In this document: positions 1-64,000 of the stretch, piece by piece
Position numbering within the stretch: the first letter of the stretch is position 1
How the letters are laid out: the number at the start of each line of letters is the position of its first letter
Assembly: GCA_003963305.1 (NCBI GenBank)
Contig: RXJR01000022.1
Coordinates: 124,001-188,000 of the forward strand
DNA length: 64,000 nt
Reading direction: 5' to 3'
Source of the DNA: Candidatus Melainabacteria bacterium
Lineage (GTDB): Bacteria; Cyanobacteriota; Vampirovibrionia; Obscuribacterales; Obscuribacteraceae
Translations under genes and position numbers: made by a program
Notes under the pieces: model-generated
Told to the model about the DNA's origin: nothing
The model's database searches: none
What the model saw: the letters and a program-made list of their open reading frames with translations, nothing else

Positions 1-249
1 GACCCGATGAAGGTGGGATCTAAGCCGCTCAAGCTGCACGTCTTCGCTACCAAGAACTCAGAATTCCCGTTCTATACAAGCGATAAAGCCAATAAAGTAA
101 CAGCCAGCATGCTCACAAGAAGAATTCTCAAGCTGGGTAAGGACGATCCCAGTGCAGCCTGGCATCTAGTTATGGACATGCCAACGGCGGAAGAGATTCC
201 CAAGTTTGTGCTCGATTCAGTAAAAAAGAACCAGCCAAAAGCCCAGTAA
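1..249 (+). CDS. 3' end of an unrecognised gene
   Basis: The reading frame is open from the first base of the window to the stop at 247-249, so this is probably the C-terminal part of a longer protein that starts upstream. An ATG lies at position 7, but no Shine-Dalgarno site can be judged there. The visible 82 residues are mixed alpha/beta-like, with many Lys residues and a charged end (KKNQPKAQ). I do not recognise a family. It converges on the superoxide dismutase gene, with a hairpin between them. Confidence 0.6.
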   Translation, partial: DPMKVGSKPLKLHVFATKNSEFPFYTSDKANKVTASMLTRRILKLGKDDPSAAWHLVMDMPTAEEIPKFVLDSVKKNQPKAQ

Positions 250-280
250 AGGTCGGGGAAAAGTATGCCCGCTAAAACAA

Positions 281-306
281 GAGTGCCACCAAATCTGATG
301 GCACTC
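281..306 (-). terminator. hairpin terminator after the superoxide dismutase gene
   Basis: Perfect 8-bp inverted repeat (GAGTGCCA / TGGCACTC) with a 10-base loop. Read on the minus strand it is followed by TTGTTTT, the usual layout of an intrinsic terminator for the gene ending at 343. It may also stop transcripts of the convergent plus-strand gene, although the T-tract is poor on that side. Confidence 0.6.
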
Positions 307-342
307 ACTAAGTTTGACCGGAGCCGATCCTTTTCTCAGTCT

Positions 343-1155
343 TTAAACTGTCGAATCTACACCAGATGGATGCTTGTGTGAGTAAGACAGGCGTTTGGCA
401 ACAACGTCCCAATCCAGATTACTCATGAACGCATCCAGATATTTACCTCGATCGATGCCGTAATCGATCATGTAAGCATGCTCATAGACGTCCAGCACCA
501 GAATCGGTACCAGATTGGCGGGAGACCACATGTTATGCATATCAAGACCGAAGGCGCTGAGGTGATTGCCGCGGGTGTTGTAGCCGATCACGACCCAACC
601 GCGCATGCATTTGCCTGCTGCTTTCAAATAATCGTTGAACTTGCCGATGCTGCCCCACCGCTCTTCCAGAGCAGCTTTAAGATCGCCTGTAGGCTCTCCG
701 CCTTTGCCGCCCAGATTACCGAAATAGTACTCATGGTAGACGACACCATTGACGGCGTAGCTTTCTTCGACAAGCATCTCGCGCAGAGGCGCATAGGTAG
801 CATTGGGACCGGCTAGATCGGGGTCTTTCAGCTTGCTGTTCAATTCATTAGCTTTGGTTATGTAACCCTGATAAAGCTTGATGTGCTGCGAAATCTGGCT
901 CTCCGACAAACCGGGCATCTTCTTGCTGACAAGACCGCTGAAATCGCGCGCAACATATGGCGTTTCGGCTGTAGCCGTAGCCTTAGCAGCTCCGGTCGCT
1001 TCGGCAGCGGCTCTGGCCGGCGTCGCGAGCACAGGCGAAGCAGCAACCAATCCACCTGCCGCCATCGCTCCCATGAGCAGAACTTCGCGACGGGTAACCA
1101 CTTCGCGATCGTTGATCACTTCGTAATTGCCTACGATTTCTTTTTTTGAGGACAT
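343..1155 (-). CDS. Tat-exported Fe/Mn-family superoxide dismutase
   Basis: Probable superoxide dismutase (2 superoxide to O2 and H2O2) acting outside the cytoplasm. Residues 21-25 (TRREV) followed by a hydrophobic stretch to about 45 and Ala-rich sites near 48-52 form a twin-arginine signal. The SOD fold covers about 85-258. Visible ligand candidates are His141 (in VVYHEYYF), Asp222 and His226 (LDVYEHAY), and His91 for the first helix. His91 sits one position off the usual first His when the YxxYV pattern is aligned, a variant I only note. The ATG at 1153-1155 has AGGAG six bases upstream. The protein is longer than classical 200-residue SODs because of the leader. Metal choice cannot be read reliably from sequence here. 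Confidence 0.88.
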   Translation of the reverse strand: MSSKKEIVGNYEVINDREVVTRREVLLMGAMAAGGLVAASPVLATPARAAAEATGAAKATATAETPYVARDFSGLVSKKMPGLSESQISQHIKLYQGYITKANELNSKLKDPDLAGPNATYAPLREMLVEESYAVNGVVYHEYYFGNLGGKGGEPTGDLKAALEERWGSIGKFNDYLKAAGKCMRGWVVIGYNTRGNHLSAFGLDMHNMWSPANLVPILVLDVYEHAYMIDYGIDRGKYLDAFMSNLDWDVVAKRLSYSHKHPSGVDSTV

Positions 1156-1359
1156 AAAAAACTCCTATAAAGCACAACGCAACAACGCAAATGGGATCTC
1201 GACCCAGATAAAGTTTAATTGCCAAGCGAATTAAAAATGCCGATTGCGGCTAAAGCGCATACACTCTGGCTGCAGTACGCGATATCTTTATGTGGTCCTT
1301 ATCCGAGGGTAGTTACAGCAAGGTGCCCGACAATTCGGACAATGAAACCCTAACATACT

Positions 1360-2871
1360 TTGAGCGTGATTATGACTACAACTAAAACCCCACCTGGCAA
1401 GGATTCTACGGAGAACTCAACAGTGAATAAGCTCGGTAAACCAAGCGCGAGCTACAGCGTTACACTGCGCTTGAAAATCAAAAATCTTCCGGGGATGTTA
1501 GGCAAAATCACGTCAAGAATTGGTGAAGTAGGCGGTGACATTGGAGCAATCGATATCGCCGGCTTCGAGAAGGACCACATCATCAGAGACGTCACAGTCA
1601 ACGTTCGTGATGAGCGGCACGGTGAAGAATTGGTCAAGCAGATCGAAAGCATCGGCGACGTTCAGGTTGTAAACGTCTCCGACCGCACTTTTCTCATGCA
1701 CCTGGGCGGAAAAATTCGCATTACAAACAAAGTGCCTCTGACCACTCGCGATGATCTATCCATGGCATATACGCCCGGAGTAGCCAGGGTCTGCATGGCC
1801 ATCCACGATGAGCCTGAGAACGTATACAAGCTGACAATCAAACGCAACACAGTAGCTGTGGTGTCAGACGGCACTGCAGTTCTAGGTCTGGGTGACATCG
1901 GACCTGCCGGTGCCCTGCCCGTGATGGAAGGCAAAGCCATGTTGTTCAAAGAGTTCGGCAAGCTCGATGCATTTCCAATTTGCCTGGACACTAAGGACAC
2001 AGAAGAAATTATCAAAGCAGTGAAATACATTGCCCCCGTATTTGGTGGCATCAACCTGGAAGATATTTCCGCACCGCGCTGTTTCGAAATTGAAGAGCGC
2101 CTGAAAAAAGAGCTGGATATTCCAGTTTTCCACGACGATCAGCATGGAACTGCAGTCGTAGTGCTGGCCGCTCTGATTAACGCGCTCAAGATCGTCAACA
2201 AAAAAATGGAAGATCTGAAGGTCATCGTTACAGGCGTAGGCGCAGCCGGTGTCGCCTGCTCGAAGATCCTCATGCACGCGGGAGTCAAAAACATCATTGG
2301 TTTTGACCGCACTGGCGCCATCTACAAAGGGCGCAAAGACATGAATTTCATGAAGCAATGGTTTGCCGAGCATACCAACCCGACAAACTTTCAGGGTTCG
2401 GTCAAAGATGCTCTAGAAGGCGCTGACCTGTTCATGGGACTTTCCGGTCCGGGACCAATCGAAGCCATCGATCTGAAGAAGATGGCTCGCGACCCGATCG
2501 TTTTTGCCATGGCTAACCCCACGCCTGAAGTGATGCCTGAAGATGCAGCGCCGTACGTGCGCATCATGGCTACAGGGCGTTCGGATTATCCAAACCAGAT
2601 AAACAACGTCCTTTGCTTCCCCGGTATCTTTAGAGGCGCGCTCGATTGCCATGCCACCGACATCAACGAAGAGATGAAGCTGGCTGCAGCTCATGCAATT
2701 GCTTCTGTAATCTCTGACAGTGAGCTGAACGAAGATTACATTATTCCTGGCGTTTTCAATCCAAAGGTCGTCGAACTTGTCGCACAAGCGGTAGTGAAAG
2801 CTGCCGAAAAAACCGGCGTGGCAAGAAAATATAAAAAGACTCGTATTCCTGACGATATTGGGTATGAATAA
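1360..2871 (+). CDS. NAD(P)-dependent malic enzyme with N-terminal ACT domain
   Basis: Oxidative decarboxylation of malate to pyruvate and CO2, cytoplasmic. An ACT domain (about residues 34-105, a small-ligand regulatory fold) precedes the malic enzyme domain. Tyr137 in the AYTPGVA motif and the lysine in the MEGKAM segment fit the catalytic pair. The ED pair at 234-235 and the DD pair at 259-260 (HDDQHGTA) fit metal binding. The NAD(P)-binding domain has TGVGAAG near 291. The longest reading begins with TTG at 1360. An in-frame ATG at 1372 is an equally likely start, and neither has a strong ribosome-binding site. The ACT domain suggests allosteric control, perhaps by an amino acid; the ligand cannot be told. 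Confidence 0.92.
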   Translation: MSVIMTTTKTPPGKDSTENSTVNKLGKPSASYSVTLRLKIKNLPGMLGKITSRIGEVGGDIGAIDIAGFEKDHIIRDVTVNVRDERHGEELVKQIESIGDVQVVNVSDRTFLMHLGGKIRITNKVPLTTRDDLSMAYTPGVARVCMAIHDEPENVYKLTIKRNTVAVVSDGTAVLGLGDIGPAGALPVMEGKAMLFKEFGKLDAFPICLDTKDTEEIIKAVKYIAPVFGGINLEDISAPRCFEIEERLKKELDIPVFHDDQHGTAVVVLAALINALKIVNKKMEDLKVIVTGVGAAGVACSKILMHAGVKNIIGFDRTGAIYKGRKDMNFMKQWFAEHTNPTNFQGSVKDALEGADLFMGLSGPGPIEAIDLKKMARDPIVFAMANPTPEVMPEDAAPYVRIMATGRSDYPNQINNVLCFPGIFRGALDCHATDINEEMKLAAAHAIASVISDSELNEDYIIPGVFNPKVVELVAQAVVKAAEKTGVARKYKKTRIPDDIGYE

Positions 2872-2888
2872 GTAGAGACATTTTCGGA

Positions 2889-2920
2889 CGGTCGTCTTGT
2901 CTCGAACAACTTGACGACCG
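2889..2920. other. inverted repeat between malic enzyme and next gene
   Basis: 8-bp perfect stem (CGGTCGTC / GACGACCG) with a 16-base interior that can extend by TTGT/ACAA. No T-run follows on either strand, so it may be an RNA hairpin in the intergenic spacer rather than a complete intrinsic terminator. Confidence 0.35.
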
Positions 2921-2942
2921 GTTCGCGAATGATAAGCTGAGA

Positions 2943-3272
2943 ATGGCGCTGCTTTTCGGAGGTTCAGACGAGATGCCTAATGTAGACCAACAGCGGAAGA
3001 TTCGTGAGGCAGCTGCATACAAGCGCGAAGAGGAACATCGGGCCGAGCGGCGCTTAATCGAACAGAAAGAGCGCGATCGTGCCAAGCGCGAGCTTGAGCG
3101 TCGACGCTACGACGAGATGGCCAAGGCTAAGATGGAAGCCAAACGCGCAGATGAGATTCGCGAGATGGAAGCGAAGCAGGAGCGCATGATGCAGGACCTG
3201 GAGCGCAAGAAAGCTCAATCAGACGCCGATCAGCTCTCTCAACAAGCGCAGCAATACAGGAATAACCCGTAG
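2943..3272 (+). CDS. small highly charged coiled-coil protein
   Basis: 109 residues, of which about 25-95 are an almost uninterrupted Arg/Lys/Glu-rich helix (repeats such as KREEEHRAERR, DRAKRELERRR), typical of a single long coiled coil. No signal peptide or membrane segment is visible, so it is probably cytoplasmic. No function can be assigned. It lies 71 bases downstream of the malic enzyme gene on the same strand. ATG at 2943 is the first start; an in-frame Met at residue 11 is an alternative. Such compositions can appear by chance, but the frame is open for its full length and ends just before the convergent transferase gene. Confidence 0.6.
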   Translation: MALLFGGSDEMPNVDQQRKIREAAAYKREEEHRAERRLIEQKERDRAKRELERRRYDEMAKAKMEAKRADEIREMEAKQERMMQDLERKKAQSDADQLSQQAQQYRNNP

Positions 3273-3297
3273 CAGCTAGAGACGGGCATCTAAAAAC

Positions 3298-4650
3298 TTA
3301 CATGGGCGGAGGGTCTTGAGGCACTTCGCCCGGTAATATTTGTTTTCTCTGCCGCTGGCGGTTAAGCACCTCAGCGAAAAACACTGCCATGAATATTACG
3401 CTGGCACAGAGTGTCAAGAAATAGACCTGTTGCCCCACCGCCCAGGCAGCGATCAGACCCAGGGTAGCAGTCATGCCATAGATAAGATAGGCGACCTTCT
3501 TCTGGTTGTTTCTCAGCAGTCGAAGCAACCTGTGGTGAATGTGCCCGGCATCGGGCGTAAAAGGTGAAACACCCTTAGATACGCGCCTGATGATGGCCCA
3601 CGAGGTATCGAGAATAGGAAAGAAGAAGATGAGAAAGGCGATCATGAATGTAGGCACGATCAATGTCGCCGTCGTGACACCCTTGATCACGCCCGTAATA
3701 GAGAGCGCGGCCAGGATAAACCCGGTCAGATAAGCACCTGAATCGCCCAGGAATATACGGGCGGGGTTGAAATTCCAGCGCAAAAATCCAAGCAAGGCTC
3801 CCGCCAGTACCGCTGCCACAAGAGCTGCGTAGGGACGGTCTACGGCCAGCGAGACGCTCCAGATAGTCAGGGCTGAGATTGCCGAGACGCCGGCTGCGAG
3901 CCCGTCCATGCCGTCGATCAAATTAACTGCGTTGGCAATGCCGACAAGCCAGAGAACGGTCAGGAATATGCCGATGGCGAAACCGAGCTCGATCATGTAT
4001 GTATTCACATGAGCGTGCACATTGTAGTGCGATGAAAGATGCAGAAATGGCGGCAGACCCTTGTCGATCAGATCGGGCAAAGGCACTGATTGAAAGCCCT
4101 GAGCAATCCAGGCGGGAATGGGAATCGATTTGATGCGCACACCCATCGAATAAGCAGCGCAGGCAGCCAGAATCTGAATTACCAGTTTGATCTTGGCGGG
4201 GATGCCGCCCAGATCATCCATCAATCCGAGAATGAAAATTACTGTGCCACCGACTGCGATACCAATGAAGCCACCCTCGCTGCCTCGAGCTGTGTGCGGC
4301 AGGCGCCCACAGATCAAAATCAGAGAGAGGATAGAAACCATGACAGCAATGTAGATGGCAACTCCGCCCAGCCTGGGAGTCGGTACTGTGTGAATGCGCC
4401 GTTCACCTGGCTTATCGACCAGGTTGAGTTGCACAGCCCGAGCCCGTATCTCCGGAGTCAGCCACCAGCTAATAGCCAGAGCGATCAGGAAACCGGAAAT
4501 CTGACAATTGCTCAAGTCCTGATTGGCTGCGGTGAATGCCCAGATGATACCGGCAACAACCATTGTCACCTGCACAATCCGGGTCGGCCGATTAGACCGC
4601 GTTTTCATCCGCGGTTCCGGTGCAATCGGTTCAGATTGAGTCAAGGTCAC
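3298..4650 (-). CDS. WecA/MraY-family polyprenyl-phosphate sugar-1-phosphate transferase
   Basis: Integral membrane enzyme transferring a (N-acetyl)hexosamine-1-phosphate from a UDP-sugar to undecaprenyl phosphate, the first step of a surface polysaccharide or O-antigen-like glycan. About ten hydrophobic helices are visible. Family motifs appear in order: GERRIHTVPTPRLGG (near 80-95), the acidic MDDLGG loop (about 142), NLIDGMDGLAAG (about 245-255), GDSGAYLTG (about 302) and the HIHHRL loop (about 370). These fit the WecA/TagO/Rfe branch better than MraY, because of the HIHH loop and no mur/fts neighbours. The N-terminal 30 residues are variable and the ATG at 4650 is not strongly supported by a ribosome-binding site. 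It follows glyA in the same direction. Confidence 0.88.
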   Translation of the reverse strand: MTLTQSEPIAPEPRMKTRSNRPTRIVQVTMVVAGIIWAFTAANQDLSNCQISGFLIALAISWWLTPEIRARAVQLNLVDKPGERRIHTVPTPRLGGVAIYIAVMVSILSLILICGRLPHTARGSEGGFIGIAVGGTVIFILGLMDDLGGIPAKIKLVIQILAACAAYSMGVRIKSIPIPAWIAQGFQSVPLPDLIDKGLPPFLHLSSHYNVHAHVNTYMIELGFAIGIFLTVLWLVGIANAVNLIDGMDGLAAGVSAISALTIWSVSLAVDRPYAALVAAVLAGALLGFLRWNFNPARIFLGDSGAYLTGFILAALSITGVIKGVTTATLIVPTFMIAFLIFFFPILDTSWAIIRRVSKGVSPFTPDAGHIHHRLLRLLRNNQKKVAYLIYGMTATLGLIAAWAVGQQVYFLTLCASVIFMAVFFAEVLNRQRQRKQILPGEVPQDPPPM

Positions 4651-4672
4651 AATTCCTGCCAGGAATGAGGGG

Positions 4673-5929
4673 CTATCGGACGCCGGCCAACCGTTCTTTG
4701 TAAAGTGGGAACGCCTTACAAAGTTCTCCTACAGACTTCAATACCTTCTGGTGAGTTGCATCATCAGTTGGATTTTCCAACTTCTCAGTAATGCACGCAG
4801 CGATCTTTTCCATCTCCGGTTCCTTCATGCCGCGTGTTGTCACAGCCGGTGTGCCGATTCTGATACCACTTGTGACCATTGGCTTTTCAGGATCGTTGGG
4901 AATCGTGTTTTTGTTTGTCGTGATGTGCACGGAATCGAGCAATGAAGATGCTTTCTTGCCCGTAATTTTGAAAGGACGCAGATCAGCTGTCATCAAGTGA
5001 TTATCGGTGCCGCCCGATACTATGTTCAAACCGTTTTCTTTCAATGCGCCTGCCAGAGCACGTGCATTAGCGACAACTTGTTTTTGATAGACCTTGAACT
5101 CCGGTTGCATGGCTTCATGGAAGCAGGCAGCCTTAGCTGCAATTACGTGCTCGAGAGGACCGCCCTGAATGCCCGGGAAGACTGCCTTATCGATTGCCGA
5201 TGCAAACTCTTCCTGACACATGGTGACGCCGCCGCGTGGGCCGCGCAGGGTCTTGTGAGTGGTTGTCGTGACGAAGTGCGCGTGTGGAAATGCGTTCGGA
5301 TGCTCACCGGCTACAATCAGACCGGCTATGTGAGCCACATCTGCCATCAAGTAAGCACCGACACTGTCAGCGATTTCTCTGAATTTGGCAAAGTCTATAA
5401 CGCGTGAATAATTGCTGGCACCACAAATGAGCATTTTGGGTTTGAATTCTTTAGCGAGCCTGGCGACCTCGTCGTAATCAATCAAACCAGTTTCAGGATT
5501 GACGCCGTAGAAAGCTGACTGGAACCACTTGCCCGACATTGCCACCGGCCATCCATGCGTCAAGTGACCGCCGTGATCGAGAGCCATACCCATGACTTTG
5601 TCGCCGGGCGTGAGCATAGCGAAGAAGACAGCCATGTTCGCTTGAGCGCCGCTGTGGGGCTGAACATTGGCGTGGGGAGCATTGAAAAGCTTTTTGATGC
5701 GGTCGATTGCCAGTTGCTCAACGACATCGATGAATTCGTTGCCACCATAATAACGTTTGCCCGGCAGCCCCTCAGAATACTTGTTCGTCAGAACCGAACC
5801 CTGCGCTTCCAGCACCGCCTCACTGACGAAATTCTCACTGGCAATAAGCTCGATGCCGTTTTGTTGCCGCTCCAACTCGAGGGCAATTTGCTTGTAAAGC
5901 TCGGGATCACTATCTTTCAGACCGGCCAC
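4673..5929 (-). CDS. glyA: serine hydroxymethyltransferase
   Basis: PLP enzyme interconverting serine plus tetrahydrofolate with glycine plus methylene-tetrahydrofolate. The sequence shows the classical order: [11 protein letters not shown] near the N-terminus, the KRYYGGNEF motif, [16 protein letters not shown], the PLP-lysine motif [14 protein letters not shown] and IRIGTPA near the end. Length (418) is normal. A GTG at 5938 gives a slightly longer reading, but GGAGG sits directly against it. The GTG at 5929 has the same GGAGG eight bases upstream and fits the family start better, so I use it. Downstream, 22 bases separate it from the transferase gene. Confidence 0.96.
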
Positions 5930-6109
5930 TGAGAACACCTCCAGAAAATTCGAACAGATGCATATATCTGCGTGCTTCTATTTTAGCCGCTCTCAAGCGG
6001 CAGTTCTACAGTTCTTGAAAACACAAGATTTTGCGCAGGGCTCAGGAAACGAGCCAAGCAGCCCTTTCTAGAGCACTACAGCAGCAAACTCTGCAGTGCG
6101 ATCGCCGAC

Positions 6110-6928
6110 TTATAATTTACCAATCAATTCAAGAGACTTCATGTTCCTGCCAGCGCGGTACTCGATGTAGGTCTGGATAATTCGCCTGCCGGCTTCTGTA
6201 GCACGGGCAATCGTGGGCGAACTTCCGCCACTGAGATCGGTCGGCATTGTCTCGCCGGCGGCGAGAATCAGTCGTTTCCAAACGAGCGGAGTGATGTGCA
6301 CAGACTCACGCACATACGCTGAAGATGTCTGCCTGGATTTGCTGTAGCCCTCACTTACCCTGGCTTTCTGCTCGTCGGCGGTACACTTTTCACAAACTAT
6401 GCCGCCCGATTCAAAATGAAACATAGCGATTCGATATTCAGTCAGGGCATCTCGGCATACAACACAACAATCCAGCTCTGGTTGATAGCCCAACCATTGC
6501 AAGAGCTTCAACTCAAACATCAAGCAAAGCGAAGTAGGATCGAGATTCAAGTCTGATTGCGCTCTCAAACTGTCGCATAAGAAATCGAAATAAGAAGCAC
6601 TCTCATCAGCTACTCCTAACCCGAAATGGCTTGTCAATTCAGCGTAATAGAGACAGTAAGAAAGACGGTTCAGATCCTTTCTCACATTGGAAAATGTCTC
6701 GATGCTTTCCGCCTGGGTGATAATTTCGAAGGTTTTGCCGGTAGCAAGAAGCAGCTTATTAACGTTCAGCACATCAGCCCGCCCGGCTATCTTCGAGCCA
6801 GGCTTGCGCGCGCCTTTCGCCACGGCTTTGATAAGCCCTTTTTCCGCAGAAAAAATAGTCAACACTTTATCGGTCTCGCCCAGGGCGAAAGAACCGACAT
6901 TGACTGCGTGCACTGTATAAGTCGGCAT
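6110..6928 (-). CDS. recO: DNA repair protein RecO
   Basis: Mediator of RecA loading in the RecFOR recombinational repair pathway. The N-terminal OB-fold strand pattern (residues 1-80) contains GSFALGETDK and GLIKAVAKGARKPGSK. A helical domain follows, and a four-Cys zinc site is visible as CCVVC near 160-165 and CEKC about 30 residues later. Length (272) is slightly above the usual 240-260. The ATG at 6926-6928 starts MPTYTV. It lies in the second copy (in reading direction) of a 25-bp tandem duplication that covers the whole translation start; the Shine-Dalgarno match is weak. The gene immediately follows a histidine kinase gene. Confidence 0.92.
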   Translation of the reverse strand: MPTYTVHAVNVGSFALGETDKVLTIFSAEKGLIKAVAKGARKPGSKIAGRADVLNVNKLLLATGKTFEIITQAESIETFSNVRKDLNRLSYCLYYAELTSHFGLGVADESASYFDFLCDSLRAQSDLNLDPTSLCLMFELKLLQWLGYQPELDCCVVCRDALTEYRIAMFHFESGGIVCEKCTADEQKARVSEGYSKSRQTSSAYVRESVHITPLVWKRLILAAGETMPTDLSGGSSPTIARATEAGRRIIQTYIEYRAGRNMKSLELIGKL

Positions 6929-6972
6929 AGTATCGACCTGAAGCCTACGGCATAGTATCGAGCTGAAGCCTA
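6923..6972. repeat. tandem 25-bp duplication across the recO start
   Basis: Two head-to-tail 25-bp units, 6923-6947 and 6948-6972, identical except for one base (position 15 of the unit, C versus G). The unit holds the recO ATG plus its upstream leader. The upstream copy (in minus-strand reading) gives ATG-CCG-TAG, a two-codon open frame ending just before the real recO start region. The far end of the repeat is the stop codon of the histidine kinase gene. Confidence 0.9.
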
Positions 6973-8157
6973 AGTCTGCGCTTCCAGAGGTATCATAAAC
7001 CAGAAAGTCGAGCCGCTTCCAACCTTGCTTTCAACACCAATCTCACCGCTCATCAGATTGACCAGTTTGCGGCAAATTGATAGTCCCAGACCGGTGCCGC
7101 CATATCGACGAGTGATAGAACCGTCTGCCTGCACAAAGGGCTCGAATAATTTGGGCAGCGTTTCTTCACCTATGCCGATTCCCTGATCGACAATGGAAAA
7201 GCGCAGTGAATACCAGTTCTCCGTGCGTGCCTGTTCTGCAATCGAAAGTTTGATGTCACCAGATTCGGTGAACTTGACGGCATTATTGAGGATGTTCAAA
7301 AGGACCTGACGAATTTTTTTCTCGTCGCCCATAAATGAGTCGGGGAGACCTTCTTGAACGTCTACGATCAAATTGAGATTTTTCTTGCCGAGGGCACAGG
7401 AAATGGAAAGAGTAACAGATTCAATCAACTCGGACAGGCTGAATTTACTCTTCTGTAAGGCGACTTTGTTTGCATCGAGCTTTGAGAAATCAAGCAAGTC
7501 GTTGACAATTTCCATAAGAGTGCCGGCTGCGGTCAAAATATGATTCGCCATCTCTCTAGCATCAGAGGGCAGCTCCATCTCAGCCAGGAGCTCGGACATG
7601 CCCAGAATTCCGCTCATCGGCGTGCGAATTTCATGACTGATATTCTGGACAAATTGTGATTTGAGCGATGACGCTCTGATTGCCTCATCACGTGCAATCT
7701 CAAGCGCTTCTGTGCGCTCCTGCACGCTCGATTCTAAGAGAGCTTGCACACGCTCGCTCGCTTGTCGCTGGTCTTCTATGTCAGTGCTTGTGCCGAACCA
7801 ATTTTCAAGATCGCCCCTTTTGTTTTTGACCGGCAAGGCTCGTGAAAGGTGCCATCGATAGGAGTTATCCGCTCCTTTCAGTCGGTGCGTCACCTCGTAG
7901 ATATTGCCTGTCTCGACTGCCTTCAGCCACGCTTCCCGCGTTGATTGCGCATCATCGGGATGCACGCAAACCAACCAGTGCATATTGCGTGTCTGGTCGT
8001 AGCTCAAGCCGGTGTATTCGTACCACTGCTTGTTGGCATACTGTACATTGCCGCGCGCATCAGACGTCCAGACCATCTGTGGAATCGCTTCGGCTAAAAT
8101 TCGCAACTGATTATCAGGTGCAGAAAGCTGCAATGTCGTTTCGTTTACTTCGGGCAC
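6970..8157 (-). CDS. soluble PAS-domain sensor histidine kinase
   Basis: Cytoplasmic two-component sensor kinase without membrane segments. A PAS/PAC domain spans about residues 12-135 (AIPQMVWTSDARG start, WFGTSTDIED end). A short coiled linker leads to HisKA with phospho-acceptor His175 (NISHEIRTP). The HATPase domain shows the N box (NILNNAVKF), G1 (DQGIGIG), F box (LFEPFVQ) and G2 (GGTGLGLSI). No response regulator gene lies nearby, so the partner is unknown. The reading begins with GTG at 8157; no strong ribosome-binding site is seen. Its stop codon is part of the duplication ahead of recO, with which it is probably co-transcribed. Confidence 0.9.
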   Translation of the reverse strand: MPEVNETTLQLSAPDNQLRILAEAIPQMVWTSDARGNVQYANKQWYEYTGLSYDQTRNMHWLVCVHPDDAQSTREAWLKAVETGNIYEVTHRLKGADNSYRWHLSRALPVKNKRGDLENWFGTSTDIEDQRQASERVQALLESSVQERTEALEIARDEAIRASSLKSQFVQNISHEIRTPMSGILGMSELLAEMELPSDAREMANHILTAAGTLMEIVNDLLDFSKLDANKVALQKSKFSLSELIESVTLSISCALGKKNLNLIVDVQEGLPDSFMGDEKKIRQVLLNILNNAVKFTESGDIKLSIAEQARTENWYSLRFSIVDQGIGIGEETLPKLFEPFVQADGSITRRYGGTGLGLSICRKLVNLMSGEIGVESKVGSGSTFWFMIPLEAQT

Positions 8158-8196
8158 GCGGCTGTCGACCCCATTGTGACTGTAGTCAGCATAACA

Positions 8197-8226
8197 TCGA
8201 CACGCCCCGAATTTGGGGCGTGTCGA
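8197..8226 (-). terminator. 12-bp perfect hairpin downstream of gnd
   Basis: TCGACACGCCCC and GGGGCGTGTCGA flank a 6-base loop (GAATTT), 32 bases after the gnd stop and upstream of the histidine kinase. The stem is GC-rich and perfect. The T-tract on the minus strand is poor (TGTTATG), so it may attenuate rather than stop transcription, or stabilise the 3' end of the pentose-phosphate transcript. Confidence 0.5.
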
Positions 8227-8257
8227 GATAAGAATCCTGCAAATTGATGAGGAAGTC

Positions 8258-9712
8258 TTATGAAGGTTTGCCGGTTTTCTCTTTGATCAAGGAAGGCCAG
8301 TCGGTATGAACAAAGCCCGCCCCCGGCTTATCGATGCGTTCATAGGTATGAGCACCGAAGAAGTCGCGCTGAGCTTGTGTTAAGTTTTGCGGCAAATTCG
8401 CACAGCGGTAGCTGTCGAAGTAAGCCAGACTGGCACTGAGAGCCGGAACAGGAATGCCTGCATTGACCGCGGTCGTAATCGCGTAACGCCAGTTGGCCTG
8501 ATGCTCGACTATCCAGGAGCTGAATTCAGGATCGACAAGCAGGTTGTTCACGTCACCCTGTCGCTTGAACGCCTGTTTGATTGTCTGCAGAAGCTTCGCC
8601 CTGATAATGCAGCCGCCTTCCCAGATGCGAGCACATTCAGAAAGATCGACGTTCCACTTGTACTCGTTTGAGCCGGCCCGGATCAAAGCCATACCCTGAG
8701 CGTAACTGCACACTTTGCTGGCGTAGAGAGCATCGTGCAAAGCAGCCAGCACTTTCTTTGAATCAGCTGAACTAATTGACGCGTCACTCGGACCCGACAG
8801 TTTTTTGGAAGCTACCATGCGCTCATCTTTCAGGGCGGAAAGCAGGCGGCCGGTCAATGCTGCATCGATTGTCGGAATAGCGATGCCCAGATCGAGCGCA
8901 ATCTCGCCTGTCCACTTACCTGTACCTTTTTGACCAGCTTTATCAACAATCAGATCGACCAGGAACTTGCCTGTCTCGGGGTCTGTTACCGACAAAATTT
9001 TGGCAGTAATTTCAATCAAGAATGAGTCGAGAATGCCCTTGTTCCACTCCTCAAAGACATCGCTGATCTGATCTGCCTTGAGTCCGAGACCGCGTCTCAT
9101 CACATCGTAGATCTCGGCAATCAGCTGCATGTCACCATATTCGATACCATTATGGACCATCTTGACGAAGTGCCCGGCTCCGTTTGGTCCTAAATAAGTC
9201 ACACAGGGACCGTCTGAAGACTTAGCAGCAATCGCTTCCCAGATAGGCTTAATCTCGTTGTAGGCTTTTTCATCGCCGCCTGGCATCAACGAAGGTCCCC
9301 ACAGGGCGCCTTCTTCGCCGCCCGAGACGCCTGAGCCAATGAAACGAATTCCTTTTGCAGCCAGTTCCTTTTCTCGGCGAATCGTATCGGTAAAGTGAGA
9401 ATTGCCACCATCGATGATGATGTCATCCTTTTCCAGATATGGCAGCAACTTCTCGACCGTCTGATCGACCGGTGCGCCGGCTTTGACAAGCAAAATAATT
9501 TTGCGTGGTCGTTCGAGCGACTCTACAAAACTCTTATCGTCGTGATAGCCAAAGACCTTCTTGCCTTTGCCTCGATCGTTGACAAACTCGTCGACCTTCT
9601 CGACGGTGCGATTATAGATTGAGATCGGAAAACCATTGCGTTCGATGTTGAGAGCAAGGTTTTCACCCATGACTCCCAGTCCAATCAACCCGATCTTCGC
9701 CTTATCAGCCAT
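8258..9712 (-). CDS. gnd: 6-phosphogluconate dehydrogenase (decarboxylating)
   Basis: Converts 6-phosphogluconate plus NADP+ to ribulose 5-phosphate, CO2 and NADPH, the third oxidative step of the pentose-phosphate pathway. The N-terminal Rossmann motif is GLIGLGVMGENLAL. The substrate-binding SGVSGGEEGA and catalytic GHFVKMVHNGIEYGDMQ segments are intact, as is the C-terminal RDFFGAHTYER tail that reaches the partner subunit. Length (484) matches the long class. The ATG at 9712 has GGGAGG six bases upstream. It is the last gene of the zwf-opcA-pgl-gnd series, 16 bases after pgl. Confidence 0.97.
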   Translation of the reverse strand: MADKAKIGLIGLGVMGENLALNIERNGFPISIYNRTVEKVDEFVNDRGKGKKVFGYHDDKSFVESLERPRKIILLVKAGAPVDQTVEKLLPYLEKDDIIIDGGNSHFTDTIRREKELAAKGIRFIGSGVSGGEEGALWGPSLMPGGDEKAYNEIKPIWEAIAAKSSDGPCVTYLGPNGAGHFVKMVHNGIEYGDMQLIAEIYDVMRRGLGLKADQISDVFEEWNKGILDSFLIEITAKILSVTDPETGKFLVDLIVDKAGQKGTGKWTGEIALDLGIAIPTIDAALTGRLLSALKDERMVASKKLSGPSDASISSADSKKVLAALHDALYASKVCSYAQGMALIRAGSNEYKWNVDLSECARIWEGGCIIRAKLLQTIKQAFKRQGDVNNLLVDPEFSSWIVEHQANWRYAITTAVNAGIPVPALSASLAYFDSYRCANLPQNLTQAQRDFFGAHTYERIDKPGAGFVHTDWPSLIKEKTGKPS

Positions 9713-9728
9713 TTAGAACCTCCCTTCC

Positions 9729-10496
9729 TTAGCGTTCCAACTGTGTGGTGAGCAATCTGACCGCAGCGCGATCGACATACCAAAACAAATTGCCGGAGCG
9801 CGGTGCTACCAACTGAGATGGATATTGTTTGTCGGGCTGCTCCAACACTTCCTTCAAAATTTGCGCCTTTCCATCTCCCTCGACAAGGAAGATTACGACC
9901 TGTCCTTCATTGATGACGGGATAAGTCATCGTGATGCGAGTGCTGTTGAATTTTTCGACATAGTTATCGACATAGAGCCTGTCACAAATTTGCAGCGCCT
10001 TTGAATCTGGAAACAAAGATGCCGTGTGTCCATCAGGACCCAGACCAAGCAGAATCAAGTCGAACCGCGGCACATCGCCTTCGGGCACTCGAAAGACTCT
10101 CCGCAAGTCCTCTTCATAGCTCAGTGCAGAAATTTCGGGGTCTTCAGACTGACCCACTGTCCTGAACACATTCGACTCTGGAATGGCTATTTTAGACAGA
10201 AGCGCTTCGTCGATCATTTTGAAATTGCTGTCCGGATGATCGTGTGGAACACAGCGCTCATCGCCAAGAAAGAAAATTACATCCGCCCACTGTATGCCAC
10301 CAATGTAAGGAGGCTCGGAAAGCCGCTTATAGAGTGCCTTTGGCGTTGAACCGCCAGAGACGGAAACTATGAATCGTCCGTTCTCTTTAATCGCTTGAGC
10401 AGCAAGCTCAGAGAAAGTCTTAGCAATATGTTCAACCAGCTCGGCTGAATTCTCAGATACTTCGAGCTTTCCTAATACTCTGCTTGAATTCAACAT
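9729..10496 (-). CDS. pgl: 6-phosphogluconolactonase
   Basis: Hydrolyses 6-phosphogluconolactone to 6-phosphogluconate. It belongs to the DevB/SOL family (NagB-like fold): SGGSTPKALYKRL near 46-58, FFLGDERCVPHDHPDSN near 75-92 and LGLGPDGHTASLFP near 147-160 are the active-site loops. Length (255) is normal. ATG at 10496 with GAGGAGC about six bases upstream. Only 10 bases separate it from opcA, so it is probably translated from the same message as zwf, opcA and gnd. Confidence 0.95.
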   Translation of the reverse strand: MLNSSRVLGKLEVSENSAELVEHIAKTFSELAAQAIKENGRFIVSVSGGSTPKALYKRLSEPPYIGGIQWADVIFFLGDERCVPHDHPDSNFKMIDEALLSKIAIPESNVFRTVGQSEDPEISALSYEEDLRRVFRVPEGDVPRFDLILLGLGPDGHTASLFPDSKALQICDRLYVDNYVEKFNSTRITMTYPVINEGQVVIFLVEGDGKAQILKEVLEQPDKQYPSQLVAPRSGNLFWYVDRAAVRLLTTQLER

Positions 10497-10506
10497 CTAA
10501 AGCTCC

Positions 10507-11724
10507 TCACTTAGCTTTCGGTCCGATCTGATCGGCAATCGTGGCGGCCATGCGATATGCGCTCTCGAGAATCGGATCGCGATCGATGGCTTCCAGTTCC
10601 AGGTCTATCAGTCTGGCTTCGGTGGCCTGATTGACTCTAAATCGAACATCTTCGTCCGAACCTGACGGTACAGACGATTCACCAGATCTGGTAGCAAGCA
10701 TCTGAACACCTGGCGCACCAGATGTCTGTTGCAAAACAATATTGGGCAAAGCGCTATCGTTAAATGACACTTTGAGCGAGCAGATATTGCCGACGTTGCT
10801 TTCGTCAGCTTCTGCCGTTTCGATCTTTACTTCAACTGGTTTCTCGGCGTTAGCGAACTTGACAAGCGAATTAGTGGCACTCTTGAATTGCCAGCCAAGC
10901 CTGTTTGCCAGCCAGCCGATAAACAGTAGTGTCTGATTCAAATGCCCGCTACAAACAGATTTGCCGCCTGCATAGGTAATCTCAACAGTTTTGACGTCGC
11001 CCAGAGCAGCAACTGAAAGATGACCGTGTTGCTCGTCAAACGACAGCGCCAGAGCCTCCCGCCACAGAAGGCTGCGACGCCAGTTCAGGTCTGAAACGAC
11101 TATCTGAGCACCATGCTTCTCTTCCAGGTATGCACCGATTATATGGATGACGTCTGAAAAGAAGTTGCATGAGCCTTCGTCTTTAGCAGAGTCGACGATC
11201 AATTCATCAACATAGCTGAGGAATGGACGGACACTGGCGAAATCGACCTTCTTGGCGCGCCACCATAGGAAAACAGGCAAATCGGAGATAACCAGGGGCA
11301 ATACCACACTGGTCAGCTCATGTGGTCCGTTGCCTTCGCTGCGCACCGTGATTTGTTCACAACAGATCTGTTTTCCTGATTTGGAATCGCTGATGTGGCA
11401 GCGTGCTGAAACCCAGGCCTCGAGTGACGGAGTTGTTGATGGACGCGATATGGCCAGAATCGCCCGGCAGGGATGACGCGTCGTTATGTCATCGAGGACA
11501 TCGCCGGCAACTGTTTCAGCATCGGCATCTTCGCTGTACAGAATCAGGTTGATGGCGCAGGCTCTCGTGACAGAACCATTCGCTTCACCTGACTCAGAGG
11601 CTGATTGCCAGAGGGTCTGCAATTCCTTTTCGATCTTGGCGATGTCGACCTGAGCAAACTTGCCCGAGAGAAAAGCTTCAGTGCCTTCCCTGGTCTCCTT
11701 ACTGACTTGCTTTGTCGGGGTCAT
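10507..11724 (-). CDS. opcA: glucose-6-phosphate dehydrogenase assembly/activator protein OpcA
   Basis: In cyanobacteria OpcA binds glucose-6-phosphate dehydrogenase and promotes its active oligomer. The N-terminal part here (TRACAINLILYS, then AILAISRP) and the middle LVISDLPVFLWWRAK segment followed by DELIVDSA are the conserved core of that family. The ATG overlaps the zwf stop by four bases (ATGA), and GGAGG lies inside the end of zwf, pointing to coupled translation. Length (405) is within the family range. About eight cysteines are spread over the protein. The position directly behind zwf is the standard one and confirms the call. OpcA is also present in actinobacteria, so it is not an absolute cyanobacterial marker. 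Confidence 0.93.
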   Translation of the reverse strand: MTPTKQVSKETREGTEAFLSGKFAQVDIAKIEKELQTLWQSASESGEANGSVTRACAINLILYSEDADAETVAGDVLDDITTRHPCRAILAISRPSTTPSLEAWVSARCHISDSKSGKQICCEQITVRSEGNGPHELTSVVLPLVISDLPVFLWWRAKKVDFASVRPFLSYVDELIVDSAKDEGSCNFFSDVIHIIGAYLEEKHGAQIVVSDLNWRRSLLWREALALSFDEQHGHLSVAALGDVKTVEITYAGGKSVCSGHLNQTLLFIGWLANRLGWQFKSATNSLVKFANAEKPVEVKIETAEADESNVGNICSLKVSFNDSALPNIVLQQTSGAPGVQMLATRSGESSVPSGSDEDVRFRVNQATEARLIDLELEAIDRDPILESAYRMAATIADQIGPKAK

Positions 11725-13304
11725 AGACGCCTCCAGGCATGTCCTGTCGATGCGATCAGGTCATCGCTGGCAGCTGGACCCCATGACCCGGCAGCATAGT
11801 TAGGGAAGTCGGTCTTTCTGCTCTTGTCAGACCATGCTTCCAGCACAGGGCTAATGAAGTTCCAACATACTTCTACCTGGTCTGTACGAGAAAACAGCGA
11901 CGGATCTCCCATCAAGCAGTCGTGAATCAAGCGCTCATAGGCAGTAGCGCTTCGCACACCAAATGCGGTGCCATACTTGAAGTCCATATTCAAGTGACGC
12001 AATTGATTGGTTTGCCCCGGTTGCTTGGTGGCAAATTTCAGCGAGATACCTTCCTCTGGCTGAATCTGGAGTACAAGAACGTTGGGCATCAAGCCTTCAG
12101 TCTTGCCATCGGTAAGTGTGTCGATAGACTCTGAGAAGAGACGATGGGGCGGGCTTTTGAAGTGGATGGCAATCTCCGTTATGGATTTAGCCAGGCGCTT
12201 GCCGGAGCGAATGTAAAACGGCACTCCAGCCCATCGCCAGTTATCGATAAACAATTTAAGGGCGGTAAAAGTCTCGACGTTCGACTGGTTGGAAACACCA
12301 TCTTCTTCGCGATAACCAGGCACTGATTGACCGAGTATGTAACCTGGTCCATATTGCCCGCGGACCGCATAGTCATCCACTTCACTGGGGTCTATGGGGC
12401 GCAGGCACTTGAGCACCTTCGCTTTTTCGTCACGCGTAGCTTCCGGATCAAGCGAAATCGGTGGTTCCATGCCTACAAGTGAAACCAACTGCAGAAGGTG
12501 GTTCTGCACCATATCGCGCAGGTTGCCAGCTTCCTCGTAGTATGAGCCGCGTCCTTCCACACCCAGGGTCTCAGCATTTGTAATCTGAACATGGTCGACG
12601 TGTTTCTGATTCCACAAAGGCTCGAATATACCGTTGGCGAAACGCAACACCATGATGTTTTGCACTGTCTCTTTACCGAGATAGTGGTCGATGCGATAAA
12701 CCTGGTGCTCGCTGAAGACCTCATGGATTTCTTCATCGAGAGCAATTGAAGACTTCAAGTCGTGACCGAAAGGTTTCTCGACAATAATGCGAGGCCAGGG
12801 CGCCTGACCGCGCTTGGCTTTAGTAGCCAATCCTGAGCTGGCCAGACCTTTCACGATCGGGGTGTAGAGGCTGGGCGCCGTGGAAAGGTAAAAGATATGA
12901 TTGCCTTGAGTGGCATGCTCTTCTTTCAGCTCCTGCAGCCGACCCGACAATACGTTGAATCCATCCGGTTTAGTCACGTCAGCGGCTGAGTAATGCAAAC
13001 TTTTGGCAAATTCGCCCCATGAGGCTTCTTGAAAATTGAGATCCGAAGCATATTTCTGCACCGAATCTTTCATGACAGCGCGAAACTCATCATCTGTCAT
13101 CTTGGTTCTGGATGAGCCCAGGATGGCAAAATCTTTCGGCAGCAAATCTTCCAGATAGAGTGCATAGAGCGCTGGAATCAGCTTGCGTTTAGTCAAATCA
13201 CCGTGGGCGCCAAGAATCACCATAGCGAACGGACTGGCGCGCTTTTCGAGGCGCATGCCCTCAAGCAGTGGATTCTTAGCCAACGCACTTTCCGTCGTTA
13301 CCAT
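11721..13304 (-). CDS. zwf: glucose-6-phosphate 1-dehydrogenase
   Basis: Oxidises glucose 6-phosphate to the lactone with NADP+, entering the oxidative pentose-phosphate pathway. Coenzyme motif VILGAHGDLTKRKL near residue 30, substrate/catalytic RIDHYLGKE near 215 and the IRSGKRL segment near 380 are intact. The start is taken at ATG 13304 (MVTTESAL), which has AAGAGG six bases upstream. A longer reading from 13349 has no such site. Three cysteines are visible (in LKCLRP, HDCLMG and VEVCWN); whether they include a redox pair like that of cyanobacterial enzymes cannot be judged by eye. First gene of the operon with opcA, pgl and gnd. Confidence 0.97.
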   Translation of the reverse strand: MVTTESALAKNPLLEGMRLEKRASPFAMVILGAHGDLTKRKLIPALYALYLEDLLPKDFAILGSSRTKMTDDEFRAVMKDSVQKYASDLNFQEASWGEFAKSLHYSAADVTKPDGFNVLSGRLQELKEEHATQGNHIFYLSTAPSLYTPIVKGLASSGLATKAKRGQAPWPRIIVEKPFGHDLKSSIALDEEIHEVFSEHQVYRIDHYLGKETVQNIMVLRFANGIFEPLWNQKHVDHVQITNAETLGVEGRGSYYEEAGNLRDMVQNHLLQLVSLVGMEPPISLDPEATRDEKAKVLKCLRPIDPSEVDDYAVRGQYGPGYILGQSVPGYREEDGVSNQSNVETFTALKLFIDNWRWAGVPFYIRSGKRLAKSITEIAIHFKSPPHRLFSESIDTLTDGKTEGLMPNVLVLQIQPEEGISLKFATKQPGQTNQLRHLNMDFKYGTAFGVRSATAYERLIHDCLMGDPSLFSRTDQVEVCWNFISPVLEAWSDKSRKTDFPNYAAGSWGPAASDDLIASTGHAWRRL

Positions 13305-13462
13305 GTTAAACCTCTTTATGCTATCGACTCTGGGGGTCTTGGATATCAAAGACTACTATGTTTTGTGCCTTCCGACGTTTACAAGAGGGCGATTGTAAGC
13401 CGTTTCGGAACGAATTAATTTGCCCGAGGCGTTTGCCCGAATAAGCCCAACAATCAAACGAA

Positions 13463-13492
13463 AAGTCTGATCGGAAAGTTCCGATCAGACTT
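13463..13492 (-). terminator. hairpin terminator after the DUF2945-like gene
   Basis: Perfect inverted repeat AAGTCTGATCGGAA / TTCCGATCAGACTT with only two bases between the arms, so about 12 pairs can form with a small loop. On the minus strand it is followed by TTTTCGTTTG, fitting an intrinsic terminator 50 bases past the stop of the gene at 13544. It also insulates the pentose-phosphate operon that starts farther on. Confidence 0.65.
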
Positions 13493-13543
13493 GCAACGGT
13501 TTCAATTGATTGCGTTAACGCATCCTGTCGTCAGGATCTCAGA

Positions 13544-13786
13544 TCAAGCCATAGTCGCAGTCAGCGTTTTGTTTTTGCGAGCAAGACGCAAGGTGACGCC
13601 GCGTTGCATTACTTCTTGATTGTTTACCTCATTTTTGATTATGTACTGCGGGTCTTTCTCAGACGCGTGCCGTACATAGCCCTTAAAACTCACCTCTGTA
13701 GTCACTTTTCTTGTAATCGTTCCTGTGGAGCAACCCGCATCGGAATTCCACTGGACGCGATCGCCCACTTTGAAAGCTTGAGACAT
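13544..13786 (-). CDS. DUF2945-like (TUDOR-type) small protein
   Basis: 80 residues resembling the DUF2945 / 'hypervirulence-associated TUDOR domain' family: FKVGDRVQWNS at the start, then the TGTITRKVT strand, GYVRHASEKDPQYIIKNE and a final VTLRLA strand. Members are small beta-barrel proteins common in bacteria and fungi with no settled function. ATG at 13786 (MSQAFK) has GGAGGTGA five to six bases upstream; a longer reading from 13804 would place the start ahead of that site and is unlikely. It is monocistronic, with its own terminator. Confidence 0.75.
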   Translation of the reverse strand: MSQAFKVGDRVQWNSDAGCSTGTITRKVTTEVSFKGYVRHASEKDPQYIIKNEVNNQEVMQRGVTLRLARKNKTLTATMA

Positions 13787-13932
13787 AACCATCACCTCCG
13801 CCAACGCACTTATGCGAAACCACTCTTATGAAAGAGACGAACCTGCCAGGGTTCAGTTCCGAAAAGACACCTTCACACTACACAACTGGATGGTAGCACC
13901 TTTGGTATCGTTTTGCCACCAAAGAAAGTGCC

Positions 13933-14475
13933 CTAGTCGGGAAATTTCTCATCGCTCGCGACGTTGATCACACGCACACCACGCCCTTTCAGAAAGTCGA
14001 GAATATCCTGCGCGTGCAGTCCCATCGGCCACAAGGGCACCTCCATATCGACATAGGGCGCATGGAAAATGACGCTGGAATCATCGAGATAGGGGTAGTA
14101 TTCAGCGAACTTGACGTCGTCAAGCAAGACCATTTGCACTCGTTTTTTCTTTCGCAAACGATCGAAGATTAGCAGCACCGCTTCGGCGTCAGTCAATTCG
14201 AAGGTGTAAGTTTTGAATGCATCACAAAACACCTGGTATGTAAGAGAACACAAAAAGCCGGCGAAACCAAAGGTGGAAGCGAACAAAGCAAATGACCAGG
14301 CCCAATTGTTGGAAAATAAAAAAACAGCCACAGCAGCCCAGATGCACACGAAAATCCAGCCCACCGTCAGACCAATTAAAAGTGGTACCAGACCTCTACG
14401 CTTGAAGTAAGGTCCTGATACGACTCGCATGCCTAGTGATGGGAAAGTGGCTACCAAGATGTTGATCCTCGCCAC
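13933..14475 (-). CDS. two-TM membrane protein of unknown function
   Basis: 180 residues. Two hydrophobic helices (about 29-53 and 57-80) sit close together, followed by a soluble domain of about 95 residues with alternating strands (FELTDAEAVLLIF, VQMVLLDDVKFAEYY) and a terminal helix. This recalls bacterial PH-like membrane proteins, but I see no defining motif. The GTG at 14475 is the longest start. It lies in one arm of an inverted repeat (14474-14502), and Met16 is an alternative. It lies between the DUF2945-like gene and a CPBP protease gene, all on the minus strand. Confidence 0.6.
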   Translation of the reverse strand: MARINILVATFPSLGMRVVSGPYFKRRGLVPLLIGLTVGWIFVCIWAAVAVFLFSNNWAWSFALFASTFGFAGFLCSLTYQVFCDAFKTYTFELTDAEAVLLIFDRLRKKKRVQMVLLDDVKFAEYYPYLDDSSVIFHAPYVDMEVPLWPMGLHAQDILDFLKGRGVRVINVASDEKFPD

Positions 14476-14502
14476 GTGCCTGCATTATCTAGTATGGCAC
14501 GT
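14474..14502. other. inverted repeat at the start of the two-TM protein gene
   Basis: ACGTGCC at 14474-14480 and GGCACGT at 14496-14502 are perfect complements 15 bases apart. One arm contains the GTG start of the gene at 13933-14475. It could be an operator or an RNA hairpin hiding the start; its role is unknown. Confidence 0.35.
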
Positions 14503-14610
14503 TGTCAACAATCTTGTGATCGCGAAGGCGGCTCAGATGCCTGAAACCAGCCGTACAAGCTGCATTAAAGGAATATTCACCCAGGATGAACTGTAGAATA
14601 CGCTACTGGC

Positions 14611-16248
14611 TCAGCTGCCGAATAGTAGCAAGACAAGGGTAAAAGTGCCGCTGTTCCACATTCCATGCGCGACCATGCTGGCCAGTGTGGATTTGGTGCG
14701 TTCAACGACAAAGCCAAACAACAGTCCCAGACCGAAAAGGGGCAGAAAACCGCCACCATCCATATGGACTCCGGCAAAGAGCAGAGCTGTGAGAAGGAGA
14801 CACGGAAACACGCCACGGTAGCGCCGCAAGCTCGTGTACAAAAAGCCCCTGAAAAGGGTTTCCTCACAAATTGGTGCGAGCACACCGAGCGTAAAATAAA
14901 AGACCAGGATCGAAACTACATCAGCCGACCGTGCCGCTTCCATTACTAGAGCAATGATCGGATTGGATGAACCCTGCGAGTTCATGAACTTCATAGCCAG
15001 CAGATAACAAATAAGAACCACGGGCACTGCGGAAAACCAGGTCAACCACCCAGCCAACACGAGCCTTCCCGGACCGAGTTTTCCTATCTTCGTTCTGAAT
15101 CGCACCGTATCGAAAAGACTGAGCTTATTGGGTCTTGCAGCTAACAAATAGATATAAAGAATGCCCGGACCATTGCTTGCCAGATATAAACCAGCTGTGG
15201 TCAGGGCGGCGAGCAGAGTGCCGTGATTCATCAGTTCGCCAATCTTGATGCCTGATTGTAGAACCGAACTCAACAGAACCTGAGTACACATCCAGGCAAC
15301 GAAAACCGCATAAATCGTCTTTAGATCGAAAGCTACGGGCGACGCTATGAGGGCTCTGTCTTCCTCTTTGGTGACGTGCCTGGGCAGGAAAAACAGCTGC
15401 ACCAGAATAACTATCAAACCAACCAGAAACGAAAGTGCCATTACACAGAAAACAACAACCATTCTTGTCACAAGAGCAAGCCCCTGCTCTGAGGTTTGAT
15501 TGTGCAGAGCCTGGTAGTCAGCCTTTCTTCCAACCTTCTTGTAGAGCTCGAGCAGCGCCGTGTCTCGATACCAACCGCGCGGCAAGATTTCCTTGAAGAT
15601 CGTCTCCGCCTCGGTCACCTCCGCGGACGTAGGCTTGGGCGTCACGTACAGCACGGTCAAGGCCTGGTGCAGCCGCTTCGCGTTGGTCGTGTCAATATGC
15701 GACAAACGCTCGAGGGACATGCTATTAGGGTCATCAAGTTCGTGCGTGACAATGGCATATTTGCTTTCCAATATGCCGGCCTGCGGGTTCTTTTGAACAA
15801 GATCTCCGAGAATTCGTTGTGCCTCTCGCTTCAGCATTTCTATCTGCTTTTCGGCAGTTCGAGGGGCATCCGGCACAGGCAAGCTGACGTTCGGGTGTCG
15901 CCTATCAACAAGCTTGGGGCTCAAGAACACTTGCGAGGTCGACTCCAGAGCCTGAGCCATCTTGAGAGACAGCTCCGCCTTGTCAGAATCGATGACTGGA
16001 GCAGTGGAAGACTTTTGTGCCTTGTTCGGGTCTAAAGCATGCCAGAGGTGCAGGCAGACGTATATCGTCGCCGTTAAAAGCAATGCGTCTTTGAGTCGGT
16101 CCTTGACCTTCTCGTTTTTGACCAGAACAACAGCCGCTATTAGCGCGACGAAGCCGGCTAGCCAAAAGAAAACTGGATTAACACTCGACAATTGAAACGC
16201 GGCTCCCTGAGCTTCCGATGCCCAGACGTCAATCTGCCGCTGAGGCAC
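14611..16248 (-). CDS. CPBP-family intramembrane metalloprotease with long N-terminal region
   Basis: The C-terminal third is a CPBP/Abi (CAAX-protease-like) membrane domain with all three signature motifs: EETLFRG (EExxxR, near 457), FAGVHMD (FxxxH, near 487) and HGMWNSG (HxxxN/B, near 525). The family cleaves in the membrane or acts in maturation and immunity. The first about 250 residues hold two TM helices and a large hydrophilic region with a TPR-like ETIFKEILPRGWYRDTALLELY segment, unusual for the family, whose members are mostly 200-300 residues. Start is GTG at 16248 with TTAGG about six bases upstream. It is probably co-transcribed with the small Gly-rich protein gene 39 bases upstream. 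Substrate unknown. Confidence 0.82.
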   Translation of the reverse strand: MPQRQIDVWASEAQGAAFQLSSVNPVFFWLAGFVALIAAVVLVKNEKVKDRLKDALLLTATIYVCLHLWHALDPNKAQKSSTAPVIDSDKAELSLKMAQALESTSQVFLSPKLVDRRHPNVSLPVPDAPRTAEKQIEMLKREAQRILGDLVQKNPQAGILESKYAIVTHELDDPNSMSLERLSHIDTTNAKRLHQALTVLYVTPKPTSAEVTEAETIFKEILPRGWYRDTALLELYKKVGRKADYQALHNQTSEQGLALVTRMVVVFCVMALSFLVGLIVILVQLFFLPRHVTKEEDRALIASPVAFDLKTIYAVFVAWMCTQVLLSSVLQSGIKIGELMNHGTLLAALTTAGLYLASNGPGILYIYLLAARPNKLSLFDTVRFRTKIGKLGPGRLVLAGWLTWFSAVPVVLICYLLAMKFMNSQGSSNPIIALVMEAARSADVVSILVFYFTLGVLAPICEETLFRGFLYTSLRRYRGVFPCLLLTALLFAGVHMDGGGFLPLFGLGLLFGFVVERTKSTLASMVAHGMWNSGTFTLVLLLFGS

Positions 16249-16287
16249 CTAAAGCCTAAGTATAGCTGCATGACAGCCGACCCGGAT

Positions 16288-16650
16288 TTACTCCATGCCG
16301 CCGCCGCCACCGGCGTCTCCGCCGAAGAAGGTGTTACCGAATTCGCCCAGTTCACCGAAGCCGCTGAACTCGCCGTAGTCGCCGAACCCTTCCAGACCGC
16401 CAAACTCGGTGCCTGTATCGTGCATGAAGTCTGTGTCGTTCTCTTGATAGTAGCCGCCATCTCTCTTAGGCAGCTGATCTTGATAATAGCCCCAGGGAAA
16501 GCCTTTCACCAGCTGGCGCCGCATCATGAAACGAGGCAGCTTAACAAAGCCCAGCCCCATAATCACGAGACCCACGAAGGAAATCTCAAACAGGAGGATT
16601 CTTCCCCACTGTAAGTGACTTACCCAGGCCATCTGGCTCGCTGCTTCCAT
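16288..16650 (-). CDS. small single-TM protein with Gly/Phe-rich tail
   Basis: 120 residues. One membrane helix (about 18-38), a basic stretch (RFMMRRQLVKG) just after it that would face the cytoplasm, and a low-complexity acidic Gly/Phe/Glu tail ending in five glycines. ATG at 16650 has GGAG five bases upstream; a TTG one codon earlier is less likely. It lies directly upstream of the CPBP protease gene in the same direction, which suggests a functional link such as substrate or partner. No family recognised. Confidence 0.62.
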   Translation of the reverse strand: MEAASQMAWVSHLQWGRILLFEISFVGLVIMGLGFVKLPRFMMRRQLVKGFPWGYYQDQLPKRDGGYYQENDTDFMHDTGTEFGGLEGFGDYGEFSGFGELGEFGNTFFGGDAGGGGGME

Positions 16651-16736
16651 CAATACTCCATACAGGCTGCAAATGCCGCGATATGCCGCAATCGTAGAGC
16701 CGTTCGAGAATTAAGTCAACGAGTTAAGTGGGAGAA

Positions 16737-16943
16737 TTACTCAGCTTCTGTCAACAAAGCTACTTTCTGAGGTCCAACAGTGCTGATCGACATGCGAGGG
16801 CCTTGAGTGCGCTTAAACGTGTCGACGTAGCGTCTCAATGCTTCTCTGACCAGGTCAGAGCGAGTACGGTGCTCCGTTTGAGCGACAATATCGATTTGTT
16901 CAAGGAGACCAGGTGGTAAGGCCACGAGTACTTTCTTAGGCAT
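16737..16943 (-). CDS. ribbon-helix-helix (CopG/Arc-type) DNA-binding protein
   Basis: 68 residues with a clear RHH pattern: a short beta strand (KKVLVALPP), helix 1 (GLLEQIDIVAQTE), the turn HRTRSDLV and helix 2 (REALRRYVDTFKR). Such proteins bind DNA as dimers through the strand, as small repressors or antitoxins. No toxin-like gene is adjacent, so a stand-alone regulator is more likely. The ATG at 16943 has AAGGA seven bases upstream. The 20-residue C-terminal tail is not typical and might bind a ligand or partner. Confidence 0.8.
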   Translation of the reverse strand: MPKKVLVALPPGLLEQIDIVAQTEHRTRSDLVREALRRYVDTFKRTQGPRMSISTVGPQKVALLTEAE

Positions 16944-17318
16944 GCGAGATCCTTCAAATTACAAGGCGGAGAATATAAATGTTTACGAAGAAGATTGATG
17001 CATAGACGTTCGCAAGAACACCATCTATGCTGGCCGCAAGGCGATTTACTATGGGTACAATTTACACTCATGCCACTAGTTTTTAAAGGGCTCAAACGCC
17101 CATATTCAGAAGTTTCCTTCTAAAGTAAGTTAAAAGGTTTCTTGGAATGACGAAAATCACCGCGCGTCGAAAGCTAGATATCATGCGGTTTTCCAATAGA
17201 CAACAACTGGATAGCCTTTAGACTACTAGTTCGCGAGATTCCACTCCTCCTACGAGTGCACTTCGTTGAGACCTACTACTGATGCGGACAGGCAGAGAGC
17301 ACAAACAAGCGAAATTTT
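16944..17318. other. intergenic region between RHH gene and selD
   Basis: 375 bases separating two divergently read genes. It must carry promoters for both, but I see no convincing -35/-10 pair. Short hairpins are visible (GGGC/GCCC around 17080-17095; CACTC/GAGTG around 17252-17268). I searched it for a selenocysteine tRNA because selD follows and found no tRNA-like cloverleaf. Confidence 0.4.
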
Positions 17319-18386
17319 ATGACTGATGAGCGTCAAACTGCTTCAAAAATATTGACAGCGAACGTAAAAGCTGGCGGTTGTGCCGCAAAGATTGGAGCGG
17401 CAGAGTTACAGCAAATCCTCACAAACCTACCGCTAACCACTTCTCCGAATTTATTGACAGGTATGGAGCATTTCGAAGATGCTGCTGTCTACAAGCTTTC
17501 AGACGAACTGGCGATCATTCAAACAATCGATTTCTTCCCGCCTGTAGTAGACGACCCCTACCTATATGGAATGATCGCAGCTACAAATGCTCTTTCTGAT
17601 GTCTATGCGATGGGCGGCACTCCTCTTCTGGCATTGAATGTGCTGTGCTTTCCTACCTGCGATTTCCCAATTGAGGTAGTACGAGATATAGTCAGAGGCG
17701 GAGCTGCACAGGTGCAGGCTGCAGGAGCCATTCTTGCCGGTGGACACTCGATTCAATCGCACGAACCGATATACGGACTGTCGGTGACAGGCATTGTCCA
17801 TCCATCACAGGTGCTCACCAACGGTGGTGCAAAAGATGGCGACGCGATCGTAGTTTGCAAGCCAATCGGCACAGGCGTTGCATTTCTGGGCATGAAAGCC
17901 AATATTATGTCAAAACAGTCAGATGACCTTCTCCTGAAAAGTCTCACTACACTCAATAAGAAGTCTCTGGAGATAGCGTTGAAATATAGTCCTGATGCCG
18001 CCACGGATGTCACCGGCTTCGGCTTGATCGGTCATGTGCACGAGATGGCTAAGGCGAGTGGGTTATCAGCTCGCATCATGACCGACAAGATCCCTTTCTT
18101 GCCTGAAGTGCTCGAACTTGCCGAACAGGGCTTCGTGCCAGCCGGAGCGTATGGCAACAGAAAATCATATGAGCAATTCACTACCTATATAGAGGATGTT
18201 GAACTGTCGATTACTGATCTCCTTTTCGATCCACAAACATCAGGTGGACTACTTTTGGCCATTCCATTTGAAAAATCGGAACAACTCGTAAAGGAATTGA
18301 TCGCATCAGATATACAAGCGTCATCCATAGGAATTTTCAAAACGGGCAAAAGTGGATTCGTAGAGGTGGGAAATAATGAGCGTTGA
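17319..18386 (+). CDS. selD: selenide, water dikinase (selenophosphate synthetase)
   Basis: Makes selenophosphate from selenide and ATP, the selenium donor for Sec, 2-selenouridine tRNA or selenium cofactors. The catalytic Cys21 and Lys24 lie in AGGCAAKIG, the Cys form of the usual Sec/Cys site. Asp residues of the ATP/Mg site are seen in HFEDAAVY, QTIDFFPP and NALSDVYAMGG; the GGHSIQ and DVTGFGLIGH motifs are present. Length (355) is normal. ATG at 17319 has only a weak ribosome-binding site. It overlaps yedF by 11 bases, so the pair is one transcription unit. Confidence 0.96.
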   Translation: MTDERQTASKILTANVKAGGCAAKIGAAELQQILTNLPLTTSPNLLTGMEHFEDAAVYKLSDELAIIQTIDFFPPVVDDPYLYGMIAATNALSDVYAMGGTPLLALNVLCFPTCDFPIEVVRDIVRGGAAQVQAAGAILAGGHSIQSHEPIYGLSVTGIVHPSQVLTNGGAKDGDAIVVCKPIGTGVAFLGMKANIMSKQSDDLLLKSLTTLNKKSLEIALKYSPDAATDVTGFGLIGHVHEMAKASGLSARIMTDKIPFLPEVLELAEQGFVPAGAYGNRKSYEQFTTYIEDVELSITDLLFDPQTSGGLLLAIPFEKSEQLVKELIASDIQASSIGIFKTGKSGFVEVGNNER

Positions 18387-19044
18387 CAAAATTACAGAAA
18401 AGACGGTTGATTTGCGCGGCTTGATTTGCCCGGAACCAGTTCTTCGAACCAAAAAGCTTCTTGATGATGCCTCGATTCAAAAGGTCGAAGCAATAGTCGA
18501 CGGTGAAGTCAACGTAAACAATTTGCGACGATTGGCAGGCTCTCTGAAATTGCAATTCGCGAGCACGGCGAAAGACGACAATTTCGTGGTGACATTGCAA
18601 CGCAATCAGGCACAAGCTGCTGCCGAAACGATTTCCAAAGCAGATCCTGCACCAGGCGAGACCCATTCTCACGCTTCTGCCGTGAAGGCGGGGAACGGAA
18701 AAACTGAGGTGGGCACCGTTGTATTCCTTGGTAAGGACAAGTTTGGTGATGGAGATCCGGAATTCAGCACCACTCTTTTGAATATGTTTTTGCAGACATT
18801 ATTTGAATCGGGACAGAGACCAAGAGCAATTTTGATGGCTAATACCGGTGTTCGCCTGATGGCTCCTGAGTCACCTGCTCTCAAGGTGCTGGAAGATTTC
18901 AGAAAAGCAGGTTGTGAAGTTCTGGCTTGTGGTCTGTGCGTCGAATTCTATGGTCTGAAAGGAAAAATTCCAGTCGAGCAGATCACAAATATGTTCGCTA
19001 TCAGCGAATACATGTTTGCCGCAGACAAAGTGATCAGTCCATGA
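18376..19044 (+). CDS. yedF: selenium-metabolism protein YedF (TusA + DsrE-like domains)
   Basis: The N-terminal 75 residues are a TusA/SirA domain with Cys18 in LRGLICPEPVL. After an Ala-rich linker, residues 110-222 form a DsrE/DsrF-like domain with Cys residues in GCEVLACGLC. This two-domain form is the family linked to selenium use and generally found with selD; it may carry or deliver reduced selenium or sulfur. ATG at 18376 lies inside the end of selD with GAGGTGGG just upstream. No selA, selB, selU or selenium-dependent hydroxylase gene is in the window, so which selenium use it serves is open. Confidence 0.92.
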   Translation: MSVDKITEKTVDLRGLICPEPVLRTKKLLDDASIQKVEAIVDGEVNVNNLRRLAGSLKLQFASTAKDDNFVVTLQRNQAQAAAETISKADPAPGETHSHASAVKAGNGKTEVGTVVFLGKDKFGDGDPEFSTTLLNMFLQTLFESGQRPRAILMANTGVRLMAPESPALKVLEDFRKAGCEVLACGLCVEFYGLKGKIPVEQITNMFAISEYMFAADKVISP

Positions 19045-19379
19045 GACAGCCCACGAAAGCAGTATGGATTCTTGGTCCGGCGTTGAAGCCTTGATACCGA
19101 TACTGGTGCCTGGTGGTCTGTTATTCCAGGATACGTCAGGCATTTTCGTCGAATTCGTCCGATAGTGTAATCTCGCCGTCTTCGTTGCCTCACCCAAGCA
19201 TCGTGGGATGCAGACGAAAGTGACCAGGGACTAACCGGCTGTGCAGATTAAGTGTAATTTATCACCGCACTACTACGTGACTTCCCCAGGTTTATTGGAG
19301 TGCACGGCTTTCACTCGGCTTTCATTTAATAGAACTTATTGTTACACTGGCAGCGGAATCCAGCCTGGCGGTAGGAAAT
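19045..19379. other. intergenic region after yedF
   Basis: About 335 bases between the yedF stop and the small membrane-peptide gene. I see no strong terminator hairpin and no convincing coding frame here. It should hold the promoter of the small gene, but no clear -35/-10 pair stands out. Confidence 0.4.
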
Positions 19380-19523
19380 ATGCACTTTTTCTTTGTCGAA
19401 ACCCTGCACGACATTTTGCACAGCGCTACAACCTGGCTGACGGTCGGACTGGTGCTGGGGTCCGTCGCTTCAATCTACATATTCTTTCGCCTGTTCGAGA
19501 GCGATCTTTTCCGAGCGGACTGA
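19380..19523 (+). CDS. probable 47-residue single-TM membrane peptide
   Basis: ATG at 19380, TGA at 19521-19523. The product starts MHFFFVETLHDILH, has a hydrophobic helix from about 18 to 39 (TWLTVGLVLGSVASIYIFF) and ends with a short acidic tail (FESDLFRAD). TAGGAA precedes the ATG by a few bases. It occupies an otherwise empty 560-base gap and does not overlap other genes. Small single-helix proteins like this often attach to membrane complexes, but I do not recognise it. Chance origin is possible; the good ribosome-binding site and well-formed helix argue for a gene. Confidence 0.5.
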   Translation: MHFFFVETLHDILHSATTWLTVGLVLGSVASIYIFFRLFESDLFRAD

Positions 19524-19606
19524 GTCACTTACTCAGCTAACTCACACAGCTAAGTCATCCAGCCACCTTGTTCACACACGCACAGTAAGTGCTTGTGCAA
19601 ATTGGT

Positions 19607-20653
19607 CTAGCATTCAGGAAACAGATAATCGATCTCGTTTCGGGTAGGCAGCGATTCAACCGCACTGACTTTTCTTGTAGCCAGTGCGCCGACGGCATTG
19701 GCAAAGCGTCCGACCTGCTGCCACTCAGACTGCGAAAGGGACGAGATATTGTCTCTGGTAACGTGGCACTCAGTCAGAGCAACCATAACCGCGGCCACAT
19801 AGGCATCGCCCGCGCCAATCGAGCAAACGGTATCAACACTAACTGGTGAATTGAACACTGAGAAACTTTCAGTCACGATCATTGAACCGCGCGCTCCTAA
19901 CGTAAGCAAGACTGCGGCAGGCGAGTGTTCGCCAATAAAAGTATCGATCGCCTTTTTCAGCTCGCAGACATTCGGATCGCTGAGCTGAAAATCAACTGAT
20001 TCCAGAACAGTCAAATATTGATTAACTGTGTCACGCGAAAGTCCTGTCCAGAAGCCGAGTTCGGCAAGATTGATCTTGATAATATCTGCAAGTTGCATTG
20101 CTTTTCGTGCGTCTTGAATTGATTCGCTGCTGTCTGTTGGAAAACTGGCGTCAAATGAAACAAGCACCTTAAGTGAGTGGGCTATTTCAAGCGCCTTCAG
20201 TACAGCCGTTTTGCGTGGCTCAATGGTCAGGGATATTCCAGTTGCGTGAATAAAAGATGCCTTGTTAAAAGCATCGTAGGTAATATCATCTTCGCAAAGC
20301 ATGATGGCAGCATTTGGTTTGGGCCAGTTGTAGTAAATGGCTTCGTCTGCTTGATCGCGAATACCATAGCAATTTGCAGTCGGAAACATGGAATCAACAT
20401 ACAAGAAATCCAGATCCACTTTTTCTTCGAGCAACTTATCCCGGACAAGATCTGAGTGAACATCAGTGCCGATCTTAGCGATCAGTCTGGCTGAGCCGCC
20501 CAGCCGAGAGACAGCCACTGACACGTTAGTGGCATTTCCACCAAGGGCGCGATGAAACTCGGTCGAATCTTTCAAGCTTCGGCCGACATCCAGAGAAATC
20601 CAATCAACGACTATTTCGCCGATTGTGATGATAACGCTATTTGTTGATTCCAA
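19607..20653 (-). CDS. PfkB-family carbohydrate kinase
   Basis: ATP-dependent sugar kinase of the ribokinase fold. The N-terminal GGNATNVSVAVSRLGG motif (near 38-53) and the C-terminal anion hole CSIGAGDAYVAAV with catalytic Asp (near 282) are intact. Sequence around YYNWPKPNAA and FDASFPT recalls fructokinase/IolC-like members, but the substrate cannot be assigned. The reading begins with TTG at 20653 and lacks a good ribosome-binding site, so the exact start is uncertain. It follows the SCP2-like gene by 46 bases and probably belongs to the same operon as the Fe-dependent alcohol dehydrogenase. Confidence 0.86.
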   Translation of the reverse strand: MESTNSVIITIGEIVVDWISLDVGRSLKDSTEFHRALGGNATNVSVAVSRLGGSARLIAKIGTDVHSDLVRDKLLEEKVDLDFLYVDSMFPTANCYGIRDQADEAIYYNWPKPNAAIMLCEDDITYDAFNKASFIHATGISLTIEPRKTAVLKALEIAHSLKVLVSFDASFPTDSSESIQDARKAMQLADIIKINLAELGFWTGLSRDTVNQYLTVLESVDFQLSDPNVCELKKAIDTFIGEHSPAAVLLTLGARGSMIVTESFSVFNSPVSVDTVCSIGAGDAYVAAVMVALTECHVTRDNISSLSQSEWQQVGRFANAVGALATRKVSAVESLPTRNEIDYLFPEC

Positions 20654-20699
20654 CGTTTATAGGGAGTACTGGACGAGAGCAAACTGCACAAATGAAACT

Positions 20700-21116
20700 C
20701 TATTTGGCAGCGACCTGTTTCGAGCAGTGTTTGTTGTAGATTTCAGGATAGAGATCGAAGGCTGGTTTGATTACAGGCAACAAGGCTAGAGCCTGATTGA
20801 CTGGACCTTTCGATACGATCTTGCCGGTAAGTATCGCCACCGGTACGCCGATTTTGCCAAGCCAGAATTCATGCGCAACATCTGACTTCATGAACATTTC
20901 TACTATGGGTTTAACCGCACAATCACCCAAATAAATCTTCATTTGAGTGCCATCGCTGCAATCGACAGTAACGCGACCTTCCGGTTCTCTGTAGTGAAAC
21001 TGGGCAATCATTTTTGATTGCAGAAGCTTTGGACCCATCGCCGGATCATTGGCGACTGCTGTCCATAGTTCATGCATGACTGCGTTTAGTTCTTCAGTGG
21101 TCGCGTAAACCGCCAT
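20700..21116 (-). CDS. SCP2-like (sterol-carrier-type) domain protein
   Basis: 138 residues with the fold pattern of the SCP2 family: an N-terminal helix (TEELNAVMHELWTAVAND), strands FHYREPEGRVTVDCSDG and MKIYLGD, then the helix-rich AILTGKIVSKGPVNQALALLPVIKPAF segment typical of lipid-binding SCP2 domains. No signal peptide, so cytoplasmic. Its ATG shares one base with the stop of the upstream alcohol dehydrogenase gene (TAATG), indicating translational coupling. A lipid or hydrophobic-ligand carrier role in the same pathway is an inference. Confidence 0.7.
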   Translation of the reverse strand: MAVYATTEELNAVMHELWTAVANDPAMGPKLLQSKMIAQFHYREPEGRVTVDCSDGTQMKIYLGDCAVKPIVEMFMKSDVAHEFWLGKIGVPVAILTGKIVSKGPVNQALALLPVIKPAFDLYPEIYNKHCSKQVAAK

Positions 21117-22270
21117 TAATAAGCCCTCTCGTATATCTCGATAATATCTTGTGCCGAGCTTTCCTTCGGATTGAACATTATTGCAGGATCTGTTGCCGCC
21201 AGAAAGGCCAGCTCCTCTAGTTGTGTCTCATTCAGAGCCGGAATCCCGGTGTCACGTAAACGTGCCGGCAAGCCGACTCTAGCCGAGATATCAGACACAG
21301 CTTTGATCAAAGCGGAAGCCGCATCGTTGTCATTAGCACTTGATGAAAAATTCAAATACCTGCTTATCAATGCGTATCGATTCGCAACCGTGTCCACGTT
21401 GAAAGTCATGCAATGGGGAAGCAAGATTGAGTTGGCCAGACCGTGATGGGTGCCGAATGTCGCACCGGTGGCATGAGCCAGGGCGTGCACAATACCGACG
21501 CCCGAATTGGTGAAGGCTACGCCTGCCATCGCGCTGGCCACCAGCGTGCCGGAGCGCGCTTCTATATCCGCACCATCAGCGGTAGCACGCGGTAAGAATT
21601 CGAAAAGCATCCGCAACGCTTCCAGGCAAAGCGCGTCTGTGAAAGGCGAGCTGCTTATAACAGCCGAGAATGACTCTATAGCGTGAGTGATGGCATCAAG
21701 CCCAGTGGCTGCAGTGAGACGAGCGGGCAGCGAAACAAGCAGAGTCGGGTCAAGTAAAGCTGCATTGGGAGCAAGAAATCTGCTGCCGAACAGCAGTTTT
21801 TTGCCTTCCTTGTGATTCTTCACCATCGCCACCATCGAGACCTCAGAGCCAGTGCCGGCTGTGGTCGGGATACACACGATGGGCAAGAGTGGAGCGGTCA
21901 GGTTATTTAGCCCCTGGTAGTCAAGAAGCGGTCCACCCAGAGAGACACAGATGTTTACGACTTTAGCTGTATCGATTACTGAGCCGCCACCGATCGCCAG
22001 AAAGGAGTCTGCCCCGAATTGTCGGGCTACTTCAGCAGCCTTATCGACTGTCTCAACATCAGAATCTGAAGGAACGTCTGTGAAGAGACAATAAGAGTCC
22101 TTATCAAATGCATCGATAATCGGATTCAAAATTCCTGTTTTCGCCAAGACAGCATCACTAACAATAAATGTCTTGCTTCCCCCTAGCTCCTTGGCAACCT
22201 CAAAAGCGGTACTCGCCAAGCCTTCTCCACAGGTCACTTTAGTCGGTGAATGAAATACAAAAGGATTCAT
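21116..22270 (-). CDS. iron-containing (group III) alcohol dehydrogenase
   Basis: NAD(P)-dependent dehydrogenase of the Fe-ADH family. The coenzyme motif GGGSVIDTAK lies near 94-103, IPTTAGTGSEVS near 134-145. Metal ligands are visible in DAITHAIES (Asp/His near 190-195), HALAHATGA (near 260) and HHGLANSILLPH (near 272-283). Length (384) is normal. ATG at 22270. Substrate is unknown; family members act on ethanol, butanol, propanediol, lactaldehyde and 4-hydroxybutyrate. It leads a set with the SCP2-like protein and the PfkB kinase. Confidence 0.93.
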   Translation of the reverse strand: MNPFVFHSPTKVTCGEGLASTAFEVAKELGGSKTFIVSDAVLAKTGILNPIIDAFDKDSYCLFTDVPSDSDVETVDKAAEVARQFGADSFLAIGGGSVIDTAKVVNICVSLGGPLLDYQGLNNLTAPLLPIVCIPTTAGTGSEVSMVAMVKNHKEGKKLLFGSRFLAPNAALLDPTLLVSLPARLTAATGLDAITHAIESFSAVISSSPFTDALCLEALRMLFEFLPRATADGADIEARSGTLVASAMAGVAFTNSGVGIVHALAHATGATFGTHHGLANSILLPHCMTFNVDTVANRYALISRYLNFSSSANDNDAASALIKAVSDISARVGLPARLRDTGIPALNETQLEELAFLAATDPAIMFNPKESSAQDIIEIYERAY

Positions 22271-22650
22271 GTCAGTCTCGTTGAAATTTCCATATCTGTC
22301 GCATAGCCTTCAAATAGCCATAAAACGAGCCAGTGGGCTTTGCAGAACCGTTCTTATCAATTAGAACACGAACATCACGAAGATAACAAATTCTTCATTG
22401 GCTTTGCATCCCAGTAAGGATCGCGTTAGAAGCTGGTTAGACCATATTTGAAACTAGCTTTTACATGCTAGATTGGGCAAACTTCCTTGACCATACGGAT
22501 GCGTTTCCACTAGTATTGGCAGAATATTGACATCCAAAGGCAGTTACCTATTTCAGCGCCCGCCGATGCGTTTCTTAAAAGTGATACAACGGCACTTACC
22601 AGGCGACTAAACAGACCGAACCCATAACGGGCTAGTTCAAGGGGATTTAA
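22271..22650. other. divergent intergenic region between Fe-ADH and lptD-like genes
   Basis: 380 bases between two divergently read genes. It contains a candidate sigma-70 promoter for lptD (see the separate entry). No open frame with coding character is visible; the rest shows no repeat or strong hairpin. Confidence 0.45.
22527..22554 (+). promoter_or_regulatory. candidate promoter of the lptD-like gene
   Basis: TTGACA at 22527-22532 matches a consensus -35. After 16 bases TATTTC (22549-22554) is a weak -10. The predicted leader to the ATG at 22651 would be about 90 bases. Only the -35 is strong. Confidence 0.3.
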
Positions 22651-24726
22651 ATGGCATTCAAGCCAGAGAACGGGGCAAAGAAAGGCTTATACCTGGCACT
22701 GAGTCTGGTACTGGCGTTCCAGACGACCTGCAGTTATCAAGCGCTCGCGCAAGCAGCGGGTCCGACAGGAACCATGCTTCTGCCGATGACGCCAAAACTC
22801 GATGTACCTAAAGCACCTCCGGTTGCTCCTCCTTCACCAGCGCCTGCGGCCGGCACCTCCTCTGCACCAGCAGCAGTGCCATCGATTTCCGGCGACATAA
22901 CTGAAAGCGACGAACTTTTACCCAGCCCTGAAAGCGATCAAAAACTCTCGAAAGAAAAACCGGCAGCTGACAAAGCACCTGCTACCGCACCGATGCAGGG
23001 CTCGGCGAACTCATCTACAGCCTCGCCTGATGATACTTCAGATGCCATTGCTGACGATACCACTCTGAAAGGCACAGTTCAGATCGTTGCTGACGATACG
23101 GAGTACGACCAGGAGAAAAATACATTCCTGGGCACGGGTAATGCCGTTGCAATCATCGCAGGGCAGAACTCCAAGCTCGAAGCCGACATGATTCTGTACG
23201 ACCAAAACGATCAGACCATGGACGCCCGTGGGAACGTTCGCATAACCCGCAACGGGCAACTGACGACAGGAAGCTCTTTCAAATTCAATGTCACTTCAGA
23301 TGAATATCTGATCACCAAACCTGATACGGAAGTGCAAGGCTCGACCGTTGTGGCTCGGTACGCCAAAGGAACGAAAGACGGTCTTACCTTCATCAAGGGA
23401 ACGATGACGCCTCCAAAGGCGTTCTACATGCAGCGCAACGCCATGTGGGGTCCGGTCAGCTATCGCGATGACGTAGCCGGTAAACAACAGCATCCTGATG
23501 CCTATCTTGGCGGCAAGCAGCATTTTAAATTCAAGGCCAACAAAATGGTCTATGAACGGTATAAAGATGAAGGCAACCTCACCATGTTCGGTGCCAGATT
23601 GCAGTTCAACAACTTCAGCATTCCCATGGGTAAAGTGGTCGCCACTGCCGGCGGTGAAACACGGGTCACCTTGCCGGTTACACCTTATATCGGCAACAAC
23701 TTGCAGTCAGGCGGCATCAACGTAGGTCCGAAGTTCAACACCGGGATCGGCAAAGATGGCGTTCTCTCCTGGTCTCCAATGATTCAATTTGGCGGCAATC
23801 AAGTGGGACAGAGTGCGTCTACTGATCCAAACAACGGCAAAATCGGTCTGGCAGGGCAAGTCTCATTCACAAACGACAGAGTAACATCGCACTTGGCCTA
23901 CGGTTCAGTCAGCAATATGCTGGTTGGTGACCTCAAATTCGGTATAACCAGAAACTTGCGATTCCAGGCTGGTATCAACCGTTTCTTGAGCGATGGACTC
24001 TACGGTATGCGCCGCGCTCGGGCTATCGCCGAGGTCTATCACAACAAAACGTTCAACAAAGTCCCATTCATGCAGAACGTCAACTTCCGCTCTGCCGCCG
24101 GCGTAGCTCAAGACAACCCACAATTGATTAACCAGGCCGGAAGCGCCTACGCCAACCTGTTCGGAACCGCAGCTCAGAACAAAACCGTAATGACTACAGC
24201 AGCGCGTATCTCGGAACAATTGACCGCCACAACACACAACTTGTTCGTAGTCGGAGACGACAAATACGGCGTCAAGTCTTACTTCTACGGTGGCATCGGT
24301 GCTAGCGCATACTCGACAGGCAACGCTCGCCTGATGGGTCAAGCTGGTCCTGTGCTCGACATGCACTTGAACAAAGTGCGATTGCAGACCGGTTACACAC
24401 AATCGGCCGTAAGAGGCTCTTCACCGTTCGTATTCGACCAATTCATTCAGGGTTCGCGTTCGGCTTACATATCAGGCGACATCAAAGCCTCAAAGTTCGT
24501 CACTGTCGGCGGCACGTTGGGCTGGAACTTCAACGCCAACATGGCTTACGCCAAGACGCTGACGGCAGCTATCGGACCTGAAGACTTCAAGGTCATTCTC
24601 TCCCGAGACATGGTGCGCGGCATGAACCGATTCGGTTTCGACATGCTCTACGGTCAACCCGTCCAGTACAACAAGCTGGTCTTGAAAGGAAATCCGGACC
24701 AGGGTCAGCAGGGTAATATCAATTGA
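22651..24726 (+). CDS. lptD: LptD-like LPS-assembly outer-membrane protein (OstA domain plus barrel)
   Basis: 691 residues. A signal peptide (KKGLYLALSLVLAFQ, cleavage near ALAQA about residue 34) is followed by a Pro/Ala-rich spacer to about 145. A LptA/OstA-type beta-jellyroll region (about 145-270) has the typical repeats KGTVQIVADDTEYDQEKN, AIIAGQNSKLEADMILYD and DARGNVRITRNG. The rest is beta-rich with alternating aromatic and polar residues and frequent Gly/Asn turns, fitting a C-terminal barrel. This is the layout of cyanobacterial LptD relatives. It would insert lipopolysaccharide into the outer membrane. ATG at 22651 with AAGGGG seven bases upstream. Its stop overlaps the TTG start of the ROK kinase. 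Confidence 0.8.
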   Translation: MAFKPENGAKKGLYLALSLVLAFQTTCSYQALAQAAGPTGTMLLPMTPKLDVPKAPPVAPPSPAPAAGTSSAPAAVPSISGDITESDELLPSPESDQKLSKEKPAADKAPATAPMQGSANSSTASPDDTSDAIADDTTLKGTVQIVADDTEYDQEKNTFLGTGNAVAIIAGQNSKLEADMILYDQNDQTMDARGNVRITRNGQLTTGSSFKFNVTSDEYLITKPDTEVQGSTVVARYAKGTKDGLTFIKGTMTPPKAFYMQRNAMWGPVSYRDDVAGKQQHPDAYLGGKQHFKFKANKMVYERYKDEGNLTMFGARLQFNNFSIPMGKVVATAGGETRVTLPVTPYIGNNLQSGGINVGPKFNTGIGKDGVLSWSPMIQFGGNQVGQSASTDPNNGKIGLAGQVSFTNDRVTSHLAYGSVSNMLVGDLKFGITRNLRFQAGINRFLSDGLYGMRRARAIAEVYHNKTFNKVPFMQNVNFRSAAGVAQDNPQLINQAGSAYANLFGTAAQNKTVMTTAARISEQLTATTHNLFVVGDDKYGVKSYFYGGIGASAYSTGNARLMGQAGPVLDMHLNKVRLQTGYTQSAVRGSSPFVFDQFIQGSRSAYISGDIKASKFVTVGGTLGWNFNANMAYAKTLTAAIGPEDFKVILSRDMVRGMNRFGFDMLYGQPVQYNKLVLKGNPDQGQQGNIN

Positions 24727-25724
24727 TCCCTACGGAAGGCGTGGGCAGCAAATCGCTTGACTCGATCTTGAAAAACAAGTTGCCGGCTCTCGGTATAGAT
24801 CTTGGTGGCACCAAACTCAGTGCGGCAGTCGTACAAGATTTCAAAGTCGTCTCTGAGCCTCGAACGGTACCGACTCCACATGGCTCTGAAAACATCGTCA
24901 ACGCTATCGTTGAGCTGATTCAAGCTTTTCAGAAAGACCACGTCCTGGCCGGGGCAGGCATAGCCACGGCAGGAGTGGTAGACCCCGAAACAGGAAACAT
25001 TCTCGGTTCTACCGGAAACTTACCGGGATGGTCGGGCACACCGCTGAAAACTTTGATTGAATCGCGCACGATGCTGCCGGTTCGCGTCGACAATGACGCC
25101 AATGCAGCAGCTTATGGTGACGCCCTGGCCATGGGCATGGCAGACAAAGAGTGCGTCATTGGCGTGACACTCGGAACCGGTATCGGTACCGGAATAATCA
25201 TCAACGGAACAGTTTTTCGCGGCTCGAACTTATCCGCAGCTGAAGGTGGGCATATTCGCATAAACCTCGGCAACAAGCGCTTCTGCACATGCGGTCTTTT
25301 TGACTGCTGGGAAGAATATGGCTCCGGTCGCGGACTGGTCGCCACAACCAAAGAGTTGCTGCCCGGTATTACAAGCGCTCAAAGCGAGCTGGCTAATCAC
25401 ATCGAGTTTCTGACGACGCGCATGATTACTGCTGCGGCCGACAACGGTGACCTGATAGCGAAGAAGGGAATTCAAATCTGGCACGAGCATCTCGCTGTTG
25501 GAATCGCCAGCCTGGAGCACCTGATGGACCCTTACTGCTTCATTATCAGCGGCGGCTTGAGCAGTGTGGTAAATTTTGATCTATTGCGCGAAATGGTGAT
25601 TGATCGATGTATGCCTCGGTATGCAGAGAATGTCAAAATCTACCATTCTCAACTGGGAATCTATGCAGGAATCATCGGGGCTGCCCACGAAGTGCTTACG
25701 CACATCAACAGACAAACCGCCTGA
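24723..25724 (+). CDS. ROK-family sugar kinase (glucokinase-like)
   Basis: Phosphorylates glucose or a related hexose with ATP. Phosphate-1 motif LGIDLGGTKLS near residue 23, DNDANAAAYGD with catalytic Asp near 122, GVTLGTGIGTGII near 146 and the ROK zinc motif CTCGLFDCWEEYGSG near 190 (the usual third-Cys environment altered to LFDC) are present. Length (333) is typical. The longest reading starts with TTG at 24723 and overlaps the lptD stop; a GTG at 24741 preceded by GGAAGG is a realistic alternative. Three bases separate it from the downstream TPR gene, so the three are one unit. Confidence 0.9.
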   Translation: MIPTEGVGSKSLDSILKNKLPALGIDLGGTKLSAAVVQDFKVVSEPRTVPTPHGSENIVNAIVELIQAFQKDHVLAGAGIATAGVVDPETGNILGSTGNLPGWSGTPLKTLIESRTMLPVRVDNDANAAAYGDALAMGMADKECVIGVTLGTGIGTGIIINGTVFRGSNLSAAEGGHIRINLGNKRFCTCGLFDCWEEYGSGRGLVATTKELLPGITSAQSELANHIEFLTTRMITAAADNGDLIAKKGIQIWHEHLAVGIASLEHLMDPYCFIISGGLSSVVNFDLLREMVIDRCMPRYAENVKIYHSQLGIYAGIIGAAHEVLTHINRQTA

Positions 25725-25727
25725 TCT

Positions 25728-27116
25728 ATGCCCACAACCAGTTCACTTAGAGGCGCAAACAAGTGCGCTGACAGATTGAATCATGTCGCTCTTCTCGGGT
25801 CGGCCCTGCTTGTGTACGCAGTGCTTGCAGATGCGACTTTTCTGCACCCTGTCACGGCGCCGGCCACACCACAGGCAGTGCGGGGCTCAGAAATATCAAA
25901 ACGAATGGATGAGGCGAGCAAGCTGTTCCGTCAGTGCAAGTGGACGCAAACCATCACCGTTTACTCGAGTGTTCTGACAGCCAGTCCTACAAACGTTCGA
26001 GCCCGTGTCAATCGGGGCATCTGTTATTGTCGAATAAATCAGTTCAACAAGGCTATTAGCGACTTTAACATTGCCATCAAGGATGACCCAAATTCTGACC
26101 GTGCTTATCAGCATCGAGGCTATGCCTTCTATAAACTCGGCAAGTTTCAAAACACCATCGCCGACGCATCAAAAGCTATCAAACTCAATTCATCAAACCG
26201 CTATGCTTTTCGAGATCGAGCCCAGGCCTATGCGCGGCTGGGACAGTTTGACCTGGCCCAGAAGGACTTTTCTGAGCAGCAAAAATTGAATCGCATAGCG
26301 CACGAATATTATGTAGCGCTTGACCTTCAGCACATCGGAAAGTTTTCTGATGCACTTGCTCTTTTCGAAAAGAATCAAAAAGAGAACCCGGGTATGTTCA
26401 ATCCCAATTTTCGTCGCGCCACCATATACACCAAATTGGGGATGTACCAGGAAGCTGTGGACGTCTCAACCCAATTCATCAAAGAGCATCCAGACACATT
26501 CGAAGGCAGAAGGCTCCGAGCGATCAATTATCTGCAACTTGGCGAATTGGCAAAAGCCCGAGCAGATGCTGATAAAGCCCTCGACATCGATCCGCACGCC
26601 CTTGACCCGTACTACGTAAAAGCAAGAGCGTCCGTGTACGCGAAAAACTATCCCGAGGCAATAAAGAACTATTCACAGATAATCAAACTTGCGCCCTCTA
26701 CCGAGCTGCCCGCTCGAATGGAACGTGCGGATGCATACACCGCCATCGGTGACTATGCAAAAGCTGTCAGTGATTACGATTTCCTGGTCAACGCTGAACC
26801 TGACGATGAAACTGTTTATCACCATCGAGCCGCTGTCTTTACCAAAATGGGCTCCTTAGAGAAAGCAATTGCAGATCTGCAGACATTCGCGAAGCTCGCC
26901 CCCAAAGACCCTCTAGCGTTTATGTCACTGGGGGATGGACTTTACCAGGACAGGCGCTACACAGAAGCTGTAGCAGCGTACACGAAAGCAATAGAGCTCG
27001 ACCCGGCAGCGCCGACTTTACTAAACCTGCGAGCCAGAGCGCTGGAAAAATGCAACCACCTCGAGGCGGCACAAAGGGATCGAGCACGAGCAAAGCTTTT
27101 GCAAGAGAGCGAATAG
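25728..27116 (+). CDS. TPR-repeat protein with N-terminal membrane anchor or signal
   Basis: 462 residues. A hydrophobic segment at about 19-37 (HVALLGSALLVYAVLAD) is a signal anchor or uncleaved signal peptide. From about 56 to the end there are roughly eleven 34-residue TPR units (for example ARVNRGICYCRINQFNKAI and LAFMSLGDGLYQDRRYTEA). TPRs are protein-binding scaffolds; the partner is unknown. Linked in tight order to the lptD-like and ROK kinase genes, it could help outer-membrane assembly, but that is inference. ATG at 25728 is three bases after the kinase stop. Confidence 0.82.
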   Translation: MPTTSSLRGANKCADRLNHVALLGSALLVYAVLADATFLHPVTAPATPQAVRGSEISKRMDEASKLFRQCKWTQTITVYSSVLTASPTNVRARVNRGICYCRINQFNKAISDFNIAIKDDPNSDRAYQHRGYAFYKLGKFQNTIADASKAIKLNSSNRYAFRDRAQAYARLGQFDLAQKDFSEQQKLNRIAHEYYVALDLQHIGKFSDALALFEKNQKENPGMFNPNFRRATIYTKLGMYQEAVDVSTQFIKEHPDTFEGRRLRAINYLQLGELAKARADADKALDIDPHALDPYYVKARASVYAKNYPEAIKNYSQIIKLAPSTELPARMERADAYTAIGDYAKAVSDYDFLVNAEPDDETVYHHRAAVFTKMGSLEKAIADLQTFAKLAPKDPLAFMSLGDGLYQDRRYTEAVAAYTKAIELDPAAPTLLNLRARALEKCNHLEAAQRDRARAKLLQESE

Positions 27117-27122
27117 GCAGAT

Positions 27123-28472
27123 TTAGCCAGCCGTAACCGTCAAGACTTGCGGCGGGGTGCAGTCGGCAGGATAAATCAAACTGCACTGAACATTAATCTG
27201 CTTGCCAGACTGCAACGGTATCTCCACCAGCGGTCCAGCCTGCTGCCCCTGTTTCTGCACGATGTGCACAAGCTTCCTGTGATGTTTTGCATTCTCATCG
27301 AACCAATCAAATTTGATCGTGCCCCTAAAAAAGATCTTGTCGGGTGGCGCTTTAAAGAACTGCAAGCTGTCTGATTTATTCCAATCCTTCAAAGGTGTCT
27401 GCAGTCCAATGCCGGCGATTATATTCGAATCACTGCCATTGTAGAGAGGCACGGTCAGATCATAGCGAACACCGTAATTGCCATGCGCAGCGTAGGCAGT
27501 ATCTGGATATCGCACCATAATTGGTGCAGCCTGCACTTGCCTGGTGCCGTGAGTGCCACCAATAACAGTGCTGATGGGGAAAGATATGACATCGCCTGGT
27601 TTCACAGCCAGGTGAGTCTTATCCGCATCATTTGTCAGATATCCTTGCCAGCTGCTTCCCGTCTGCACGCCGCTGACGCGACCAAAAATCAGCGCGCCTT
27701 TTGCACCAGGCACAGTCGGAGTTTTATCTCGAGGTTGCGCAAGGGGCAAATCAAGTACAGTTTTCCAATCATCCAGATCAGGCTCGCTCTCCCGCCCAAA
27801 TGATTTTTCCTTTGCTGAAGCAGCCAGACTGGCCAGATAAACAGGTCCATCACTGTCCAAATTGAGGGCGCCTGTCCTGCCATTCTTCAGCGGCAGCGTG
27901 TAGATCACCTTCATTTCACCCGGCTTCAAAACAATATGCCGATGCCATCCCGACTGCCTTTTATTGCGCAACTGATCGAGTCCGACGCGATCGCCCGGAC
28001 CTGCATACACTTTTCCGTGTTTGTTATCCAGCACTGGTTCAAGCGAAATAAAAGGTGCATCCGGTTTGCTAGCGTAACTTAATGCATTCAGCAATCTGAG
28101 GTGCAATTTTTTCTCGGAAAGGTTGCCGATCAGCAAACCTAGATACAGGGTGCGTGGGCTCGTCTTATTGGCGTTGGTGACGTGATGAAAGAAGACATCA
28201 AAGCGACCCTGAAGGGGAAAATTCAAATGTGCTTCCGGATGTGCGCGGCCTTCGCCTGGGAAAGTAGATAGCAGGACACCAGGTGCAAGAACAATTTCAG
28301 GGCTATTACTGTTGAACACAGGAACTGAATCAAGTTGACCGGGCAGAGGCTGCACAATCTGAGGGACAGTTACGCGTTCACCGGCAGCATCTGCATAGGC
28401 TTTGACGTAGTTCTGTGAAAGCACTAGAGACAGGCATCCAGCCCCAGCAAATAGAGATTTGAATTGGCGCAT
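27123..28472 (-). CDS. DUF3370-family exported protein
   Basis: 449 residues. A signal peptide (FKSLFAGAGCLSLVLSQ, cleavage near AYADA) is followed by PLPGQLDSVPVFNSNSPE, LLSTFPGEGRAHPEAHLNFP and GRFDVFFHH, which I recognise as the conserved start of DUF3370, a family known mainly from cyanobacteria. The remainder is beta-rich with segments such as GPVYLASLA and YGVRYDLTVPLYNG. Function is unknown; location in the envelope is likely. ATG at 28472 with CGAGG seven bases upstream. It follows lpxC by 14 bases, so it is the last gene of the bamA-skp-lpxD-lpxC operon, which hints at an outer-membrane role. Confidence 0.82.
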   Translation of the reverse strand: MRQFKSLFAGAGCLSLVLSQNYVKAYADAAGERVTVPQIVQPLPGQLDSVPVFNSNSPEIVLAPGVLLSTFPGEGRAHPEAHLNFPLQGRFDVFFHHVTNANKTSPRTLYLGLLIGNLSEKKLHLRLLNALSYASKPDAPFISLEPVLDNKHGKVYAGPGDRVGLDQLRNKRQSGWHRHIVLKPGEMKVIYTLPLKNGRTGALNLDSDGPVYLASLAASAKEKSFGRESEPDLDDWKTVLDLPLAQPRDKTPTVPGAKGALIFGRVSGVQTGSSWQGYLTNDADKTHLAVKPGDVISFPISTVIGGTHGTRQVQAAPIMVRYPDTAYAAHGNYGVRYDLTVPLYNGSDSNIIAGIGLQTPLKDWNKSDSLQFFKAPPDKIFFRGTIKFDWFDENAKHHRKLVHIVQKQGQQAGPLVEIPLQSGKQINVQCSLIYPADCTPPQVLTVTAG

Positions 28473-28486
28473 GCAGCCTCGCCAAG

Positions 28487-29338
28487 CTAGTTTGCGAGCG
28501 CAGGTAAAACCGCAGCAAGGCGCTTAGCCATCTCCACGTCGATTTCGTGGCCGCCCTTGATACTGATGAATTTTGCTTTGATTTTAAGAGGATTGATGCC
28601 GCACAAAGCCAGATCACCAACCAGATCAAGCAGCTTGTGACGAACAGGCTCGTCGTCCCAGTGCAGCGGCATAGTGAATCCGTCAGCCGTTAGTGAGATA
28701 ACATCATTCTCCAGACCCAACATCTGGTGATCCTTTAGCATGCCGAAAGTTCTAGCCATGGTAATTTCAGAAGGATTTTGAGTGACGTCCCAACTTTGCC
28801 AGCGTTTGCCTATTTTGGGATGATTCCAGTCCATCATGTAATGCACCGAAAATTTGCTGTCTGGCAGTGCCATCAGCGTTCTGTCTCCCATTGTGAGAAT
28901 GATTGGCTCTTTCAGATCGACGGTCGACTGTGGGGTATTACGTTCGATTCCGGCTTTCTCGAAAAGATCAGTCCACAAAGCGGCGCTGCCATCGCCAAGA
29001 GGCATTTCCAGACCTGCAACCGTAACTGAAAGATCTTCTACCCCCCATAAAGTAGCGGCGGCAAGAAAATGCTCGACAATGCAAAGACGCGTGCCGTCTT
29101 TGCCGAGTACGACATTTCGCAGAGTGTTCACTACGTTGTCTGCAGTTGCCTTGATCTCTACATAGCTGTTTGTCTTTGTAGACAGCACATGAAAAGTGAT
29201 ACCACTTCCTGACGGAGCGGCTTTGATGTCAACCTGAATTGCCTGTTTCGATGTCAATCCACGACCGCTGAAAGTGGCAAGAGTCTCAGCCTCTTTCGAG
29301 GTAGCTTCTTTGTTTTCCGGCGCGGGCGAAACGGGCAT
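28487..29338 (-). CDS. lpxC: UDP-3-O-acyl-N-acetylglucosamine deacetylase LpxC
   Basis: Zinc-dependent committed step of lipid A synthesis. Numbering from the start used here, the zinc ligands His90 (VEHFLAA), His234 and Asp238 (RHKLLDLVGD) are in place, with the catalytic His264 in KGGHEID; these correspond to the classical H79, H238, D242 and H265. MPLGDGSA and the ARTFG motif are also intact. I choose ATG at 29338 (MPVSPAP) because GGAGG lies five bases upstream. The longer reading from TTG at 29353 puts that site inside the gene. The leading SGRGLTS replaces the usual SGIGLHSG. lpxD ends 16 bases upstream. Confidence 0.93.
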   Translation of the reverse strand: MPVSPAPENKEATSKEAETLATFSGRGLTSKQAIQVDIKAAPSGSGITFHVLSTKTNSYVEIKATADNVVNTLRNVVLGKDGTRLCIVEHFLAAATLWGVEDLSVTVAGLEMPLGDGSAALWTDLFEKAGIERNTPQSTVDLKEPIILTMGDRTLMALPDSKFSVHYMMDWNHPKIGKRWQSWDVTQNPSEITMARTFGMLKDHQMLGLENDVISLTADGFTMPLHWDDEPVRHKLLDLVGDLALCGINPLKIKAKFISIKGGHEIDVEMAKRLAAVLPALAN

Positions 29339-29353
29339 TTTGACCTCCATCAA

Positions 29354-30463
29354 TTATTTGGCAGCTAGCTGCTTCTCTAATTCTTCTACTTTCTTTTTCA
29401 ACGCTTTGAACTCATCGCTAAGCTTCGGCAATTTTTTGACGTGAGCGATCTCGGTGAACCAGGTGCGCGCATTCGATGCCGGCATGCCAACCACAACTTC
29501 GTTATCAGGCACATCTTTCATGACTGCGGCCATGGCCTCGACGATGGAATCTTTGCCGATTTTGAGATGATCTTTGACGCCGGCGTGTCCGCCGATAATT
29601 GCCCTATCGGCGACCGAGGTAGAACCGGCAATACCAACCTGAGCAACAATAATCGTCTCGCGCCCCAATTGAACGTTGTGAGCGATCTGCACCAGGTTAT
29701 CAATCTTTGATCCGGCACCGACAACGGTGGGACCAACAGTGCCCCGGTCGATGGTCGTGTTACAGCCGATCTCAACATCATCATGGATGATGACAGTACC
29801 AATCTGAGGAATTTTCAAAAGCGGGTTGGGTGCGTCAGATGCGCCCGGTAAGCCGTCCCTGAGCAATTCCATGTTGGATGGACGCTCGGTCACGTAACCA
29901 AATCCATCGCCGCCCAGGCTGACTCCCTGTTGCAAAATTACGCGGTTACCGAGTTCGACAAAATCAGCCAACATGCAACCTTGATGCAAAAGGCAGTCTT
30001 CGCCAATTTTGACGCCACCACCTATAGTGGTGCCGGCCAGAATGGTCGTGCGAGCACCGATCTTGGATTTCGGTCCAATATAAACGAGCGGACCGACTGC
30101 CACGCCTTCAGCCAGTTCCGCCGTGGCATCGACGACCGCGGATGGATGTACTCCTGCCGCCGGACGATGCCACTTTGGCTGCAGTGCAGTCAAAATTCTC
30201 TGCACCGCAATCATTGGACGTTCCACGAAAATTAAAGGCAGCGGCAATTTCAGCTCGGCACCAGCAGGCACAATCAAGGCCGATGCTTTGCATTCACCCA
30301 GTTTTTTCAGCAACTTGAGGTCCGAGATCAGAGCTATGTCACCAGAAGTAGCACTAGCCGGAGAAGGAGAGAAGCTGGAGATCTTGACGTCATCAGGACC
30401 TTGAACCTTTCCACCGATCATCTGTGCGATCTGTGAAACGCTCATCTCGCTGGGCAACTTCAT
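29354..30463 (-). CDS. lpxD: UDP-3-O-acylglucosamine N-acyltransferase LpxD
   Basis: Adds the second acyl chain in lipid A synthesis. The N-terminal uridine-binding domain covers about 1-100. It is followed by a left-handed beta-helix of hexapeptide repeats (for example VHPSAVVDATAELAEGVAVG, KIGARTTILAGTTIGG). The catalytic His lies in DNLVQIAHNVQLG near residue 250. A C-terminal Lys/Glu-rich helix (KALKKKVEELEKQLAAK) is typical. Length (369) is slightly above average. ATG at 30463 has AAGGAG six bases upstream. Operon with skp upstream and lpxC downstream. Confidence 0.96.
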   Translation of the reverse strand: MKLPSEMSVSQIAQMIGGKVQGPDDVKISSFSPSPASATSGDIALISDLKLLKKLGECKASALIVPAGAELKLPLPLIFVERPMIAVQRILTALQPKWHRPAAGVHPSAVVDATAELAEGVAVGPLVYIGPKSKIGARTTILAGTTIGGGVKIGEDCLLHQGCMLADFVELGNRVILQQGVSLGGDGFGYVTERPSNMELLRDGLPGASDAPNPLLKIPQIGTVIIHDDVEIGCNTTIDRGTVGPTVVGAGSKIDNLVQIAHNVQLGRETIIVAQVGIAGSTSVADRAIIGGHAGVKDHLKIGKDSIVEAMAAVMKDVPDNEVVVGMPASNARTWFTEIAHVKKLPKLSDEFKALKKKVEELEKQLAAK

Positions 30464-30576
30464 GGCAACTCCTTAGCACGTTGTGCAAAAAATATCTTTG
30501 CGTTTCAGAGCCGGCAGCGATAAAACATAGCTGCCGGCACCAAATTTTTGTTCGCTCGTCTGCACTAGCAGAAGAA

Positions 30577-31062
30577 TTACTTGTTAGCTGCAGTTCCGCT
30601 TGAAGCCAAACGCTTTACCACACCTGAGGTGAGGTCAGTTCCACCAACAAGCACAGCTTGCTTCATGAACACTGCGTCGACTTTTGCAGCAGTTGCTTCT
30701 GCTTTGATTGCATCATCGATTTCTTTCTCCAACTCTTTTTCAAGAGTCTGAGCCGTGTTTTGAATGCGCTTTACTTCAGTGTCGATTGAGCCTTGAAGTC
30801 TTCTTTGCAGTCCTTCGAGTTCAGCTGGTGGTTTGTGGGCCGACTTCGCTGCTTCGTACTCTTTGTTGCTGCTTTCAATCAGCTTGTGTACTTTTTCCTC
30901 GTCCTTTTTCAGCTGTTCAGCAGCTTGCTGGGCCTTCGGATAGCTAGTTACAACCTTATCTTTGTCAACAATGCCAATTGTTCCTGCCATTGCTTGGGTC
31001 GCAAAACCAAGTGCAATCAAAGAGCTGGTGATCAATGAAAAGCTCTTATTCGAATAAAACAT
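30577..31062 (-). CDS. skp: OmpH/Skp-family periplasmic chaperone
   Basis: 161 residues. Signal peptide from ATG 31062 (MFYSNKSF...GFATQAMA), then the family start GTIGIVDKDKVVTSYPKAQQA. A long charged coiled-coil helix pair (about 50-115) forms the tentacle, ending in a short strand segment. Skp holds unfolded outer-membrane proteins in the periplasm. The start at 31062 has GGAG nine bases upstream; a longer reading from 31092 would bury the signal peptide and is rejected. It sits between bamA and lpxD, the standard position in many diderm genomes. Confidence 0.88.
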   Translation of the reverse strand: MFYSNKSFSLITSSLIALGFATQAMAGTIGIVDKDKVVTSYPKAQQAAEQLKKDEEKVHKLIESSNKEYEAAKSAHKPPAELEGLQRRLQGSIDTEVKRIQNTAQTLEKELEKEIDDAIKAEATAAKVDAVFMKQAVLVGGTDLTSGVVKRLASSGTAANK

Positions 31063-31171
31063 CCTGTTCTCCAAGTCGGTAGTGACTTTCACATCATAAT
31101 ATAATGCTTGCCAACCGGCTCAGTTTACACCATAGCGAAAGACTTGAAACGCTCATGCTACGAGACAGTAA

Positions 31172-33190
31172 TTAAAACTTCTCTCCAAATCCTACGGTGA
31201 ATCTCGGTGTAAATCCGCCCAATAATGTGCTGACCAGAGGCAAGCCATAATCAAGTCGAAGCAGCCCGACCATAGGCATCTTGATGCGAACGCCAACACC
31301 AACAGAAGCGCCAATGGTACCTCTGCTGTAAAGTGAGTTAGTGAGACCGTTTCCACCAATTGCACCGGCATCGAAAAAGGCGTCGAGCTTGACGTGCTCA
31401 TCGATCATTTTGGCTACTGGACTATCGATCTTAGACAGCCCAGGAATCTTGCGTCGTGCTTCTGCCGTCACCATGAGCATCGAACTGCCTGTACCCAGAT
31501 CTGAGAACTGACGATAACCACGCATGCCATTGAAGCCGCCCAATCGATACTGCGCAAATCCAGGCACGCCGCCGAGCCCTGCGCCGCCTGAAACATTGAA
31601 CGCAAGGGTTGTCTCTTTAGTGACTGGAACGAACTTACTGGCAGTTATCCCTGCCTTCATGAATGAGCCATTTAAACCAAGCGAAGGAGAGGCACTCAAC
31701 TTTGCCACTGTGCCGCGCGTGGCATCAATGACACTATCGCGTGTGTCATAGCCGATAGAAGGATTGATGCTCACGTAAGGTCCGCCCTGCATCTGATTCT
31801 TTCTCACGCTTGCAGCGAGTGCGTCTGCACCGGCACGACTGTAGGCAGCTCCTGTAGCGAGAGCACGATTAGCCATACTTTCCATAAGATTGCTGTTCAG
31901 ATAAAAGCTGGAAAGATCACGCAGCAAAACATCTTCACCGGTCAATCCCAGACTGGCTGTAAAGTTGTTCCCCAATGGCTTGGTGAAGTTGACGGTAGCG
32001 CCAATATTGCGTTGCTGAGCCTGATCGATGAGCATACTGTTGAAGTTGCGCCCAAAGCCAGTTACAGCCATGGAAACATTGGAACCTCGCAAATTAGGTT
32101 CGATGAAACTGGCTTCTACTTGATAAGTGCGCTGACTGGAGAGGAACTGTGTTCCGGCGTTGTTGATCGTGTTGCTCAACTGACCGAACATGCCTGAACC
32201 AACCTGCGAATTGAAGGCGATTGTTTGACCGCGACCGCGGAAGTTTGTGTCTGCAAAGCTCAGGTTCCCGAAAGGACCAGCAACAGTGTCGACACCTCCA
32301 CCAACACCGACTGAGCCGCTGCGTTTCTCATCCACTTCCACCTTAAGAACGTACTTGTCCGGGTCTTTGGCTGATGGAGAGAGACTTCTGCGAATATCTG
32401 AATAATATCCATTGGCGTATAACTTGCGAAGATCAGAGATCATCTTGCGTTCGTTGTAAACCTGACCGGGTTTTATATGAATATCTCGACGAATGATGCT
32501 ATCGAGAGTCTTGTGATTGCCGGTAATTTGAATGCCGTCGATCACGCCTTCATTGATACTCAAACCAATGCTGCCATCTGGGTCATCTTTGACATCGGCA
32601 ACGCGCGCGAGAATGAAACCTTTATCGCGATAGGCTTGCTCGACTTTGTCTATAGCGCTGGAAAGTTGAGTCAGATTCTGGGGCTTACCGAGCTGGTCGG
32701 CAAAAACTTTCTGGATTTCGTCGCTGGAAAGTGCCTGATTCCCCTGAAATGAAAATGAAGTAACCGGTGCATTCTCCTGCACTCGAATCTTAAGCAAAAC
32801 ACCACTGCCGGTCAGTTCGGGTGTGCCCTGCATTTTCTGATCGTCAAAGTAGCCCAGTCCATTAATGGCTTTCAGGTCTTGAACCACCTGATCGCGATCG
32901 AACTTATCGCCTCGTTTTGTCTTGACAACCTTGAGAATATCTTCAGTCGGTATGAGGCGATTGCCTTCCACCTTGATTTCGTCAACCATCAAGTCCGATG
33001 GAATTTTGCTGGCACTAGCTGCGGTATCGAAGCCGGGTGCAGAAAAGACTGGCTTATCAGCTGGAGCAGACGCAGCATCAGAAGCGCTGGCGCCGTCTTC
33101 AGGAAGCAAATCTTCAGAATCTGCTGCAAAGACAGGTGAGCAGTGAATCAGTATTGAGAGCGCCAGGGCGATGTTTAAGGTGCGTCGCAT
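31172..33190 (-). CDS. bamA: outer-membrane assembly factor BamA (Omp85)
   Basis: Inserts beta-barrel proteins into the outer membrane. From ATG 33190: signal peptide MRRTLNIALALSILIHCSPVFA, an acidic/Ala linker to about 65, then three POTRA domains (about 67-140, 141-215, 216-300; starts at VDEIKVEGNRL, VTSFSFQGNQAL and IDGIQITGNHKT). The barrel runs to the terminal Phe (VGFGEKF), with the lid-lock motif GFNGMRGYRQF near 560. Three POTRA domains match cyanobacterial Omp85, against five in proteobacteria. An upstream TTG/ATG-extended reading to 33241 adds residues before the signal peptide and is unlikely. Confidence 0.93.
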   Translation of the reverse strand: MRRTLNIALALSILIHCSPVFAADSEDLLPEDGASASDAASAPADKPVFSAPGFDTAASASKIPSDLMVDEIKVEGNRLIPTEDILKVVKTKRGDKFDRDQVVQDLKAINGLGYFDDQKMQGTPELTGSGVLLKIRVQENAPVTSFSFQGNQALSSDEIQKVFADQLGKPQNLTQLSSAIDKVEQAYRDKGFILARVADVKDDPDGSIGLSINEGVIDGIQITGNHKTLDSIIRRDIHIKPGQVYNERKMISDLRKLYANGYYSDIRRSLSPSAKDPDKYVLKVEVDEKRSGSVGVGGGVDTVAGPFGNLSFADTNFRGRGQTIAFNSQVGSGMFGQLSNTINNAGTQFLSSQRTYQVEASFIEPNLRGSNVSMAVTGFGRNFNSMLIDQAQQRNIGATVNFTKPLGNNFTASLGLTGEDVLLRDLSSFYLNSNLMESMANRALATGAAYSRAGADALAASVRKNQMQGGPYVSINPSIGYDTRDSVIDATRGTVAKLSASPSLGLNGSFMKAGITASKFVPVTKETTLAFNVSGGAGLGGVPGFAQYRLGGFNGMRGYRQFSDLGTGSSMLMVTAEARRKIPGLSKIDSPVAKMIDEHVKLDAFFDAGAIGGNGLTNSLYSRGTIGASVGVGVRIKMPMVGLLRLDYGLPLVSTLLGGFTPRFTVGFGEKF

Positions 33191-33224
33191 GCAATGAGCT
33201 TCTAGACAGAGTTGACCGGGGGCA

Positions 33225-33233
33225 ATTTTAGCA
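33225..33233 (-). promoter_or_regulatory. candidate extended -10 promoter of the bamA operon
   Basis: On the minus strand TGCTAAAAT forms an extended -10 (TGnTAAAAT) about 35 bases ahead of the bamA start codon. No good -35 lies at the proper spacing, which extended -10 promoters can tolerate. It would drive bamA, skp, lpxD, lpxC and the DUF3370 gene. Confidence 0.3.
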
Positions 33234-33481
33234 TGTTGCAAGTAGGTACCCTTGAGCGGCTGAGTGAATAATTGGAGCTACTGGCGGCTTTCCAAGAGTT
33301 ATTAAAAGGTTGCAAAGTAATACATGTGCAGTAATAAACTTAGAGACGCCCGAGCAACAGTCATGTGCCTGTTCATGAACAACCTTTTATTTAGCACATT
33401 TTTGTGTATGAATTGTGCAAGCAGTAACCAAATGTGGTGCACATAATCTTGCCGGAAGCAGAAAGAGAGATTGAAAAGTCA

Positions 33482-33506
33482 CAGCCACCGACAAATGCGG
33501 TGGCTG
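33482..33506 (-). terminator. hairpin terminator of the aldehyde dehydrogenase gene
   Basis: CAGCCACCG and CGGTGGCTG form a 9-bp perfect stem with a 7-base loop, 27 bases beyond the stop at 33533. On the minus strand TGACTTTTC follows, a modest T-tract. It separates the dehydrogenase from the bamA operon. Confidence 0.6.
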
Positions 33507-33532
33507 CAGCAAATCAGTTCTGATTTTGGCGT

Positions 33533-35035
33533 TCAGGGTTTGAACCAGTGCACAGGCTGTGGATCAAGATTGATGTTGACCTGCTTCACCTCGGTATAGG
33601 CTTCGAGACCAAATGTACCAAGTTCTCGTCCCCAGCCGCTCTGTTTGTAGCCACCCCATGGACACTCATTGTAGGTGCTGTGGTAGCCGTTCACCCACGT
33701 GATACCAGCCCTGATGGCTTTGACAACTCGATGAGCGCGCGTCACATCTGAAGTGAATACTGCTCCTGCCAAACCATAGGCGGTGCTGTTCGCCAGTTGA
33801 ATAGCTTCCTCTTCGCTGGAAAATTTCTGCACCACGACAACCGGCCCGAATATTTCCTCTTGCACGATACGCATGTCATTTTTGCAGTTGGTGAAGATAG
33901 TCGGTTCAACATAGAAGCCGTTTTCATACTTGCTGCCGGTCAACTGCTTGCCACCCAATTCGAGCTTGGCGCCTTCCTTTTTACCGATTTCAATGTATTC
34001 GAGTACTCGTTTCATCTGCGGCTCGCTTACCAGTGGTCCCATTTCAGTCTCTGAATCCAGACCAGGTCCAACGCAGATTTTCTTGGCGCGCTCAGTCATC
34101 TTCTTCACGAAAGCAGAATAAATAGACTCATCGATCAGCATGCGTGAACCGGCTGAGCATACTTGCCCGGCGTTTGTGTAGATAGCGAACAATGCATAGT
34201 CGACCGCCGTATCAAGATCCACGTCAGAGAACACCAGCATAGGTGACTTGCCACCCAGTTCGAGAGTTACTTTCTTGAGGTTTGTGAGGGCGGCTTGAGC
34301 TATAATCTTTCCGGTTTTGACACTGCCTGTGAAGGCGATTTTGTCAACCAGAAGGCTCTCGGCAAGTGGCTGGCCTGCGGTCGGTCCATCACCCAATACA
34401 ACGTTGACCACACCTGCGGGCAACTCCAACTCCTGCATCAGCTCTGCCAGTTTGACCAGGGTCAAAGGCGTATACTCACTTGGCTTGATTACGCAGGTAT
34501 TGCCTGCCGCCAGTGCTGGTGCTAGTTTCCAGGCCGCCATCAAAAGAGGATAGTTCCAGGGGATCACCTGACCGCATACGCCAATCGGCTCGCGCACAAC
34601 TGTTGTGACCGACGCGGCCGGCACATCGATGCTCTGCCCGGTGGGCTTGCTGGCAAGACCCGCATAATATCTAAAACATGCAGCAGCATCAGCCATATCG
34701 AATTGAGTTTCACGTAACGGCTTGCCACCATTCAACGTTTCCAACTCTGCCAGTTCTTCAGCATTTTCTTCAATTTTTGCCGCCAGTTTATATAGAAAGT
34801 TGGCACGTTCCTGTGCTGTCAATCGCGGCCATGGACCTTCGTCGAAGGCTTTGCGAGCTGCTTTTATTGCCAGCTCGACCTGTGCTTTGTTGGCTTCTGA
34901 GACCTTGCACAATTCCTTACCTGTAGCCGGATTGATCAAAGAACGCTCTGATGCGCCCTCAACGAATTTTCCATCAATCCAAAGATGCCACTTTCGGTCA
35001 ACCTTCACTTTGGGAGCCGTTAGCGTCTGAGCCAT
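33533..35035 (-). CDS. NAD(P)-dependent aldehyde dehydrogenase (betaine-aldehyde type)
   Basis: Oxidises an aldehyde to its acid. The oxyanion-hole segment VIPWNYPLLMAAWK, the TGSVKTGK coenzyme loop, general base Glu in LELGGKSP (near 263) and the catalytic Cys in NAGQVCSAGSR (near 297) are all present; EIFGPV and PWGGYKQSGWGRELG close the fold. The overall pattern resembles betaine-aldehyde/aminoaldehyde dehydrogenases, but no choline or betaine genes are adjacent, so the substrate is open. Length 500. ATG at 35035 with AGAGG eight bases upstream. Monocistronic, with its own terminator. Confidence 0.92.
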   Translation of the reverse strand: MAQTLTAPKVKVDRKWHLWIDGKFVEGASERSLINPATGKELCKVSEANKAQVELAIKAARKAFDEGPWPRLTAQERANFLYKLAAKIEENAEELAELETLNGGKPLRETQFDMADAAACFRYYAGLASKPTGQSIDVPAASVTTVVREPIGVCGQVIPWNYPLLMAAWKLAPALAAGNTCVIKPSEYTPLTLVKLAELMQELELPAGVVNVVLGDGPTAGQPLAESLLVDKIAFTGSVKTGKIIAQAALTNLKKVTLELGGKSPMLVFSDVDLDTAVDYALFAIYTNAGQVCSAGSRMLIDESIYSAFVKKMTERAKKICVGPGLDSETEMGPLVSEPQMKRVLEYIEIGKKEGAKLELGGKQLTGSKYENGFYVEPTIFTNCKNDMRIVQEEIFGPVVVVQKFSSEEEAIQLANSTAYGLAGAVFTSDVTRAHRVVKAIRAGITWVNGYHSTYNECPWGGYKQSGWGRELGTFGLEAYTEVKQVNINLDPQPVHWFKP

Positions 35036-35236
35036 GATATAAACCTCTCTGCTTTAGCAACGAATTTTCGAAACTGGCTCTACCGTGCGAAACGCGCACA
35101 GCAGGCTGATATAAACACATTTTCGGCGAGCACGAGAAAAGGAAAAGGGGTTTCCGTTCGAATTAATATGCTGTCCGAAAGTCGTAAGATCATAGCATGT
35201 ACAATAGGCTCTGACTCGGTTTTAGAGGGTATTTCA

Positions 35237-35644
35237 GTGTCATTCAATCTTTCATCTGCACGCCTGCTGGCGCCAATTTTCATTCTGCACACATTGATCA
35301 CACCAGCCTGGTCGGCGCCAGCTGCCAAATCGAATGCACATGACAAGTCGACTCAGAAGACCGCAATGCCTGTCGTCTACGATTTTTCTACCAGCTATTG
35401 TGTGCCGTGCAAGGTTATCAAGCCTATCTTTGAAGAGGTCGCCAGAGAGTACAAAGGCAGAGTCGATATGCAAGAGATTGATGCAGAGGATGAGAAGAAC
35501 AAGGCCCTCGTCGACAAATATCAAGCCACGGCATTTCCATTGATAGTTTTCGTCGATGCCCACGGCAAAAGAACGGGCGACTTCAATCGGAAAATAACCA
35601 AAAAAGAATTAGTCGACAGAGTGGAAAAATTGCTTGCAAAATAG
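35237..35644 (+). CDS. exported thioredoxin-fold protein
   Basis: Thiol-disulfide exchange protein outside the cytoplasm. From GTG 35237 a signal peptide is seen (ARLLAPIFILHTLITPAWSA). The thioredoxin domain then runs from about 45 to the end, with active site CVPC (in SYCVPCKVIKP) and the cis-Pro loop TAFPLIVFVD. GAGGG lies about nine bases ahead of the GTG. An ATG at 35168 would give 23 more residues before the signal peptide and has no ribosome-binding site. 34 bases separate it from tmk. Role (oxidant, reductant or cytochrome maturation) cannot be told. Confidence 0.85.
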   Translation: MSFNLSSARLLAPIFILHTLITPAWSAPAAKSNAHDKSTQKTAMPVVYDFSTSYCVPCKVIKPIFEEVAREYKGRVDMQEIDAEDEKNKALVDKYQATAFPLIVFVDAHGKRTGDFNRKITKKELVDRVEKLLAK

Positions 35645-35678
35645 CTTATCCTGAGCATGATACAGCTCGGAAAATAAG

Positions 35679-36329
35679 ATGCCTGAAACATATACCGGTA
35701 CGTTTGTCACACTTGAAGGTCCAGAAGGGGCGGGCAAAACCACCCAGTTGAAGCAGTTGTCGAAACAACTGGACGTGCTGGGAATTGACCACATCGTCAC
35801 TCGAGATCCAGGCGGCACGCCGCTTGGACGGCAGATTCGGCGCATTCTCTTGAATCCTGAAAATCCAGTCAATCCGATGTCCGAGCTTCTGCTATACCAG
35901 GCAGACCGAGCCCAACACGTAGGCGAAGTGATCATGCCGGCCCTGAAAGAAGGGAAGCTTGTTCTCTGCGACCGATACACTGATTCCACAATGGCGTATC
36001 AAGGGTATGCTCGCGGCATCGACTTCGAAATCATCGAGGATTTGAACAAAGTGGCCACAGGCGGCTTGCGCCCCTATCTGACAATCCTCTTCGATCTGGA
36101 GAGCAGTGAAGGTTTATCGAGATTGCATCCCGGCGGACACGATCGTCTCGAGCGAGAAGCAATAGAATTTCACCACAAGGTGCGCGACGGCTACCATGAA
36201 TTAGCCAAGAAAGAGCCTCAGCGCTGGAAAACCATCGACGCAAGCAAACCGATGACCACCGTTCAAACCGAGCTGCGCAGGGTGTTGAGCGAACAGTTGG
36301 CAGGCAAGTTCGATCTGGGCGATCTCTAA
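35679..36329 (+). CDS. tmk: thymidylate kinase
   Basis: Phosphorylates dTMP to dTDP. P-loop GPEGAGKTTQ near residues 14-23, DPGGTPLGRQIR (the DR/DP loop in place of the usual EPGGT), LLYQADRAQH and CDRYTDSTMAYQGYARG (near 97-112) are the family signature; the Arg-rich lid follows (HDRLEREAIEFH). Length (216) is normal. ATG at 35679 has a weak GGAAAA upstream. Follows the thioredoxin-like gene on the same strand, probably co-transcribed. Confidence 0.96.
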   Translation: MPETYTGTFVTLEGPEGAGKTTQLKQLSKQLDVLGIDHIVTRDPGGTPLGRQIRRILLNPENPVNPMSELLLYQADRAQHVGEVIMPALKEGKLVLCDRYTDSTMAYQGYARGIDFEIIEDLNKVATGGLRPYLTILFDLESSEGLSRLHPGGHDRLEREAIEFHHKVRDGYHELAKKEPQRWKTIDASKPMTTVQTELRRVLSEQLAGKFDLGDL

Positions 36330-36331
36330 TC

Positions 36332-36351
36332 AAGCATCACCAGTGGTGCTT
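36332..36351. terminator. possible bidirectional hairpin between convergent genes
   Basis: AAGCATC and GGTGCTT pair (one G-T wobble) around a 6-base loop, two bases after the tmk stop and just before the end of the convergent gene at 36356. No clear T-run, so the terminator call is tentative. Confidence 0.4.
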
Positions 36352-36355
36352 AGTG

Positions 36356-37075
36356 TTAAGGCTTGACGCGCTGAGCTATTTCGCCGCCTAACGAATCGAC
36401 GTCCGCGCGAATACTGGCTTCTTGCGATGCATCAAGAGTGCCTCCGGCCGCGTTTCGCAAGCTTCGTTCTTTCGAAAGCAAATCAAGACAACGCTGTTTC
36501 AGATGAGTAAAGTCAACTTCTGAAATCTTCCCGGCAGCCTTCTGCTCGTCCAAATACTTCAATGTGTCTGAAAAAATTGTTGAAAGCGGCGGTTGAGCGG
36601 GTTGCGGTGTAGTCGAGCCGCTATTGATGATTACGATTGGTGCCGTGTAGCTGGTTCCATAGCCATAAGTCCAGGGATAGTAGTATCCCGATGGAGCTTT
36701 CCAGAAGTTGAGATTACGCCCGTTGGTGCTTAAGCCAAAAAATCCGTTACCAATTGACACCGGCGCACCGAAAGAATTGATTGGAACACCGTTGTAAGCG
36801 TATGGGCTGCCGAAACGGTTGACCCAGGGATTATATCCATAACCACCGGCTGGATTGAAGAGTGGGTTTGACCCGTATGGGCTTCCCGCATAAGGGTTTC
36901 CATAGGGATAGCTGCCATAGCCGTACGGATTGCCGTATACGTAGGGGCTGGCTGGGATGAGATTGCTTCCGTTAGGACCATTACCAACGTAGGGACTGAA
37001 TGATCTTTGCACCTGAGCCATGGCCGGACTCAAGGTGAGACCTGCCGTCACAAGAGCCAAAATTAAGCGTTTCAT
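36356..37075 (-). CDS. exported Gly/Tyr/Pro/Asn-repeat protein
   Basis: 239 residues. Signal peptide MKRLILALVTAGLTLSPAMA, then a low-complexity region (about 25-140) of irregular PYGNPYGYG-type repeats rich in Gly, Tyr, Pro and Asn. A C-terminal helical domain (about 170-239, FSDTLKYLDEQKAAGKISE... ending AQRVKP) resembles a SHOCT-like or short coiled segment. ATG 37075 (second Met) is favoured because AGG lies eight bases upstream, but only two from the first ATG at 37081. Tyr/Gly-rich exported repeats suggest a surface or matrix protein; function unknown. Confidence 0.72.
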   Translation of the reverse strand: MKRLILALVTAGLTLSPAMAQVQRSFSPYVGNGPNGSNLIPASPYVYGNPYGYGSYPYGNPYAGSPYGSNPLFNPAGGYGYNPWVNRFGSPYAYNGVPINSFGAPVSIGNGFFGLSTNGRNLNFWKAPSGYYYPWTYGYGTSYTAPIVIINSGSTTPQPAQPPLSTIFSDTLKYLDEQKAAGKISEVDFTHLKQRCLDLLSKERSLRNAAGGTLDASQEASIRADVDSLGGEIAQRVKP

Positions 37076-37160
37076 GTTCATTACCTGCGTTGCGCCATTC
37101 CTATAGCTTAGCTACCAGTATATCTTTGAAATTAGGAGCTATGGCTAAAACTATTGACGA

Positions 37161-37532
37161 TCAAAACCACTGAAAGTTCATTTCTTCAGCGGAAAGGTGC
37201 ACACAAATAAGGCTCCAGAAACAAATGAAGCCCATAGAATTGATGCTAAAGACGCCAGTAGACGGCAGATGACCTTGAAGCGCCAGTGAGATTAAACCTG
37301 GAACCAGCAAAACGGCGCAGAATATCGACAACCTTTTCCCAACGGAGATAAACGGCTTACCAATTTTCGGGCGGCTCTTCAAAAGCACTACTCCAAGCAC
37401 AGCAAAAATAACTGCTATGGCTAATCCATGCAAAGCCGCGTCAAAGAATACATGGCAAACGACTGCCTGAAAGGCCTGACCGATCATTTCAATCGTCTGA
37501 TGTAAATTGAAACCTTCGCTAATTCTGTCCAT
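37161..37532 (-). CDS. small three-TM membrane protein
   Basis: 123 residues with hydrophobic helices at about 32-50 (GLAIAVIFAVLGVVLL), 68-85 (LSIFCAVLLVPGLISLAL) and 95-112 (INSMGFICFWSLICVHL). Basic residues between helices 1 and 2 (KSRPKIGKP, GKR) would face the cytoplasm. No family recognised. ATG at 37532 lacks a strong ribosome-binding site. It stands alone between two unrelated secreted-protein genes. Confidence 0.55.
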   Translation of the reverse strand: MDRISEGFNLHQTIEMIGQAFQAVVCHVFFDAALHGLAIAVIFAVLGVVLLKSRPKIGKPFISVGKRLSIFCAVLLVPGLISLALQGHLPSTGVFSINSMGFICFWSLICVHLSAEEMNFQWF

Positions 37533-37620
37533 CAGTTGAACTCACTAAACAATTACGGCAAATGATAGCGCAAAAGGGCAGCCGGTTAGCCATTTTGAAG
37601 TTTTACTCACAAAGAATCTA

Positions 37621-38928
37621 TTACTGAGTGCGGATAGAATCAGCGTTCTTTTCGCTCAAGGCACGTCCGATGTTAATGTATGCTTGCGCCAGGTTCGGAT
37701 TTAAGTCAATCGCTTTACGCCACTGTTCAATAGCATCGTCGCGGCAATCCAACTTCATTAAGGCAAGACCCAGATTGTTGTAAGCATAGGCGTCGTTGGG
37801 TGAAAGCTTGAGACATTGCGTGAACTGATCTCGGGCATCTTTATAACGCCCAGACTGGTAAAGTGCCGTGCCGAGGTTGTAGCGGGCTTCAGGATAATTA
37901 GGTTTACGCGCCAGCGCGTCATTCCACGTCGACATTGCGTCTTCTACATGATTCAAGTGGTAAAGAGCAATACCAAGGTTATTGCGCGCCTGTGGAAAGT
38001 TAGGATCAAGTTCTAGAGCGCGTTTCAGAGCGAACTGAGCCTCCGGGAAATGTTGAGTTTTCAAAAGCAAAACACCCAGTTGATTAATCGCTTCTACATT
38101 TTTCGGATTGCGATTTACTACGTCATCAACCATCTTTTTCGCCTTGACCAGATTTCCGGTTTGCTTGTATGCCCGCACCATATCCAGCTTAAGCTCATCT
38201 GAATGATCGCCCAGGCGCTCTGCAGTTTCATACTCTCTCAAAGCCTCGTCGCTTCTTCCCAGGGCAACGAGGGCATCACCGAAATCACGATAATAAACCG
38301 GGTTATCAGACTTGTACTTGAGCGCTTCTTCAAACTCGGTGACTGCACTGCTGTTGTTGCCCTGCACACTGAGCAAGTGAGCCAGGTTATAGTGGGCTTC
38401 TGGATACTCGGGACGCAATCTCAGAGCGGCATAAAAGCTCTTCATCGCCTCCTGCAGATCGCCTTTGGCCATGAGCGCGGTAGCAAGATTATTGTGAAGT
38501 TCAGCCTTAAGTGGCTCGGTTTCCAGGGCTGTCTTAAAATTTGAGATAGCCTGATCGAGCTGCCCTTGCCGCTTCAAGCAAACTGCCAGATTATTTCTTG
38601 CCACCACATTTTCCGGCTGCCGGGCAAGAACTTCCTTGAATTGTTTAACAGCTTCGTCAAGAAATCCATTCTGAGCAGATGCCAGACCGTCGGCTAGCAG
38701 TTGCTCGGAGGGCACAGAAGCGTAAGACTGCAGATGAATTTCAGGCACAGGAGCACCAGTCAAGTCGGACCCGAAGCCACCTTCAAGTGGAGTCAGCGTG
38801 TGCACAACCGAGACAGCACCGGTATCTCCGTCGCTGCGCAAAGTGTCCTGCGCCAGGGCAGCACTGCTGGAAGCACCGAAGGCGCAGATGGTCAACAAAA
38901 ACAATTTGCTCACAACTGTCTGTTTCAC
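37621..38928 (-). CDS. exported TPR-repeat protein
   Basis: 435 residues. Signal peptide (VSKLFLLTICAFGASSSAALA, cleavage near AQD), then a spacer to about 75 and about ten consecutive TPR units to the C-terminus (repeated motif ARNNLAVCLKRQGQLDQAI, AHNNLATALMAKGDLQEAM, AYNNLGLALMKLDCRDDAI). The NNLG and YNLG consensus is close to O-GlcNAc-transferase/PilF-like TPRs, but no catalytic domain is present. Probably a periplasmic scaffold. GTG at 38928 is the first start; another GTG lies five codons in. Confidence 0.85.
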   Translation of the reverse strand: MKQTVVSKLFLLTICAFGASSSAALAQDTLRSDGDTGAVSVVHTLTPLEGGFGSDLTGAPVPEIHLQSYASVPSEQLLADGLASAQNGFLDEAVKQFKEVLARQPENVVARNNLAVCLKRQGQLDQAISNFKTALETEPLKAELHNNLATALMAKGDLQEAMKSFYAALRLRPEYPEAHYNLAHLLSVQGNNSSAVTEFEEALKYKSDNPVYYRDFGDALVALGRSDEALREYETAERLGDHSDELKLDMVRAYKQTGNLVKAKKMVDDVVNRNPKNVEAINQLGVLLLKTQHFPEAQFALKRALELDPNFPQARNNLGIALYHLNHVEDAMSTWNDALARKPNYPEARYNLGTALYQSGRYKDARDQFTQCLKLSPNDAYAYNNLGLALMKLDCRDDAIEQWRKAIDLNPNLAQAYINIGRALSEKNADSIRTQ

Positions 38929-39039
38929 AAGCTAAAAACGAACCCCGGTGGCAATTCTTTAAGCAGTAATAGCCATCAAGTATTCCAGTCACCAGGTTTC
39001 TTGTAAACTCTGTTATGTATCTGGTACATAGGAAAAGTC

Positions 39040-39483
39040 ATGCGAAATTTGTCAACAATGCTTGGTTTTGTCGCCTTATCGTCGGTTGCGGTTCTGGCTT
39101 TTGGAGTTCCGACGCATGCCGAGAAACCGTCTGCGGCACCATCGACAGATGCCTTTGCAAAGATGGATCGAGCCCAGACCCTTGTCTACAATCTCAACCA
39201 CGTTGCCAATTCGACGGGATTCTACTTGCTGCAAGATATCAGGGGCATCGATACGATGGACCACGATCTGACCAAAGCCCTCAGGCAGGTTCAGGAAGTA
39301 GATAAAACATTCAACCGACTGCGCGGCAATCCAGACAATCGAAGTATGCAAGCAGTATCGATCAAGATTGAAAAGGCATTGAACAGCCGCGCCATTTTCG
39401 AAGAAGACCTGAAAGATGCTTACATAACGCTCAAATCGGCAATAGAAGAAACTTTAGTCAGCGACACAGGCAAGAAGAAATAA
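39040..39483 (+). CDS. small exported helical protein
   Basis: 147 residues. Signal peptide (STMLGFVALSSVAVLAFG, cleavage near THAEK), then a hydrophilic, mostly helical domain (about 40-140) with regular hydrophobic spacing (TLVYNLNHVANSTGFYLLQDI, KALRQVQEVDKTFNRLRG). ATG at 39040 with AGGA seven bases upstream. I do not recognise a family. It diverges from the exported TPR protein gene; the 111-base spacer should carry both promoters. Confidence 0.68.
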   Translation: MRNLSTMLGFVALSSVAVLAFGVPTHAEKPSAAPSTDAFAKMDRAQTLVYNLNHVANSTGFYLLQDIRGIDTMDHDLTKALRQVQEVDKTFNRLRGNPDNRSMQAVSIKIEKALNSRAIFEEDLKDAYITLKSAIEETLVSDTGKKK

Positions 39484-39589
39484 ACGAGACGCGGGCGTCG
39501 TCACATTGATGTAACGCTGCCGTTTTATTGTCAAGAAACTTACCAGTCATACGTACCAGCTCGCTTAGTCGCGCCGGTCAGGAGCGCTT

Positions 39590-39901
39590 GTGAACGCCAA
39601 TTTGCCACTTAAAGATTTCAGCTACGCCACAGCAGAAAGCATCCTGCTGCGCACGTTGGAAGACTCGTTACCAGATCTCTGGATAGTAGAAGAGTTGGAC
39701 ATCCGCGATGCCGTTCCGGATGAGGATTTCATGCTCGAATGGCACTATCCAGGCAAGTGCAATGTTCAGGGACTGGTGCCGGACGTAGACTTGACTGAGG
39801 TGACACGCCCACTCCAGGATTTGTCCACCCAGGTTCCACGTCGGCAGCTGGTAGCTCGGGGAATTCTATCAGGCGGACGCACAATCAAGTCAGATTACTG
39901 A
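39590..39901 (+). CDS. small soluble protein of unknown function
   Basis: 103 residues, acidic first half (SLPDLWIVEELDIRDAVPDEDF) and a more basic second half. No signal peptide, membrane helix or known motif. GTG at 39590 is supported by AGGAG five bases upstream, a good ribosome-binding site. It lies between the small exported protein and the first membrane histidine kinase, all on the plus strand, but is 109 bases from the latter. Confidence 0.6.
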   Translation: MNANLPLKDFSYATAESILLRTLEDSLPDLWIVEELDIRDAVPDEDFMLEWHYPGKCNVQGLVPDVDLTEVTRPLQDLSTQVPRRQLVARGILSGGRTIKSDY

Positions 39902-40010
39902 ACCCAAAGTGATCAGCGCCCTGCCGGGCAGAGCATAGACTCGCCTATGGCTATAAGCAATCGTCTTTGCCCGTTGCTGTGGTATCGTTTCAGCTATCGG
40001 CGACAGTCAA

Positions 40011-41837
40011 ATGGCACGGATGCTCAATCTCTCCATCTCAAAGCGAATGATTCTGTTCATCACAGTGCCGCTCGTGATTGAAAGTATTTTCTTTGGCGTT
40101 CTCCTGCAGCAGTTCCAAAATCTTCAACAGGAGTTGAAGAAAGAAGCTGAAGCGGTCGACACACTTGTTCTCGTCAACCGCATTTTCGTTGGTGCCATGA
40201 GTGGTGCCGGCAACTTATTTTCATCAACAGCTTTCCGCCAGCCTAAGTTATACGAACAGGCGATGAAAGACTTCGATGAAGTCGACAGGCACATTCTCGA
40301 GTTAAAACGAATCGCACCGGCAGATGGCGAAAGCGCCACCAGCGGCTTTGTCAAAATCATCGAGCAAGCCAAACAGATGTTCGAAGATACTGCCACCGAT
40401 GCTCATGAAGACGAATTCAGAGTAGAAAATTTCAAGATGGCCGGCAAAGCCAAGAGCTTTCTCAAGCGCCTACAGGTTGCGGGGTTGAGGGTGATCGAGG
40501 AGAAAACCCGGTATCGCGATGAAGTACGCGAAAACACTCAGTTAATTAGAGGAAAGATTGAACTCATCATTCAAACTGGAATCGCAATCAATTTCGTATT
40601 CGCCATAATCGCCATAATTGCTTTCGGCATGACTCTCGGTAAACGCTTCCGCGTCGTCTTTGACAACACCATGCGCATTGCCGCCAATCAGCCGCTCAAC
40701 CCGCCACTGAAAGGTGGAGACGAGCTTTCAAGATTAGATCACATCATCCATCAAATGGATGAGGAGTTGCAAGTCACCCGCCTGCGCGAACGTGCCATCA
40801 TCGACAATACCGCTGAAATCATTTGCTCCCTCGACCAATCTTGCCGGGTAGTTGAAGTGAACTCCGCTGTTCAGAAGCGTTTGGGGTACCCTGAGGAAGA
40901 TTTCCGCGGCAGCATCTTTCAATCACACGTGGTCACCGAGCAACGTCAAATTGCTTATGATTCCCTGCAAAAATCCAGAAATGCCGGCAAGGAGTATTCA
41001 TTCGAAACGCAGCTGGTGACCCGAGACGGTGGCGTGCGCGATGTAGAAGTGACTGCCCAGTGGTCGGAAACAAACCAGGGCATCTTTTGTATTCTGCGCG
41101 ATATCACGGCACGAAAGGAGTCAGAGCGTTTGAAGGCGGAGGTAATCGCCATGGTCAGTCACGACCTGCGTGCTCCACTGACCTCGATTGGAATGTCACT
41201 CGATATGATCGTGGACGGAATTTTCGGCGAGATAAACGATCGCGGCATGAAGGTAGCATCAGCTGCGCAACAGTCAGTCACCAGCCTGATTGCCATGATT
41301 AACGACCTGCTCGATATCGAACGGGCGGAATCAACAGGCGTGCAACTTTATTATGAAGAAACTGATTGTGCGAAAGTAGTGGCGCGTGCACTCGAGGTTG
41401 TGAAGCCAGAAGCAGACAGTAAAAAGATTGCGCTGGCGGAAAACAGCGTTTCGCAAGATTGCAAGTTCGACGTCGAAAGAATAAATCGTGTTCTGGTCAA
41501 TCTGCTCAACAACGCAATAAAGTTCTCTCCCAGTGGCAGCAAAATTACAGTCTCATGCAACAGAATCGGCGACAAGCTTGAATTCTCAGTGAGCGACCAG
41601 GGTGCAGGTATTCCCGAAGATAAGATCGACTCAGTCTTTGAAAAATTTCGCCAGGTTGGAACAGGCTCCGAAGGCGAGAAGAAGGGAAGCGGTCTGGGGC
41701 TTGCAATCTGCAAAACGATGGTGGAGGCTCACGGCGGCAATATCGGCGTCAAAAGCGTGCTTGGTCAGGGCAGCACTTTCTGGTTTACGGTGCCGGTCAA
41801 TCCGCCTCTCAATCCGTCATCACAATCGGCAGGATAA
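40011..41837 (+). CDS. membrane PAS-domain sensor histidine kinase (copy 1)
   Basis: 608 residues. TM1 about 14-34, an extracytoplasmic helical sensor to about 185 (CHASE3-like length), TM2 about 188-212, a short HAMP-like linker, a PAS domain (about 262-375, from RAIIDNTAEIICSLDQ to GIFCILRDIT), HisKA with His384 (MVSHDLRAP) and HATPase (NLLNNAIKF, DQGAGIP, GSGLGLAI). ATG at 40011. Its last 29 bases overlap the end of the convergent GH43 gene. It is a paralogue of the kinase at 45540-47408, with the phospho-His at the same residue number. No response regulator is adjacent. Confidence 0.9.
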   Translation: MARMLNLSISKRMILFITVPLVIESIFFGVLLQQFQNLQQELKKEAEAVDTLVLVNRIFVGAMSGAGNLFSSTAFRQPKLYEQAMKDFDEVDRHILELKRIAPADGESATSGFVKIIEQAKQMFEDTATDAHEDEFRVENFKMAGKAKSFLKRLQVAGLRVIEEKTRYRDEVRENTQLIRGKIELIIQTGIAINFVFAIIAIIAFGMTLGKRFRVVFDNTMRIAANQPLNPPLKGGDELSRLDHIIHQMDEELQVTRLRERAIIDNTAEIICSLDQSCRVVEVNSAVQKRLGYPEEDFRGSIFQSHVVTEQRQIAYDSLQKSRNAGKEYSFETQLVTRDGGVRDVEVTAQWSETNQGIFCILRDITARKESERLKAEVIAMVSHDLRAPLTSIGMSLDMIVDGIFGEINDRGMKVASAAQQSVTSLIAMINDLLDIERAESTGVQLYYEETDCAKVVARALEVVKPEADSKKIALAENSVSQDCKFDVERINRVLVNLLNNAIKFSPSGSKITVSCNRIGDKLEFSVSDQGAGIPEDKIDSVFEKFRQVGTGSEGEKKGSGLGLAICKTMVEAHGGNIGVKSVLGQGSTFWFTVPVNPPLNPSSQSAG

Positions 41838-42762
41838 TGCCGTTGGCGTCGTATTCAACCAGATCTAGAGAAACACTCCTGACAGCAGGCATCTTGCCGC
41901 TTGCAGCTGCATTATTCCAGCGGTGATAAATGACGTACCATTTGCCATTTACTGGATCCTTGGCAAACGAATGATGACCCGGTCCGGCATGCTTCTTGTC
42001 AGTGCGCAATATTTCGCCGCGGTATTGCCACGGACCCGTTGGAGAGCTGGACGTGGCAAAATGGACGCTGTAATCGTCTGAATTCCATTTGCCATGACTG
42101 TAGGAAAGATAATATGTCTTATCCTTGAAGTGCATGAATGGTGCCTCAGTAAACTGTGGCGGTGTGTCAACGGGTATCTCCGATTTGATGCTGACACAAT
42201 CATCGTTGAGTTCGAATACTTTTAGCTTCGCACCAGCACTGCCACCACAATAGAGATAGATTTTCTCGCTAGCAGGATCCTTGAAGACCATCGGATCTAT
42301 TGCTTCAAAGCCCTCTCCACCCGTAATAAGAGGTTTGCCACTATCCACAAATCTGCCGTCGGGTCGATCGCAAACTGCCACTCCGATGCGACTGGGCGTT
42401 GGATTTTGCGGTCCTACCGCATAGTACAAGTAATACTTCTTTCTATGGCTGAAAATGCCAGGCGCCCACAACTCATGAGCAGGTGCACCATCTTTTTCGA
42501 TCCAATCGACGTCTCTGGCTTTGAGGATCGGTCCCAGACGCTTCCACTTGTGCAGATCTGAGGACGTGTAAACGTAAAATTCTTTTTTCGGTTTGTCTTC
42601 TGTAGTCGGATAAATCCAGTATTTGTTGTTCTCTACCAAAATATCCGGATCAGCGCCATCGAAAAGGGGGTTAGCTAGAGCACTCGATGCCAGCGTCACA
42701 AAAGCAGAGGTAAGTGAGAAAGATGCAAGAGCAGTGCGACCTATCGAACGAAGTATCTTCAT
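41809..42762 (-). CDS. exported glycoside hydrolase family 43 protein
   Basis: 317 residues. Signal peptide (ALASFSLTSAFVTLASSALA), then a single five-bladed propeller domain of the GH43 type. The catalytic base is expected in GADPDIL (Asp38/Asp40). The general acid fits the Glu of FTEAPFMHF, and HELWAPGIF and EAIDPMVFKD carry the middle conserved residues. Family members are arabinofuranosidases, xylosidases or galactosidases; which one cannot be told. The ATG overlaps the stop of the upstream phosphatase gene by four bases (ATGA), so the two exported enzymes are co-translated. Confidence 0.87.
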   Translation of the reverse strand: MKILRSIGRTALASFSLTSAFVTLASSALANPLFDGADPDILVENNKYWIYPTTEDKPKKEFYVYTSSDLHKWKRLGPILKARDVDWIEKDGAPAHELWAPGIFSHRKKYYLYYAVGPQNPTPSRIGVAVCDRPDGRFVDSGKPLITGGEGFEAIDPMVFKDPASEKIYLYCGGSAGAKLKVFELNDDCVSIKSEIPVDTPPQFTEAPFMHFKDKTYYLSYSHGKWNSDDYSVHFATSSSPTGPWQYRGEILRTDKKHAGPGHHSFAKDPVNGKWYVIYHRWNNAAASGKMPAVRSVSLDLVEYDANGIILPIVMTD

Positions 42763-43844
42763 TTTGAGATCTCTAAAACATTGGACGACAAATTTGTTTT
42801 TGGTTCGAGAATAGCTTCAAGGTCCTTGATCGTTCCCTCTCCATTTTTGAAACCTGGTGCCTCAACCGGCTTGCCGTTAAAAGTAATGCGCACTTTATAC
42901 TGCGCACCATCTTTAAACAGAGCGAGGTTCAAATCAGAAGAGTAGGGCGGTCTGCGATCGACAGGATCGCGCAAAATACTCATCATCCCTGCGATTGTAG
43001 TATCGTGAGCAGAGAAGAGAACGTATCTCAGCTTGCTCTTCTCTTCAGTCGCAGATTGAAAATAATCGTGGATTACTTTGAGCAACTCATGACTGGTCAG
43101 GTCTCCAATCTCATGGGGCTTAAAACAGGCGGCGAAGATCCATTCCGTTTCATCCACGATTTCCCTGGCGTCGGCATCGGAAAGTCCCTTTGGAATCGAA
43201 ACATTGTGCAACTTGTAAATATTGAGTGCATCGCCCAACCCTCCAACACCGCGCAGGGTGTCAATCTTTCCCCCGGTCAATTGATTCCATCGTTTGAATT
43301 TCGGTTGCAAGTTGTCGACCTTCTGCTTCCATTCTTTTGTAGTGTGGACATACTGTGCAATTGTTGAACTCAACTTGGGATTGAAGTCCATCACGAGCAG
43401 CGAATCTTCATTACGCGGCCTGGTATGAATAGGGATTGGTTGATAAGAAGAAGGAAGTGCCGATTCTCCGCCCACCGATGGACCAGTGCCGACTGGATAT
43501 AAGCCCAGCAAAACACATTCGGCACTCATCAGAGTGCGATCGATGTCGCTTGATCGCACATACATGGTCTCGGGCGAATAGCGCTCGGGCAGCAGATGAT
43601 ACTTACTAATGTATCGCTCGCGAAACTGCTCGCCAAGATGAAACTCTTGCTGCATACCAACCGGCGACAGATGCCCTAGAGGTAAGTTCTCCGTCCATGG
43701 CGCATTCGGAATTGCCTCAATTGGTGCTCTATCGCCGTGCCTGATCACGTCGACTGCAAAGACCATCTGCTCTTCAGCCAGTACTGCATTGCACGTACAC
43801 GTAAACAGCAGAGCCGACAGAAATAATTTCAGTTTCAAGTGCAT
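42759..43844 (-). CDS. exported histidine acid phosphatase (phytase/AppA-like)
   Basis: Phosphomonoesterase of the histidine phosphatase branch 2. Signal peptide from ATG 43844 (HLKLKLFLSALLFTCTCNAVLA). The nucleophile motif RHGDRAP (RHGxRxP) lies near residue 36, the downstream Arg in VRSSDIDRTLMSA, and the proton donor in SAHDTTI (HD). AAGGG six bases upstream supports this start over one seven codons earlier. Substrate may be phytate, sugar phosphates or another organic phosphate. It couples to the GH43 gene, suggesting scavenging of phosphate and sugar from outside. Confidence 0.9.
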   Translation of the reverse strand: MHLKLKLFLSALLFTCTCNAVLAEEQMVFAVDVIRHGDRAPIEAIPNAPWTENLPLGHLSPVGMQQEFHLGEQFRERYISKYHLLPERYSPETMYVRSSDIDRTLMSAECVLLGLYPVGTGPSVGGESALPSSYQPIPIHTRPRNEDSLLVMDFNPKLSSTIAQYVHTTKEWKQKVDNLQPKFKRWNQLTGGKIDTLRGVGGLGDALNIYKLHNVSIPKGLSDADAREIVDETEWIFAACFKPHEIGDLTSHELLKVIHDYFQSATEEKSKLRYVLFSAHDTTIAGMMSILRDPVDRRPPYSSDLNLALFKDGAQYKVRITFNGKPVEAPGFKNGEGTIKDLEAILEPKTNLSSNVLEISK

Positions 43845-44015
43845 GTGTTTCCCTTTAATTGCCACACCGCGAGATAGTGGTTAATCAAACCACATTCACG
43901 CAATCGTTGCGCAATTAAATCAGGAATTCTGCTGAAGTGTCCTCTATCGGGTGGTTCAGTTCAAATAAACTGGACACATACAATGCGTCACCAGACAAGC
44001 TGAACTTATTTCAAT

Positions 44016-45290
44016 CTAAGGACTACCAGTCGCTTCGATATTCTGGGCGTGCTTGAGGTCTTCCCTGGCTTCAGCGCTGCGTCCGAGCTTGTTATAGACT
44101 TCGGCTCGATCTGCATATCTTTCTCCGACAAACGCGTCTTTTTTTATCAAGTAGTTTAAATCCGTCAGCGCTTTTGCGTACTCGCCCTTCTTCCTGTAAA
44201 GCCGCTGTCGAATTTCGCAGGCACTCTCAGGATGTGTCACGCCACTTATATACGACGTCAACTCATTAATGGACTGATCGATTTGCCCGAGCTTTTCTCG
44301 ACATTCGACTCGTTCCAGCCAATATTTGTTGTAGTCGAGGCGATCAGCCTTATTCAAAACATCTGTCGGCTTCTGCGGCAGAAAACTGGTTCCGCCGCCA
44401 TAGATTTTGATTGCCTGATCGTAGTCTTTTATCGCTTTATCAGTTTCGTTGATATGGGCATAGCAATTGGCACGCCGTCCAAATGTGCTGGCATTCGGAC
44501 CACCAGTTTTCAACATGACGGTGTACACTTTGATAGCTTCGGGCAAATTTCTGCTCTTTTTCAAAGCTTTACCAAGCATCGAACAGGCATACTCGTATTT
44601 TGGATTGAGCTCAACTGCCTTCTGCAAATCATGTGATGCCTCAGTGAAACGATAGTTATCGCGCTTATAAACACCAGACGAGGTGTAGGCTATCGAGCTT
44701 CGAGGGCTGCCCTGAAGCAATCGAGCGTAAGCCTTATCCAGCTCGTCTTGTTTCTGTAATTTAGCGTAGTGATCGACAGCCTCAAAATTCACATCATAGT
44801 CGAGCGGTGCAAGTTTAATGGCGTTCTTTATCTCCTGCTCAGCAAGCGGATCGTGACTGGCGTCATAACAAGCAGCCAGTGCCGCATGGAGACGTCCGTT
44901 TTGGGGATGAGCTTTGATTGCTTCTAGAATCTTCGGTACTATGAAATTATTTTCTGAACCAGCCAATATAAATCCAGCAGTTGCAACTATGTTTTCATCA
45001 TGAGGAGCAAGATGCAGAGCGGTCTTTATTTCTTGCGCAGCGCGTGACTTATCACCATTATTCACAGTACAAGCTCTGGCCATCATTTCATGCCACTGCG
45101 CCGCATTCTTGCCAGCAGAAATGTTTTTAGTACAAAGAGCTATTGCCTCAGCTTTTTGAGCGTTCTGATACAGAAACCGAGCTTGAGCGAGCTCTTTGTC
45201 TTCCGCCATCGCAAATGGTGCTGATTGTATGGTCACCAGAACCGAAAATAAAACGCCGAGCCCTGTTCTGTTTTTCGTTCTAATAGCCAT
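44016..45290 (-). CDS. exported TPR-repeat protein
   Basis: 424 residues from ATG 45290 (MAIRTKNRTG), with a signal peptide (GLGVLFSVLVTIQSAPFAMA). About nine TPR-type helical pairs follow (AQWHEMMARACTVNN, GRLHAALAACYDASHD, AYTSSGVYKRDNYRF, YACSMLGKALKKSRN, ADRAEVYNKLGRSAEA). A longer reading to 45413 would add 41 residues ahead of the signal peptide and is not favoured. No ribosome-binding site is obvious. It lies between the phosphatase gene and the second kinase, reading away from the latter. Probable periplasmic scaffold, role unknown. Confidence 0.8.
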   Translation of the reverse strand: MAIRTKNRTGLGVLFSVLVTIQSAPFAMAEDKELAQARFLYQNAQKAEAIALCTKNISAGKNAAQWHEMMARACTVNNGDKSRAAQEIKTALHLAPHDENIVATAGFILAGSENNFIVPKILEAIKAHPQNGRLHAALAACYDASHDPLAEQEIKNAIKLAPLDYDVNFEAVDHYAKLQKQDELDKAYARLLQGSPRSSIAYTSSGVYKRDNYRFTEASHDLQKAVELNPKYEYACSMLGKALKKSRNLPEAIKVYTVMLKTGGPNASTFGRRANCYAHINETDKAIKDYDQAIKIYGGGTSFLPQKPTDVLNKADRLDYNKYWLERVECREKLGQIDQSINELTSYISGVTHPESACEIRQRLYRKKGEYAKALTDLNYLIKKDAFVGERYADRAEVYNKLGRSAEAREDLKHAQNIEATGSP

Positions 45291-45430
45291 TTGAATTACA
45301 AACCAATGAATCGGACGAGATCGGCGAACTGATGCAATTTCAGGTCCAAGAAGACCCAGTCTAACGTTATCATGCGCAACTGGATTTTTGCTGAGCCGAA
45401 ACAAGCTTGTCAAGCCCGGAAGGGACTAAC

Positions 45431-45518
45431 TACGGCAGTACAGAGAACCCGTCACATGCAGAGGTGTGCGACAATTAACGGGCATAAAAAACGCCGCACG
45501 AAAACCCCGGCTGCCGTA
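45431..45518. other. nested inverted repeats between TPR gene and kinase copy 2
   Basis: TACGGCAG (45431-45438) and CTGCCGTA (45511-45518) can pair around about 72 bases, inside which CCCGT and ACGGG also pair. This could be a structured leader RNA of the kinase that starts at 45540. I do not recognise a known riboswitch or attenuator class. Confidence 0.35.
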
Positions 45519-45539
45519 CCAACTTGAACCGAGAATCAG

Positions 45540-47408
45540 TTGCAACTTCCGACTATCAAATTGACACACAAAGTTGCTCTGCTTATCGTAGTGCCTCTGG
45601 CCTCAGCCTTGCTTTTCGTCTCTCTTTTGATGACCAACTTAAATCAGGCAGAGCAAGACATAGAAGCGGAAACACACGCTTCCGAAATATTGATCCAGGT
45701 CAATCAGTCCATTCGTGATGCCATGGGCGCTTGTGGCGGCATGCTGATTTTGCGCATGTATCACGAACCTAAAGTCTTGCACGATACGACCGAATCGATT
45801 CGGAAGCTCAGAGAAGATAGTGAAAAATTGACCGAATTCGTTGATAAGTATCCAAACGAATCTGAAGGAATTAGAGAATTCATTCGCCGCCTCAAGATGG
45901 GCGACGAGATGTTTAAGCAAGTACTGGAATTGACGGAAGAATCAGAGTCGCTCAGTACGCTTCGCGTCATGGGGCAGATGAAAACCTTTGCCGAAGTGCT
46001 GAACTACGAAGGTAATAAGCTGGTGGAGCGGATGTCGGAACAAAGAGACATGTTCCGACAGAAACGCAAAGATGACAGATTGCGTATTGAGCTGCTGATC
46101 CAGGTGTTCACGGGTATAGGTGTCGTACTGGCATTAGCCCTCGGATACAGCTTGATCAATACTGTTTTCAAACGGCTGGCCAGTCTGATGCGCAACGCCG
46201 TCAATATCGGAATCGGACGCCCCCTGGAAGAGCCTCTGGGCGGCGCAGACGAGCTGGCGCAACTGGACGGAGTTATTCACCAGCTGTCTGAAGATCTTGC
46301 GTATCTTCGCGCCAACGAAAGAGCGTTGATTGACAACGCGGCAAACATTATCTGCTCCCTCGATAGAGGATTACGCATTACACAAATCAATCCAGCCGTT
46401 GAGAGAATTCTGGGTTACGGACCAGACGAACTGCCGGGCACCGCATTAAGTTTGATTGTCAACGAAGAAGACAGCAATGCCGTCTATGCCAGTCTCAAAG
46501 AATTAAGTGAATCGAATCAGCAGGCAGCTTTTGAAGCCAAAATACTGCACAAATCGGGTCGCTATGTGGAGATGGATTGGGTAGCGCGCTGGTCGCAACA
46601 AGACAGAAGCATTTTTTGCGTCGCTCATGACATAACCGAACGCAAAGAGGCAGAGCGGCTGAAGCAGGAGCTTTTTGCCATGGTCAGCCACGACCTGCGT
46701 TCGCCTCTGACGTCAGTAAGTATGACCCTTGAGATGCTCGACGACGGAGTTCTCGGAACCTTGAACGAACGAGGAGCGAAACTTGCCGGTTCTGCCAATG
46801 CGTCAGTCAAGTCGCTAATGATTTTGATCAACGACTTGCTGGAGTCTGAACGCATGGCGCATCTGGGCATGGTACTCGACTACGAAACTGCCGATTTAGA
46901 TTCACTGACGCGGCAGGCAATTGATTACGTAACGCCTGAAGCGAACAGTAAAAACATCGAGCTGAAAGTCCAGGGCACGTGTCCATCAGTACAGGGCGAC
47001 TCAGAAAAAATTCGCCGTGTACTCGTCAATCTTCTCAACAACGCCATTAAGTTCTCGCCGAAAAATGCATCGATAACCACATCCTTATCGCGGTTCGATC
47101 AGGGAATAAATGGACACGATGCCATCGAAGTTCGTGTCATCGACGCAGGTCCGGGAATTCCACCGGATAAGCAGGCGCTTGTCTTTGAGAAATTCAAGCA
47201 AGCAGGGCATCGAACCGATGGCGAAAAGAAAGGCTCGGGGCTGGGACTTTCGATATGCAAAGCAATAATCGAGGCTCACGGCGGCATGATTGGCATAAAG
47301 AGCGATCCGGGAACTCCCGGCAGCACATTCTGGTTTCGAATCCCAGTCACGCCATCGACCCAGTCATCCAAAGGAGATAGCGTTCCGGCCGCTTCGTCCA
47401 GTATATAG
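45540..47408 (+). CDS. membrane PAS-domain sensor histidine kinase (copy 2)
   Basis: 622 residues, same architecture as the kinase at 40011: TM1 about 11-31, helical extracytoplasmic sensor to about 185, TM2 about 190-210, linker, PAS domain (about 262-375), HisKA with His384 (MVSHDLRSP), HATPase (NLLNNAIKF, DAGPGIP, GSGLGLSI). The only start after an upstream in-frame stop is TTG at 45540, preceded by a weak GAG-containing site. The TM1 segment right after it supports the choice. The sensor halves of the two copies differ much more than the kinase halves. No response regulator adjacent. Confidence 0.9.
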   Translation: MQLPTIKLTHKVALLIVVPLASALLFVSLLMTNLNQAEQDIEAETHASEILIQVNQSIRDAMGACGGMLILRMYHEPKVLHDTTESIRKLREDSEKLTEFVDKYPNESEGIREFIRRLKMGDEMFKQVLELTEESESLSTLRVMGQMKTFAEVLNYEGNKLVERMSEQRDMFRQKRKDDRLRIELLIQVFTGIGVVLALALGYSLINTVFKRLASLMRNAVNIGIGRPLEEPLGGADELAQLDGVIHQLSEDLAYLRANERALIDNAANIICSLDRGLRITQINPAVERILGYGPDELPGTALSLIVNEEDSNAVYASLKELSESNQQAAFEAKILHKSGRYVEMDWVARWSQQDRSIFCVAHDITERKEAERLKQELFAMVSHDLRSPLTSVSMTLEMLDDGVLGTLNERGAKLAGSANASVKSLMILINDLLESERMAHLGMVLDYETADLDSLTRQAIDYVTPEANSKNIELKVQGTCPSVQGDSEKIRRVLVNLLNNAIKFSPKNASITTSLSRFDQGINGHDAIEVRVIDAGPGIPPDKQALVFEKFKQAGHRTDGEKKGSGLGLSICKAIIEAHGGMIGIKSDPGTPGSTFWFRIPVTPSTQSSKGDSVPAASSSI

Positions 47409-47421
47409 CGACTGCTCGCGC

Positions 47422-48945
47422 TCACCGCACCGATGAAGGAACCTTCGGCTTCTGTTTCTGGTCCTCTGCAACATTCTTGCGATCTCTTGCCGCCAGATCG
47501 GGCTTTCCAATTTTGTCATAAGCCCCAGCCCGCAACGAGTAGGTTTGAAGATTACCGCGAGGATTGCGACTGATCGCTTCGGTGTAATCGCTAATCGCTT
47601 TAGGGTACTGTCCGAGCTTAAAATAGCTGCTCCCTCTCAAACGAAACGCTTCATCGTCAGATGGATTCAAGTCTGTCGCCACGGAATAATCTGCTATCGC
47701 TTTAGAATAATCGCCAAGACGATCGTATAGTTGCCCACGACGCAGATATGCCGGCGGATCCGTTTTGCTCAAAGCAATTATCTTGCTCAGATCAGCCAGT
47801 GCTCGATCGGGCTGTTTATTGGCTTCGAAAATCTTCGCTCTCAATTCATAGAATGGAATCTCTTTCGGCTGCTGTGCGATTATCTCATTGCAGTCTTTCA
47901 ACGCCATCGGAATGTTTTTCATCTCCATATACAAATTGGCGCGCTCCATCCGTGCCCTGGCATCAGAAGGAGAAAGTTCGATTGCCTTGTTGAAATCAGC
48001 CAGTGCTTTGTCATACTGTTTCAAAAGATTGTACTGCTGTGCTCGCAACAGATACACATCAGCGGGCGAGACAATCGCTTCGTCATATGTCAGTTCACGC
48101 CCCTTGCACCTTCCCGTCTCGGCAGTATCCGAAATTGCCACCACATATGGATGCTTTGACAGCACTTTCGTATAGTCGGCGATTGCATCTTTCATGCGAT
48201 GAATTCTCGAGTAGCAGTCGCCACGAAAGTAGTAGACGGATAAGCAACCTGGATCATGTTTCATGACAAAGGTAAAGTCATCAATCGCGGTGTCAAGTTT
48301 GCCGTCATTCATTGTTGCTATGCCACGAAAATACCGCAGATACTTGTCGTCTGGTCTTAGCTTGACGGCATCATTCATTATCGACACAGCGGGGCCAAGC
48401 TGAATGCGCGAGCGATATCCGCGGGCGCGTTCTATAGCCTTATAAATCTGCGACATCTGCTCGTCTTTCTCGGCAAGCTTTTCGTTACCCAGACGACGAT
48501 AGGCAATGGCACGATTCTTGTAATCGAAGGGAGAATCCCAGCCGTTCAACTCAATTTGAGATAGCTCAATGGAACGACTCAAATCGGCTATTCCCGCCTT
48601 CAGATTGCCAAGTTGGCAATAGGCGAAACCACGTCGACTATAGGCGCCACCACATTTGGGATCAAGCTTGATGGCCGCGTCGCAATCCTTAACTGCTTCC
48701 TGGTAGCGGTTGTTGCGAATCAAAAACTCAGCCCGTGCCACCAGGAGTAAGGGCTGATTAGGGACCATTTTGACTGCCTTATTAACAGCTTCGACTGCTT
48801 TATCGTCCTTCTTTTGATAATGCAGACGGTAAGCACTGTCCAGAAGAGCAAGCGACTGATCTGCCAGAGCCGGTCGACAGTTTACAGATAAACTCGCGGC
48901 GAGCGATGAAAGAGCCGAAAGCGCGATAAGCTGTCTGTTGTGCAT
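47422..48945 (-). CDS. exported TPR-repeat protein
   Basis: 507 residues. Signal peptide (LIALSALSSLAASLSVNC...ALA), then about twelve TPR units (PLLLVARAEFLIRNNRYQEAV, AYSRRGFAYCQLGNLKAGI, AYLRRGQLYDRLGDYSKAI, AFRLRGSSYFKLGQYPKAI), most followed by DLNP- or ELSP-type caps. C-terminal 25 residues are Lys-rich. Convergent with kinase copy 2 (13-base gap). It lies 36 bases downstream of the giant annexin-like repeat gene and may be co-transcribed with it. Confidence 0.85.
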   Translation of the reverse strand: MHNRQLIALSALSSLAASLSVNCRPALADQSLALLDSAYRLHYQKKDDKAVEAVNKAVKMVPNQPLLLVARAEFLIRNNRYQEAVKDCDAAIKLDPKCGGAYSRRGFAYCQLGNLKAGIADLSRSIELSQIELNGWDSPFDYKNRAIAYRRLGNEKLAEKDEQMSQIYKAIERARGYRSRIQLGPAVSIMNDAVKLRPDDKYLRYFRGIATMNDGKLDTAIDDFTFVMKHDPGCLSVYYFRGDCYSRIHRMKDAIADYTKVLSKHPYVVAISDTAETGRCKGRELTYDEAIVSPADVYLLRAQQYNLLKQYDKALADFNKAIELSPSDARARMERANLYMEMKNIPMALKDCNEIIAQQPKEIPFYELRAKIFEANKQPDRALADLSKIIALSKTDPPAYLRRGQLYDRLGDYSKAIADYSVATDLNPSDDEAFRLRGSSYFKLGQYPKAISDYTEAISRNPRGNLQTYSLRAGAYDKIGKPDLAARDRKNVAEDQKQKPKVPSSVR

Positions 48946-48981
48946 GAATTGATTCCGAATATCCCGAGAACCAATTCTATG

Positions 48982-51900
48982 CTATTGAGCAGCAAATTTG
49001 ATTAGTAAAGCTTTCACACGGTCATCCTTTACTGCGTTGATCAAAGCAGTATACGACTTTGCAGTATCAGCGACGAAATTGTGCTGAACCTTCAAACTGC
49101 TCATGCTGGGATTGTTTGGATTCAGTGCGTAGACTTGTTGGATGGCTTTAGTAAGGGCTCGAACTTCTTCCAGACTGTGCTGTTTACCATCGGCTTTCAA
49201 AATCCTCTCAGCCGATTGCCAGGGTCCTTCGCCTCGTCTGACTGTTGCGGCTTTGATCATTGCTTCACTCGGCTTATATTCTTTAACCGCAGGTGGCACG
49301 ACTGGTTCAACTACTGGTGCATCGGCAGGCTTTCGAGCGGCCAGTGCTGCATCAGTATGTTGGGCGGCGGCAGCGATCCTGACTGCAGTTTCCGGTGCCA
49401 GACCAAGATCGCCAAGCGCTGGGCGCAGTCTACTTGCGCGAGCGGCTGTTGTCTCAGATATGACTGTGTACTCACCATCGATGATTGTTGGTCCACGTCT
49501 GGCTTCGGCACGACCCAACGCGGCGCCGACTTCGCGTCCAGCACCTTCTGCAGCTGGAACGACTTCACGTGTTCCGGCGGCGACCAACTCTCTACCGGTA
49601 GTCGAGGTACCTGCTACCACCAGCTCTCTACCGGCGGTAGCGGTGGCGGCTGGAACCAACTCTCTAGCAGCGGTAGCTGTGGCGGCAGGAATCAACTCTC
49701 TGCCGGTAGTGGCAGCAGCAGCGGGAACTATTTCTCTACCTGTGGTGGCGGCAGGAAGTAACTCGCGGCTGCCTCCGGTCAGTGCAGGTTGGACTTCGCG
49801 CAGTACTCCCCCGTATACAGCCTCTCTGCCGGTTCCAGCGACAACAACTTCTCTTCCAGTTGTACCAGTGGCTCGCAGTTGCGTGACAAATACCTCAATT
49901 TCTGTTCTTGTCGAAGGAGCCAATTCGGCCGCGCCTTTAACGCCTTTGCCGAAAAGCGCTGCAGGAGCTGCAATGAGAAGTCCATCTGCAGCGCCGAGCA
50001 GCGACTGCCTGACCATGTTGCGAGTGGAATCGTCAAAATTTCCACCTTCGACAGCCTTCATCAACTCCACTCTGTAAGCAGCACCGGCAGCAGTGGCGGC
50101 AGGCACCAGTGCAGCCAGAGCGGCAGTGCTCAAGCCAGCCGTCGCCGGAATGGAAGCCAGCATGGCAGCGGCCATAGTGGCATTGTAAATCAGCTCGGCC
50201 TTGGCATGCTCTGACTGGACCTGCTGAAATTTAGCTTCGCTGAAAAGCTGATCGAGAACTCTCTGCCTGTCTTCAGGTAGATTTTGTCTCATTCTGGAAT
50301 ATTCAGTCAAAAGAGACTGATTGGACTGAACGGTGCGATCGAGGGTGAGTGCAGAAGCATCAGCAGCGGTGCCTGACTTATCGGCTGACAGGCGTCTGTC
50401 GACAAAATCCTGAACACCGTCACCTGAAGTCGTAGAAAGCAACTTACCATATTCGATCGAGTGGGCTTTATCAACTTTGCCCAGGAAGTCATTATCGAGA
50501 CTGCTGTTATACTTCGCGCTGTACTCATTTTTGAGGCTCTCTCTCTGAGCTGGCGTGAGAGCCGCGAGTCTGTCGCGAAAATCTCTGAAATCGCCACCGT
50601 CACCAATGGCGAATGAACGCAGTTGATCTGCCAGAGTTGCCTTTCCATCCTGTTTAATGACACTGTCGAGAATTTGACGCTGATCGCCGCTAAGACTAAC
50701 GCGATCGCGCACCTGTTGTGGAGCTCTTGCAAAGTCTTCGTATAGTGAACTCATTGGCACGCCGAGGCTGTACTTTACACCAGCACCAATCTGTCCATCT
50801 TGCAGTGCCTGATTCCACGAATTCTGGTTGGCGAGATAAGGAGCAGACTCGCGCAGAGCATTGCTGACGCGAAATGCTGCAGCGAACGCGGGATCTTCCA
50901 TGCGCTTCGACATCTCCGCTGCACCGAGAGCACGTGCTGCTTCAACTTGCTTCAGCTGTTCTACGAGGTTTTTGTCTTGCAGGACGCGCTCCATATCGCG
51001 AACCCTGGTGGCAGGATCAGCGCCATCAAGATTGTCCTTAATAACCTGTTGTACTGGACTGAGTTGAGGAGGCTTTCCGGTTTCGGCAACCTGTTTCAAC
51101 GTAGTTTCTGCAAGATATCTTTGAGCAGACGACTCCGGCAGTTGCTCCGAAACGAATTTATCAACCTTTGCACGAAATCCATCGGTGTTGTTTCTGTATT
51201 TCTGTGCGTCTTCTGCCGACATGGTGGCGATGCGAGCGGTAACAGCGGTGTTATCGAAGGTGTCGCTGCGACCGAACCAGTGAGTAGCTCTTGTATCATT
51301 CATCACATCAGTAACTGATCTCTTGATACCGTTAGCAGCATCGTAAGATGGTGCATTGGCTTTGTCGGTCACCATGGCGAGTATGCGAGCCTTCTCTTCC
51401 GGAGTGGCGTATGCATCGAGCGAGCGAGCCAGGTCGGCTTGATATTTAGCCAGTTCTTGCGGATTTCCATGCAATCGATCGTAGTCTGCTTTGCTCATTC
51501 GCTCAGCTGCAGACATGATTGCATCCGTTGTATGACTACCCGAAGAATGTGTGGCAGCCAGTTCGGAAATCAGTGTTTTGCCGCCATGCAAGAGTTGATC
51601 CTCGAGAACGCTCTTCCTGAGTTGATCGACTGTGCCGTCGAACATCGTCAGCGTCTTATCCATTGCCGCTTCGACTTTTTGATGATAATCGACTGCAGCC
51701 TTAAGCTCGGGAGTGGTAGCCAATTTATCGGCAGTTGTACCTTCTCGTGCCGCGCGCTCGGCTAATTCCTTTCCGATTCTGTAATCGTTGCGCTCGCGCG
51801 TGGTGGCATTAGACAAAGCGAAGTCCGTATTGCCGGGGTTATCCAGAAGACCGAGCCAGACGTTGCTGTTGCCCTGGATAATGGTAGCCAGTGAAACTCG

Positions 51901-52878
51901 TCCTTCCGTGCGGATGTCTTCAGCTACTTGACGCTCTGCCGCACTCTTTCCTTTCTCGAAAGTATCCTGATATGCAGCAGTGAATTTAGGATCTGCTTGA
52001 AGCTGCTTGAGAGCGGCTCTAGCAGAAGGTGATTCGTCACCGACCGCCTCGGTAAACATGCGCAAGTCACCGGCTTTCAGGGCAATGTTTGCCATGGCAA
52101 CGACATCTGCCGGCTTGCGAGCGTCAGCGCCGACAACCGCAAATCGTTTGCCATCCAACTCCACTGCCGCTTCGCCAGGTCCTGCTTCTCTTGGTTGCGC
52201 ACCTAAAACCATGGCTCGCACCATGTCTTTGTTCGCCTGCGACACGTCAGGATTGTCCAGGATTGTCTGGACGAAACCTTTGCCGTTGCCGTCCGGACCC
52301 TTGAACTGCTTGTCGAGCTGAGCCAGGCTGGGTCCATTTAAAGTTTCGAGGGTGCTTCTCAGCAGTCTCTGTCCTGCTTCGGGATCAGTCTTAGTCATTT
52401 CGAGAGAAAGGTTGACCATGCCTTTGATATTGCTGCGACCATCCACACGATCAAGAGTTGCAACCTGAGCAAGGTAATCAGTGGGGCTGAGCTTCTCTTT
52501 CATGTCAGCTCGCAATTCGCGGCCGAAATGTTGGCGATAATCGCTTTCTAGATTCTTACGATCAGCCGAAGACATAGGTCCGAGAATGCGCGAGAGTGCA
52601 GCGACGTCAGGACTGTTGCCGAAGATTCCGGCATTGAGGGCTTTGTGCACGGCGTTCGACTCAACACCGATAGCCTCTGCGCTCAGTGTCAGCTTAGGCA
52701 ATGTGCCGTCGTTGACCATGCGGTCTGTGGCTGCATTACGTGCTGTGATCGAAGAGGATACGTGCTCCTGGCTATCAGCCGGAGTCAACGGAGCTGTAAT
52801 GCGCTCAGGTGCGGAGACACGTTCCGGTGCAGCTCTTCTTGGTTCTACTGCGGCTTCGCCATTGTCATTTCTTGCCAT
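48982..52878 (-). CDS. 1298-residue protein with annexin-like repeats and LysM-like C-terminus
   Basis: No signal peptide. By eye, two segments (about 70-140 and 765-815) share the pattern M/L-S/T-x-A-x-R-x-x-L-x-x-x-Y-x-x-x-F/Y-x-x-x-L-x-x-D, as in SSADRKNLESDYRQHFGREL and LTPAQRESLKNEYSAKYNSS, which resembles annexin-type repeats. Long Ala/Glu-rich helical stretches lie between them. An Ala-rich hydrophobic block (about 893-980: TMAAAMLASIPATAGL, DGLLIAAPAAL) precedes tandem 12-residue TGREL(V/I)PA repeats (about 1020-1120). The last 90 residues carry a LysM-like module (GEGPWQSAERIL) shared with the protein at 63302. ATG 52878 has AGGA seven bases upstream; a longer reading to 52977 is less likely. 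Function unknown; effector-like or scaffold roles are inference. Confidence 0.75.
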   Translation of the reverse strand: MARNDNGEAAVEPRRAAPERVSAPERITAPLTPADSQEHVSSSITARNAATDRMVNDGTLPKLTLSAEAIGVESNAVHKALNAGIFGNSPDVAALSRILGPMSSADRKNLESDYRQHFGRELRADMKEKLSPTDYLAQVATLDRVDGRSNIKGMVNLSLEMTKTDPEAGQRLLRSTLETLNGPSLAQLDKQFKGPDGNGKGFVQTILDNPDVSQANKDMVRAMVLGAQPREAGPGEAAVELDGKRFAVVGADARKPADVVAMANIALKAGDLRMFTEAVGDESPSARAALKQLQADPKFTAAYQDTFEKGKSAAERQVAEDIRTEGRVSLATIIQGNSNVWLGLLDNPGNTDFALSNATTRERNDYRIGKELAERAAREGTTADKLATTPELKAAVDYHQKVEAAMDKTLTMFDGTVDQLRKSVLEDQLLHGGKTLISELAATHSSGSHTTDAIMSAAERMSKADYDRLHGNPQELAKYQADLARSLDAYATPEEKARILAMVTDKANAPSYDAANGIKRSVTDVMNDTRATHWFGRSDTFDNTAVTARIATMSAEDAQKYRNNTDGFRAKVDKFVSEQLPESSAQRYLAETTLKQVAETGKPPQLSPVQQVIKDNLDGADPATRVRDMERVLQDKNLVEQLKQVEAARALGAAEMSKRMEDPAFAAAFRVSNALRESAPYLANQNSWNQALQDGQIGAGVKYSLGVPMSSLYEDFARAPQQVRDRVSLSGDQRQILDSVIKQDGKATLADQLRSFAIGDGGDFRDFRDRLAALTPAQRESLKNEYSAKYNSSLDNDFLGKVDKAHSIEYGKLLSTTSGDGVQDFVDRRLSADKSGTAADASALTLDRTVQSNQSLLTEYSRMRQNLPEDRQRVLDQLFSEAKFQQVQSEHAKAELIYNATMAAAMLASIPATAGLSTAALAALVPAATAAGAAYRVELMKAVEGGNFDDSTRNMVRQSLLGAADGLLIAAPAALFGKGVKGAAELAPSTRTEIEVFVTQLRATGTTGREVVVAGTGREAVYGGVLREVQPALTGGSRELLPAATTGREIVPAAAATTGRELIPAATATAARELVPAATATAGRELVVAGTSTTGRELVAAGTREVVPAAEGAGREVGAALGRAEARRGPTIIDGEYTVISETTAARASRLRPALGDLGLAPETAVRIAAAAQHTDAALAARKPADAPVVEPVVPPAVKEYKPSEAMIKAATVRRGEGPWQSAERILKADGKQHSLEEVRALTKAIQQVYALNPNNPSMSSLKVQHNFVADTAKSYTALINAVKDDRVKALLIKFAAQ
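49585..49758. repeat. 36-bp tandem repeat inside the giant gene
   Basis: At least four in-phase 36-bp units (starting at 49585, 49621, 49657 and 49693, plus a degenerate fifth from 49729), each opening with CAACTCTCTA or a close variant. They encode 12-residue units ending in a GREL/GREV core with PAA or VAG spacers. More diverged copies extend on both sides. Confidence 0.85.
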
Positions 52879-53000
52879 ATAGAATCCTGAAGGAGATTGC
52901 TTACAATCTCCAATCAGCCTTTGGTTAAAAGTACTAGTAATGAGTGGGGCTCGATACGTTATTTGTACCGGCCCCAAGTTACATCTACGTTACGTGTTTA

Positions 53001-56000
53001 CTAGCTGCCCCAAACATTGCGGGCAAAGTCCGAACCAACCGTAGCCAGCTGATTTGAAACCGACTGCTCTCTGGCTCGGAAAGCTGCAGCGTGCGCAGGC
53101 ATATTCTTCTGTTCGAAGAGCTGAACAAAAGCCTGAATCAGTGGCACCACTTGCGGATCGGCTCCGTTGCACTGCGACAGACTATTCAGTGCGCAGTTTG
53201 CCACATTCTGAGCCTCCTGAACCTTTCCAGCCTGAATGAGCGAGTTGATCGTGTGGTAGCCAACCAGAGCGTTGTTGAGGTGCTCAGAGGAAGAGGAGCC
53301 GGAAGAAATTCTTGCGGCGTTGGCACGACCAAGAGCCGAACTGAAAGCGCTTCCACCCAGATTGCGGTTGCTGGAATTGATCACCTGTTGTTCAAGTGAC
53401 TGATTAGTCGAATGCACAGATTCAGGCTCAACCGCGTCTCGCAAACGACCCAGGAACGAAGGGACCTCGGCAGCGTGCGTGCTTTGCATAGGAGGAACAA
53501 GCTCTGCCTGGTCTGATACCGACTCCGTGCTTGCTTCCATTGGAGGCAACTGACGCTTACTGTTTTTCGAGTCCAACAAAGAATTGAGCGAACGATTTTC
53601 TACTTTTCTAGCTGGCGGTTGTGCTGGTTGAGAGGTCTGACGGGTTCTCGCTGCAGCCCAAATTTGCACCGGCGCTTCCTTAGCTGTGGAGCCAGGAATG
53701 AGCTCTTTGCGCAATTCGCTCTTGTAGGCGTCATTTGTTTGAACAGCAGATTCTTTGCGAGCTGCTACTACCTGGTCCATCAAACTTGCTGATTCATGCT
53801 GATGGGTAACGGCTGAAGAATTGTACTCGACTGACTGATCGACTGGATGGTAGCTGTTCGGAGCGGCGTCGAAAGCAATGCGTTCGGCGACGCTGGAGGT
53901 GTTGACGACAGGAATAGAACGGCTTGGCTCAGCAAAGCTAGAAGCGGCGGGTGCTGAATAATATTCGGATTGATTCTGCGCTTGAGCCGACTGTACATGC
54001 TGAGCGAGCCCGGCATTTGAGATTACCGATTGCTGCGAATCAGGAACAATCTGAGAACGAACTTCAGAAGCCATGTTGTGTGCTTCTACTGCGCGGAATG
54101 CGTTTTCCGATCTCGCTTGAGAAACCTGGTCCATCAACGAACTCGATGATTGAGCGCAATAGACCTGCTGCGTGTGCAGTGGTTGGGTCGTTTCAAACGA
54201 AGCGGCGGCGTTTGAATTGTAGGAAACGGAATGGTCTACCGACTGGTCAACTGCCTGATACGATGTTGGTGAGGCATCGAAAGCAATGCGGTGAGCAGCA
54301 TCCGAAGCTTTGACATTGTTGACGTCTTGATCTACCTGCACCGTCGAGTAGGAAGGTCCTCCGGCTGCATATGATGCATCAACTATGCTTGAAGAACCGC
54401 CTGCACTGTAGGTAGACGCACTAAGATTAGAGGCGCTGGACGAATAAGAGTTGGCATCGACCTGATCGCGACTGTAGTTTGAAACACTGGTGTTATCAGC
54501 AGAACCAAATGAAATTGGTGGCACAACTTCCACTGAGCTTGTAGTTACAGGTGTCGCATAGGAATTGCCAACTTCGTTGTTTTGCGAGTAAGCAACTGAC
54601 GACGTCGATGCCCATGAATTAGATGATTCGCTTGAGACTTCATATCTGGTACCAGCAGGAGGGACTGAAACTTCCTGTCCACCAGAAGCAGCGGAGTGAC
54701 CGAAAACGTTGCCGTCAGGTACAACTGCTCCGTTGTTTGTCCAGACAGTGCTCGACGATTCCAGAGCCGAGCGTCTGAAGTCATCTGAACGTGCGGCGGC
54801 AGCAGCCATTTCAGCACGCCTGCTGGACTCGTCCGCGGCGAGGTCGGCTGCCCTGGCAGCACCAAGCGTGATCACTTCCGCCCCAGGCTGTGCTGCATAG
54901 GTACTGCCGGCAGGGCAAGCCATATTGCTTGTCACCTCATTGAACTGCGGCATAGAACTGATTTGACCAATGTTGGTGATGTCTCCGTCGAATGCTGCTG
55001 CGTATCGAGCATCTAATGGAGTTGTCGACAGAAGCGATCCGGAGCTGTCGAAGTTATTAGTCTGAGCGTTATAAACGGAACCATCGTCATTGAAATTGAT
55101 ACTTGTCGCAGAGTAAGTTCCGTCCGCATTAAATGCATCGCGCTCGTAGCTTACGGCCTGCCCGTCTGCGTTATAAACAGCAGAAACGAAGCCGTTGTCG
55201 GTGAACTGCGAGTACGTTGCACCAAGAGCATTGCTGTCGCGATCGTAATAGTTCGTCAGGCTGCCGTTATTGGCAGTAGGTTGAACAACACTGAATCCGG
55301 AAACATCTTGAGTGTGCGCATCGTAGTTTGTCGTCTTGAGAAGATTTCCGTTCCAGTCCTCTCCGTATGTCTTACGGCCTGCAGCATCGTATGCTTGAGC
55401 ATGAATGTCGCCGGCTGCGTTTGCGCTCATCGTAATACTGTCGAGCGCAGTGTGTGAACTATCAGAATGGCTGACGTTGAGTTCGCCTTCACAAAGTGAC
55501 TGAACCAGGAAGTTGTCGGTGGCAGGGTTATCGGTGCCGTTGTTGAAGACGCTCAATTCGGTGCCGGCATCGGTCTGGGAAGCTTGTACGACTGTACCGT
55601 CAGGCAACGTCGCTCTTCCGTTAGAGTCGAACTGAAGTTGTACGTTTTCCCCGGCTGCGTTCTGAGCATAGAATCGGGATCCATCGCCAGAGACAGACAA
55701 ACCATGCTGCGCCATGAGTGCGACAGCAGCCTGCCCATCGATGTGGGTGCTGTGCATTCCGGCTGCATTTGCAGTCGTGAAGCCGGCAAGCGCTGTCAGA
55801 GAATTTTCGGTCAGTCGACCAGAACTTTCTAGTGGATTGAAGTTGATTGTATCGGCCGGCGGAATCACATCAACGCCATCTTCGGTAGGGGGAGGCGTGT
55901 GCTCGGCTACAACACGGCCGGGCGCATCAGGATCAGCTTTTCCGGTTGACGGACCAGCGTCTCTCAAGACCGAGGGGGGAAGCGTAGACAGAGTGTTCAC

Positions 56001-57797
56001 ACCATCATTGAAGGACCTCAGGCTCGATCCTGTGAAAGATGCACTGTGCAGCAGGCTGTTGCCCACTGCAAACTCAGATGGGCTAAACGAGGCGGGCTGA
56101 ACTCCTTCGAATGCAGCCGGGCTATCAGCGGCAGACCCATGATAAGAGGCGAGTTGAATGTGGCTTCCCGGAGCACTACCTTCGTGATCGGCATGCTCAA
56201 CACCATGTGCACCAGCGTTACGGCTGCGATGCCCGGCGGCCGAATGACCGTGCCCCTTGCTTCCGCCACCGCCCTTGCCACCACCGCCGCCGCCTTTCTG
56301 GGCAGCCTGCATTGCCTTTTCAGCCATGTTAGCAGCTTCCTGACCGGCAGCCTTAGCCAGTCCGGCAAAATCAAAGGCGTATTTAACAGATGAAGTAGCC
56401 AGAAAATTCAGCGCAGTGATAACAAGAGTGCCGGTTTCGTCTACACCTCTGAAGCAAGCCATGAGCAAGATCGAGGTATTCCAGAACAACGACCAGAATC
56501 CGAGTGTAATCACACCTTCGCACCAGCTTGGAAATGCGCCGCGCAGACTCTTCATAGGCCATGCCCAGAGCGCTGCTGTAATTGGTCCAACAAACCAGAG
56601 GTAGTAAAAATAGATCATCTGGAAGGCGCAAAGGATGTTCCAGGCAATCATAAAAGTAGCATTGGTGCTGTTGAACATCTCCTTAGCAGCGATGACAGCA
56701 GCAGGCAGCGCCTCGTCTGCACGATCTGGAGGAGCAAGATAGATACCTGCAACTGGATCTTCGATTTTGTTTTCAATCATCATGCCTTCGAAACGCGCAA
56801 ATGCAGTGGTGCCGTTCAAGAGAGGTCCCATTTTTGCAGTCTGCTGATCGAGTGCATTGCGATTCTCGCCTGGTTGTCTGGCTGGGAAGGCGCGAATGTG
56901 GAAAGATATGGCGTCACGATACATGTCGGTGCCGAAGATCTGGGTGTACTCATCTGCAATTGAGAGGGTAACCGAATTGTTGAGATCGATGCTGTAGTTG
57001 ATGACGAGGTATGTGCCTGGTATGAGAAAAATTGCGATGATGGCGCGCTGAATTCCTTCAAATGGATTGGCTTCTCCCAGCACAGGATTACCAGCAGCCA
57101 TTATCGATTTGACCTGCGTCAACATTGCCCCGGGCAGCAAGAGGAGAACAGCCATCGGAACGAAAATTCCGTCACGCAATTTGTTCCACTTGTTTGCACC
57201 GTCTGTAGTGAAGTTGATCAGAAAGCTGGAGCAAAAATCGATTGCTGATGCAGCTTGTTGCTTCTCAAGATCGGCGAGAGCATTTGCCATTTCCATTGCT
57301 TGCGAATCAAGATTCGACTTGGCGGCATGCATTTGCTTATCAGGGGCATTGACACCGGCAGCCAGCGTGGCTACGAAGTTAGCCAGATAGAGCTGTGTCT
57401 CGCTATTTGTAGGAAGCATACCGTCGCTGTTGGCGGCGTTACGTCTATAGGCTTCACGCAAACCTGCCGGCCAGTTGACCCGAATCGCGCTGGCGGGCAC
57501 ATTGCACTGTTTGTCGCCAATTGTCGTCTTGCCACCGCTGACCTCATCGAGACCTTTGTCTTCGCACTTCTGGCGTTGATTTTCAGTCTTCTGACGTCCG
57601 CCTTGATCTTCCGGAGCATCGCCACCATTAACGATACCAGCTCCGTTGTGATACTGATTGTTCCAGATGGTCGGTCCGCCACCTGTCTGACCCTTCTGGG
57701 TTCCGGCAAGACCACCGGGAAACGCCAGAGCCTGGATATTTACAGAAGCGACGGTAAGTAAGGACAAGAGTAGAAACAAGAATCTAGAATTCTTCAT
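53001..57797 (-). CDS. TrbL/VirB6-like polytopic protein with YD-like repeats and long tail (B)
   Basis: 1598 residues. Signal peptide (RFLFLLLSLLTVASVNIQALA). A soluble part to about 210 precedes several membrane helices (about 212-480). Segments VPMAVLLLLPGAMLT, NPFEGIQRAIIAIFLIPGT and FVGPITAALWAWP match the paralogue at 57946. A Gly/His-rich linker (about 497-530) is followed by YD-like strands (about 700-920: YDAAGRKTYGEDWNGNL, YNADGQAVSYERD) and a Ser/Gln/Tyr-rich tail with an internal duplication (about 1166-1255 and 1303-1369). A helical end domain (about 1500-1590) closes it. ATG 57797. The core recalls TrbL/VirB6 inner-membrane secretion components; the extension is not known to me. 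Confidence 0.75.
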   Translation of the reverse strand: MKNSRFLFLLLSLLTVASVNIQALAFPGGLAGTQKGQTGGGPTIWNNQYHNGAGIVNGGDAPEDQGGRQKTENQRQKCEDKGLDEVSGGKTTIGDKQCNVPASAIRVNWPAGLREAYRRNAANSDGMLPTNSETQLYLANFVATLAAGVNAPDKQMHAAKSNLDSQAMEMANALADLEKQQAASAIDFCSSFLINFTTDGANKWNKLRDGIFVPMAVLLLLPGAMLTQVKSIMAAGNPVLGEANPFEGIQRAIIAIFLIPGTYLVINYSIDLNNSVTLSIADEYTQIFGTDMYRDAISFHIRAFPARQPGENRNALDQQTAKMGPLLNGTTAFARFEGMMIENKIEDPVAGIYLAPPDRADEALPAAVIAAKEMFNSTNATFMIAWNILCAFQMIYFYYLWFVGPITAALWAWPMKSLRGAFPSWCEGVITLGFWSLFWNTSILLMACFRGVDETGTLVITALNFLATSSVKYAFDFAGLAKAAGQEAANMAEKAMQAAQKGGGGGGKGGGGSKGHGHSAAGHRSRNAGAHGVEHADHEGSAPGSHIQLASYHGSAADSPAAFEGVQPASFSPSEFAVGNSLLHSASFTGSSLRSFNDGVNTLSTLPPSVLRDAGPSTGKADPDAPGRVVAEHTPPPTEDGVDVIPPADTINFNPLESSGRLTENSLTALAGFTTANAAGMHSTHIDGQAAVALMAQHGLSVSGDGSRFYAQNAAGENVQLQFDSNGRATLPDGTVVQASQTDAGTELSVFNNGTDNPATDNFLVQSLCEGELNVSHSDSSHTALDSITMSANAAGDIHAQAYDAAGRKTYGEDWNGNLLKTTNYDAHTQDVSGFSVVQPTANNGSLTNYYDRDSNALGATYSQFTDNGFVSAVYNADGQAVSYERDAFNADGTYSATSINFNDDGSVYNAQTNNFDSSGSLLSTTPLDARYAAAFDGDITNIGQISSMPQFNEVTSNMACPAGSTYAAQPGAEVITLGAARAADLAADESSRRAEMAAAAARSDDFRRSALESSSTVWTNNGAVVPDGNVFGHSAASGGQEVSVPPAGTRYEVSSESSNSWASTSSVAYSQNNEVGNSYATPVTTSSVEVVPPISFGSADNTSVSNYSRDQVDANSYSSSASNLSASTYSAGGSSSIVDASYAAGGPSYSTVQVDQDVNNVKASDAAHRIAFDASPTSYQAVDQSVDHSVSYNSNAAASFETTQPLHTQQVYCAQSSSSLMDQVSQARSENAFRAVEAHNMASEVRSQIVPDSQQSVISNAGLAQHVQSAQAQNQSEYYSAPAASSFAEPSRSIPVVNTSSVAERIAFDAAPNSYHPVDQSVEYNSSAVTHQHESASLMDQVVAARKESAVQTNDAYKSELRKELIPGSTAKEAPVQIWAAARTRQTSQPAQPPARKVENRSLNSLLDSKNSKRQLPPMEASTESVSDQAELVPPMQSTHAAEVPSFLGRLRDAVEPESVHSTNQSLEQQVINSSNRNLGGSAFSSALGRANAARISSGSSSSEHLNNALVGYHTINSLIQAGKVQEAQNVANCALNSLSQCNGADPQVVPLIQAFVQLFEQKNMPAHAAAFRAREQSVSNQLATVGSDFARNVWGS
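53690..54300 (-). repeat. internal duplication in protein B
   Basis: Two related segments of about 65-90 codons: one at about 54040-54300 and one at about 53690-53888. Both run RIAFDA-PxSYxxVDQSV, YNS, SLMDQV-x-ARxE and end with IVPDS/LIPGS. The copies differ by a short insertion in the first. Confidence 0.7.
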
Positions 57798-57945
57798 GCT
57801 AATCCTTCACGGCCTGCAGCGGCGAGCCATCGCTCAGTCTCTGCTGCCGATTCATCTAGTAAGGGGGCTGCTGGAGGGGTAATGCCTACCCAACGAACCT
57901 ATCTTGCCAAGATAACGTTACGCTAATGTGACGGGTTCGCCGAGG

Positions 57946-59889
57946 TCAACATTCAAGTTCGCCGGCTGTAGATAATGGCGGGGGACCATGGTAAACAGCG
58001 TTCTCAGCCCGTGGAGTGCCGTTAGACGATGGGGTGCCTCGTTCAGATCCGGGATTGCCTCCTGGAGAGCTGCCTGGATGTGTGCCACGGCTTCCACTGC
58101 CCTGATCGGAATGGCTGGCGCCCTTCTTACCACTGCCGCCGCCGCCACCACCGCCGCCTCCTCCTCCGCCGCCCTTAACGGCTTCAGACTTGAGCTGTTC
58201 GGCTTTCTGCAAAATCTTACTGACCATCTCACCTGGTTTGTATTCGAATGGAACGAACGGAACGTAGAGCAAGATAACCATGAATGCAGTGTAGACAGCC
58301 ATCTCCCACTGACTATTGGGAATATAGATACCCTGCTCCATTAACCATTCGATGCGTGTTTGCATGATCAAGATCACCACGCACCACCAGAACTTCCACA
58401 AAGACACATTGATCAGCGCATCGATCCAATTAGTAAAACAAGTTTTGAATAGCGAGCCACATCCCGACGGCCAGGCGAAGAATGCTGCGGCAATCGGTGC
58501 CATTAAGAAGAGATAGCAAATCATCACCATCTGAAAAGCCGAAAGCATAAGCATTCCAAAATTCATAGCGACGTTGAGCATGTTGAACGCCATTTGCATC
58601 ATGCGGGTGGCTGCGCCCTGGTTCTCAACTTGAGACGATTTCTCGCTGCCGCCATCTATTTTGCCGGCGATTGCCTCACTGATACCACCACCGAGGGCAG
58701 CCTCGATACTTGGTGGCACAACGTTAGCGTAATCCTTCGGCATGCTGAATGCGTTCTTTGCATTCTGCACGGGTGCATTGAACGTCTGCTCCTTCATCCA
58801 CTCGATCAGCACGGTAGGTTCAATGAGATTCTGCACTTCAAAAGTCATTGAATTACCGACGTCTATTGCCCAACTGGCAAAAAGTTGGGTGCCTGGAATG
58901 AGGAATATGGCAATAATGCTGCGCAGAATTCCAGTAAAGGGATTGACTGCATCCTCGTCTTTTGCACCAAGGATGCCGTAGGCAAGATAACCTTTCAAAT
59001 TCGTCAAAATGGCGCCTGGAAGCAGAAGCAGAAGGGCCATGGGTACGTAGATAACTTTGTAGACTTGCTGCACCATCCAGATCGCCTGACTGTGTGTCTT
59101 AACTGGAGCTTCAGAAGCCGTGGGCGTGCCCGAACCCTCATTGGCAACGTTGATCAGTGGGGTACGACACTCTTCTACTCCTGTCTGGAACCCGTTTTCG
59201 GCTGCTCCGGCAGCAGCATCGGAAATCTCCTGCTGCTGCGCTCCCATGTTTGCCTTAGCAGTTTCAGCGGAACGTTTTGGTGCATTAATTAACTGGGTGG
59301 CGGCATAGGCAGCAGCGATATAGTTAATCTGCATGATCGAATTGGAGGGCATAGCGCTCTCTAGCGCCTTCGGCATCTTTGGAAACCACTTGTCCAAAAC
59401 TGCTTTAGCCGCGGCAGATGGAGGCGTGGCGGACACTTTTCTCATCGGCGGAAACGAATACCAGTTCTGACCAGCCGGAGGTGCCTGGTAGGCAACGTTG
59501 ACACCATTGCCGATGTTTTTGTAGGACCACTGCGTCAGAGTTTTGTCAATCTGCTGCGGTTTAGGCTTTTGCGCCTGGGGATCGGGCTTCTTCGTTTGAA
59601 CTGTATGATCGCCTGCGCCTGTACCAACGCCAGCCTGATCGTTATTTCCGTACGAAACGTCCTTGGTCGGAGCACCCGGCTGAGGCTCGAGTTGCTCCAT
59701 TTTGTCGTCTTCTTCAGCGGCAGGATTTTGCATGTTGTACATGCGGCTATGCTCGGTCTGTGAATAAGCGCGACCCTGCGGACCAAGCGACGAGAATCCT
59801 CCACTCGGCAGTGCATAAGCGGAATCCAGACAGATTGACGCAATGCAGAAGTACAGAAACAAAAACCGACAGATTTTCAGTCTTTCCAT
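57946..59889 (-). CDS. TrbL/VirB6-like polytopic membrane protein (A)
   Basis: 647 residues. Signal peptide (FLFLYFCIASICLDSAYA), soluble region to about 285, then helices at about 287-312, 322-345, 430-475, 488-515 and 528-548. Hallmarks shared with protein B: VPMALLLLLPGAILT, NPFTGILRSIIAIFLIPGT, and a Pro/Trp-containing loop (MAPIAAAFFAWP ... FTNWIDAL) that resembles the conserved loop of TrbL/VirB6 channel components of type IV secretion. A run of 13 glycines (about 570-583) and a Ser/Gly/Pro tail end the protein. ATG 59889. It reads in the same direction as B, 148 bases upstream of it. Identification as TrbL-like is by eye only. Confidence 0.75.
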   Translation of the reverse strand: MERLKICRFLFLYFCIASICLDSAYALPSGGFSSLGPQGRAYSQTEHSRMYNMQNPAAEEDDKMEQLEPQPGAPTKDVSYGNNDQAGVGTGAGDHTVQTKKPDPQAQKPKPQQIDKTLTQWSYKNIGNGVNVAYQAPPAGQNWYSFPPMRKVSATPPSAAAKAVLDKWFPKMPKALESAMPSNSIMQINYIAAAYAATQLINAPKRSAETAKANMGAQQQEISDAAAGAAENGFQTGVEECRTPLINVANEGSGTPTASEAPVKTHSQAIWMVQQVYKVIYVPMALLLLLPGAILTNLKGYLAYGILGAKDEDAVNPFTGILRSIIAIFLIPGTQLFASWAIDVGNSMTFEVQNLIEPTVLIEWMKEQTFNAPVQNAKNAFSMPKDYANVVPPSIEAALGGGISEAIAGKIDGGSEKSSQVENQGAATRMMQMAFNMLNVAMNFGMLMLSAFQMVMICYLFLMAPIAAAFFAWPSGCGSLFKTCFTNWIDALINVSLWKFWWCVVILIMQTRIEWLMEQGIYIPNSQWEMAVYTAFMVILLYVPFVPFEYKPGEMVSKILQKAEQLKSEAVKGGGGGGGGGGGGGSGKKGASHSDQGSGSRGTHPGSSPGGNPGSERGTPSSNGTPRAENAVYHGPPPLSTAGELEC

Positions 59890-60133
59890 TTAGCATCCAG
59901 CCGCGTCGATGCGCAGGCTGCCTTTAGTAAGTAAGGGGCGTTCAAAAAGCGTTTCAACACTGGCAGTTTGACGATTTATCGTTACGACATCGTGACGTTT
60001 AATCCCGGTCTGGAATCTTCCAGGGTAAACCCAATGTACTGCTGCGCGAGAAAGGCGCAAAGTATCATCGAGAACCCAGAAAGCCATGATCACTGCGTAG
60101 ATTTGAAGACGCTTACTAGAGCGCATTAAGACT

Positions 60134-61723
60134 GTGGAATTAACAGAAGAAAATGCACAGTCAGTAAATCTTGTCCCCGAGTCGGATGAGAATAATTTGG
60201 ATTGCAGTGAAACTGATCCACCTCAAAGTCCTGAAGTTGCGCAGGCTAAAAATGGTTTGCAAAAATTTCCAGACATAAAAATTCCAGGAATGACGCTGCC
60301 AGAACCTGCATTCGGAATGAATTCGCTCAGAAAGCGGTGTTCGCTAATGAGACTAGCTCCGTTTGGACCGAATTCACTTTTCATGATATCTGTATTGGCT
60401 CTGGCAGTGGCGCTCATTGTCTATCAATGGCTCCATAACCGTTCCGAGACAGAAAAGTTATTTCGCTACTATGTCGACCAGGCGCAGCTTTCCGCGCTCA
60501 ATGGCCACGACAACAAGGCAGTCAGTGCATGGAGAGATGCCATTGAAAACGCCATCGCCCTCGGTGACAACCCGAAACTAATCGGTAATTTGTATCTGGA
60601 AAAAGCGAAATCAGAAATAGCTGCATCGAAAGCTCTAACAAAGCCAACTGAAGTTGAAACTAGCAGGCAGCAGATCATAGGCGACATACAAAGAGCTCTG
60701 ACCCATTACCAAAAGGATTCATTTACTACACTGGCACAGATTCAAGCACAGGAGCTGCTTTTGTCAATCCTGCCGGTGTACACGGAACGATTTGTCAGTG
60801 ATGAAGAACAAGTGCGCATAGACGAAAGACGGGCTACAGCAGAAAAACTTCTCAAAGAAGGTAAGCAAAGTGAGGCGCTGAAGGTCTTTACAGAAGTTGT
60901 AATCGCGTCGAAAGGGCTCACACGGGCAGCCTTAGAAGACGACATTAAACAGCTAATGACGAGACGGTCCAACCCTCGTACAAATGCGGAAGAGCTTTTC
61001 CCAATCACATCGGCCTTGTTTACCTATCAAATATGTGCGTCAGCACAAACGACAGTTGAAGAGGGTCAAAGTCTAAACTTACTGCTTGATCAGGCTTTGA
61101 AGGCAAGTGGACATGCAAAAGATGACTACCAATACCTGAAGAAGCTTGGCGATCGCATGTTCGTAAAGGCGAACTATCATGGGGCTAACCTTGCATATTG
61201 GCGCTGCCAGGCGCTCAAAGATTCAGCCGAGGTGAGAGAGCATCTAAAATTCTGCTATTTAAAGTTGCATCCTACTAAAACAGAAGACAGCCAAGCCGCT
61301 ATCAGTGCCGTTGTGGAACTGATAAGACTTAACGTCAAAGCATTCGGGCAAGACAGTAAGCAAGTGACTGGCGCCGTGGAGAGGCATGCGGAGCTGCTCG
61401 AGTCAACAGGCAATTTTGAAGAGGCCGAGACGCGACGCCGAACAGTTTTTGACCGAATTGTCGCAGACAAGTCGGGACAACCGTTCTATGACAGATACGG
61501 ACAAATTATTAGCGATCCTGCCAGACAAGCAGAAGATGCAATCATGAAACTATACGTCACTGAAGGGAAGTTCAAAGAGGCTCTAGCGTGGTACCGAGAG
61601 AGACAACCACAATCTGACCAGATGACAGAAATGGATTTTACGTTTGTGGATCTGTGCACAAAGGCAAACTGGCTGTCTGACCCAATGCTAGAAGAAGTGA
61701 TCGAGCGAGAAAGGCATGATTGA
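60134..61723 (+). CDS. single-TM TPR-like protein (first of a pair)
   Basis: 529 residues. A hydrophilic, acidic N-terminus of about 75 residues leads to one TM helix (about 88-107: NSLFMISVLALAVALIVY). A large helical region follows with TPR-like units (QAQLSALNGHDNKAVSAWRDA, AEKLLKEGKQSEALKVFTE, ETRRRTVFD). N-in, C-out topology is likely. Start is GTG at 60134 in a 244-base divergent spacer with protein A; the promoter is not evident. Its end overlaps the next gene by eight bases, and the products look like distant paralogues. Confidence 0.75.
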   Translation: MELTEENAQSVNLVPESDENNLDCSETDPPQSPEVAQAKNGLQKFPDIKIPGMTLPEPAFGMNSLRKRCSLMRLAPFGPNSLFMISVLALAVALIVYQWLHNRSETEKLFRYYVDQAQLSALNGHDNKAVSAWRDAIENAIALGDNPKLIGNLYLEKAKSEIAASKALTKPTEVETSRQQIIGDIQRALTHYQKDSFTTLAQIQAQELLLSILPVYTERFVSDEEQVRIDERRATAEKLLKEGKQSEALKVFTEVVIASKGLTRAALEDDIKQLMTRRSNPRTNAEELFPITSALFTYQICASAQTTVEEGQSLNLLLDQALKASGHAKDDYQYLKKLGDRMFVKANYHGANLAYWRCQALKDSAEVREHLKFCYLKLHPTKTEDSQAAISAVVELIRLNVKAFGQDSKQVTGAVERHAELLESTGNFEEAETRRRTVFDRIVADKSGQPFYDRYGQIISDPARQAEDAIMKLYVTEGKFKEALAWYRERQPQSDQMTEMDFTFVDLCTKANWLSDPMLEEVIERERHD

Positions 61724-63281
61724 AAAACTTGAAACTCCTGCTGCCGAAACGAATTCGCAAAATGCTGGCGAGCTAGAAGCGAATCCTATAAATTCAACTA
61801 TTAAATCCAGGTTCGTCTGTTTGGCATCAGACATCGTCCGTGTCAGATCCATTCCGGTTGCGCTGGGGTTACTCACCGCTATGTCTATTGGAGCCAATTC
61901 GTATTCACAACTCAAAAGTACGGAAGATGCACTGCAAATTCACAGAGACAGTGCTGAACTCTTCGATTATTCACATCAGGATGCGGAGGCCAGCAAGATG
62001 TGGCATCGAGCTATCACTGATTCTATGAAATTGAATTACCGAGAAAAATTGACTGGCGATATGTATGTAAGAGCGGCTAAATCCGAGCGTCATGCCGCTG
62101 TTGCAGTTTCTTATGGACAGACCATGTGGAAAATTCCCCCGGGCGCGGAAGCAAAATCAAAGACTGAGGAACAGTTCTACAAATCACAGCAAGAAGCAGA
62201 TCTCAAATCCGCGTTGAAAATATACAGCAGGATACCAGACACCAGAGCTGAGCAGCTTGTTGTCTTGAACGATTTGCATATAATTCTTGGACAGAAAGTA
62301 GCTCAAGCAAACTGTTACTTGAGCGACGGCTCGGCGTACGCAGGCGAAAACAAAGACCCTCAGGAGCGGCAACCAGACCGCGACTTGCAGGAGGGGTTGG
62401 CTAAATTAGAATCAGGAAAAGAGGACCTCGGTCTCGCGTGCTTTCAACGGTATTTAAGCCGAACGCATGATTCGATCAAATTGGCGAATCCTGTCATCAA
62501 ACAAATTCAAGCGACAAGCAAACATGACTATAGAAGAGTGCAACTGTTGATTCCTCTCATACACGAAGTTATCTACTACTGTCAGAACATTCAAGACCTC
62601 CGGTGGGAGTTCGAATGGCTAAACTTCTTGCTCGCTTCGCTGATGGACCCTGACGACTATCATGACCGACTAAACCTCGCTGATTCGACAAATACCGTGC
62701 ATGGCGCGATTATTGAGTATTCGAGATGTCTCGGACTGAAAGAGGATAAGGTCGTTAGTGCCAAGCTTCTAGGCAAGTTACAAGAAGCAAGAAATACCGA
62801 TTTAAGTCCGCAACAGCAGTCAGACATCACTAACTATATCGACTGCCTGACGCGTTTACAAAAGCTCAGAATTGACGCATTCGGCGCCAATGACCATGGC
62901 ACCCAAGATACTACAAAGGAACTCGGTATTGCTTCAGGTCTAAGTGGTGATTTCGAAAACGCCGAGCACTTCCTGAGTTCACTGACAACAGGCGCTGCAA
63001 TCGAAGGACCTTCTGACGCTCGCCTGAGCCTGGCAGACCTGTACACAAATGAAGGCAAATTCAACCTGGCGCTCTCGCTGTACGATCAAGTCTTCCAAGA
63101 GTTGAAGAAGGAGCAGCACGCAAGCGTTCGGTTTCTCCGGTGGCGGATAGCCCGAGCAAATCTTCTTGCAGGGCGAATGAAACCGGCAATCCAAGCAATC
63201 AACGACGCCAACAACGAGTCAACACCTGATCTGTTCGGTTCCAGCCGAAGCAATGTTGACCCGTCGTTATTGATGGAGTAA
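61716..63281 (+). CDS. single-TM TPR-like protein (second of a pair)
   Basis: 521 residues. N-terminal about 45 hydrophilic residues, one TM helix (about 46-64: SIPVALGLLTAMSIGAN), then helical repeats with the same register as the upstream protein (TEDALQIHRDSAELFDYSHQ / SKMWHRAITDSMKLNY; LADLYTNEGKFNLALSLYDQ). ATG at 61716 lies inside the end of the preceding gene, with AAGG just upstream, so translation is coupled. No catalytic motif. Convergent with the LysM-like-module protein gene that ends at 63302. Likely an envelope scaffold; partner unknown. Confidence 0.75.
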   Translation: MIEKLETPAAETNSQNAGELEANPINSTIKSRFVCLASDIVRVRSIPVALGLLTAMSIGANSYSQLKSTEDALQIHRDSAELFDYSHQDAEASKMWHRAITDSMKLNYREKLTGDMYVRAAKSERHAAVAVSYGQTMWKIPPGAEAKSKTEEQFYKSQQEADLKSALKIYSRIPDTRAEQLVVLNDLHIILGQKVAQANCYLSDGSAYAGENKDPQERQPDRDLQEGLAKLESGKEDLGLACFQRYLSRTHDSIKLANPVIKQIQATSKHDYRRVQLLIPLIHEVIYYCQNIQDLRWEFEWLNFLLASLMDPDDYHDRLNLADSTNTVHGAIIEYSRCLGLKEDKVVSAKLLGKLQEARNTDLSPQQQSDITNYIDCLTRLQKLRIDAFGANDHGTQDTTKELGIASGLSGDFENAEHFLSSLTTGAAIEGPSDARLSLADLYTNEGKFNLALSLYDQVFQELKKEQHASVRFLRWRIARANLLAGRMKPAIQAINDANNESTPDLFGSSRSNVDPSLLME

Positions 63282-63301
63282 CCGAAATCCTATCGGCAGG
63301 C

Positions 63302-64000
63302 CTATCGGAACAGACCGGCAAGAGCGGGATTGCTACGAAGGTTGTTGTCGATGACCAGTTCTTCATTGCGACGCAGTTCATTGCGATTTCCGTTTGCAGC
63401 TCGCAATTGCTTGGCGACGCTGCTCAATTCTGCCTGACTTGCATCGTATCGCTGTCCCTTGTGCGCTTCAGCGATGAGGCGCTCGGCAGCATGCCAGTAG
63501 CCTTCGCCAGACCTTACTTTCAATGCATCATGGACATTTGGGGGCAAATCACCGCCTGCTGGTCCGCGCTGTGGACCGACAACCTCAGGACGAGCCTGTG
63601 GCTGAGCGACTGGACGAGTTGGTTCGATACCGCCGCGACGAAGTGCATTGTCGCTCAGATTGTGCTGATGTGCCTGATCGATCAATTCGGCTGCAGTAAG
63701 ATCCTTCTTGGAGAACCAACCATCTCGAGACAGCCCCTTGATGTAATCCAATGTGTGGCGATCCTTCGGACTGAGAGCAGGATCCTTCAGCTCCTGGTCG
63801 ATACGTGCACTGGATATGCCACCATCTGGACTGGCAAGACGTTGATAGAGGCTCTGTCTGCCCATCGGCTTTTCAAACAGGTGAGCAAAATCTTCCTGCC
63901 TTCCACGGCTTACATCGTCAAGTCTTGTACGTTCAGGTCTGCTGGACAATCTATCCCAATTGGTACCAGAATCGGCCGCTAGTTTCTGCAGATCGGCTTT
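63302..64000 (-). CDS. C-terminal part of a protein with LysM-like end module
   Basis: The frame has no stop up to the window edge at 64000, so the N-terminus is missing. A TTG at 63949 looks internal, because the upstream codons continue (KLAADSGTNWDRL). Visible parts: a hydrophilic region with two EF-hand-like but degenerate segments (LASPDGGISSARIDQEL, LSRDGWFSKKDLTAAEL), a Pro/Gln-rich linker and a C-terminal module (VRSGEGYWHAAERLIAEA ... NEELVIDNN). That module parallels the end of the protein at 48982 and resembles a LysM fold pattern. Function unknown. Confidence 0.7.
   Translation of the reverse strand, partial: KADLQKLAADSGTNWDRLSSRPERTRLDDVSRGRQEDFAHLFEKPMGRQSLYQRLASPDGGISSARIDQELKDPALSPKDRHTLDYIKGLSRDGWFSKKDLTAAELIDQAHQHNLSDNALRRGGIEPTRPVAQPQARPEVVGPQRGPAGGDLPPNVHDALKVRSGEGYWHAAERLIAEAHKGQRYDASQAELSSVAKQLRAANGNRNELRRNEELVIDNNLRSNPALAGLFR

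Follow-up and report, generated by a model that had tools for sequence, protein, structure and literature searches.

Does the two-codon reading frame that precedes recO in this melainabacterial genome regulate the translation of recO, or did it arise as a side effect of the duplication that contains it? In the window (the whole 64,000-nucleotide stretch of DNA analyzed here), two 25-bp copies lie head to tail at the recO start and are identical at 24 of 25 positions, in agreement with the preliminary description, which had reported a duplicated unit with a single mismatch. Read on the minus strand, the array runs from the kinase TAG through 16 nt to ATG-CCG-TAG, and through a further 16 nt to recO ATG-CCG-ACT. 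The mini-frame reported ahead of the real start is thus present at 6953-6945; its TAG is a copy of the kinase TAG, and its ATG lies 25 nt upstream of the recO ATG, so that the mini-frame is out of frame with recO. The kinase TAG had also been said to close the array; it does stand at the array edge, but in the direction of translation it opens the array. The sole mismatch between the copies (6937 versus 6962) falls within the Shine-Dalgarno (SD)-like AGGT, which in the inner copy is spaced 7 nt from the recO ATG; the chance of a mismatch landing in those 4 of 25 bases is 16%. The trinucleotide ACT immediately flanks the array at both ends.

Table 1. Coordinates of the duplicated recO start and its flanking genes in the window.
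Feature	Position	Strand	Details
recO	6110..6928	-	272 aa; Pfam RecO_N and RecO_C
Inner copy of the 25-bp unit	6923..6947	-	TAG, 16-nt leader with AGGT, recO ATG-CCG
SD-like AGGT of the inner copy	6936..6939	-	Read from the sequence and duplex energies
Mini-frame ATG-CCG-TAG	6945..6953	-	ATG 6953-6951, CCG 6950-6948, TAG 6947-6945
Outer copy of the 25-bp unit	6948..6972	-	Kinase TAG, 16-nt leader with AGCT, ATG-CCG
PAS/HisKA/HATPase sensor kinase gene upstream of recO	6970..8157	-	Pfam HATPase_c, HisKA and PAS; stop TAG at 6972-6970

The recO pair has a tandem score of 21, and none of 1,290 composition-shuffled start regions reached 12. It ranks second (score 93) among the 13 TRF rows of the window. 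The top-ranking array, at 49583-49706, has a 36-bp unit in 3.4 copies and a score of 129. A dispersed repeat or mobile element was rejected, since a pattern search of the 7.48-Mb genome allowing up to three mismatches found the 25-bp unit only at these two places, and so was a plasmid relative, as the plasmid collection held no near match. A consensus scan of 6700-7200 gave a single promoter-like site, which lies outside the array at 6828-6856 (plus strand); this argues against a promoter within the duplication. Elsewhere in the same genome there are noncoding arrays with a 24-25-nt unit of the GCAGTCGGGACGACTGC type with an inner inverted repeat (L069:13301-13498 and L068:8304-8351); these arrays at separate places are possibly a REP-like family.

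A search for RecO in 60 genomes gave matches in 55, and the best 30 loci, which were examined, all belong to the same family (36 genomes, 35 of them with a RecO match). The genus is represented by three genomes, namely, that of the window, SZAS-4 (JAFEAT010000020.1), and palsa_1080 (PLZS01000167.1), all of which keep the order gnd, kinase, recO, glyA (6110-9712 in the window), with kinase orthologues in the equivalent position in both congeners. The recO start MPTYTVHA is common to both congeners, and a miscalled start was discarded on this ground. Comparison with relatives, which the preliminary description had proposed, gave a divided answer. The duplication is missing from SZAS-4, where the kinase TAA is followed by 15 nt and a single recO ATG, and no tandem pair was found at recO in the 27 other-genus loci among the best 30 of the 55 RecO matches (top score, 7), so these loci give no sign of a conserved element. 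However, palsa_1080 has a different tandem duplication of its own at the equivalent site, with a 20-bp unit matching at 18 of 20 positions and a tandem score of 12; here the kinase TAA is followed by 21 nt, ATG-CCG-AAT-TAG, 8 nt, and the recO ATG. As a test of conservation of the minigene in the genus, this means a mini-frame that is absent from one congener and different in the other.

Of the 27 loci from other genera, 12 have gnd as the immediate upstream neighbor of recO, with a gap between the gnd stop and recO of 3-18 nt in nine of them and of 78-156 nt in the other three, which include the two closest other genera. Judging from this gene order, the kinase would thus be a later arrival between the old neighbors gnd and recO, or it may have been lost elsewhere. 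The palsa_1080 kinase (L034:2427-3947) matches the N-terminal part of the window kinase twice in succession and so apparently contains an additional PAS domain.

To place the array against its background, we sampled 861 kb of its own genome and 400 kb from each congener, comprising 1,290 ORF starts; the ORF calls are crude (most upstream start), and start positions are approximate. A tandem pair scoring at least 12 in the region from -100 to +40 was found in 8 of the 1,290 ORFs (6 of 647 in the own genome, and 2 of 293 and 0 of 350 in congeners G001 and G002, respectively), and only that of the window recO spans the start. With recO left out, a comparable start-proximal pair occurs in 7 of 1,289 ORFs, which puts the chance of one at recO in at least one of two congeners at about 1%. 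This low value hints at a hotspot or selection behind the parallel duplication in palsa_1080, a suggestive but not strong indication. Short tandem pairs (unit of 15-60, at least 90% identity) are common in the own genome: its 861-kb sample contains 55, of which 23 were classed as mostly noncoding or close to a start, and mini-frames of one to five codons within 45 nt upstream of a start accompany 67 of 551 ORFs in the sampled DNA of the same genome.

The explanation we favor, to which we assign a probability of roughly 0.7, is a young local tandem duplication, produced by slippage or template switching in the linker between the kinase gene and recO, with the mini-frame as a by-product. In a putative one-copy ancestor, replication slippage or template switching would have duplicated 25 bp within a linker that is short and probably loosely constrained. 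The copied unit begins with the kinase stop and ends two codons into recO, with the stop in frame with the copied ATG, and for this reason the outer copy reads ATG-CCG-TAG. The mini-frame would be a mechanical by-product, probably tolerated since both the leader and the true start of recO are intact. The duplication is most likely neutral or nearly so. Its likeliest consequence would be that translation of recO is coupled less tightly to that of the kinase, considering that the distance from the kinase stop to the recO ATG would have grown from 16 to 41 nt. The single start with a 15-nt gap in SZAS-4 and the base rates favor the by-product reading, while the parallel duplication in palsa_1080 with its own mini-frame, expected by chance in about 1% of cases, counts against it. 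Slippage as the mechanism has against it the exact junction of the duplication, where inspection for microhomology revealed nothing clear.

An unlikely but more serious competitor than the others is a functional minigene, in which ribosomes terminating at the kinase stop would reinitiate at the outer ATG, translate two codons, terminate again at the TAG, and reinitiate at recO, or else idle there and repress it. In the duplicated array, the spacing of 16 nt from stop to start occurs twice. Each of the two duplications in the genus creates a mini-frame that is out of frame and closed before recO, and the resulting gaps between the last stop and recO (16 nt in the window and 8 nt in palsa_1080) are in line with the short gaps at 9 of the 12 gnd-recO loci, but not with the long ones at the other 3. 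Two-codon frames that alter downstream translation have precedents in axe-txe, LEE1, and ycbK (PMC8708949). In Escherichia coli, a gap of 38 nt lowered reinitiation in two gene pairs by 80-90% and in a third abolished it, so a closer stop could matter, and the longer gap to the kinase stop could loosen coupling to the kinase; however, a gap of about 20 nt almost abolishes translational coupling according to the same source (PMC10666635), and coupling might already be poor at 16 nt. SZAS-4 manages without a mini-frame, and such frames are, as the above counts indicate, common.

A search for the 16S rRNA gene gave no match in the three genus genomes (9 of 14 control genomes matched), and the anti-SD sequence used is therefore not derived from these genomes. 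The absence of this gene is frequent in metagenome-derived assemblies. With this anti-SD, duplex energies in the window are -4.9 kcal/mol for the inner start and -2.4 kcal/mol for the outer one, a weak match that falls below about two-thirds of genes and speaks somewhat against the relay; with the same anti-SD, the two palsa_1080 starts score alike (-3.8 and -3.7), and SZAS-4 gives -5.3. Given this weak match and the frequency of mini-frames, the indirect evidence for a reduced or re-timed recO initiation, as considered in the preliminary description, is weak. In all 16 fold settings (nested windows, not independent), the two-copy array is predicted to leave the recO start more open than a single copy does, but the mean gain over the 16 settings, about 0.12, is approximately one standard deviation of the generic effect of a duplication (mean, -0.014; standard deviation, 0.111; n = 200). 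An effect of the duplication on folding was accordingly set aside, its direction being present but within generic scatter.

It is less likely still that, in this genus with its kinase between gnd and recO, selection has more than once favored a duplicated recO start because it uncouples RecO output from kinase translation. Selection would then have acted on the shift of the kinase stop to a distance of 41 nt, together with the insertion of the mini-frame as a relay or a brake. Taken alone, the window duplication is a short duplication of an ordinary kind; should the palsa_1080 parallel reflect selection, it would illustrate a simple path along which neighbors in an operon can acquire a minigene and altered coupling.

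The two duplications look young and independent. The preliminary description had suggested that the window event is recent, and this is supported: the copies are 96% alike (90% in palsa_1080), while the recO leaders of the three species do not align and their silent sites are only 33-56% identical across recO (fourfold sites, 44/105, 52/93, and 41/99) and the last ~350 kinase codons (50/110, 33/100, and 36/105). Young, separate duplications are the simplest account of these values, since such similar copies would postdate the species splits unless they have been homogenized. That the genus ancestor already carried one duplication, which SZAS-4 then lost and whose copies were homogenized by conversion or repeated slippage, is improbable, even though two of three species have a duplication at an equivalent place, both outer frames start with ATG-CCG, and the distance from the kinase stop to recO is exactly 41 nt in both. 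The units differ in sequence and length (25 versus 20), the two 41-nt linkers share 7 of 41 positions, fewer than the shuffle mean of 10.2, and it is the single-copy SZAS-4 whose RecO is more similar to that of the window (83% identity versus 78% for palsa_1080). We count the matching 41-nt distance as a coincidence. An artifact of this metagenome-derived contig is very improbable: no second assembly of the species was found, but the copies differ at one base, which makes an assembly error unlikely, the 25-bp unit is short relative to usual read and k-mer lengths, and a similar structure occurs in the separately assembled palsa_1080.

Replication slippage yields short tandem duplications that are head to tail, carry few differences, and occur sporadically among relatives. 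The window array resembles them in all three respects and differs in spanning a translation start, a placement unique to it among the 1,290 sampled ORFs. Our literature search found no paper joining a minigene with a tandem duplication, a start codon, and a Shine-Dalgarno sequence, although we do not claim its absence from print. The axe-txe operon likewise has a two-codon ATG frame shortly upstream of the start of the downstream gene, but its effect on translation was measured, whereas that of the recO mini-frame is putative (PMC8708949); the axe-txe mini-ORF is not known to be a duplicate of the gene's own start. Two-codon or dipeptide mini-ORFs just upstream of a start are also cited there for LEE1 (ler) of enterohemorrhagic E. 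coli and ycbK of Bacillus subtilis; in ycbK, the mini-ORFs and the gene share one SD, whereas the recO array has a leader copy for each ATG. With termination-reinitiation, the array shares a 16-nt stop-to-start gap at each step, but known coupling mostly involves overlaps or very short gaps (PMC10666635), and here the kinase stop lies 41 nt away.

Follow-up and report, generated by a model that had tools for sequence, protein, structure and literature searches.

A SHORT-LONG Gene Pair in the Window

The window is a stretch of 64,000 nucleotides from the genome of a Candidatus Melainabacteria bacterium (7.48 Mb, 44 contigs). On its reverse strand it contains a large open reading frame (ORF), here called LONG, and a shorter homologue, SHORT, which lies upstream in the same direction. 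The LONG ORF was confirmed as real. The features of the pair are as follows.

53001..57797 (-): LONG, a VirB6-like protein with an extended tail; ATG ORF of 1,598 aa
57717..57797 (-): predicted signal peptide, residues ~1-27, inferred from the hydrophobic residues 5-28 and the small residues after them
56358..57272 (-): VirB6-like membrane core, residues 176-480, from identity, model helices and VIA-align
56523..56588 (-): GP...W.P...W signature, residues 404-425, between predicted transmembrane helices 3 and 4
55794..56357 (-): Gly/His-rich linker, residues 481-668, from composition
54843..55793 (-): YD-like beta segment, residues 669-985, from strands, fold matches and marginal profile matches
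53460..54842 (-): Ser/Ala/Gln-rich tail, residues 986-1446, from composition and identity
54036..54443 (-): tail duplication, copy 1, residues 1119-1254, from self-alignment
53688..53990 (-): tail duplication, copy 2, residues 1270-1370, from self-alignment
53001..53459 (-): TPR-like helical end domain, residues 1447-1598, a conserved domain shared by 12 of 69 tails, two of which match TPR models
57946..59889 (-): SHORT, the VirB6-like partner, 647 aa

The first-pass annotation of this DNA described a polytopic secretion-like core, followed by a Gly/His linker and about 1100 further residues. This layout was supported. Both hydropathy and the structure model indicated that LONG is polytopic up to around residue 480. 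The composition of the ~1,100 residues behind the core is Gly/His-rich at first, and then Ser/Ala/Gln/Asn-rich. Scans of the whole LONG and SHORT proteins against Pfam, NCBIfam and PHROGs gave no match over the cut-off.

The orthologue of LONG is found at locus L029 of the metagenome-assembled genome (MAG) SZAS-4. Identity between the two proteins is 95% for the core, 46-49% for the Gly/His linker, 63% for the YD-like segment, 67% for the tail and 74% for the helical end. The core is also 88% identical to that of the paralogue on contig C9, and the Ser/Ala/Gln tail shows 26-28% identity to related copies. The dN/dS ratio against the SZAS-4 orthologue was 0.01 for the core and 0.11 for both the Ser/Gln tail and the helical end. 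These ratios (0.01-0.17 over the regions of LONG where they were computable, with two regions incomputable) are rough, as dS is near saturation.

Copies and Distribution of the Pair

Seven LONG paralogues, including that of the window, are present in this genome, each beside a SHORT. Six pairs are codirectional and one is divergent (C24, L014). SHORT and LONG are homologous to each other (hhalign E 6.7e-82 over 299 columns), both are polytopic, and they are nearly always adjacent. Among 70 loci, SHORT adjoins LONG wherever the contig permits, except in an array (L038) and at one or two loci that lack a recognized SHORT. At the ancestral-type locus, VirB4 and a PrgI/VirB3-like gene belong to the same operon as the pair. 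One of the seven modules of this genome is in such an operon; the other six, including that of the window, are orphans.

The core was detected in 51 of the 53 Obscuribacterales genomes, with 1 to 22 matches per matching genome, and in none of 291 other sampled genomes of the phylum. A single scan of bacterial and archaeal genomes found 63 loci, mostly in records that carry the name Melainabacteria, Obscuribacterales or Cyanobacteria. There was no match in the plasmid and phage collections searched. Several VirB6-like cores stand in a row at G042:C94 and G044:C7, which are apparently tandem arrays.

Similarity of the Core to VirB6

The core model of LONG shows long membrane helices (pLDDT 82). 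Hydropathy and the model fit a periplasmic N-terminus and about five transmembrane helices, with weak loop charges. In the comparison by VIA-align, the best three rows were all TrwI/VirB6 of plasmid R388 (Z 6.9, 6.8 and 6.6), and the best of them spans residues 3-267 of the 272-residue chain; Z below 8 may reflect a common arrangement, and the core-VirB6 values below 7 are within the chance range for such models. Foldseek alone gave E 0.57 for the core model against VirB6. The structure comparison is suggestive of a resemblance to VirB6.

The signature residues G404, P405, P414 and W425 are invariant in all seven paralogues of this genome. When aligned by hhalign with plasmid VirB6 (eight proteins, with the Shinella hit H24 left out), both LONG (P 0.012) and SHORT (P 0.0057) picked the GP...W segment, over just 35-36 columns and with a probability of 4-6%. 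Comparisons by hhalign with TraG of the F plasmid and with the single sequence of TrwI were not significant. The TrbL/VirB6 profile PF04610 had no match over the cut-off in this genome, the single match being on C28 (E 0.139). Profiles of VirB6/TrbL relatives gave one weak TrbL_5 match (E 0.0037) among 76 core members, and a sequence search of PDB with the core profile returned chance matches only.

Taken together, the fold match to R388, the GP...W motif and the operon context described below indicate that the core is best read as VirB6-like, outside the membership of the TrbL/VirB6 profile. The secretion-type core suggested from the first reading of the sequence is specified in this way. The two-gene organization, with its seven copies, and the type IV setting of core and tail were not part of that reading.

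Type IV Secretion Genes Associated with the Pair

The operon on contig C1 has the gene order c6-c3-c1-SHORT-LONG-c8-c2-c0-c4-c5, which recurs in ~30 loci. It contains three secreted/lipoprotein genes, SHORT, LONG, a DUF2225 gene, a PrgI-like gene, VirB4 and two genes for small membrane proteins. The gene c0 corresponds to VirB4: the Pfam models TraG P-loop and TraC_F_IV matched over the cut-off, and the VirB4 structure 4ag5 was matched in PDB with E 5.8e-15. The gene c2 resembles PrgI (10 of 28 members match; best E 0.0012). The linkage with VirB3/VirB4 was therefore found for the C1-type operon in its ~30 loci, and not for the orphan pair of the window. VirB9 and VirB11 were not recognized among the genes of C1-type operons. 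The assignment of c5 to VirB8/TraE was considered and rejected, as it had no profile or PDB support.

A second type IV cluster is located on contig C15 (G000:C15:208000-227900, L092). It encodes VirD4 (PF02534, E 2.2e-16), a second VirB4 (VirB4-2, E 8.7e-18), a VirB3-like protein of 112 residues, which was assigned by position and size and has no profile match, and a 224-residue protein. VirD4 of the C15 type is present in 49 of the 53 genomes of the order. Most genomes have one copy of the close VirB4 orthologue (>1,700 bits). A second, distant VirB4 occurs widely, and an intermediate copy is also seen in a few genomes, including G017, G018 and G031. VirB10-like (TrbI) matches elsewhere in this genome are weak, with one just over the cut-off.

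Three other loci were noted. At L073, a SHORT-LONG pair lies beside an apparent C15-type cluster. A TrbI/VirB10-like match of 24.6 bits, below the cut-off, is found at G000:C1:314543-315124 (L018), separated by ~5 kb from the upstream boundary of the type IV secretion system (T4SS) operon. The 131-kb contig C26 (G000:C26) shows several coupling-protein-like matches and is possibly a conjugative element separate from the VirB6-like system.

Because VirB4, VirD4 and VirB6-like proteins are conjugation genes, and other coupling-protein-like genes are present on C26, the pair could belong to the conjugation machinery of an integrated plasmid or an integrative and conjugative element (ICE). This origin is highly improbable. 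The system is near-universal in the order, mostly with one close VirB4 orthologue per genome, and the pairs are inherited together with their neighbors, while plasmid and phage matches are zero. Nor was a relaxase identified in the gene listings around the C1 and C15 clusters. A chromosomal T4SS, which probably exports protein, is the preferred reading.

YD-Like Segment, Tail Duplication and Helical End

In the AlphaFold2 model of residues 655-1000, there are ~20 regular beta strands (pLDDT 75, pTM 0.68). The profiles for YD repeats gave marginal results. Against the whole LONG protein, both Pfam RHS_repeat (E 0.083) and NCBIfam YD_repeat_2x (E 0.42) were under the cut-off. Against the segment 655-1000 alone, RHS_repeat remained under its cut-off of 22 with 18.3 bits (E 0.0032), and YD_repeat_2x reached 18.8 bits (E 0.0016), over its cut-off of 15.8. 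Rather than many tandem YD repeats, one segment-level NCBIfam match was thus obtained, and none over the Pfam cut-off. The segment is common to 11 of the 69 homologous tails; two of these 11 match RHS_repeat and one matches YD_repeat_2x. The two halves of the region show no significant internal repeat (z 2.0).

The top ranks of Foldseek for this model were Rhs effectors, single-layer sheets of OspA and teneurins, with E from 1.5e-6 and low TM-scores of 0.1-0.3. In VIA-align, Z reached 8.1 for teneurin-2, and unrelated beta proteins, VDAC among them, scored similarly. Designed Cake propellers, which appeared in a PDB search with the YD profile with E to 1.8e-13, were rejected, as these scores are sums over short repeats and not homology. 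Since the fold matches have low TM-scores, RHS_repeat is under the cut-off and few homologues match, the segment is considered to be a YD-like beta sheet of regular build rather than an Rhs shell; its length is insufficient for the Rhs cocoon.

The Ser/Ala/Gln-rich tail contains a duplication. Residues 1119-1254 and 1270-1370 align with a Smith-Waterman score of 148 (z 14.2), compared with 45 +/- 7 and a maximum of 71 in 300 shuffles. Self-comparison of LONG by BLAST showed no off-diagonal match, probably because BLAST drops contained matches. The helical end is a conserved domain of ~150 residues in 12 of the 69 homologous tails, and TPR models match 2 of the 12 members (best E 1.9e-6). All carriers of the YD-like segment and the helical end that were placed on the tree are orphan pairs.

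The first-pass annotation had proposed YD/RHS-like strands, a duplicated tail and a helical end domain. The latter two agree with the results above. For the first, the strands, the Rhs/OspA fold matches and one marginal profile match were found, so that the segment is neither disordered throughout nor devoid of a YD profile match, but a recognizable Rhs shell was not. The annotation also linked YD repeats to large exported toxins or adhesins, and here the YD-like sheet stands without a recognized toxin domain: no toxin family was detected in the 48 tails scanned.

These results bear on the idea that the pair encodes an Rhs/YD polymorphic toxin, in which the core would be an anchor or exporter for a toxin behind YD repeats and the adjoining genes would be immunity or partner genes. 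The YD-like profile and fold matches fit this idea, as does the strong difference of the tails among paralogues. It is nevertheless very unlikely, considering that ~20 strands are far below an Rhs shell, that the 48 tails include no recognized toxin domain and that no obvious small immunity gene is seen beside LONG. The C-terminal domain, instead of a variable toxin, is a TPR-like end kept between paralogues.

Origin of the Orphan Pairs and Neighboring Regulators

In the core tree of 67 rows, three changes account for the operon and orphan labels, versus 22 in shuffles, and most orphans cluster in a single region; the reading of their origin is limited by a number of open forks and by long branches. 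Four of the six orphans of this genome pair directly with a copy from SZAS-4 (C22 with L029, C3 with L034, C24 with L048, and C11 with L056). The orphan on C9 groups with copies from SZAS-4 and palsa_1080 (L029-L031), and the one on C20 is paired with L042 from palsa_1080. Taken as a whole, this points to an origin of the orphans by duplication, followed by vertical keeping.

Response-regulator or sensor-kinase genes are found near 15 of 35 orphan loci and none of 35 operon loci (Fisher p 9e-6), an association that is indicative, because relatedness makes the loci non-independent and the examined stretches vary in length.

The orphans could also be relic or decoupled paralogues, which are independent of the T4SS and form a separate membrane channel or adhesin platform. 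VirB4 is absent from their vicinity, several of them lie close to regulators, and extended paralogues of Anaplasma are spread over the cell surface (PMC7648143). The strong conservation of the core (95% identity, dN/dS 0.01) and the retention of SHORT with LONG argue against such decoupling, which appears rather unlikely.

Proposed Function and Location of the Tail

Our preferred reading is that the genes at 53001-59889 are an orphan duplicate of the VirB6 module of a T4SS that is chromosomal, inherited vertically and present across Obscuribacterales, and that the orphan modules serve as alternative VirB6 subunits whose tails specify contact or cargo. We assign it a rough probability of 0.62. 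Points against it are the lack of a TrbL/VirB6 profile match over the cut-off in this genome, the chance-range scores of the fold match, the short hhalign alignments to plasmid VirB6 and the operons in which VirB9 and VirB11 were not recognized. In the export channel, SHORT and LONG would form the VirB6-type portion within the inner membrane. The orphan pairs would replace the operon pair on the same motors, and several of them may be expressed under the control of two-component systems. With its linker, YD-like sheet, Ser/Gln stalk and TPR-like end, the LONG tail would give each variant its contact or cargo specificity.

The hints about the side of the membrane on which the tail lies are in conflict. 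A signal peptide and about five helices would put the tail of LONG in the cytoplasm, and the loop charges around the core helices are too weak to decide its side. The C-terminus of VirB6 is cytosolic in A. tumefaciens and Brucella (PMC6536674), while the C-termini of VirB6-3 and VirB6-4 of Anaplasma are surface-exposed (PMC7648143). The content of Lys plus Arg averages 4.5% in the tails, compared with 11.6% in soluble proteins of the same loci, and that of Cys 0.13% compared with 1.06%; these low values may merely reflect low complexity. Because of the low Lys plus Arg and Cys contents and the exposed C-termini in Anaplasma, a tail at the surface, in the periplasm or otherwise outside the cytoplasm is slightly ahead of the cytoplasmic reading.

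If the tail is cytoplasmic, it would dock cargo or chaperones to VirB4/VirD4, and the orphan modules would differ in the substrate fed and not in the outside contact. The predicted topology and the cytosolic ends in A. tumefaciens and Brucella speak for this arrangement, and folds like that of the TPR-like end commonly dock proteins. The tail composition, the acidic composition of the YD-like sheet and the exposure in Anaplasma speak against it. It is a serious contender that falls somewhat short of even odds.

An extension of the preferred reading, with alternative VirB6 subunits on common motors, is a modular T4SS with one or two conserved motors and interchangeable VirB6 pairs, whose long exported tails, some of them with a YD-like sheet, would serve as sensors of contact or as adhesins, with two-component signalling selecting among them. 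Such a combinatorial machine is undescribed in the literature found. This extension is speculative and has a low probability.

Comparison with Known Systems

Multiplied and extended VirB6 proteins are already known in Rickettsiales, such as VirB6-3 and VirB6-4 of Anaplasma phagocytophilum (PMC7648143). Shared characteristics are the several VirB6 copies, the large repeat-bearing C-terminal extensions, the scattered T4SS clusters and more than one VirB4 (PMC7648143); the genome analyzed here has seven pairs with VirB6-like paralogues bearing long C-terminal extensions. Obscuribacterales differ from Rickettsiales in the phylum, the paired SHORT-LONG organization, the YD-like sheet with a TPR-like end, the orphan copies away from the operon, and the PrgI-like protein instead of a typical VirB3.

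VirB6/TrwI of R388 and other plasmid T4SS share with LONG the predicted core fold (Z 6.9, within the chance range noted above), the GP...W signature and a Gly-rich C-terminus. Unlike LONG, they are ~340 aa in length, single-copy and without a long tail, and there is no profile similarity over the cut-off. TraG of the F plasmid combines a VirB6-like N-terminus and a long extension at the C-terminus; its hhalign comparison gave no significant match. Rhs/YD proteins (Tse15, TccC and teneurins) have repeated beta strands as LONG does, and are among the best Foldseek matches of its middle segment. LONG differs from them in its short open sheet and marginal profile matches, and it has neither a shell nor a recognized C-terminal toxin. 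It is an unexpected setting for such a sheet.

In Vampirovibrio chlorellavorus, a non-photosynthetic relative of cyanobacteria, a T4SS was proposed to function in predation (PMC4451040). It was described as T-type conjugation genes located on plasmids and on a single contig, with no mention of extended paired VirB6 (PMC4451040). Among open-licence papers, none on T4SS in Obscuribacterales was found. The present analysis points to a chromosomal, order-wide T4SS in non-photosynthetic relatives of cyanobacteria. They are a second lineage, besides Rickettsiales, with multiplied long-tailed VirB6-like proteins, which opens the role of the tails to comparison.

Genes Beside the Pair

The gene next downstream of LONG (48982-52977, (-)) encodes a protein of 1,331 aa with an annexin-repeat match over the Pfam cut-off (E 9.1e-6). 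Its homologue in SZAS-4 is 62% identical, has an annexin match with E 7.7e-8, and also lies downstream of the pair, from which an inserted stretch separates it. Distant homologues are found near the pairs in L056 and L054. It is possible that this annexin-repeat protein is a substrate of the T4SS, or a neighbor only.

On the other side, two divergent genes beside SHORT (60134-61723 and 61716-63281, both (+)) encode proteins with weak TPR matches, and their homologues are in the same place in SZAS-4 (L029). The proteins encoded at 48982-52977 and 63302-64000, both (-), have a similar ending of the GEG.W..AER(I/L) type, which looks LysM-like by eye only.
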